The notes under the pieces are model-generated. The model saw nothing but the letters and a program-made list of their open reading frames with translations, had not been told where the DNA came from and ran no database searches. This document shows positions 1 to 25,328 of a stretch of DNA of 25,328 nucleotides, piece by piece. This stretch comes from a virus. The stretch covers positions 1-25,328 of IMG/VR virus record IMGVR_UViG_3300037189_007380; one strand, given 5' to 3'. Position numbers and translations under genes: made by a program. The first letter of the stretch is position 1, and each line of letters starts with the position of its first letter.

Positions 1-141
1 GATCAAGTAAGCCTGCCGTATCTGTTGTGGCGGGAAGGTAAGTCGTTAGGTATCTGGCCTGCGAACCAGTACCAGAACCCGCACATTCGTATCCGTTGGG
101 ATCGTCGCCCGGTAGGTAATGGGCCGTCAGCCCCACAGTAA
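1..141 (+). CDS. C-terminal fragment, possible glycosyltransferase-like protein (partial)
   Basis: An open frame runs in from the left edge without a start and ends at TAA 139-141, giving 46 residues. It begins DQVSLPYLLWREGK and continues to a basic, aromatic tail (WDRRP near residue 35). The DQ-S-LP-LLW pattern recalls the end of TOD1/DUF616-like glycosyltransferases, where a DQ pair is followed by a hydrophobic helix. That assignment is inference from a short stretch. The gene converges on the minus-strand GT32 gene and the two 3' ends overlap by 15 nt. It would suit the sugar theme of this end of the window. It could also be the end of an unrelated hypothetical protein. Confidence 0.55.
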   Translation, partial: DQVSLPYLLWREGKSLGIWPANQYQNPHIRIRWDRRPVGNGPSAPQ

Positions 142-780
142 ATGATCGGGGTGCTTATGCCCCCAATGATGCGCGCAAATAGAGTCGGGGTGCGGTTCGC
201 CCCACGGCGTATCCGTCCACGGATTACAGAACCGGGCAGGCAGCACAGGCGTATCCGGGTACTGTTCCTCTTTGATCCGCGTCAACAATTTTGGTCCGGT
301 TTGCCAGTCAATCGAACGTGTCTCTTTAGCGATGTTGCCGGGGATCGCGTCAATTACCGCGCGGATAAGGGGCTGTTCGGGGGCGCTCATCATCCAAGCG
401 TTAGAGATCAGCCAATCGTCAATCTCATTCGCAAGCAAAATATCCATCTGCGTGAACTCGTCAGGGATTGGGCGCAACGGTTCCATATCGGTATTCACAT
501 ACAAACCGCCGTAACGATAAAGTAGTTCGTATCCAAGCAAGTCCGCTTGCGCTACTTGAATAATGCTTGTGCTTTTTGCTGCCCCAGCAATTGGCGTCCA
601 CTCTGTACCGCAATTAACAAACAAGGACTCGTTAATGAGTGGTGGTCGATTGTCATAACCCCATTCGATCACTTGCCAATTAGGGTTGAGTTCCTTCCAA
701 CGTCTATCGTACTCAACATATTGCTGCGGCATCTCTCTTGGACCGAACCAAGCCCTATGAATTATTTGGGGGATCGCCAC
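127..780 (-). CDS. GT32-like glycosyltransferase (Gly_transf_sug)
   Basis: This 217-residue protein probably transfers a sugar from a nucleotide-sugar donor to an unknown acceptor in the cytoplasm. It opens IPQIIHRAWFG, the usual start of the DXD-sugar-binding (Gly_transf_sug, GT32) family. At residues 79-98 it has the family block AD-LGYELLYRYGGLY followed by NTD, where most members have D-x-D. The first metal-binding Asp is therefore Asn96, while Asp98 is kept. The start is GTG at 780, supported by a GAGGG Shine-Dalgarno 7-8 nt upstream. It overlaps the stop of the epimerase gene by 19 nt, so the two are probably translationally coupled. It is the last gene of a four-gene minus-strand operon. 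Family confidence is good; donor and acceptor are unknown, and activity could be altered by the N-for-D change. Confidence 0.85.
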   Translation of the reverse strand: MAIPQIIHRAWFGPREMPQQYVEYDRRWKELNPNWQVIEWGYDNRPPLINESLFVNCGTEWTPIAGAAKSTSIIQVAQADLLGYELLYRYGGLYVNTDMEPLRPIPDEFTQMDILLANEIDDWLISNAWMMSAPEQPLIRAVIDAIPGNIAKETRSIDWQTGPKLLTRIKEEQYPDTPVLPARFCNPWTDTPWGEPHPDSICAHHWGHKHPDHLLWG

Positions 781-1775
781 GTTGCACCCTCATTCTTGCG
801 AAACCAGTCAATAGTCATCTCAATGCCTCCATCAAGCGGAGTGAAATCATTAGGGTCAATTCCCAAGAACTTGAGCATTGATGTATCCGCGTACACCGCC
901 GTGCCAAGTTGCTTAACAACCCTATTGACCCTTGTTCGCGGCAATGTCGGGGCCGCAGCCAATACAGAATCCACTATTGGGGATATTGTGTCCGGGCTAT
1001 CCAACGGCCCCCCAAAAGGCTCACCAGCCCTCATCGGCAAGGATTCAATTGTCGCGCCAGGTACATGCTTAGCAATAGTGTTAGCAACGTCAATTACGCG
1101 GCTCGGCTTAACGCTACCTACGTCAATTGGGAAGTCGGGCACGTTCCCCCTAGCCGCTTCCTCTAGCGCGATAACGAATGTTTTGGCTACATCTGCAACG
1201 AACACGGCGTCTGATACTTGCTCTCCCCCGCCATACAAAGGCATCGGGATTCCTGACAAAGCAGAGCAAACAAAAGATGGGACGATCTTTCTCACCTTGC
1301 TTGGCCCGAATGGGGTGGGAGCGGATTGCCCTGGGCCATAAGCGTTCATTGGCCTAACGGCAGTAACTTTAAGACCGCGATCCTCACGGTACATGTGAAC
1401 GAACTCCTCGCCACATGCCTTAGTGATGCAGTACGTTCCACGACCAATGCCGCTATTGCCTACAGCAGCGAAAACAACTGGCAAGTTGTAACGGGACGCG
1501 GCCTCGAAAACATTCAACGTCCCAATAATGTTTGTGTGCGCGGCGGGAAGCGGGGAGTCGATTGTTTCTGCGGTTCCTAGGACTGCGGCAAGATGGATAA
1601 TCCCATCAACGTGCGCTGCGAACTCATGTACCGCTGTCTCGTCACGAATATCACCCAACATGACGGCGGGCTTGTTCTTGTGATCGAACACAAGGGCGTT
1701 ATGTCCTCTGTTTAAAAGGCTTTTTAGAACCCAACTCCCGATGAAGCCATTACCGCCCGTTACCCCTACGATCAT
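762..1775 (-). CDS. NAD-dependent nucleotide-sugar epimerase/dehydratase (extended SDR)
   Basis: A 337-residue extended short-chain dehydrogenase/reductase. The N-terminal Rossmann fold shows the G-x-x-G-x-x-G dinucleotide motif at residues 7-13 (GGNGFIG), and the catalytic Y-x-x-x-K is at 115-119 (YCITK), with Ser108 as a plausible third catalytic residue. The motif RPMNAYGPGQ after the catalytic segment is typical of UDP- or GDP-sugar epimerases. Length matches the family (about 310-350). The ATG at 1775 lies inside the 3' end of the upstream glycosyltransferase gene (26-nt overlap). It probably makes or epimerises a nucleotide sugar used by the flanking glycosyltransferases. The exact sugar (GalE-like, or another epimerase or reductase) cannot be decided from the sequence alone. 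Confidence 0.9.
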   Translation of the reverse strand: MIVGVTGGNGFIGSWVLKSLLNRGHNALVFDHKNKPAVMLGDIRDETAVHEFAAHVDGIIHLAAVLGTAETIDSPLPAAHTNIIGTLNVFEAASRYNLPVVFAAVGNSGIGRGTYCITKACGEEFVHMYREDRGLKVTAVRPMNAYGPGQSAPTPFGPSKVRKIVPSFVCSALSGIPMPLYGGGEQVSDAVFVADVAKTFVIALEEAARGNVPDFPIDVGSVKPSRVIDVANTIAKHVPGATIESLPMRAGEPFGGPLDSPDTISPIVDSVLAAAPTLPRTRVNRVVKQLGTAVYADTSMLKFLGIDPNDFTPLDGGIEMTIDWFRKNEGATWRSPK

Positions 1776-2406
1776 ATGAATCCCTCACTAATCTTTCGTA
1801 AGCAACAAAGTCTGCGTCCAAACTAATGTTGTCCCCATGTTGCACGTACTCGTAGTCTATGGTCGAAGACGGCTGGAACTTGGCATTGTTGCGTGCCGCG
1901 TCAACCCAAAAAGCCCAGTCCTCGCAAAGAATGTCTTTGTATGGTGACTTTTCCCAAACCCAACGTCTAAACGGGGAGCAAGAGAACACAAGGTTATGCA
2001 TCGTGGTCAAGATTGTGTATGCATTGACGGGTCGCGCGGGAAGCCATTGCCCCATGTAACTAATCCCGAACATGTAAACATCGGCATCGCAACGATCAAG
2101 ATTGTTTAACGCATGCGGGTAGATCAAATCGTCAATATCCATTTTGCAAATCCAATCCGTTCTCACATCTTGGATTGCTTCATTGACAAGGTATTGGGGG
2201 TGGCGGGTGAAAGTCCTGTGCGCTTGCTTGAAAACGACAGAGTCAAGGTGAACATCCCCTAGTTGATCAATGCAATCTCGCACATCGTCAGTAATGATCA
2301 ACACCTTGTCGGGTTTTGTTTCTAGCGCGGTTATCGCACGCATCCAACGCGGCACGAACGCCCGGTACTTTTCACCATACGCAACGCTAACAACTCCGAT
2401 GGTCAT
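1750..2406 (-). CDS. GT-A type glycosyltransferase (GT2-like)
   Basis: A 218-residue protein beginning TIGVVSVAYGEKY, a beta strand followed by a donor-binding loop as in GT-A fold enzymes. The metal-binding DXD is at residues 90-93 (MDIDD), preceded by a TDWICK strand as in GT2 enzymes. A later CEDWAFWVDAA segment resembles the catalytic ED region of GT2 family members. The protein is small and lacks membrane segments, so it is a soluble transferase. I chose ATG 2406, whose ATGA overlaps the TGA stop of the upstream peptidoglycan-binding gene; a GTG at 2418 would add four residues. It is second in the minus-strand sugar operon and overlaps the epimerase gene by 26 nt. Substrates are unknown. 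Confidence 0.82.
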   Translation of the reverse strand: MTIGVVSVAYGEKYRAFVPRWMRAITALETKPDKVLIITDDVRDCIDQLGDVHLDSVVFKQAHRTFTRHPQYLVNEAIQDVRTDWICKMDIDDLIYPHALNNLDRCDADVYMFGISYMGQWLPARPVNAYTILTTMHNLVFSCSPFRRWVWEKSPYKDILCEDWAFWVDAARNNAKFQPSSTIDYEYVQHGDNISLDADFVAYERLVRDSYDRRGNGR

Positions 2407-2675
2407 AGAGCGTCCCACGTTTTACGATCAACTACGCCTGTCACCTTTAGGTTCGCGGACGCTTGAAATGCCCTTACAGATAAGGACATTTCTCTATCGT
2501 ACCTACCGTCCAAATCCCCTTTGTAGAAACCTAGCGTTGCTAGCCGAGATTGAACCCAAAGCACTAGGAAACCCTTGTCCCCTGTATCTAGCGGATGCCG
2601 AAACGGGTAATGGTCGGCAAGTGTTGGAGTGTCGTTATTCACGACTTCCATTGGCTTACGCCGATTGTTAGGCAT
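2403..2675 (-). CDS. Single-domain peptidoglycan-binding protein (PG_binding_1)
   Basis: A 90-residue protein whose C-terminal two thirds form one PG_binding_1 repeat: G-D-K-G-F-L-V-LWVQSRLATLGFY, then DGRYDREMSLSVRAFQ, and ending TGVVDRKTWDAL. It has no catalytic domain and no signal peptide. The start at 2675 (MPNNRRK) has AGGA 8 nt upstream; an open frame extends to 2804 but has no better start. It is the first gene of the minus-strand operon, separated by about 55 nt from the divergent lysis cassette. The endolysin in that cassette lacks a wall-binding domain, so this protein may be its cell-wall-binding partner (inference). It could alternatively be a virion or sugar-operon component. 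Confidence 0.82.
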   Translation of the reverse strand: MPNNRRKPMEVVNNDTPTLADHYPFRHPLDTGDKGFLVLWVQSRLATLGFYKGDLDGRYDREMSLSVRAFQASANLKVTGVVDRKTWDAL

Positions 2676-2731
2676 GTCCTGTATCCTATGGGAAGCCGAG
2701 TGAATGCTCATACGACACGCATGGGGTGCAA

Positions 2732-3016
2732 ATGGCAACAACGAAACCGTCGTGGAAGTTGAGGCGTCGCGCAGTTTTCGGCTCAATGATTTTCGGGGCA
2801 GCAATCATCATCTATGTTGCAATTCGATGGGATGACACTAGCCTCGCTCAAACATTAGCGCTTTCGGGGTTTGGTCTTATCGGCGCGGTAGTCGCCGCAT
2901 ACATCGGTGGCGCAGCGTATGAGGATGCAAGGCTTTTCCCGCAACGAGTAACTGTTACAACTAGTAGTGATTCTTTGGACGCTAGCGAATACATGGAGGA
3001 AAGCAATGTGGTCTAA
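2732..3016 (+). CDS. Small membrane protein with two TM segments, lysis cassette
   Basis: A 94-residue protein with a basic N-terminus (KPSWKLRRR), a first hydrophobic helix at about residues 14-33 and a second at about 41-62, followed by a polar, acidic tail. I recognise no named family. Its position directly before an r1t-type holin, and overlapping it by 11 nt, suggests an accessory holin, antiholin or membrane lysis regulator. The start is taken as ATG 2732; GTG 2726 would add two residues. The Shine-Dalgarno is weak (GGGG, 5 nt upstream). It is first in the plus-strand lysis cassette and divergent from the peptidoglycan-binding gene. Confidence 0.75.
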   Translation: MATTKPSWKLRRRAVFGSMIFGAAIIIYVAIRWDDTSLAQTLALSGFGLIGAVVAAYIGGAAYEDARLFPQRVTVTTSSDSLDASEYMEESNVV

Positions 3017-3230
3017 AGTTTTTTGGTTGGATGCGACAGAGCGTGCTATCAAAACTTTTGCCCAGGTAATACTTGCCCTTGGTGTCGCTGGCGCATTGGA
3101 TGCTTTTGCTGTTGATTGGGCAAAGGTTCTTGGGGTTGCGCTAGGCGCAGTAATACTTTCCTACGCTTCGTCAATTGTTACTGCGGAGATTCGCAAGAAT
3201 GGAACCGCTAGCCTTGTGAAGCCAGAGTAA
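3006..3230 (+). CDS. r1t-type holin
   Basis: A 74-residue protein starting MWSKVFWLDATERAIKTFAQ, which matches the conserved opening of the phage r1t holin family (FWLD-ERA-KTFAQ). Two hydrophobic helices follow (about residues 17-33 and 39-58) and then a short charged tail. Holins of this family accumulate in the cytoplasmic membrane and open it at a set time so the endolysin reaches the wall. The start at 3006 is fixed by a strong GGAGGAAAG ribosome-binding site just upstream; a longer open frame from 2967 lacks this and is not used. It overlaps the previous gene by 11 nt and precedes a TM/coiled-coil gene and the amidase. Confidence 0.88.
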   Translation: MWSKVFWLDATERAIKTFAQVILALGVAGALDAFAVDWAKVLGVALGAVILSYASSIVTAEIRKNGTASLVKPE

Positions 3231-3255
3231 GCACAACTTAATAACGGAGAGTGTT

Positions 3256-3606
3256 ATGAATATTCCCGAGCAAATCGTTGGCGTTGCGGCGCTCTTTCTG
3301 GCAATAACGACAATCTCCGTTTTTACTTTTAGGGTTTACAAGATTGCTCGCAGGATTGATGACGCTCTAGGCGTGGACAGCGAGGGTAGAACTATTAGCG
3401 ATCGGTTGTCGCGTGTCGAACACCAATTGTTCCCTAATGGCGGCAGTAGCCTCACCGATAAGATCAATCGGATTGAGTTTGAGCAGCGCACGATGCAAGG
3501 GAAACTAGATGCGCTGGAAGTTGTTATCCAAAGTGTGTTGAAGGAGGGGACAAGCAATGTCAAGCGTGTGGCTAAAAGACCTCGCCAAGATTCTCAAGGC
3601 GGCTGA
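3256..3606 (+). CDS. TM plus coiled-coil lysis-cassette protein (DUF2746-like)
   Basis: A 116-residue protein with one N-terminal transmembrane helix (about residues 7-26), then a charged, heptad-rich region (about 47-98) with short segments such as ISDRLSRVEHQLFP and DKINRIEFEQ that should form a coiled coil. A basic tail follows (VKRVAKRPRQ). The layout resembles actinophage DUF2746 proteins found next to holins. These are sometimes proposed as second holins or spanin-like factors, but the role is not established. GGAG lies 8 nt upstream of ATG 3256. The last 50 nt overlap the amidase gene, tying its expression to the lysis cassette. Confidence 0.78.
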   Translation: MNIPEQIVGVAALFLAITTISVFTFRVYKIARRIDDALGVDSEGRTISDRLSRVEHQLFPNGGSSLTDKINRIEFEQRTMQGKLDALEVVIQSVLKEGTSNVKRVAKRPRQDSQGG

Positions 3607-4324
3607 TGTTCCAGTAATCCAAGAGAGTTACAATCGTGGCCCTTATGCGGGTCGCACTTGGAAGACTGTCGGCTTTAATGGGCAGGGATACCGTGACTTC
3701 AAGTTCATTCTCTGGCATCACGACGCCTCTCCGAGCGGGGATTCGCCGGGAGCGTTGGAGTGGATGAAATACATGGAGATTGCTCCCGCAGGCGCGATTT
3801 GGGTTTGCTCCGGCTGCAACGAGAAACATGCCTCCGGCACTTGGCATTTGATCGCCGCCGGGTTGTCCAACCATGCGGGTACTGGCGGTAACGACCCCGC
3901 CAAGCGCGGTAACACTTGGGGTGTTCCTGTTGATGGGATGAATGCAGTAAGCCTAGGGATTGAAACCGATCACACCTACGGTGAGCGTTGGACAGGAGCA
4001 AAGAAGCAAGCGCAGTTGAATAGCCTGCGTCGCGGTACGGCTGCGATCATGCTCAAGTATGGCCTTACCCCTAAGCCTGGGTTGCTCCGGCATCTTGACT
4101 GGACGAATGGGCTCATTGACGGCAACGGCAAGTTCGTAACGTATGGCAGGAAGAATGACATTGACGGCCTTGATCTTGCCGACGAGCGTCGCAGGGTAAA
4201 GAGGATCATGGCTGCTCTCGCTGCCGCTCCTGACCAGAAGGCGGTAGATACCGAGGCTGCGATGAACACGCGCCCACGGCTATCACAGAGGCTGCGACGG
4301 GTATTCGGGAAGACGGATGCCTAG
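3557..4324 (+). CDS. Endolysin, N-acetylmuramoyl-L-alanine amidase (Amidase_2 type)
   Basis: A 255-residue Amidase_2/PGRP-type enzyme that should cut the amide bond between N-acetylmuramic acid and L-alanine in host peptidoglycan. Candidate zinc ligands are His54/55 in ILWHHDA, His179 in LLRHLDW and an Asp near 201-203 in GRKNDIDG. SNHAGTGG (105-111) and the family GIETDH segment (134-139) are also present. The catalytic domain ends near residue 215 and is followed only by a short basic tail (RLSQRLRRVFGK). No wall-binding repeat and no signal peptide are visible, so export would depend on the holin. ATG 3557 has an AGGAGGGG ribosome-binding site. A separate peptidoglycan-binding protein is encoded divergently nearby. 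Confidence 0.92.
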   Translation: MSSVWLKDLAKILKAADVPVIQESYNRGPYAGRTWKTVGFNGQGYRDFKFILWHHDASPSGDSPGALEWMKYMEIAPAGAIWVCSGCNEKHASGTWHLIAAGLSNHAGTGGNDPAKRGNTWGVPVDGMNAVSLGIETDHTYGERWTGAKKQAQLNSLRRGTAAIMLKYGLTPKPGLLRHLDWTNGLIDGNGKFVTYGRKNDIDGLDLADERRRVKRIMAALAAAPDQKAVDTEAAMNTRPRLSQRLRRVFGKTDA

Positions 4325-4565
4325 CCTTGCCGAAGCACTATCCTCGCAAGCCCCTAGGCACGGCGGTCCATATTGCCAGGTATGCGAACTCATCCCATCA
4401 CTTAACAAAGAGGATGTTAACGCACTCAACGAAGCATTAGATAACGCTCGTGTTACAGCAACAATGATCGTGCGCGCGCTAGAAGAATACGGTGCATCAA
4501 TCTCAATCGCCACCCTACGCAGGCATAGGCGTAAAGAGTGCAGCACCCTCAGAAACGTAGGTTGA
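4317..4565 (+). CDS. Small HTH-like protein of unknown role
   Basis: An 82-residue protein with an N-terminal CQVC pair (residues 20-23), a helical middle region and a C-terminal segment ISIATLRRHRRKEC. That end reads like the recognition helix of a helix-turn-helix: a preceding helix (ATMIVRALEEYG), a turn, then a helix ending in a basic RHRR patch. Similar small proteins are common in actinophages, and I know of no assigned function. It starts 8 nt inside the amidase gene and is the last gene before the hairpin at 4579-4626, so it closes the lysis transcription unit. It may be a DNA-binding regulator (inference). Confidence 0.72.
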   Translation: MPSLAEALSSQAPRHGGPYCQVCELIPSLNKEDVNALNEALDNARVTATMIVRALEEYGASISIATLRRHRRKECSTLRNVG

Positions 4566-4578
4566 GCGCGCGTTCCCT

Positions 4579-4626
4579 ACGGGTGGGGGAGGATTGGCGC
4601 CCCTCCTCTCCTCCCTCACCACCCGT
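4579..4626 (+). other. Strong GC-rich hairpin between lysis and accessory genes
   Basis: An outer 8-bp stem pairs ACGGGTGG (4579-4586) with CCACCCGT (4619-4626). An inner 7-bp stem pairs GGGAGGA (4587-4593) with TCCTCCC (4609-4615), leaving a three-base bulge on the right arm and a 15-nt loop. No T-run follows on the plus strand. On the minus strand the T-rich tract lies before the hairpin, so it is not a classical intrinsic terminator for either direction. It could be an RNA-processing or mRNA-stabilising element, a factor-dependent terminator, or an operator. The stem was read directly from the sequence; the function is unknown. Confidence 0.5.
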
Positions 4627-4753
4627 GACAACTGAGACACATAAAAAAAGGGACCCCAATGTCTAGCGTTATCGAGCAGGGACACTTGCTATGAAGGGGA
4701 ACCGTAGTAACAAGCGCAAGCCGTACAATTGGGCTGAGCGCATTGGAGGCAAT

Positions 4754-5014
4754 ATGGCTGACTCCATTTCTGGTGAGGACGTAGTCAACGCCGCCATTCT
4801 TGAGTATTTGCGTGAGACTTACGAGAACCCGGCTATTGTTACTGGTTGGGTTGTTGTCGCGGAGTTTGTTGATACTGAGGGCACGCAAGACCTTGCCGCT
4901 TTCGCTGCCACTAACATGCCGTATTGGAAGATTAACGGGATGCTTGAGGCTGCTCCTTATGAGATGAACTATGTCGATGAGGAAGACCTTGAGGATGAGG
5001 ATGAGGACTTGTGA
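4754..5014 (+). CDS. Hypothetical acidic small phage protein (DUF7213-like)
   Basis: An 86-residue protein from ATG 4754. It has a helical N-terminus (SGEDVVNAAILEYLRE), a central strand GWVVVAEFVD, and a strongly acidic C-terminus of Glu and Asp residues. The pattern of -EDVV-AA, GWVVVAEF and a YWKI-GMLE segment resembles a family of actinophage hypotheticals; the name DUF7213 is my recollection and is not checked. I prefer 4754 because GGAGG lies 4 nt upstream. An in-frame ATG at 4691 would add 21 basic residues and has a weaker AGGGA. It is first in a chain of small genes leading to the portal and overlaps the next gene by 4 nt. Confidence 0.68.
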   Translation: MADSISGEDVVNAAILEYLRETYENPAIVTGWVVVAEFVDTEGTQDLAAFAATNMPYWKINGMLEAAPYEMNYVDEEDLEDEDEDL

Positions 5015-5181
5015 TTGCGGAACTTTCCGCTTGCTTGGACGGTTATGTTGGGCGTGTGAGCGAGTTGAGCGACCCACAATTGCAAGAAGCATCGGACATT
5101 ATTGAGAGAGCGTTAGTGCATTTCCTTGTGGAGCAGCATTTGCGTATCCCCGGCGTGTCAGCGTCCGCTTTGATGCAGTAG
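5011..5181 (+). CDS. Hypothetical small protein, 56 residues
   Basis: A short gene starting with GTG at 5011, whose GTGA overlaps the TGA stop of the previous gene. A GAGGA ribosome-binding site lies 4-5 nt upstream, so translational coupling is likely. The protein (IAELSACLDGYVGRV, then LQEASDIIERALVHFLVEQH) looks wholly helical, with a regular amphipathic pattern and no Cys or TM segment. I do not recognise a family. The tight spacing and coding continuity support it as a real gene. It lies between the acidic protein and WhiB. Confidence 0.6.
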   Translation: MIAELSACLDGYVGRVSELSDPQLQEASDIIERALVHFLVEQHLRIPGVSASALMQ

Positions 5182-5213
5182 GTGGAACACTCGTCGCGAC
5201 TGAGAGGGGTCAC

Positions 5214-5501
5214 ATGGTAGGTCGCAAGATTGAGCCACCCGCGAGAAACCTTTTGCCCGTGCTTATGCGAGGCGCGGCGTGTATAGAAGCTGACCCATCG
5301 TTATTCGATGCAACTGGTGGGGTGCTCGCTAGATACGCGCTGGACTATTGCCGGAAGTGCGATGTGAAGAAAGAGTGCGAGCAATTTGTGAACCCGAAGA
5401 AGTCTTTCTTTGAGGGCGTGTGTGGCGGCAAGGTTTGGTTGAACGGTAGGAATATCAATTTGCTTTACAGGGGCGATGGTGGCGATAGAATAATGGCGTG
5501 A
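5214..5501 (+). CDS. WhiB-family iron-sulfur transcriptional regulator
   Basis: A 95-residue WhiB-like protein. The four cluster-binding cysteines are C23, C46, C49 and C55, giving C-x22-C-x2-C-x5-C. The surrounding residues fit the family: ACIEADPSLFD around the first Cys and YCRKCDVKKECEQF around the other three. The usual G-[VI]-W-G-G turn is present as GVCGG at 68-72, with Cys70 replacing the Trp. WhiB proteins bind a 4Fe-4S cluster and act with the principal sigma factor at promoters in Actinobacteria. GAGAGGGG lies 3-4 nt before ATG 5214. It sits directly ahead of the head genes and may control them or host genes. The Trp-to-Cys change may alter sigma contact or redox behaviour (inference). 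Confidence 0.92.
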   Translation: MVGRKIEPPARNLLPVLMRGAACIEADPSLFDATGGVLARYALDYCRKCDVKKECEQFVNPKKSFFEGVCGGKVWLNGRNINLLYRGDGGDRIMA

Positions 5502-5629
5502 TGACCCCGCTCGCCGTGTACGCGATAACGGTGCATGAGTTGTATAGCGCGTTGCAGCAGGCAGGGTTCACGGAGGCTCAAGCAATTTACCTAACCGGAC
5601 AAAGGATGCAGGCTGATGCACGAAGATGA
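5501..5629 (+). CDS. Hypothetical small protein, 42 residues
   Basis: A very short gene whose ATG at 5501 shares one base with the WhiB stop codon and whose end overlaps the portal start by 14 nt. The peptide (ITVHELYSALQQAGFTEAQAIYLTG) is a helix-turn-helix-like amphipathic pair. The -ELY-AL--AGFTE-QA- pattern recurs in small proteins before portal genes in actinophages, as far as I recall. No clear Shine-Dalgarno is present, so translation would depend on coupling to WhiB. Function is unknown. It bridges WhiB and the portal in one transcript. Confidence 0.58.
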   Translation: MTPLAVYAITVHELYSALQQAGFTEAQAIYLTGQRMQADARR

Positions 5630-6881
5630 CCGCAGTTCTGCTTTCCTAGAGATCGGCTCTAGTGGTCTGCGCCGTTCGGGTGGCACAATCAATGAGGAGT
5701 TCCTCCCTAACCTTCAAGGCGTTAAAGGCTTTAAGGTCTATCGTGAGATGCGGGACAACGATCCCGTTATTGGCGCGATGCTTTACGCGATCGACAAGGT
5801 CATCACTCGCCTAGAGTGGAAGGTTGAGGGGGAGGACGAGCGCACTACGACGTTCGTTCAAGAGTGCCTTGACGATATGAGCGATTCGTGGGATGCCACG
5901 TTGCAAAACATTTTGTCGATGCTTGTGTACGGTTGGTCTTTCCACGAGGTTGTTTACAAGATTCGCCGTGGCCCTACTGAGGACTCTCGTACTTCGTCTC
6001 GTTTCATGGACAATCGCATTGGTTGGCGTAAGTGGCCTGTGCGTGCGCAGGAGACGTTGCAAGAGTGGATGCTTGATGAGCGTGGTGGCATCCAGGGGAT
6101 GATCCAGATTGATCCCGCTGTTGGCGGGTTGCATCGCATCCCAATTGAGAAAGCATTACTGTTTAGGACGACTACGAATCGGAACAACCCTGAGGGATAT
6201 TCACTACTCCGTAACGCTTATCGTCCTTGGTTCTACAAGCGGCGCATTGAGGAGATTGAGGCTATTGGCATTGAGCGGGACCTCGCAGGCTTGCCAATGG
6301 CGTATGTGCCACCTGAGTACCTGTCGAACACCGCCACCCCGCAACAAAAGGCAGTTCTGCAAGCAATAACGAGCATCGTGCAGAACGTGAAGAGGAACGA
6401 GCAAGAGGGCATCATTTTTCCTGCGGCATATGACGAGAACAACAATCGCATTTTCGATCTTCAATTGCTATCTGCATCCGGCGCGAGGCAGTTCGATACT
6501 GGGGCCGTTATCCAACGTTACGATCAGCGTATTGCTATGTCTTTGTTGTCGGACTTCCTACTGCTAGGTAGCGATAGGGTCGGCTCGTTTGCTCTTGGTA
6601 CCGCGAAGGTTGACCTTTGGACTCTCGCTGTCGATTCAATCGCTAAGACAATCGCGGAGGTCGTGAACCAGTACGCAATTCCGCGCTTGTTGAAACTTAA
6701 CGCGATGCGGATGGATAAGATGCCGGAACTCACATACGGTCAAGTGAGTAGTGTGGAACTTGGTGAGGTTGCGGATTACGTGAGCAAGTTGGTTGGGGTT
6801 GGCGCGATCATGCCCGACCCTCAGTTGGAAGGCCACTTGCGTTCGCTTGGCGATCTACCTGACAGCGAACCGTTGGTGTAA
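5616..6881 (+). CDS. Portal protein (DUF935, Mu gp29-like)
   Basis: A 421-residue portal protein, expected as a dodecameric ring at one capsid vertex through which DNA enters and leaves. The N-terminal block (FLPNLQGVKGFKVYREMRDNDPVIGAML, residues 29-56, then ITRLEWKVEG) is typical of DUF935/Mu-gp29-like portals. The middle has a SMLVYGWSFHEVVYK segment and a long helical stretch (TPQQKAVLQAITSIV). The C-terminal region carries LLLGSDRVGSFALGTAKVDL, the usual tail of this family's core. Length fits (about 400-500). It is followed by the minor head gene with a one-base TAATG overlap, the classic portal/gp7 order. Its terminase partner is encoded about 11 kb away on the opposite strand. Confidence 0.92.
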   Translation: MHEDDRSSAFLEIGSSGLRRSGGTINEEFLPNLQGVKGFKVYREMRDNDPVIGAMLYAIDKVITRLEWKVEGEDERTTTFVQECLDDMSDSWDATLQNILSMLVYGWSFHEVVYKIRRGPTEDSRTSSRFMDNRIGWRKWPVRAQETLQEWMLDERGGIQGMIQIDPAVGGLHRIPIEKALLFRTTTNRNNPEGYSLLRNAYRPWFYKRRIEEIEAIGIERDLAGLPMAYVPPEYLSNTATPQQKAVLQAITSIVQNVKRNEQEGIIFPAAYDENNNRIFDLQLLSASGARQFDTGAVIQRYDQRIAMSLLSDFLLLGSDRVGSFALGTAKVDLWTLAVDSIAKTIAEVVNQYAIPRLLKLNAMRMDKMPELTYGQVSSVELGEVADYVSKLVGVGAIMPDPQLEGHLRSLGDLPDSEPLV

Positions 6882-7828
6882 TGCTTAGGTTTAAGGCGCG
6901 CCGTAAAAGCCCAGCGCTGCAACCTCAAGGCAAGGTAACGGAGAGCGAGCGTCGGATCATTCGCATCGTGGATAAGGCAATGCAAGAGGTAAGGCGTGAC
7001 GTTACGCGTATGCGTGACAGGCTTACTGATGCTGTGGCTCATCGTCCCGTTGATTTCGTGGTGAACATGATGCCTGTCGATCCTTGGTATGACGCGCAAA
7101 AAGCGATAGAGCGAGAGTTGCTTGCGGAGTTGCTTGATGCCGGGTCTCGCGTGAAATTGCAACCTATTCAAAAAGCGAAGTTGAGTTTCTCTTTTGATAG
7201 GACGCGTGAGGAAGCAGCGAATTGGGCGCGTAACGAAGCGGGATCGTTGATCCGTGACATTACTAATTCGCAACGTGAGATGGTTCGTGATCTTGTAGCG
7301 CGTGCGCAATTGACAGAGTTATCTCCTAGGGATGTAGCGCGAGAGATTCGTAACGGTATTGGGCTTACTAGTCAACAATCGGATTGGGTCAACAACTTTT
7401 ACGAGCGCGCGTTTAATGAAAAAATCAACGCTGGCTACTCGTATCGTGAAGCGTGGGATAGGGCTAGTGCGGCAGCGGATAGATACCAAGACCAAGTAGT
7501 GCGTTATCGCGCTAAGACGATCGCGCGCACGGAGATTATGCGTGCCAATAGTGAGGGTCGTCGTGAGGCTTGGGCGCAAGGGGTTGAAGGAGGTTGGATT
7601 GGCCCTAACGCTAAGAAGGAATGGATCGCAGAGGATGACGCTTGCGATATTTGTGAGCCAATGAGCGGCGTTAGTGTCCCGTTGAATGAGCCGTTCCCGA
7701 TTGACGAACCACCAGCACACCCAAATTGCCGTTGCGACTTGTTGTTGGTTGATGAAATCCCCGATGACATTAGCGCGATGACGGATGAGGAACTTGATGC
7801 CGCGTTAGCGGAACTACTTAATGAGTAG
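6881..7828 (+). CDS. Minor head protein, SPP1 gp7 / Mu gpF family
   Basis: A 315-residue head-morphogenesis protein of the phage_Mu_F (SPP1 gp7) family. The diagnostic core runs from about 212 to 290: KTIARTEIMRANSEGRREAW, then EWIAEDDACDICEPMSG with a Cys pair, and PPAHPNCRCDLLLV near the end. The HPNCRC motif with the upstream CDIC may bind zinc. The N-terminal half is charged and helical. In SPP1 the equivalent protein binds the portal and affects DNA release. It starts on the last base of the portal stop (TAATG), so production is coupled to the portal. The domain is complete and the length is normal. Confidence 0.92.
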   Translation: MLRFKARRKSPALQPQGKVTESERRIIRIVDKAMQEVRRDVTRMRDRLTDAVAHRPVDFVVNMMPVDPWYDAQKAIERELLAELLDAGSRVKLQPIQKAKLSFSFDRTREEAANWARNEAGSLIRDITNSQREMVRDLVARAQLTELSPRDVAREIRNGIGLTSQQSDWVNNFYERAFNEKINAGYSYREAWDRASAAADRYQDQVVRYRAKTIARTEIMRANSEGRREAWAQGVEGGWIGPNAKKEWIAEDDACDICEPMSGVSVPLNEPFPIDEPPAHPNCRCDLLLVDEIPDDISAMTDEELDAALAELLNE

Positions 7829-7839
7829 AATGGGGAGTT

Positions 7840-9510
7840 ATGGACTTGCTTGAGCGCATCAACGCTCTTACCGACGATCAACTGCGCATGGTCGCAGAGC
7901 GCGACGACGTTACTGGCGTTCTTGCAGCGTATCGTCTTGCCGAACTTAGGGGTTTGCCTGCACCCGAGCGTACCGCTGCCGTTATGGGTGACGGTTACAT
8001 CATCGTTGCGCGTAATGGCAAGATCGTACAAATCCCGGTCGATTACGTGAGTAAGGTTATTCTTCAAGAAGCAGGACAATACTGCGTTTACTCTGAAGAC
8101 GGTGATCGCGCTTTTGGTTGTTACGACACGATGGAGGAAGCGGAGGAACGTCTACGCCAAATCCACACGTTTCGTGAGGCTATCCGTGAGGGATCGTTTG
8201 TGTCATGGAACTCCAGCGGCGGTAGGGCTAGAGGGCAAGTAGAGCATGTGATGTATGAGGGAGTGCTTGGCGTTCCCGACTCAGAGTTTTCGATCAACGC
8301 AGAGCCGGACAATCCCGCTGTTCTCATTCGCATTTGGCGTAATACTGCCGATGGTTGGGCTGCTACCGAAACTCTAGTCGGGCATAAGATGTCCACGCTT
8401 ACCCGTATTGAGCCTCTGTCTAAAGAGGAATCGTTTAAGCCGCCAAAGGGCGTTCAAGAGGCAGCGCAACGCGCACTTGAATGGATCGGTGAGGGTCTTG
8501 CTGGCGCGAACTTCACCGACGTTGGTCGCGCTAGGGCTTCTCAACTAGCACGCGGCGATAACGTTAGCGAGCGCACTATTCGTCGTATGCGCTCATTCCT
8601 TGCTCGGCATGGCGTGAACCGCAATAAGCCTGGTTGGAACGCTGGGGATGAGGACTTCCCGTCCGCTGGTCGTGTTGCTTGGGACGCGTGGGGCGGCGAT
8701 CCTGCGGTTAGTTGGACTGAAACAATTGCGGAACGTCTTGATCGGCAAGAGGAGAACAAAGAGTATGACCCTGAGTCTGCTCTCAACCCTCGCCAAAAGA
8801 TGATGTACGAAACGTACGAGTGGATTGTTGACGTTTTCGGTCCTTGGGATGCTAGCGACGGCGCTAATGGGGCGCATTACATGGCGGCGCAAGATAATCC
8901 TTTTGCGGAGAAAGGGATAAATTGCGCTAACTGTGTTTTCTACGACGGTGGCGGCGGTTGTGAGATTCTTGACCTCCCCGTTGAGGCTAACGCCGCTTGC
9001 AAACTATGGATCATCCCAGAGAACTTGATTAACAAATCCACAGAAACGGTAACGTTTAAGGCTTCGTCTCCGACTTTCATGCGTAAAGAGGTTGCTAGGC
9101 GTTTTACTCTTGGGCCGCTTTACGTCCCGGACTTTATGGACGCGCACGGGGAGTGGACTGACGCGGACGAGTTGCAACAAGCCGTATGGAAGTGGGTGCA
9201 AAGCGGTAATCGAACGATCTATCTGCAGCATGATCGGGATGTACGCGCTGGCGAGTGGGTTGAGGTTATGACAATGCCGCAGCCGTGGAAGGTAAACATG
9301 ATGGACGGTAGCGGAAATGCTGTCGGCTCTGTTACTTACCCGACTGGCACTGTTTTCCTTGGCGTTATTTGGGACGAGGAGCCTTGGCGAAAGATTGTGA
9401 ATGGTGAGTTGCGTGGATATTCGATTGGCGGGTTCTCTGACAGGGTGCTTGCAAACTTGCCGGAAGAAGCGTCACGTGACGGCATTGAGATCAACCAAGA
9501 GGACGCGTAA
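7840..9510 (+). CDS. Multidomain XkdF-type prohead protease
   Basis: A 556-residue mosaic. Residues about 78-112 hold a YCVYSEDGD-FGCYDT-EEA module seen in other phage proteins. About 117-192 resembles the HVA1/DUF2945 Tudor-like domain (GSFVSWNSSGGRARGQV to LVGHKMSTLTRI). About 206-291 is a helical module (RTIRRMRSFLARHGVNRN, DAWGGDPA). About 345-390 is a four-Cys knot (C362, C365, C374, C387). About 421-540 is the XkdF/Peptidase_S78_2 domain with LQHDRD (His464) and RGYSIGGFS (Ser528) as likely catalytic residues. The protease should cleave scaffold or capsid proteins during head maturation. It is preceded by GGGAG, and its stop overlaps the next start by one base. Roles of the N-terminal modules are unknown. 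Confidence 0.87.
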   Translation: MDLLERINALTDDQLRMVAERDDVTGVLAAYRLAELRGLPAPERTAAVMGDGYIIVARNGKIVQIPVDYVSKVILQEAGQYCVYSEDGDRAFGCYDTMEEAEERLRQIHTFREAIREGSFVSWNSSGGRARGQVEHVMYEGVLGVPDSEFSINAEPDNPAVLIRIWRNTADGWAATETLVGHKMSTLTRIEPLSKEESFKPPKGVQEAAQRALEWIGEGLAGANFTDVGRARASQLARGDNVSERTIRRMRSFLARHGVNRNKPGWNAGDEDFPSAGRVAWDAWGGDPAVSWTETIAERLDRQEENKEYDPESALNPRQKMMYETYEWIVDVFGPWDASDGANGAHYMAAQDNPFAEKGINCANCVFYDGGGGCEILDLPVEANAACKLWIIPENLINKSTETVTFKASSPTFMRKEVARRFTLGPLYVPDFMDAHGEWTDADELQQAVWKWVQSGNRTIYLQHDRDVRAGEWVEVMTMPQPWKVNMMDGSGNAVGSVTYPTGTVFLGVIWDEEPWRKIVNGELRGYSIGGFSDRVLANLPEEASRDGIEINQEDA

Positions 9511-9713
9511 TGGCTAAGATTATTCGCTCTGGAACGCATTTGCCTGTGCAAATGGACGACGGGCGTATTCGCCACGCTCGCGTTACTGCCGTTTCGGATC
9601 AAGACAACATCGCGGTGCGTTTGGGGACGCCTAAAAGTAGCGCGTCGGTAGTGTTTGATGCGGATAGGATTGTTTCTACTACGACTCGCGGGACGATCTT
9701 CCTAGAGGACTAG
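9510..9713 (+). CDS. Small basic head-module protein, 67 residues
   Basis: A 67-residue, strand-rich protein (AKIIRSGTHLPVQMDDG, then HARVTAVSDQDNIAVRLG and ADRIVSTTTRGTIFLED). The alternation of small beta strands and glycines suggests a compact SH3-like or OB-like barrel; I recognise no named family. Its ATG overlaps the stop of the protease gene by one base (TAATG). It ends 58 nt before the scaffold gene. Position between protease and scaffold suggests a head-assembly or small capsid accessory role (inference). Confidence 0.72.
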   Translation: MAKIIRSGTHLPVQMDDGRIRHARVTAVSDQDNIAVRLGTPKSSASVVFDADRIVSTTTRGTIFLED

Positions 9714-9744
9714 GAAGTAATGTTTTCGTGGGTTATTTTCATAG

Positions 9745-9750
9745 TATGAT
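9745..9750 (+). promoter_or_regulatory. Candidate -10 element before scaffold and capsid genes
   Basis: The 58-nt gap before the scaffold gene is locally AT-rich and contains TATGAT (9745-9750), one mismatch from the TATAAT consensus, about 22 nt ahead of the scaffold start. No convincing -35 hexamer lies 16-18 nt upstream. A strong TAGGAGGTG ribosome-binding site follows at about 9761-9769. A start of transcription here would raise scaffold, decoration and capsid levels over the upstream portal and protease, which makes biological sense, but the call is weak. Confidence 0.25.
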
Positions 9751-9771
9751 TAAAGGAATGTAGGAGGTGCA

Positions 9772-10611
9772 ATGGCACGCAAAGCCCCAAAAATGACTGA
9801 CCTCATCATTGAGGAAACGTCTGGCGTCGATCATCCGGCGCATTTGCACGAGGGTTGGCTTGTCATTAAGGCATCTGATACAGCAAATGTGGCAGACGTT
9901 CTCAATGCTCTGCCCGAACCGTTAGGAGAGAGCATGCCGGAGGACGTTACGGAGGCCGTTGAGACTGACGCTCCCGTGCAGAACGCCGACGAGGACAAGG
10001 GATACGACACCGAGCCTGAGGCTAAGCAGGTCGAAGAGGAACTTGCTATGGCACTTGCTCGTATTGAGGAACTGCAGGCTCGCATTGCAGAACTTGAGTC
10101 GAATGCTGACGAGTCGGATATGGGCGAGGTTGAGGAGTCTGCGGAGGACAACGTTCTCGCGCTTGCCAAGTCAGCCCCAGAGCCAATTCGTAAGGCGCTA
10201 GAGGAACTTGCTAAGGCTAAGGCCGAGGCTGAGAACGCGCTTGCTAAGGAGCGCGACGATCGTGCCGATTCGGAGTCGATTCTTAAGGCTCGCGATATGT
10301 TTAAGCATCTTGCGCTTGAGCCTGAGAAGATCGGTCCCGCGCTTCGCCGCCTTTCGCTCATTGACGCCGATCTTGCTAAGTCAGTTGAGGAAGCGCTTGT
10401 TTCCGCTGACGCGCAAAACGAGAGTGCGGATATCTTCACCGAGGTTGGCAAGGGTTACGTTGTCACGGGTGACGCTATTGCAAAGATTACTTCCCTCGCT
10501 AAGGCAGCGGTGGCAGAGGGTAAGGCAGCAACGGAGGCGCAGGCTATGGCCCTTGTTGCGACTGAGAACCCTGCACTTTACAACGAGTACCTGACCGAGA
10601 AGGGAGCCTAA
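9772..10611 (+). CDS. Capsid scaffolding protein
   Basis: A 279-residue acidic, Ala/Glu-rich protein. The N-terminus (TDLIIEETSGVDHPAHLHEGWLV, within residues 9-31) is a short globular block that I recall at the start of scaffold or protease-linked proteins in similar phages. Residues about 80-180 form a long charged helix (EEELAMALARIEELQARIAELE, then KAKAEAENALAKERDDR) with clear coiled-coil heptads. The C-terminal helical region is rich in Ala and Lys. Scaffold proteins line the inside of the procapsid and are removed or cleaved during maturation. TAGGAGGTG lies just before ATG 9772. It sits between the XkdF-type protease, its likely cleaver, and the decoration and major capsid genes. The call rests on composition and position. 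Confidence 0.78.
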   Translation: MARKAPKMTDLIIEETSGVDHPAHLHEGWLVIKASDTANVADVLNALPEPLGESMPEDVTEAVETDAPVQNADEDKGYDTEPEAKQVEEELAMALARIEELQARIAELESNADESDMGEVEESAEDNVLALAKSAPEPIRKALEELAKAKAEAENALAKERDDRADSESILKARDMFKHLALEPEKIGPALRRLSLIDADLAKSVEEALVSADAQNESADIFTEVGKGYVVTGDAIAKITSLAKAAVAEGKAATEAQAMALVATENPALYNEYLTEKGA

Positions 10612-10614
10612 CCA

Positions 10615-11013
10615 ATGGCTTACGAGTTCTCTACTTATGCGGTCAAGCACACCTTCACCGCTGGCGAGGATCTTTCTACGAAGCAGTTCCACTTCGTGAA
10701 GATCAATAATGGCAATGGTGATGTTGTTGCTGTGAGCGCGGCTACCGATCGTCCGATTGGTGTCCTTCAGAACACGCCGACCTCTGGTCAGGCTGCTGAG
10801 GTCACGATTGTTGGCGGCACGAAGATTAAGGCTGGTGGGTCCGCGTCGTTCGGAACGCCTCTCTTCGCTTCGGCTTCCGCTACTGCCGTAACGCTTGCGT
10901 TCGGTACTACCGCGTCAGCGGCCTACTCTGTTGGCACGTTCATTGAGAACGCTGCTGCAGGGGCTATTACGACCGCTGTTATCGACTGCGCTAACGCTGC
11001 GCGTGGACTCTAA
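10615..11013 (+). CDS. Head decoration / capsid cement protein (DUF2190-like)
   Basis: A 132-residue protein rich in Gly, Ala, Thr and Val with a beta-barrel pattern. Short landmarks are TAGEDLSTKQFHFVKI, DRPIGVLQNTPTSGQAAEV and IVGGTKIKAGGS. These match the DUF2190/Rhodothermus-like capsid decoration family, which binds the outer capsid surface and stiffens it. It is placed directly before the major capsid gene, the usual arrangement. GGGAG lies 8 nt before ATG 10615. Codon choice here looks more GC-rich at third positions than in the regulatory genes, consistent with high expression (impression only). Family placement is reasonably secure. Confidence 0.85.
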   Translation: MAYEFSTYAVKHTFTAGEDLSTKQFHFVKINNGNGDVVAVSAATDRPIGVLQNTPTSGQAAEVTIVGGTKIKAGGSASFGTPLFASASATAVTLAFGTTASAAYSVGTFIENAAAGAITTAVIDCANAARGL

Positions 11014-11026
11014 GGAGAGATAGACA

Positions 11027-12004
11027 ATGCCACAGCCCACGTCAAGTCAGGTGCATGTTGATGCAATCCTGACCAATATCTCGGTTGCTTATCTGCAGCG
11101 TGCAGAGAACTTCATTGCGGATAAGGTTTTCCCGGTTGTCCCGGTGGACAAGCAGAGCGACAAGTACTTTGTGTACGACAAGAATGACTGGCTGCGTGAC
11201 GAGGCCCAGGTTCGCGCTGACGGTACTGAGTCGGTTGGTAGCGGTTACAACATTTCGACCGCGACCTACTACGCCGATGTGTACGCGATTCACAAGGACA
11301 TTGGCGATCAGACCCGCGCTAACGCTGACGCTCCGATCAATGTGGACCGCGAGGCCACGGAGTTTGTGACCCATCGTCTGCTTCTTCGTCGCGAGAACCA
11401 GTTTGTTAGCGACTTCCTCACGACGGGCGTTTGGTCGCAGGACGTTACTGGCGTTTCCGCGTCGCCCACCACGGGCCAGACCATCCAGTGGGATGACTAC
11501 ACCAACTCCGATCCGATTGAGGACATTGAGGCTGGCAAGGCTGGCATCCTGTCTAAGACCGGGTTTGAGGCAAACACGCTTGTTCTTGGCTACGACGTTT
11601 TCCGTTCGCTCAAGAACCACCCCGATCTGGTTGATCGCATCAAGTACACCAGCAGCCAGACGATCACTGAGGATATGCTCGCTCGCATGTTCGACATTGA
11701 GCGCGTGCTTGTGTCAAAGTCGGTCAAGGCGACGAACAATGAGGGCGCTGCTGGCGCTTACTCGTTCACCACGGGCAAGACGGCGCTGCTCGCGCACGTT
11801 GCTCCTAGCCCCGGCCTCCTCACCCCTTCCGCTGGCTACACGTTCGCGTGGACTGGCGTTAGCGACGGGATGGGCGCGACCATTGGTACGTCCTCGTTCC
11901 GTCTTGAGTCGCTTCGCGCGACCCGCATTGAGTCGCAGATCGCGTTCGACAACAAGGTTGTTGCTTCCGATCTTGGCTACTTCTGGAACACCATCGTTGG
12001 TTGA
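11027..12004 (+). CDS. Major capsid protein
   Basis: A 325-residue protein that should adopt the HK97-like capsid fold. It starts with a segment typical of this capsid group (AILTNISVAYLQ, then NFIADKVFPVVPV) and contains KYFVYDKNDWLRDEA, VDREATEFVTHRLLLRRE and a C-terminal VSDGMGATIGTSSFRLESL region. It follows the scaffold and decoration genes, ends just before a strong terminator, and uses AAGGAGAGATAG as its ribosome-binding site. There is no obvious N-terminal delta domain, since scaffold is provided in trans. It should be the most abundant virion protein. Confidence comes from order plus recognisable sequence features. Confidence 0.92.
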   Translation: MPQPTSSQVHVDAILTNISVAYLQRAENFIADKVFPVVPVDKQSDKYFVYDKNDWLRDEAQVRADGTESVGSGYNISTATYYADVYAIHKDIGDQTRANADAPINVDREATEFVTHRLLLRRENQFVSDFLTTGVWSQDVTGVSASPTTGQTIQWDDYTNSDPIEDIEAGKAGILSKTGFEANTLVLGYDVFRSLKNHPDLVDRIKYTSSQTITEDMLARMFDIERVLVSKSVKATNNEGAAGAYSFTTGKTALLAHVAPSPGLLTPSAGYTFAWTGVSDGMGATIGTSSFRLESLRATRIESQIAFDNKVVASDLGYFWNTIVG

Positions 12005-12030
12005 TCCAGTAACACATAACTAAATAGCGC

Positions 12031-12065
12031 AGGCGGGGTCACTCTCACAAAGGGTGGCCCCGCTT
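12031..12065 (+). terminator. Probable rho-independent terminator after the capsid gene
   Basis: GCGGGGTCAC (12033-12042) pairs with GTGGCCCCGC (12054-12063) in a 10-bp stem with one G-T wobble and an 11-nt loop. Two further weak pairs extend it outward at 12031-12032 and 12064-12065. The following sequence has only a short, interrupted T tract (TTGGCGTATT), so termination may be partial. It sits 28 nt after the major capsid stop, where such stems often reduce read-through into low-level connector genes. Confidence 0.65.
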
Positions 12066-12102
12066 GGCGTATTGACTAGTAGACTTTACGCGGGAGGTAA
12101 AA

Positions 12103-12516
12103 ATGACATTCACTTACTCCGGCAATCCCGGTGCCTCCAAACTAGATGAAGTGCGTTTCCTCATCCAAGACACCGACGCTGCAGATCAACTACTTAGCAA
12201 TGAGGAAATTAACTACTTGCTGGGTGTTTACACCGACCCTTACCTTGCCGCTATCTCTTGCGTTACCACTTTGATTGCTCAAGCGTCACGCGCTGTTGAC
12301 GAATCGAAGAAGGTTGCTGACCTATCCCTTACTATTAAGTCAGGAGCGCGGGTTGCTCAATGGGAAGCGTTGCTCAAGTATCTACGTCAAGAGCAGTTCC
12401 GTCGTAATCCTGCAGCCCCAGTGATCAACGATAACGTGTTGCTGCCCACAGATAAGCGTGACCTTGAAGATGAGGGTAGCGATTTTGTTGTCGGGCAAAT
12501 GGACAATCGAACATGA
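12103..12516 (+). CDS. Head-tail connector / adaptor protein
   Basis: A 137-residue helical protein with SKLDEVRFLIQDTDAADQLLSNEEI near the start, the typical opening of gp6/gp15-like head-tail adaptors that dock under the portal. An AAISCVTTLIAQASR helix and LSLTIKSGARVAQWEALLKYLR follow. Length is normal for adaptors (about 100-150). GGGAGGT lies 5 nt upstream of ATG 12103. It is the first gene after the capsid terminator and overlaps the next gene by 4 nt. In the mature virion it should form a ring between the portal and the stopper. Confidence 0.85.
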   Translation: MTFTYSGNPGASKLDEVRFLIQDTDAADQLLSNEEINYLLGVYTDPYLAAISCVTTLIAQASRAVDESKKVADLSLTIKSGARVAQWEALLKYLRQEQFRRNPAAPVINDNVLLPTDKRDLEDEGSDFVVGQMDNRT

Positions 12517-12845
12517 GCATTGAAAGCAATTATCGCGAACTATTCTCCCAAACAGTAACTCTTTTTTCTTTGGCATCTATTGATAAGTATGGGAAGCGAT
12601 CATTCACCGCGTCTGCGAGCGTGTCGGCATGCGCCCATTATGTGAGTGAGACTGTGTTGCGACGATCCCCGGATGGTCGTGATGTTGTTGAGGTTGGTCG
12701 TTTTTACTTGTACGGCATCTTCCCTGTTACTACGGATTACAAATTGCGTTTGGATGACGGCACGGAGCCGATCATTATTGCGGTGGATACGCCGTATGAC
12801 GAAGATGGGGCGCACCATACTGTCGTCCATGTTGGGGACGGGTGA
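12513..12845 (+). CDS. Head closure (stopper) protein
   Basis: A 110-residue beta-rich protein. The order VTLFSLASIDKYGKRSFTAS, then VEVGRFYLYG and DDGTEPIIIAVDTPYDEDGAHHTVVHV, matches small head-closure proteins that plug the connector until the tail attaches. These have a barrel with a long loop, and the glycine/aspartate-rich turns here agree. It overlaps the adaptor by 4 nt and the next gene's alternative start by 4 nt. The identity rests on position between adaptor and gp10-like protein plus the -DDGTE-I- pattern; the protein family is divergent. Confidence 0.78.
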   Translation: MSIESNYRELFSQTVTLFSLASIDKYGKRSFTASASVSACAHYVSETVLRRSPDGRDVVEVGRFYLYGIFPVTTDYKLRLDDGTEPIIIAVDTPYDEDGAHHTVVHVGDG

Positions 12846-12847
12846 CA

Positions 12848-13264
12848 ATGAATGTTTCTGTTGAACTTAAAGGTATGGATAAGTTGATTTCGGCTTTGCA
12901 GCGAGAGAAGAAGTTGGCTCCTATCCTTGAGAAAGCCGTTTACACCGAAGCAAATACGGTGCTTAACGAATCTAAGAAGATTGTGCCTGTAGATACTGGC
13001 AATCTAAGGGCTTCTGGCAAGGTGGAAAATCCTAAGACAACTAGCGGCAACACCCTTGTAGAAGTGACTTACGGTGGCGCTGCAGCGCCTTACGCGCTAA
13101 TTGTGCATGAGGTTCCCCCAAATAGTGGAGGGCGTTGGGGCACTGGGATGAAGCATAAGGGTGGACAAACGTACAAGTTTTTGGAGATTCCCGCATTAGC
13201 GCATCGCGACAAGTTCGTGCGTAACGTAAAAGAGCGCGTGTTGTATCACTTGCGAGGTCGATGA
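12848..13264 (+). CDS. HK97 gp10-like minor capsid / tail-joining protein
   Basis: A 138-residue protein starting VSVELKGMDKLISALQRE, followed by KIVPVDTGNLRASGKVE and YGGAAAPYALIVHE. The VDTGNLR and Y--IVHE pair is the hallmark of the HK97 gp10/putative tail-component family. It normally joins head-closure and tail-terminator proteins. I chose ATG 12848; an overlapping GTG at 12842 would give two more residues and a GTGA coupling with the stopper stop codon. The C-terminus is Lys/Arg-rich. It overlaps the tail terminator gene by 4 nt. Confidence 0.87.
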   Translation: MNVSVELKGMDKLISALQREKKLAPILEKAVYTEANTVLNESKKIVPVDTGNLRASGKVENPKTTSGNTLVEVTYGGAAAPYALIVHEVPPNSGGRWGTGMKHKGGQTYKFLEIPALAHRDKFVRNVKERVLYHLRGR

Positions 13265-13659
13265 TGTTTCTTGAAGCGCTAGCGGATAGATTAACCTCGG
13301 CCTCTGTAGCCACAGTTGGCACTAACTTGTTTATTGGGTTGATGCCGACTAGCCCTGATGTGTGCGTAGGCTTGTATGAGTATGCCGGAAGCGCGCCGCT
13401 AGAGGTTTTCCGCAACAACAATGAAACGTTAGAGAGGCCTAGTGTTCAAGTAATTGTGCGCGCTAGCCGTAACGATTACCCTACCGCTAGGACTCTTGTC
13501 GCAAATGTTCGCGACACACTAACAACTATTGTTGATGAAGATATTAGTGGTGTTAGATTTTTGCGTGTGAATCAAAACTCGTCCATTAACGCGGTCGGGA
13601 CTGATGAGAACGACAGGCCGTTGTTCACGTTGTCTCTTATGACCGTTGTGGAGCGTTGA
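13261..13659 (+). CDS. Tail terminator / tail completion protein
   Basis: A 132-residue protein with an alpha-beta pattern: FLEALADRLTSASVATVGTN, then GLYEYAGSAPLEVF, SVQVIVRASRNDYPTAR, VANVRDTL and a C-terminal FTLSLMTVVER. This order (small helix, -Y-Y-G--P, -R-SVQV--R, sheet end) is characteristic of minor capsid or tail-terminator proteins that cap the tail tube. Length fits. It completes the run portal to terminator. The next genes are not tail tube or tape measure but accessory genes, so the tail itself must be encoded elsewhere. The start has two tandem ATGs; the first is used. Confidence 0.82.
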   Translation: MMFLEALADRLTSASVATVGTNLFIGLMPTSPDVCVGLYEYAGSAPLEVFRNNNETLERPSVQVIVRASRNDYPTARTLVANVRDTLTTIVDEDISGVRFLRVNQNSSINAVGTDENDRPLFTLSLMTVVER

Positions 13660-13796
13660 TGGATGCTTACGGAAAGGGAACAAAGACTACGGAAAGGCCG
13701 CGTTGTTGGCGTTGCAACAAATTGCTAGCCGAACAAGTAACGGCACCTTGGCGTATCACTTGCCCCCGGTGTAAGGCTGCTAACAAGCAGGAGTGA
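13659..13796 (+). CDS. Com-like zinc ribbon mini-protein
   Basis: A 45-residue protein starting on the last base of the previous stop. Residues 16-19 are CWRC and 35-38 are CPRC. They are separated by NKLLAEQVTAPWRIT, so the whole reads C-x2-C-x15-C-x2-C with a CxxCNKLLA opening and a CPRCKAAN ending. This closely follows the zinc ribbon of phage Mu Com, which binds the mom mRNA and opens its start site for translation. No mom-like gene is visible here. The next gene starts 2 nt after the stop with a TTG codon, so the protein may assist translation of that gene. That link is inference; the zinc-ribbon reading is strong. Confidence 0.75.
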   Translation: MDAYGKGTKTTERPRCWRCNKLLAEQVTAPWRITCPRCKAANKQE

Positions 13797-13798
13797 TT

Positions 13799-14965
13799 TT
13801 GAGTCTTAAAGATGAGTTCACTAAGGCAATAAATGAAGCAAACGAACTTGTAGTTAAAAAGCGCAAGTGGGTTCCCGGTGTTGAATGGTTGGGCAATGAA
13901 GGCACCGTAACGACGGATGCTTTGCAAGGAGATCCCAATTGGGACAGCATCCTTGTGATGTGGGGATTGGACCCGCACCAATTCCAAATCGTGGAACCTG
14001 TTTTGTTCAACTCTTGGGGCGGTGAAGATGGGCTCACGAACAGGCAATACAAAGCAAAGGTCATTAAGAGATCGCATACTTTTGTCGATATTGAACCTCT
14101 TATCGAAAAAGCGCTCAAGCAAAAGCCGAAGTCGAAAACGTACGAAGGCTCGTCGTTCCTTAACGTTGTCCTTGCCGATTGGCAAATTGGTAAAGCAGAC
14201 GGGGACGGGCTTGAGGGAACGATCCAAAGGGTTATTGACGCGAGGGATGCGGTAGTTCTTCGCGTTAAAGAGTTGAGGAAGATTGGCAGGGACATTGCAC
14301 ATCTCAACGTGCTTTGGACTGGCGATAGCGTAGAGGGTTGTATGGGCCATTACCCATCCCAGACTTTTGCAGTGGAGATCGACCGCAGGGATCAAGTGAA
14401 GATCACTCGGCGGTTGCTTGTTGATTCGTTGCAGGAATGGGCTAAGCATTTTGAGAGCATTACTGTCGCGGCTGTAGGTGGTAACCATGGCGAGAATCGC
14501 AACAATGGCGGTAAGGCATTTACGGGGACGCACGATAATGACGATTTGGCTATTGTCGAACAAGTGTCCGAAATCTTGGCGGCAAACCAAGATGCTTATG
14601 GTCATATCAACTTTGCAATTGCAAAAGATAATTTGACGGCAACTGTCCCTGCCGGGGAGTGGATTATCGGCATAACGCATGGTCACGTTGCTAATCGTGG
14701 GGATAGCGCGGAATCGCGGCTACGAACATGGTGGCAAAAACAAGCAGCGGGAAGACAAGCCATTGGGGATGCCGACATTCTTGTGTCTGGTCATTACCAT
14801 CATTTCCGAATGGCTGATTGGGGTGGATGCCTATGGATGCAGTCTCCGGCGTTAGATGGTGGTAGTGATTGGTGGCGTGCGTCCCAAGGTGAAGTGTCTG
14901 AGACGGGTATGCTCACCTTTGTAACAACAAGTGGTCAACGCGTGTGCGACATTGCCGTACTTTGA
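13799..14965 (+). CDS. Calcineurin-like metallophosphoesterase
   Basis: A 388-residue enzyme with most metallophosphatase motifs in order: LADWQIGK (Asp127, with Gln where His is usual), TGDSVEG (Asp176), GGNHGENR (His230), THGHVANRG (His294, His296) and SGHYHHF (His332, His334). The first motif departs from the D-x-H consensus. The N-terminal 110 residues hold a WGLDPHQFQIVE region that I recall from other actinophage members. It may act on nucleic-acid phosphodiesters, like SbcD/Mre11, or on small phosphate esters. I use TTG 13799 because AGGAG lies 5 nt upstream; GTG 13793 overlaps the Com-like stop but has poor spacing. Confidence 0.85.
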   Translation: MSLKDEFTKAINEANELVVKKRKWVPGVEWLGNEGTVTTDALQGDPNWDSILVMWGLDPHQFQIVEPVLFNSWGGEDGLTNRQYKAKVIKRSHTFVDIEPLIEKALKQKPKSKTYEGSSFLNVVLADWQIGKADGDGLEGTIQRVIDARDAVVLRVKELRKIGRDIAHLNVLWTGDSVEGCMGHYPSQTFAVEIDRRDQVKITRRLLVDSLQEWAKHFESITVAAVGGNHGENRNNGGKAFTGTHDNDDLAIVEQVSEILAANQDAYGHINFAIAKDNLTATVPAGEWIIGITHGHVANRGDSAESRLRTWWQKQAAGRQAIGDADILVSGHYHHFRMADWGGCLWMQSPALDGGSDWWRASQGEVSETGMLTFVTTSGQRVCDIAVL

Positions 14966-14976
14966 GAGGGGCATTT

Positions 14977-15129
14977 GTGATTTGCTCGGAATGTAAAACC
15001 GCTGGTAATGCAAATGCTGAAGGCAATTACAAGGCAGCCGAAAAAGCGCATGCTCGTTGTAGATGGACTAAGGGTAGTTGCTTTTGCCAACATGCGGTAG
15101 GGGAAGTCTATGTCGGACAATCTGCCTAG
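14977..15129 (+). CDS. Cys-rich zinc-binding mini-protein, 50 residues
   Basis: A 50-residue protein with a CSEC pair (C3, C6) near the N-terminus and C29, C35 and C37 toward the C-terminus, in GSCFCQHAVGE. The Cys/His set suggests one zinc site. The CxCQH-VG ending resembles a recurring family of small actinophage proteins. The start is GTG 14977, with GAGAGGGG about 5 nt upstream; an open frame back to 14944 has no such signal. The final 20 nt overlap the glycosyltransferase gene. Function is unknown. Confidence 0.65.
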   Translation: MICSECKTAGNANAEGNYKAAEKAHARCRWTKGSCFCQHAVGEVYVGQSA

Positions 15130-16174
15130 CGTTGCTTTCATTAGCGGAGATTGGAACGAAACAACTAACCCCCCTACCCCAAATGGGTGCGCCTACTATC
15201 GGCAAGTTTTGCCAGGTCGATTGCTTAATGAAATTGGTTTCGATGTAACAGTAGGTCGCCCACAACCCCATGAACAAATGGGAATTGGTGTTGCATACAA
15301 AGACGGCGCATTATTCGGTTTTGACATTAGCGTTTTTAAGTTGATGATGCATGCCAGCGTGCCCCAACTATTTAACGTAATGCAAGCGAAGGGGGAGACT
15401 GTTGCAATTGACATTGACGACTTCCACTTTGATATGCACCAAGAGAACATTGCTTACACTGCAACTAACCCGCACACAAATCCCACGAATAACCGCATGT
15501 GGTATGAGATTGGGATACGGCAAGCAGATTTTGTTACGGTGTCTACAGCGTTCCTTGCGGATTTTTACGGGCGACGATGCCGTGATGTGCGTCTAGTGCG
15601 TAATGTTGTGGAGACTGACAGGTTCACTCCCGTGAAACAACCTGAGTTGCCTAAGTTCGGGTGGTTGGGTGGCACGTTGTGGCGTTCGGGCGATATCGAA
15701 ATGCTCCGCGACTGGTTGCCGGGTTTCGTGAAGGACCACGGAATCCGTGTGCATCACGCGGGGCACATCCCCGGTGATCCTAAGCATTTCGCTGTGCGCG
15801 CGGGACTAACTCGCGTGGATACCGCGCCTATGCGACTTGTGAGCGATGTGCCTAAAATGATGCACAATTTCCATGTGGGGCTAGTGCCGCTCGCTCCGGG
15901 GGCGTTTAACGAGGCTAAGAGTTATTTGAAAGGGCTTGAGTATGCGGCAGCAGGTATCCCTTTCATCGCCACACCTACAAAGGAATATCGGCTTCTAGCG
16001 GCTGCAGGAGTCGGGAGGCTAGCCAGTACCCCTGACGAGTGGCGCGACCACGCCACGGCCCTCCTAGACCCGTCTACGCGTATTGCGGAAGCGAAGCGGA
16101 ACAGGGATATTGTTCGAGAACAATTCGATGTAAAAGGGATGGGGGAGGCGTGGGCTACCGCGATCACTTCTTAA
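15110..16174 (+). CDS. GT-B type glycosyltransferase (GT4-like)
   Basis: A 354-residue protein with a two-lobe GT-B layout. The N-terminal lobe (about residues 1-175) holds GCAYYRQVLPGRLL and a DIDDFHFD segment. The C-terminal donor lobe (about 180-330) contains FGWLGGTLWRSGD, VGLVPLAPGAFNEAKSYLKG and LEYAAAGIPFIATPTKEYR, the E-x7-E-like nucleotide-sugar region of GT4 family enzymes. It should add a sugar to a phage or host acceptor. ATG 15110 has AGGGGAAG upstream and overlaps the Cys-rich mini-protein gene. It is followed by an overlapping methyltransferase gene, so the two may act on the same glycan (inference). Confidence 0.87.
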   Translation: MSDNLPSVAFISGDWNETTNPPTPNGCAYYRQVLPGRLLNEIGFDVTVGRPQPHEQMGIGVAYKDGALFGFDISVFKLMMHASVPQLFNVMQAKGETVAIDIDDFHFDMHQENIAYTATNPHTNPTNNRMWYEIGIRQADFVTVSTAFLADFYGRRCRDVRLVRNVVETDRFTPVKQPELPKFGWLGGTLWRSGDIEMLRDWLPGFVKDHGIRVHHAGHIPGDPKHFAVRAGLTRVDTAPMRLVSDVPKMMHNFHVGLVPLAPGAFNEAKSYLKGLEYAAAGIPFIATPTKEYRLLAAAGVGRLASTPDEWRDHATALLDPSTRIAEAKRNRDIVREQFDVKGMGEAWATAITS

Positions 16175-16755
16175 ACCACGCAGGTTGCATTGCGGTGCAG
16201 AATGAAGCAACCATACATGCACTAGACCGCAGCATACCGTCCCGCCCAATTGCTCTGCTACTCATCGGTATCGGTAACGGTGGCGTGGTGGAAATATGGC
16301 GCAACGCTCTCCCAGAAGGCTCAAGCGTTATCGCATTGGACTCTGATCCTGTTGCTGTCGAACTCCCTGGACTAGGCGTTATCAGATGCGATACGCAAAA
16401 CCGTATCGAAGTACGAGATGCGCTCAAGGGACAATGGTTCGATGTAGTGATTGACGCGACAACAACGATGCAACCTTATGCTTGGCCCTTTTTGCGCCCT
16501 GGCGGGATTCTCATTTATGAAGGATATGTTCCAGAAATGATAATGATGCTTGCTCGCGACCTTGCGTTAGAAGATGACTCTTGGCTTCCGATTGAGGAAG
16601 TGATGCGGGTAGACATTTACCAATCGTGCGCGGTCGTGGAGAAACGAAACCCTAGAGTCGTGCCCTACTTGGATGTGATGACAGGCAATTTTGCTGACAT
16701 TACCCCAGAGAGTGTGTATTACGCGGCAGGCGCTAAGCGCGTTATTGCCGTGTAG
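16150..16755 (+). CDS. Class I SAM-dependent methyltransferase-like protein
   Basis: A 201-residue protein. The AdoMet pocket is seen as ALLLIGIGNGGVVEIW (motif I, about 35-50), VIALDSDP (motif II, 60-67), a FDVVIDA strand (97-103) and RPGGILIYEGYV (116-127). The N-terminus MGYRDHFLNHAG resembles sugar- or cephalosporin-hydroxylase-type methyltransferases linked with glycan genes. I chose GTG 16150, inside the end of the glycosyltransferase gene (25-nt overlap), because it gives the expected N-terminus; GTG 16195 is an alternative. An open frame back to 16039 is unlikely. It may O-methylate a sugar added by the preceding enzyme; the substrate is inferred only. Confidence 0.75.
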   Translation: MGYRDHFLNHAGCIAVQNEATIHALDRSIPSRPIALLLIGIGNGGVVEIWRNALPEGSSVIALDSDPVAVELPGLGVIRCDTQNRIEVRDALKGQWFDVVIDATTTMQPYAWPFLRPGGILIYEGYVPEMIMMLARDLALEDDSWLPIEEVMRVDIYQSCAVVEKRNPRVVPYLDVMTGNFADITPESVYYAAGAKRVIAV

Positions 16756-16764
16756 AATAGGAAC

Positions 16765-17304
16765 GTGGCAAACTACTGGCAGAAGCGCACATATCAACAG
16801 GCAGCGACTGAACCTGATGGCCTAGCCAAGCGTGGACTCGTCTACTTGATGAATCAGTTTTTCACCGTCGAGGCTGGTGCTTCTGTGTACTTTGCGATTG
16901 ACACTAACGACGCTGAAGTCGAGTTTCAGTTCTATTACATCGCTAGCGACCGGGGGGAGATCCAAGCGACACTACTAGAGGCTCCCGCTACGGTGACGCA
17001 GTACAACTACATCACCCCAAGGAACCTTAATAGGAAGTTCCCCGACACCGCTGCGGCATCATTATCCGCTGCTAGCGCGGTCACAGGAGGAACACCTATC
17101 GCTTCCGAACTGGTCGGTAATACTGCTAAGGCTGGTGGTGATATCACGAAGCAGAAGATTCACACCCTGCGCGACAATACGGTTTATGTTATGCGGTTCG
17201 TAAATGTCTCAAACCAGTCCTCCACAGTTCACATGAACCTGGGGTGGTCTGAGAATGATCCGCAACATTACCGATTGGTAGAACTAGTCGATCCGTTGTC
17301 TTAA
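16765..17304 (+). CDS. Putative virion structural protein
   Basis: A 179-residue protein with a beta-sandwich look: FFTVEAGASVYFAIDTNDAEVEF, then VMRFVNVSNQSSTVHMNLGWSEND. Between these come an Ala/Ser-rich linker and a KIHTLRDNTVYVMRF strand that resembles phage proteins of the form -I--L--NT-Y--R--N. Such proteins are usually minor virion or tail-fibre-associated components, but I cannot name the family. The start is GTG 16765, preceded by AGGAA. Its stop codon overlaps the stop of the convergent dehydratase gene in a TTAA palindrome. It is the last plus-strand gene before the strand switch. Confidence 0.68.
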   Translation: MANYWQKRTYQQAATEPDGLAKRGLVYLMNQFFTVEAGASVYFAIDTNDAEVEFQFYYIASDRGEIQATLLEAPATVTQYNYITPRNLNRKFPDTAAASLSAASAVTGGTPIASELVGNTAKAGGDITKQKIHTLRDNTVYVMRFVNVSNQSSTVHMNLGWSENDPQHYRLVELVDPLS

Positions 17305-18317
17305 AGGGATAACCATTCGGGGTGAGCGAGCGTCCATTTGATAGTGCGCTCTAACGACTCCTCTAGCGACAATGGTGCTGTCCATCCTGCGGTAGCGATC
17401 TTTTCCCCATCTAGGGCGTAACGCAAATCGTGTCCTGGGCGTGATGAATGAAAGTCAATCAACTCGTAACGCAACGGTTTGCCGATAATCGACGCGATCA
17501 TCTCAGCCATTTCAAGATTATTCACTTCGCGCTCTCCAACAACATGCCACTTATTAGGCACAAGCGAATCGCCATACTTGACATTAGGCTGGTCTAGCGC
17601 GAACAACAATGCGTCGGCTTGATTCCTTGCATGTAGGTAGAACCTTGACCCGATCTCCCCGTTTGGTGACGCATGGATTGGGACAATCTGATCGGAAAGC
17701 ACTCGCTTTATCACCATTGGTACGAACTTCTCAGGGTCTTGCATTTCCCCAATAATGTTCATTGTGTTAGTGATTGTGAGCAGGGTTCCATACGTGCGCC
17801 AATACGAGTAAGCAATTGACTCTTGCGCTGCTTTAGATGCGGAGTAAGGATTGCTTGGATAGTAAGCATCCACCCATTCACGATGAGCGTGCCCAAGGGG
17901 AGCAGGACCGTACACCTCATCGGTAGAAACATGCACGAATGATTGCAATTCCGGCAAGTAGTCCTTTGCGTAATCCAACATGTTCACCATCAAAGCCACG
18001 TTATTCACGATGAACGAAGCGGGTTCGATGATTGAGCGATCAACGTGGGATTCGCTAGCCACATTAAGTATGTAATCAACGGTGCCGATTTCTTCGGCAA
18101 GTACGGGCGAAACTGGGGCGATCAAATCGTGGACGAGTACCTTAGTTCGGGCGAACGTTGGGTCTAAGCCTGCGATTGCCAAACGGATTCGATCGGTTAT
18201 CCCACGATGCCGGAATGAGACAAGGCATACGACCTTATGGTCTGTGTTCGCCAAGATATGGCGTAACACATGTGATCCGACGAAACCAGATGCACCCGTG
18301 AGCAAAGTCGTTGTCAT
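17301..18317 (-). CDS. dTDP-glucose 4,6-dehydratase-like extended SDR
   Basis: A 338-residue extended SDR. TGASGFVGSH (7-16) binds NAD, ASESHVDRSI (88-97) is the signature of RfbB-type dehydratases, and the active site is STDEVYG (131-137) with YSASK (158-162). The Asp-Glu pair is needed for water elimination in dTDP-glucose 4,6-dehydratases. The C-terminal half holds NKWHVVGEREVNNLEMAE and RPGHDLRYALD, both typical of RfbB/CDP-glucose dehydratase. It would make a 4-keto-6-deoxy sugar nucleotide. ATG 18317 is fused by ATGA to the TerL stop and preceded by GGTGG; GTG 18323 would add two residues. Last gene of the long minus-strand operon, immediately after TerL. Confidence 0.9.
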   Translation of the reverse strand: MTTTLLTGASGFVGSHVLRHILANTDHKVVCLVSFRHRGITDRIRLAIAGLDPTFARTKVLVHDLIAPVSPVLAEEIGTVDYILNVASESHVDRSIIEPASFIVNNVALMVNMLDYAKDYLPELQSFVHVSTDEVYGPAPLGHAHREWVDAYYPSNPYSASKAAQESIAYSYWRTYGTLLTITNTMNIIGEMQDPEKFVPMVIKRVLSDQIVPIHASPNGEIGSRFYLHARNQADALLFALDQPNVKYGDSLVPNKWHVVGEREVNNLEMAEMIASIIGKPLRYELIDFHSSRPGHDLRYALDGEKIATAGWTAPLSLEESLERTIKWTLAHPEWLSL

Positions 18318-19858
18318 ATCCACCCGCTTGTTTGTGTGATGCTCAACGGAGCAACATTAGGGATAGTCTTTTCTGGCGGCTCAAACAACGCTAACAATAA
18401 CGCCTCAGCGCGATCAGGGCTATTCAATCCTCGGCGTTTCATATCGACTTTAGATTCGATTTGAATTTTGCCCGAACTATTAGTCTTGTAGGTGGGTCCA
18501 GTCAATTGCGCTACAGTCTTGCGATCAACGTCTAGCATTATGCCAACCCTGCCAGTTTCATCAGGTTGGATCATTTGCCGCATCGTCCACCACATCTCGG
18601 CTTTTTGGGACACGAACTTGTTGTTATCGTGCGCTCTCTCTGCGACGTTCACAGGAACGATTGTGGAATGGTGGCGTCCCTCTTTACCCCATTCCTCCAA
18701 AAGGCCTACAACACCCCACCCCAAGCCGATACTGTCCACTTTCACGCGGACTGGCTCCGCTATCCCACGCGATTGTTGGTCTTTCTCTGCTTCATGTATA
18801 TGCTCTAGCACAATTCCAGATACTTCCACCGCAGTACGCGAGTACGCGGAAGCGTGCATTACTCGCCCTAGGTCGCCGTCGAAACGCGCTACAACAAACT
18901 CGTCGCCGCCTTCCGCAGCAACATCAACCCCTAGGCGAATAGCCCCTTCCAATTGGTACTCGTCGGTAACAACGTTCTCTAGCCAAGTAATCGGAAGCGT
19001 AACGTTAGTTGTGTTGCGCGGGAATCGAGCAAACACACGGGCTTGTACAAACGGCGATTCCTCCCCGAACTCGCGAATAACTTCATCAACCCATTCATGA
19101 TCTACAAGGTTGTGTCCCCACTTACCTACATGTTCGCCCGTGAAGTTGGGCGTATCGAAAGCGGGGATTGGAATAACGTTGTAGAGGTCGCTATTGCATG
19201 TACGCTCAAACCAAGAGCCTTGATTATCGGTCGGAGGGTTACCCAAAACAAGCAAGCGTGTATGCCCACCAGTCATTAGTGCTTCAAGCGCGGTTCCGAT
19301 TGTTTGGCTAATACCGCCAGCCTCATCAACCACGACCAATAAATGCTCAGCGTGGATACCCTGCAACGCGGTTTCATTATGATCAGCGGGGGAGAACCCG
19401 TCCGCAACAACAATCCCGTCTACTTGCCAATTCGCCGTAAACACTTCCCCAACCATGCCATGAGCGGCATGCAATCTACGGATGTGCGCCCAAAGGATGT
19501 TCTTGACCTGACGGTATGACGACGCGGTAGTAACGACACGGGCTGTACCAATCGGATGCGACGTAATCCACCACGCCACAATACGAGCAGCAATATGCGA
19601 TTTACCCGGAGCGTGACAAGCCGGAACCGCAGTTCGCTTATTGTCACGGACGCTTTCAAGAATCTCTATCTGCTTAGACCAAACGTCCTCACCAATACCT
19701 TTAGTAACGAAAGATACTGGATCGTCCTCAAAACGAAGCCAAGGATTGCTTGCCCTATCGGACAAGATTTTACGGAGCGCGAACTTTTGCTCCGGGGTCG
19801 CTGCAGCAAATAACTTACGGCGTTGCTCCGGGGTTGCCCTTAGTATCTCGTCAAGCAT
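18314..19858 (-). CDS. Terminase large subunit
   Basis: A 514-residue packaging motor with both domains. The ATPase has a deviant Walker A ACHAPGKS (80-87), Walker B LLVVVDEA (173-180, Asp178/Glu179) and coupling motif VLGNPP (204-209). The nuclease has acidic residues in RLGVDVA (Asp312), VKVDSIG (Asp375) and SPDRAEAL (Asp482), a normal RNase H-like triad. Length is typical. It uses ATP to pump DNA through the portal and cuts the concatemer. Its start overlaps the TerS stop by 8 nt. Unusually, it lies on the opposite strand from its portal partner and is followed by a sugar dehydratase. Confidence 0.95.
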   Translation of the reverse strand: MLDEILRATPEQRRKLFAAATPEQKFALRKILSDRASNPWLRFEDDPVSFVTKGIGEDVWSKQIEILESVRDNKRTAVPACHAPGKSHIAARIVAWWITSHPIGTARVVTTASSYRQVKNILWAHIRRLHAAHGMVGEVFTANWQVDGIVVADGFSPADHNETALQGIHAEHLLVVVDEAGGISQTIGTALEALMTGGHTRLLVLGNPPTDNQGSWFERTCNSDLYNVIPIPAFDTPNFTGEHVGKWGHNLVDHEWVDEVIREFGEESPFVQARVFARFPRNTTNVTLPITWLENVVTDEYQLEGAIRLGVDVAAEGGDEFVVARFDGDLGRVMHASAYSRTAVEVSGIVLEHIHEAEKDQQSRGIAEPVRVKVDSIGLGWGVVGLLEEWGKEGRHHSTIVPVNVAERAHDNNKFVSQKAEMWWTMRQMIQPDETGRVGIMLDVDRKTVAQLTGPTYKTNSSGKIQIESKVDMKRRGLNSPDRAEALLLALFEPPEKTIPNVAPLSITQTSGWI

Positions 19859-20330
19859 CGTCGCCGGATTCCGGCTCCCCGTCCTGTTGCAAGATTTCCT
19901 TGACTAGCATTTCCAACTCGTCGCTAGAAACATGCACGTTAATAGGCCCATTGTTGGGACCGCTAACCTCGGCTTTAACTTGTCGTCCCCACATTTGCGG
20001 GTTGCTTCTCTCAAGCCACCAAGCGGCAGCCTGCCAAGTTGTTTGCGCCGCCGTTGTAATGAAGTGAACGTTACGGACCATTGCAATTGCCCTGGCCTCC
20101 TCAACATCATCACGGAAGGCTAGGTAGAGTTCGTCGTTTTCTGTTAGTTCTTCGTTGTTATCCAACTTTGCGGCAGCGTTATCGCCTTTATCTAGCCAAC
20201 GATACAAAGTTGGTCGGCTAATTCCTGCGTAAGCGGCAGCCGTATCGACATAACTACCGTCGCGTAGAGCCCCAACTATCTTTGCATGCACTTCTGGGGT
20301 GAGCCGCAACGAAGATCGCTTGCGTGCCAT
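19851..20330 (-). CDS. Terminase small subunit
   Basis: A 159-residue protein. The N-terminal helix-turn-helix (AKIVGALRDGSYVDTAAAYA, then GISRPTLYRWLDKG, ending near residue 49) is the DNA-binding domain that recognises the packaging start site. A central helical region (YLAFRDDVEEARAIAMVRN) forms the oligomer core. WWLERSNPQMWGRQ (about 105-118) is a family feature, and the acidic C-terminus (ELEMLVKEILQQDGEPE) likely contacts TerL. ATG 20330 has GGAG and AGAGG nearby upstream. Translationally coupled to TerL (8-nt overlap). Identity is strong from the HTH plus the adjacent TerL. Confidence 0.9.
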   Translation of the reverse strand: MARKRSSLRLTPEVHAKIVGALRDGSYVDTAAAYAGISRPTLYRWLDKGDNAAAKLDNNEELTENDELYLAFRDDVEEARAIAMVRNVHFITTAAQTTWQAAAWWLERSNPQMWGRQVKAEVSGPNNGPINVHVSSDELEMLVKEILQQDGEPESGDDA

Positions 20331-20370
20331 GACCTCTAACTCCTAAATAGTTTTGGTAAGCGTACTTGAT

Positions 20371-20604
20371 TCACCACTCGCCGCGCGCGATTGACACAGC
20401 ATGAGGGGCGCTCAACCAAATATCCAAAACGTCTTGTGTATGCCCATCATCCATGTAACGCCATTCAGATTTAACGTAACGGCTACCGACTAGATTTGCA
20501 AGATCAGTAAGCGAGTTAGCCGCCGCCTCTCGCCCTTTCTTGTAGCCCTCTGATTGGCCTAGCCAATAAGCCTCATTTATGTCATTCGCTTGCTCAGGAC
20601 TCAT
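20371..20604 (-). CDS. Hypothetical small protein, 77 residues
   Basis: A 77-residue protein starting SPEQANDINEAYWLGQSEGYKKGREAA, a helix with repeated Gly-Tyr and charged residues, then a W-containing DGHTQDVLDIWL segment. I do not recognise a family. Its start at 20604 has an AGGGGATCTG ribosome-binding site. The gene overlaps the end of the upstream hypothetical by 11 nt, and a 40-nt gap separates it from TerS. It may be a packaging or regulatory accessory because of its position, but nothing in the sequence proves that. Confidence 0.68.
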   Translation of the reverse strand: MSPEQANDINEAYWLGQSEGYKKGREAAANSLTDLANLVGSRYVKSEWRYMDDGHTQDVLDIWLSAPHAVSIARGEW

Positions 20605-20779
20605 CAGATCCCCTATGAGTAACAGTCAATTTCATCAAATGCGTGATCATTTCCCACATGTGGTTTACAGCCTCTTGGTTAGGCGCAGACTCGGCAAACC
20701 AAACTATGTCTGCTAGCGCCTTGTCTTTGTAGGCTTGCGCCCCTTTGTAGAACAAGTTAGCCACAATGTCGTTAGTCAT
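20594..20779 (-). CDS. Hypothetical small protein, 61 residues
   Basis: A 61-residue, mostly helical protein (TNDIVANLFYKGAQAYKDKALADIVWFAE, then NQEAVNHMWEMITHLMKL). No family recognised. I chose ATG 20779 because it gives a start clear of the aldehyde dehydrogenase stop; the frame stays open to 20890 but that part runs antiparallel to no signal and overlaps the ALDH gene. No good Shine-Dalgarno is visible, so the start is uncertain. It overlaps the next gene by 11 nt, which supports a coupled pair of small genes before TerS. Confidence 0.58.
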   Translation of the reverse strand: MTNDIVANLFYKGAQAYKDKALADIVWFAESAPNQEAVNHMWEMITHLMKLTVTHRGSDES

Positions 20780-20813
20780 TGGGCTGTTGTAATTGTCTAA
20801 AACTATGGCGTTC

Positions 20814-22127
20814 CTAGAGCCGTGATGTGATGGTCTTTGGACGCGTGAAGTCGCGTAGCGCATCCATTGAAAGGTCAATCCCTTGCCCACTAGATCCCCT
20901 TCCAGAGTGCGGCAATTCGGGCGATTGAACTAGGTGGCAATTCACCCAAACCTCGCCACCGTTAATCTTCGGAGCCAAAGTCAATGCTGACGTATGGCTT
21001 GAAGTGTGAATTGAACAACCCAATGCTTGCGGCATGGAGTTGGCTTTCTCAATAGCATCATCAACGGTATCGACTCGCTCAACCGTTAGAACTGGTCCGA
21101 ACACTTCCTTCTCCACCGCTTCCCCAACAGCATCAATCAACACCGTCGCCGGGAAGTAGTACCCATCAGTAGGCGCAGCGCCCCTAGCCCCAATCGAATA
21201 CTCTGTATTAGCAACCATTGAGCGAACACGATTGAGTGCTTCACTTGAAATCAACGGACCAAAATCTGTAGCGTTACGAGATTGCGCTTCTCTAGCCAAC
21301 GCATTTACAAAGTCAGCTTGCTTCCCAACAACAATAACTCTTGCGGGAGAGGCGCACGATTGTCCAGCGTTGTATGTAGATGCATCTACAAGGATGCGCG
21401 CTGTATCTAGTGGGGCGTCGGGCAAAACGACAGCCGCGCCGTTACCACCCAACTCAAGTGATACTGGCTTGATACCAGCTGCCGCAGCAACCGAATACCC
21501 TGCGGAAACAGAACCTGTGAAAGCCAACCCGTCTAATGCGCGAGTCACTGCAAGTCTTTTACCAACGGAATCGCTGCCGGGAACAACCTCAACGATTCCC
21601 TCTCCGAGATAGCAACGAGCCACGCGCGCAACCTCAACAGCGGTTTCGGGAGTCTCATAAGCAGGCTTCACAACGGCAGTATTACCAACCGCAAGGATCG
21701 GGCCAAGACGCCAAGCAAGCATCATCATTGGATAGTTCCACGGCAAGATAACACCGATTGTGCCAAGTGGCTCCAACACAACAGATGAGAAGTAACCGTC
21801 TATGTATTTGCCAGCGGAAGGCGCAGTGGCAACGCGAGCAGCACCCGCATAGAATCGAATAACGTCAATAGCACCTTCTACTTCCGCAAGCGCCTGCGAC
21901 CTCGGCTTCCCAGTGCCAAGACACTCAAGGTCGGCAAGAACCCCGCGCTTAACGTACAAGGCTTGCGTGAAATGCGTTAGAGCCAACGCCCTTTCCGCTG
22001 GGGTTTTTTCAGCCCAAGTCTTAGCCGCATTTCTTGCTCTACTAATTGCGTCACCCAACTCAACGGATGAAGTTTCATAGCTTTCCCCGCGAGGCTTACC
22101 CGTACGCGGATTGTAGAGCGTACCCAT
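20814..22127 (-). CDS. Aldehyde dehydrogenase, aminobutyraldehyde DH-like
   Basis: A 437-residue NAD(P)-dependent aldehyde dehydrogenase that should oxidise an aldehyde to the acid. From ATG 22127, the catalytic Cys is about residue 258 (YNAGQSCASPAR), the general base Glu about 225 (LELGGNG) and Asn about 131 (PWNYP), with AFTGS and KEVFGPVL also present. It is 40-60 residues shorter than usual at the N-terminus. The C-terminal VWVNCHL-QSPELPHSG then GQGIDLSMDAL resembles gamma-aminobutyraldehyde dehydrogenases. A TTG at 22172 would extend it by 15 residues, which is unlikely. One base separates it from the cupin stop (TAGCATG). It is an unusual phage cargo; the substrate is not known. Confidence 0.9.
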   Translation of the reverse strand: MGTLYNPRTGKPRGESYETSSVELGDAISRARNAAKTWAEKTPAERALALTHFTQALYVKRGVLADLECLGTGKPRSQALAEVEGAIDVIRFYAGAARVATAPSAGKYIDGYFSSVVLEPLGTIGVILPWNYPMMMLAWRLGPILAVGNTAVVKPAYETPETAVEVARVARCYLGEGIVEVVPGSDSVGKRLAVTRALDGLAFTGSVSAGYSVAAAAGIKPVSLELGGNGAAVVLPDAPLDTARILVDASTYNAGQSCASPARVIVVGKQADFVNALAREAQSRNATDFGPLISSEALNRVRSMVANTEYSIGARGAAPTDGYYFPATVLIDAVGEAVEKEVFGPVLTVERVDTVDDAIEKANSMPQALGCSIHTSSHTSALTLAPKINGGEVWVNCHLVQSPELPHSGRGSSGQGIDLSMDALRDFTRPKTITSRL

Positions 22128-22128
22128 G

Positions 22129-22569
22129 CTAAGCAAACTTCGCAGAGGAAACGACGCTACCGTCCCAATCAACGAGCGTCATACGCTCGGGCGACGCGAC
22201 GGGCTTATGCGGAGAACCGAAAGCCGCAAGCACATGGAACTCATTATCGCCTGCGCCAACAGCATGCGGGATCAGTCCGGGCACCATGTAAAGATCGCCG
22301 GGCTTTACCTCGTAGGTACGTCGCCCAATTGAGATTGATCCTGTCCCTGCGACGCAAAGCAAAAGATGATCGCCAGGATGCGTGTGAATCGGGAATGAGT
22401 CCCCGGCTTCGACTCGGAGTAAATCAACGCCAAGGTTACCGTTAGTGTGAAGCGGGACGCCAATTGCTGGGGCACCCCAAACCTGAACGCCCTCATCAAG
22501 AATCTTATGTTGCAACTCAAAGATGTTCGTGATGATGAGTGAGTTTTCGTTGTTGCTAACGTCAGGCAT
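22129..22569 (-). CDS. Cupin-domain protein
   Basis: A 146-residue single-domain cupin. Motif 1 is GDSFPIHTHPGDHLLLCVAG (about 77-96) with His84 and His86 as metal ligands, followed by a His rather than Glu in the usual third position. Motif 2 is PGDLYMVPGLIPHAV with its own His. The barrel end is HVLAAFG. Cupins in this class include sugar isomerases, epimerases and dioxygenases. AAGGAG precedes ATG 22569 by 5 nt, a strong start. It is directly upstream of the aldehyde dehydrogenase in the same operon, so it may act in the same pathway. Which chemistry it performs cannot be told. Confidence 0.85.
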   Translation of the reverse strand: MPDVSNNENSLIITNIFELQHKILDEGVQVWGAPAIGVPLHTNGNLGVDLLRVEAGDSFPIHTHPGDHLLLCVAGTGSISIGRRTYEVKPGDLYMVPGLIPHAVGAGDNEFHVLAAFGSPHKPVASPERMTLVDWDGSVVSSAKFA

Positions 22570-22581
22570 TGCTACTCCTTA

Positions 22582-23109
22582 TTAAGTTAGTTTGCACTTC
22601 GGGAAAGAATTGTAGTAACGAATGTAAGGCAACCAAATCCAATTGTAATGCTGCCAACCTGACCATGCACCGTATTGGGTTGTGTCCATTGATTTACCGT
22701 CGCCGCTCAATCCCCACGGTCGCCAATACGTCCCCTTCTTGCTCATGTACTTGTAGACAATTTGGCTTTGCCGTAACGGATTGAGCATCGCGGCGCGAGA
22801 CCACCACTTGTTATGCGAGTGCGCTGACGTTTGCACTTGCCAGTAACCTAACGCTCCGCTGAACCATGGACTACTTTCGGACAGGTTTTGTCCCTTGCTC
22901 TCTCGCATCACGATCCCGTATGCAATTTGCAATTTGTTTCCCGTGAAACCAGCATTGTGAAGAATCTTCACGGTTCGACACTCCCCAGCGGAAGCAGGGG
23001 AATGAACCCCCGTTAGGGAAGCCAGGACAAAGGCTGTCACAAGAACAAGAGCCTTACTTATCCCCAGGTACCCAGCCGTTGTTGAAGTCTTTCTTGGCTT
23101 TGCGCGCAA
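22582..23109 (-). CDS. Secreted lysozyme / transglycosylase-like protein
   Basis: A 175-residue exported protein. Basic residues 1-19 are followed by a hydrophobic core (about 20-33) and a PASAGEC cleavage region near 42, a Sec signal peptide. The mature part has IAYGIVMRESKGQNLSE with Glu70 as the probable catalytic acid, then GALGYWQVQ and a DP-like LNPLRQSQIVYKY and WRPWGL. This E--G, G--Q--, NP---A--- and W-PW order is that of lysozyme-like transglycosylases. C44 and C172 may form a disulfide. It starts with TTG 23109, with GAGGAG 7 nt upstream, inside the ParB-like gene (56-nt overlap). It lies far from the main lysis cassette; role unproven. Confidence 0.78.
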   Translation of the reverse strand: MRAKPRKTSTTAGYLGISKALVLVTAFVLASLTGVHSPASAGECRTVKILHNAGFTGNKLQIAYGIVMRESKGQNLSESSPWFSGALGYWQVQTSAHSHNKWWSRAAMLNPLRQSQIVYKYMSKKGTYWRPWGLSGDGKSMDTTQYGAWSGWQHYNWIWLPYIRYYNSFPKCKLT

Positions 23110-23563
23110 TGGAATCTCCTCGCATCTTTAGGCGCAGAACCTCCTCAGGTTCCATGCCAAGTCGCTTGCTGATTTCATCTTCCGACAGTCCAGCCTCCAA
23201 AAGATCAATAACAATATTGGACATTTGAACGACGTAATGCGAGCCGCGTGCGCGATTGTGGCGAATTGTCGCAAGACGCGAATCGCTCTCGTTAATCTTC
23301 AATCGCACTACGGGGCAAAGCCCACCAGCGAGCGCAGCAACTTGCTTATCCTGCGACGCTAGTGTCCAACGATGGAACCCGTCAACGATCTCGCCGTCCG
23401 GGTGCGCCACAATTGGCTGCGTCCAACCGTTTTCCATAATGCTCAACTTGAGCAATTTCATTTCGGGCGGTGCGACCTTGTTCGGATTGTAGTTATTTGC
23501 CCTCAACTTTTTTGGATCAACCCATTCAACTTTAGACAAAGGATGATCGTCAGGCTTCCCCAT
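23054..23563 (-). CDS. ParB/Srx-domain protein, IbrB-like
   Basis: A 169-residue protein with a ParB-type fold: LRANNYNPNKVAPPEMKLLKLSI, NGWTQPIVAHPDGEIVDGFHRW (a G-x-VDG-HR motif) and LATIRHNRARG, then a helical C-terminus with a possible HTH (EDEISKRLGMEPEEVLRL). This arrangement matches IbrB-like proteins, which are encoded with a PAPS-reductase-family partner (IbrA) in phages and E. coli. ParB/Srx domains bind CTP or ATP or act as nucleases in different families; which applies is unknown. ATG 23563 has GGAG 8 nt upstream. It overlaps the PP-loop gene by 14 nt. Confidence 0.83.
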   Translation of the reverse strand: MGKPDDHPLSKVEWVDPKKLRANNYNPNKVAPPEMKLLKLSIMENGWTQPIVAHPDGEIVDGFHRWTLASQDKQVAALAGGLCPVVRLKINESDSRLATIRHNRARGSHYVVQMSNIVIDLLEAGLSEDEISKRLGMEPEEVLRLKMRGDSIARKAKKDFNNGWVPGDK

Positions 23564-24791
23564 TATTATTCTCCAACTCAAACTCCCAAAGCCGTCCAGC
23601 CCTGGTCACATTGTCTAGTTCATTGTTGTACTTCTTGAGCATTGGCTCAAAGTCTGGCTTGCTTGGGTCGGAGAAGTGCCGCGCCATTTGCGCTTTCCTT
23701 CCCTTGTCGTCTCCTCGCATGGCGATCTTCCCAATGATTTGCCAAGTCACGCCGCCGCGAGGGTGCGCGCTATCTTCCATGATCGGAGTAGATACAGCCT
23801 TGTAGTGACCATTAATCATGGTGCGAATTGTGTAGATAGCCTTACCGCGAGACTTTTCCTCCAACCCGCCAGCCAACTCGTAGATGTAGTCCTTCCACGA
23901 GATATCGACAGGCTTCTCAAGGCGATCATTGAACGCATACAACTCTGTATTGGAGTAACGCGCCGCTGTTGCTGCGCCGGGAACGCGGTAAACCATCTTG
24001 TCCCAAATCTCAGGGAATCCCTCACGAAACACCCAAAGTTTCTGCATCGGCTCCTCGCCGTATGGCGGGGCGCAACGCTGTTGCGACGGGCTAATGCCGA
24101 GCATTTCAAGAATGTCGTAGGCGCGATTGTAATCCCAACCAAACATGGCAGGCGCAGTCCACACATCTTCGGTGCGGAAGTCATAGATCGGAAGAACCTT
24201 GGCTACGCCGGGCCGAAGGTTGATGATCCAATTATCTTTCTCTCGCTTAGCCACTTGCATGTATCGACCAAGCGACTCATCAGCGCGGATACCAAGCGCA
24301 AATGCCGTTGATCCTTTTCCGTTACCAAGGAAGTCTGCAAATGTTGCCCAACCGGGACGCTTCTCTAACGGCAAATCGTCAATCAACGGATGCGAAGTGA
24401 TTGCATGCTCCGGCAATGGTCGAACCCATTTGTCCTTCTCGTCAGGATTCCATGGGTACCAATATGACTCATCCCGCGCACAAGCGTTACGACATGGCAA
24501 GGATACGCAGTACCACTCTAGTTTGATACGCGGATCTTGCCTACGTCGCTCAACGTATTCGACCGTTTGCCAAGGGATCGCTTCCTCATCGAAAAAGACC
24601 ACGCGTTGCGGTAGACGATCACGCTTCTCTGCTTCTTCAAGCACAAGTTCCAAAACGGTAGTTGAGTCTTTACCGCCTGAGAATGACACTACGATCTCAT
24701 CGAAAATGTCGAACGCGTGCGCTACTCGCTCTTTAGCCATTTCGTAAACGTTACGGTCTACTTCTTTTTTCTTGCGAATCATCTTTCCCAT
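23550..24791 (-). CDS. PAPS reductase-family PP-loop protein, IbrA-like
   Basis: A 413-residue adenine-nucleotide alpha-hydrolase of the PAPS reductase/DndC superfamily. The PP-loop SFSGGKDST spans residues 36-44. DEEAIPWQT and a WYCVSLPCRNACARD cluster with three cysteines follow, then LGISPSQQRCAPPYGEE and YRVPGAA. The long C-terminal region (DUF3440-type) ends with MARHFSDPSKPDFEPMLKKY. IbrA-like proteins share this layout and pair with IbrB-like ParB proteins. It may activate sulfate or sulfur chemistry or modify a nucleic acid, but no activity is established here. The start at 24791 is preceded by AAGGAG at 11 nt, a longish spacing. It sits between two ParB-like genes. Confidence 0.87.
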   Translation of the reverse strand: MGKMIRKKKEVDRNVYEMAKERVAHAFDIFDEIVVSFSGGKDSTTVLELVLEEAEKRDRLPQRVVFFDEEAIPWQTVEYVERRRQDPRIKLEWYCVSLPCRNACARDESYWYPWNPDEKDKWVRPLPEHAITSHPLIDDLPLEKRPGWATFADFLGNGKGSTAFALGIRADESLGRYMQVAKREKDNWIINLRPGVAKVLPIYDFRTEDVWTAPAMFGWDYNRAYDILEMLGISPSQQRCAPPYGEEPMQKLWVFREGFPEIWDKMVYRVPGAATAARYSNTELYAFNDRLEKPVDISWKDYIYELAGGLEEKSRGKAIYTIRTMINGHYKAVSTPIMEDSAHPRGGVTWQIIGKIAMRGDDKGRKAQMARHFSDPSKPDFEPMLKKYNNELDNVTRAGRLWEFELENNNGEA

Positions 24792-24812
24792 TGAGGCTTC
24801 GGCTCCTTCCTA

Positions 24813-25328
24813 CTACGGAGAATCCAAGTAGCACTTAGCGATATGCGTTAGGGCTTGCGGAGCCTCAATCGAATACAACTTCTTTGCATGATTGATCGCC
24901 GCAATGATTACTTCGCGTTGGTCAGAATCAAAACCGTACGGAAGCGAATACTTGTCCTTATCCCCGAAGTCGGAGTCAGTCTTTGGAACCCCAGGATCAA
25001 TGTCGTCAAGGAAGCCGGAAGGGTTGTAGTCATCATTGTCAAGGTCAAGGGAGAAGCCAATGTCTTCAATCTCGAAACCTGTGTCGTTAAGAGCGATCAA
25101 CTGGCTAGCAAGGAGTTCGGAATCCCAATCCCCAAGTTCGGATGATCGATTATCGGCAAGCGCAAATGCTCGGGCTTGATCTTCTGTCCAATCGGCGGGG
25201 ACGCGCGTAATGAAAACGTCCGTCCAGCCAAGTGACTGTGCTGCCTCTAGTGTTCCATTACCCGCGATAATGGTGTCGTTCCAAACGACAAGGGGTCGTC
25301 GCTGCCCGAACGATGCAAGGCTGCTAGC
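24813..25328 (-). CDS. ParB-like protein, partial (start beyond right edge)
   Basis: An open frame runs in from the right edge and stops at TAG 24813, giving 171 visible residues. The first part reads SFGQRRPLVVWNDTIIAGNGTLEAAQSL (ParB core with its I-AGNGTL-AA turn), followed by VPADWTEDQARAFALADNR, ELGDWDSELLASQL and an IGF segment. This series is typical of ParB-domain proteins that accompany or are fused to DNA modification methylases. An acidic linker and a YGFDSDQREVIIAAI domain end it. It may be a stand-alone ParB or the tail of a larger protein. A 21-nt gap separates it from the PP-loop gene. Confidence 0.82.
   Translation of the reverse strand, partial: ASSLASFGQRRPLVVWNDTIIAGNGTLEAAQSLGWTDVFITRVPADWTEDQARAFALADNRSSELGDWDSELLASQLIALNDTGFEIEDIGFSLDLDNDDYNPSGFLDDIDPGVPKTDSDFGDKDKYSLPYGFDSDQREVIIAAINHAKKLYSIEAPQALTHIAKCYLDSP

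Follow-up and report, generated by a model that had tools for sequence, protein, structure and literature searches.

The locus considered here raises the question of what function is served by a PP-loop protein of the PAPS-reductase class, IbrA, and a ParB-fold protein, IbrB, when their genes lie together between a further ParB-like gene (ParB1) and the terminase genes of a phage. IbrA and IbrB are widespread in phages and occur in E. coli K-12 as ybdN-ybdM; the annotation they routinely receive is PAPS reductase or partition protein, and no biochemistry of either protein was described in the literature searched. The window, meaning the whole stretch of DNA analysed, is a 25,328-base IMG/VR virus contig from a phage known solely from metagenomes. 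We read its block as a version of a phage module for modifying DNA (or nucleotides) that can be exchanged for others and is situated between a ParB gene that stays in place and the terminase genes, a tentative assignment to which we give a probability of about 0.48.

Gene content of the locus

The three minus-strand open reading frames of the block are real, with the coordinates originally assigned to them (Table 1). The ParB1 and IbrA genes are separated by 21 bp, the IbrA and IbrB genes overlap, and IbrB may start at a TTG (23581) or an ATG (23563). The original prediction was right as to these three genes and overlooked a cupin gene and an aldehyde dehydrogenase (ALDH) gene, which belong to the same operon farther downstream. 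IbrB is followed by a lysozyme-like gene, cupin, ALDH, two small ORFs, and the small and large terminase subunit genes (TerS and TerL). The lysozyme-like SLT_3 gene was absent from the place between IbrB and cupin in the other cassettes examined.

Table 1. Genes of the window from ParB1 to the large terminase subunit
Gene	Position	Strand	Description
ParB1	24813..25328	-	3' part of 204-aa gene; phrog_498 E=1.1e-23, phrog_620, phrog_723
IbrA	23550..24791	-	413 aa; PP-loop, PAPS-reductase-like + DUF3440; phrog_2302 E=5.6e-85
IbrB	23054..23581	-	175 aa; ParB/Srx-fold; phrog_2159 E=8e-63
Lysozyme-like protein, predicted secreted	22582..23109	-	Pfam SLT_3
Cupin, CupB type	22129..22569	-	Pfam Cupin_2
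ALDH	20814..22172	-	Pfam Aldedh E=6e-101
TerS	19851..20330	-	phrog_4102; downstream boundary of the slot
TerL	18314..19858	-	phrog_2; downstream boundary of the slot

Elsewhere in the window, a 95-aa WhiB-like protein is encoded on the plus strand at 5214-5501 (Pfam Whib above cut-off); to our knowledge WhiB proteins are restricted to Actinobacteria and their phages, and the gene therefore suggests an actinobacterial host. Sugar-related genes occupy 127-2418 on the minus strand, namely a DXD glycosyltransferase (127-780), an NAD-dependent epimerase (762-1775) and a probable glycosyltransferase recognised by eye and lacking a Pfam match (1750-2418).

IbrA carries the PP-loop SGGKDST at residues 38-44 and matches both Pfam PAPS_reduct (PF01507) and DUF3440 (PF11922) above cut-off; next to it, IbrB has a ParB fold and the invariants of its family, which identifies the two as an IbrA/IbrB pair. 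With the predicted structure of IbrA (pLDDT 87.8), Foldseek retrieved the FAD synthase PAPS domain and APS/PAPS reductases, while a sequence search yielded no close homologue among solved structures. Comparison of 14 diverse IbrA proteins, E. coli YbdN among them, shows most of the PP-loop to be invariant together with positions such as R22, D68, E70, W114, R124, G167, R169, E172, S173, R176, P201, D204, D209, Y225, R239, P243, P260, and Y279, and no cysteine is conserved. The PP-loop fold is held in common with the PAPS reductase CysH (Foldseek E about 1e-5), but IbrA possesses the extra DUF3440 domain, and the catalytic C-terminal motif of CysH (ECG[LI]H, or more broadly ECG[LIT]H) is absent from the window protein and from all 14 members examined. 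PAPS reduction for sulfur assimilation was rejected because this catalytic cysteine motif is missing.

The predicted structure of IbrB (pLDDT 85.3) combines a ParB/Noc N-domain with an HTH, and conservation over 43 sequences highlights the motifs DGFHR and HNRARG together with HTH-like helices. DG[FY]HR is universal. At the position that alignment and the known features of ParB assign to the ENxxR motif, IbrB has His, Met, or Ile in place of the Glu found in ParB. DGFHR and NRxRG are conserved as far as YbdM and E. coli IbrB. E. coli and prophage IbrA/IbrB, and YbdN/YbdM of K-12, likewise form an adjacent, overlapping pair, sharing with the window pair SGGKDS, D68, E70, R169, and E172 in IbrA and NxYNPN, DG[FY]HR, and NRxRG in IbrB. 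However, the E. coli pairs lack cupin and ALDH and are located elsewhere, whereas the window pair lies between ParB and terminase with both. Distant pairs from Streptococcus, Mycobacterium, and Microcystis phages resemble YbdNM in having no cupin and a different location. PADLOC returned only weak, loop-level DndC/BrxP and generic MTase_II matches for the window genes.

ParB1, cupin and ALDH as neighbors of IbrAB

Scanning with IbrA retrieved a contig of 100% identity (IMGVR_UViG_3300032318_000833, here G001; 50,390 bp), of which the window represents positions 22538-47865 reversed. ParB1 is complete on G001 (22439-23053) as a stand-alone gene of 204 aa, the window edge being a contig cut, and this led to rejection of the idea that ParB1 is a piece of some longer gene, whether unrelated or fused to a methylase. 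Only a short tail follows its ParB domain, and there is no methylase attached to it or in its vicinity. Its similarities are to ParB families and, within ParB-methylase families, to the ParB portion. Genes upstream of ParB1 on G001 encode HTH_17, SSB, HNH, an HTH_36 replication-type protein, a PD-(D/E)XK nuclease, and Rad52. No ParA ATPase was found among the neighbors of ParB1, which are replication, packaging, and metabolic genes, so the locus was not classed as ParABS.

Among the loci of 80 IbrB relatives taken from IMG/VR, 40 have at least 2.6 kb of upstream sequence, and in 36 of these ParB1 lies on that side, on the same strand; within 2.6 kb downstream it was present in 0 of 65, near-duplicates being counted in both cases. 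When loci were dereplicated at 80% IbrA identity and those recruited by cupin were left out, 35 clusters had enough flanking sequence, and these contained IbrB in 34, ParB1 in 29, and cupin in 25 instances. The isolated Arthrobacter phage Kovu (PQ184785) has the gene order ParB-IbrA-IbrB-GNAT-TerS-TerL, with the first three genes as gp5-7 and GNAT as gp8. The ParB-IbrA-IbrB arrangement thus recurs widely.

As ParB-like genes often precede the terminase, a control was assembled from relatives of two terminase families of these phages, limited to dereplicated loci whose upstream sequence reached 4 kb or more. ParB1 preceded the terminase in all six loci with IbrAB and in 14 of the 17 without (Fisher 0.54). 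Since most of these IbrAB-free controls also have it, ParB1 is a regular inhabitant of the region before the terminase and no specific partner of IbrAB, and its originally proposed place as specific third component of the unit is not supported by the control.

Cupin and ALDH are specific partners of IbrA-IbrB. Every close viral relative found of cupin A (21/21), cupin B (5/5, in three independent clusters), and ALDH (6/6, also in three independent clusters) adjoins IbrA-IbrB. In the terminase control, a cupin occurred in five of six loci with IbrAB versus 0/17 without, and the latter value differs from the 25/35 IbrAB clusters not recruited via cupin (Fisher 4e-7). On the IbrA tree, the position of the cupin changes at least 11 times and its presence only 5 times, so that cassette content is kept while order shuffles, and the linkage is not one of frozen synteny. 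The window cupin has putative metal ligands (H62, H64, and H102), and the catalytic Cys273 and Glu240 of ALDH are present. Neither cupin A nor cupin B had a match in named phages among 50,697 records; ALDH matches in named phage records reach only ∼34% identity, and many of these records look like host sequence. Literature searches that combined PAPS reductase with a ParB, a cupin, or the terminase turned up no published description of the cassette.

Around the fixed core of IbrA and IbrB, other phages exchange in SDR, GNAT, a second PP-loop protein, a class-II glutamine amidotransferase (GATase), an amidoligase, or an SSF transporter. A GATase_6 gene directly precedes IbrA in four clusters (L296, L040, L287, and L315), always with a second PP-loop gene nearby, while the cassette of the window has no GATase; amidoligase is found in two clusters (L036 and L300). 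The fullest cassette, on a 97-kb viral contig (L315:5165-11227), comprises ParB1, cupin B, second PP-loop protein, GATase-II, IbrA, IbrB, and ALDH. Divergently oriented Amidoligase_2-like genes adjoin ParB-SET-IbrA-IbrB-cupin cassettes at L054:2626-3726 and L300:1862-3389, the latter locus additionally having a divergently oriented GGACT-like gene. A protein of ∼160-171 aa with no Pfam match is inserted between IbrA and IbrB in L077 (5499-6008), L091, L284 (5499-6011), L286, and L292.

Occupants of the same position in relatives lacking IbrAB

The ParB-to-terminase interval holds recognized DNA-modification genes in 11 of the 17 IbrAB-free controls. These are TET-like oxygenases (L149, L151, L158, and L218; a match under the Pfam cut-off, 31.9 versus 34.9 bits), TET-associated glycosyltransferases (TAGT; L151, L180, L187 with E=3e-40, and L218), C5 methylases (L133 with E=2e-61, and L255, upstream of whose methylase no ParB1 was found), an N6 methylase (L222) and a ParB-N6-methylase fusion (L233), and two Mom-like proteins in tandem between the ParB and terminase genes (L244:4163-5572; E=8e-33). 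An asparagine-synthase-like PP-loop protein is also encoded in the slot beside the C5 cytosine methylase of L133 (3457-4317). The strict count of 11/17 was used; an automatic tally of 14/17 included weak N6-methylase matches overlapping ParB or lying outside the slot.

In loci that contain IbrA, no match to the TET, TAGT, C5/N6 methylase, or Mom-like families exceeded 100 bits. A Pfam scan of 105 other ORFs in IbrAB slots gave no DNA methylase, TET, or TAGT and one generic methyltransferase among the families listed (25 of 34). The difference in slot DNA-modification genes, 11/17 controls versus 0/35 IbrAB clusters (Fisher p 2e-7), was obtained with search models seeded from the controls, of which only 17 had enough upstream sequence. 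IbrAB cassettes accordingly sit in the slot that phages with related terminases use for TET/TAGT, Mom-like, and ParB-methylase genes, but contain other enzyme families instead.

Because related phages keep known DNA-modifying enzymes in this same spot, the IbrA-IbrB-cupin-ALDH cassette is probably an uncharacterized way to modify phage DNA. The DNA-modifying role that the original prediction offered for its trio is, for that reason, now the favored reading, but with the second ParB no longer a specific member.

Proposed chemistry and competing explanations

The IbrAB module would employ adenylation chemistry rather than sulfate reduction. In the mechanism envisaged, cupin and ALDH (or SDR and GNAT in other phages) would make or tailor the group to be activated, with ALDH converting an aldehyde to a carboxylate; IbrA would spend ATP to adenylate this carboxylate or a similar group; and the group so activated with AMP would then be joined to ammonia or an amine in the manner of GAT-QueC or AsnB. 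IbrB would bind a nucleotide and present the substrate, whether nucleotide or DNA; ParB1 may serve to bring any module of this kind onto DNA; and the likely benefit would be the shielding of phage DNA from host nucleases. The occurrence of GATase and amidoligase with ALDH, SDR, and GNAT suggests this sequence of a carboxylate being made, activated, and joined to an amine or ammonia. A described precedent for the joint use of a GATase and a PP-loop enzyme in modifying phage DNA is phage 9g, which places deoxyarchaeosine in its DNA by means of GAT-QueC, a GATase-II plus PP-loop enzyme (PMC5567051). The likeness lies in the coupling of a class-II glutamine amidotransferase to a PP-loop enzyme, as in the four IbrA relatives with GATase; IbrA, however, is of the PAPS-reductase/DUF3440 class and not QueC, no preQ0 pathway genes were seen, and the window cassette lacks a GATase. 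A broader proposal, that these cassettes form a new family of phage DNA hypermodification systems with an adenylating IbrA and nucleotide-binding IbrB as core, interchangeable tailoring enzymes, and a shared ParB as DNA-loading partner for several unrelated modules at the same slot, is possible but less probable.

An unlikely but not negligible alternative is a small-molecule pathway, either auxiliary metabolism or the making or breaking of a signaling metabolite, in which IbrA activates a free metabolite and nucleic acid is left unmodified. ALDH, SDR, GNAT, cupin, and the SSF symporter are typical small-molecule enzymes, the ParB-fold protein SerK can phosphorylate free serine (PMC5120207), and the SSF transporters and SET proteins of some cassettes fit such a pathway as well as or better than modification. 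Yet the slot otherwise houses DNA-modification genes, and no complete known metabolic route is recognizable in the cassette. Slightly less probable still is that IbrAB helps to activate transcription of the late genes of the phage as a co-activator, the neighboring metabolic genes being regulated cargo. This would agree with the E. coli proteins being described as activators of prophage eib genes in a statement of PMC6008420 that cites Sandt 2002, which argues against the modification reading, as well as with the ParB-like HTH region retained in IbrB and the position of the cassette at the start of the late genes. A regulator is difficult to reconcile with the full ATP-binding PP-loop and ∼20 invariant polar or aromatic residues that IbrA keeps across phyla, with the strict accompaniment of IbrAB by cupin and ALDH, or with an HTH helix in IbrB that is nearly invariant (G142, E147, and R150) where an operator reader should diverge.

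The pre-terminase region might instead be a cargo hotspot, co-occurrence reflecting location and not joint function; ParB1 behaves exactly so in the control, but cupin A, cupin B, and ALDH were never found apart from IbrAB in viral scans and are absent from the controls, and content is retained while gene order is shuffled, making this explanation improbable for the cassette. Least probable is sulfur chemistry by a DndC-like phosphorothioate or base-thiolation system: IbrA has a PP-loop of the PAPS-reductase class with weak, loop-limited similarity to DndC, its C95 and C104 are nearly invariant in the window's clade, and DndB-DndC similarly unite a ParB-superfamily protein and a PP-loop ATPase in one operon (PMC10853773), but both cysteines are absent in Kovu and YbdN, no DndA, DndD, or DndE was recognized in the window operon, and the cassettes showed no cysteine desulfurase. 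Family-wide cysteine-based sulfur transfer through C95/C104 was dropped on these grounds, and phosphorothioation, which had been raised for this phage, is disfavored because the IbrA family lacks a conserved cysteine.

Returning to DNA modification as the preferred reading, the slot comparison and the strict linkage of cupin and ALDH sharpen a vague annotation to a testable claim, namely that of a module replacing TET-glycosyltransferase, Mom, and methylase modules, and the claim can be tested now in Kovu, an isolated phage with the core trio. If true, it would mean a new chemistry for phage DNA modification and a function for IbrAB, and it would suggest the ParB beside the terminase to be a general partner of phage DNA-modifying enzymes.
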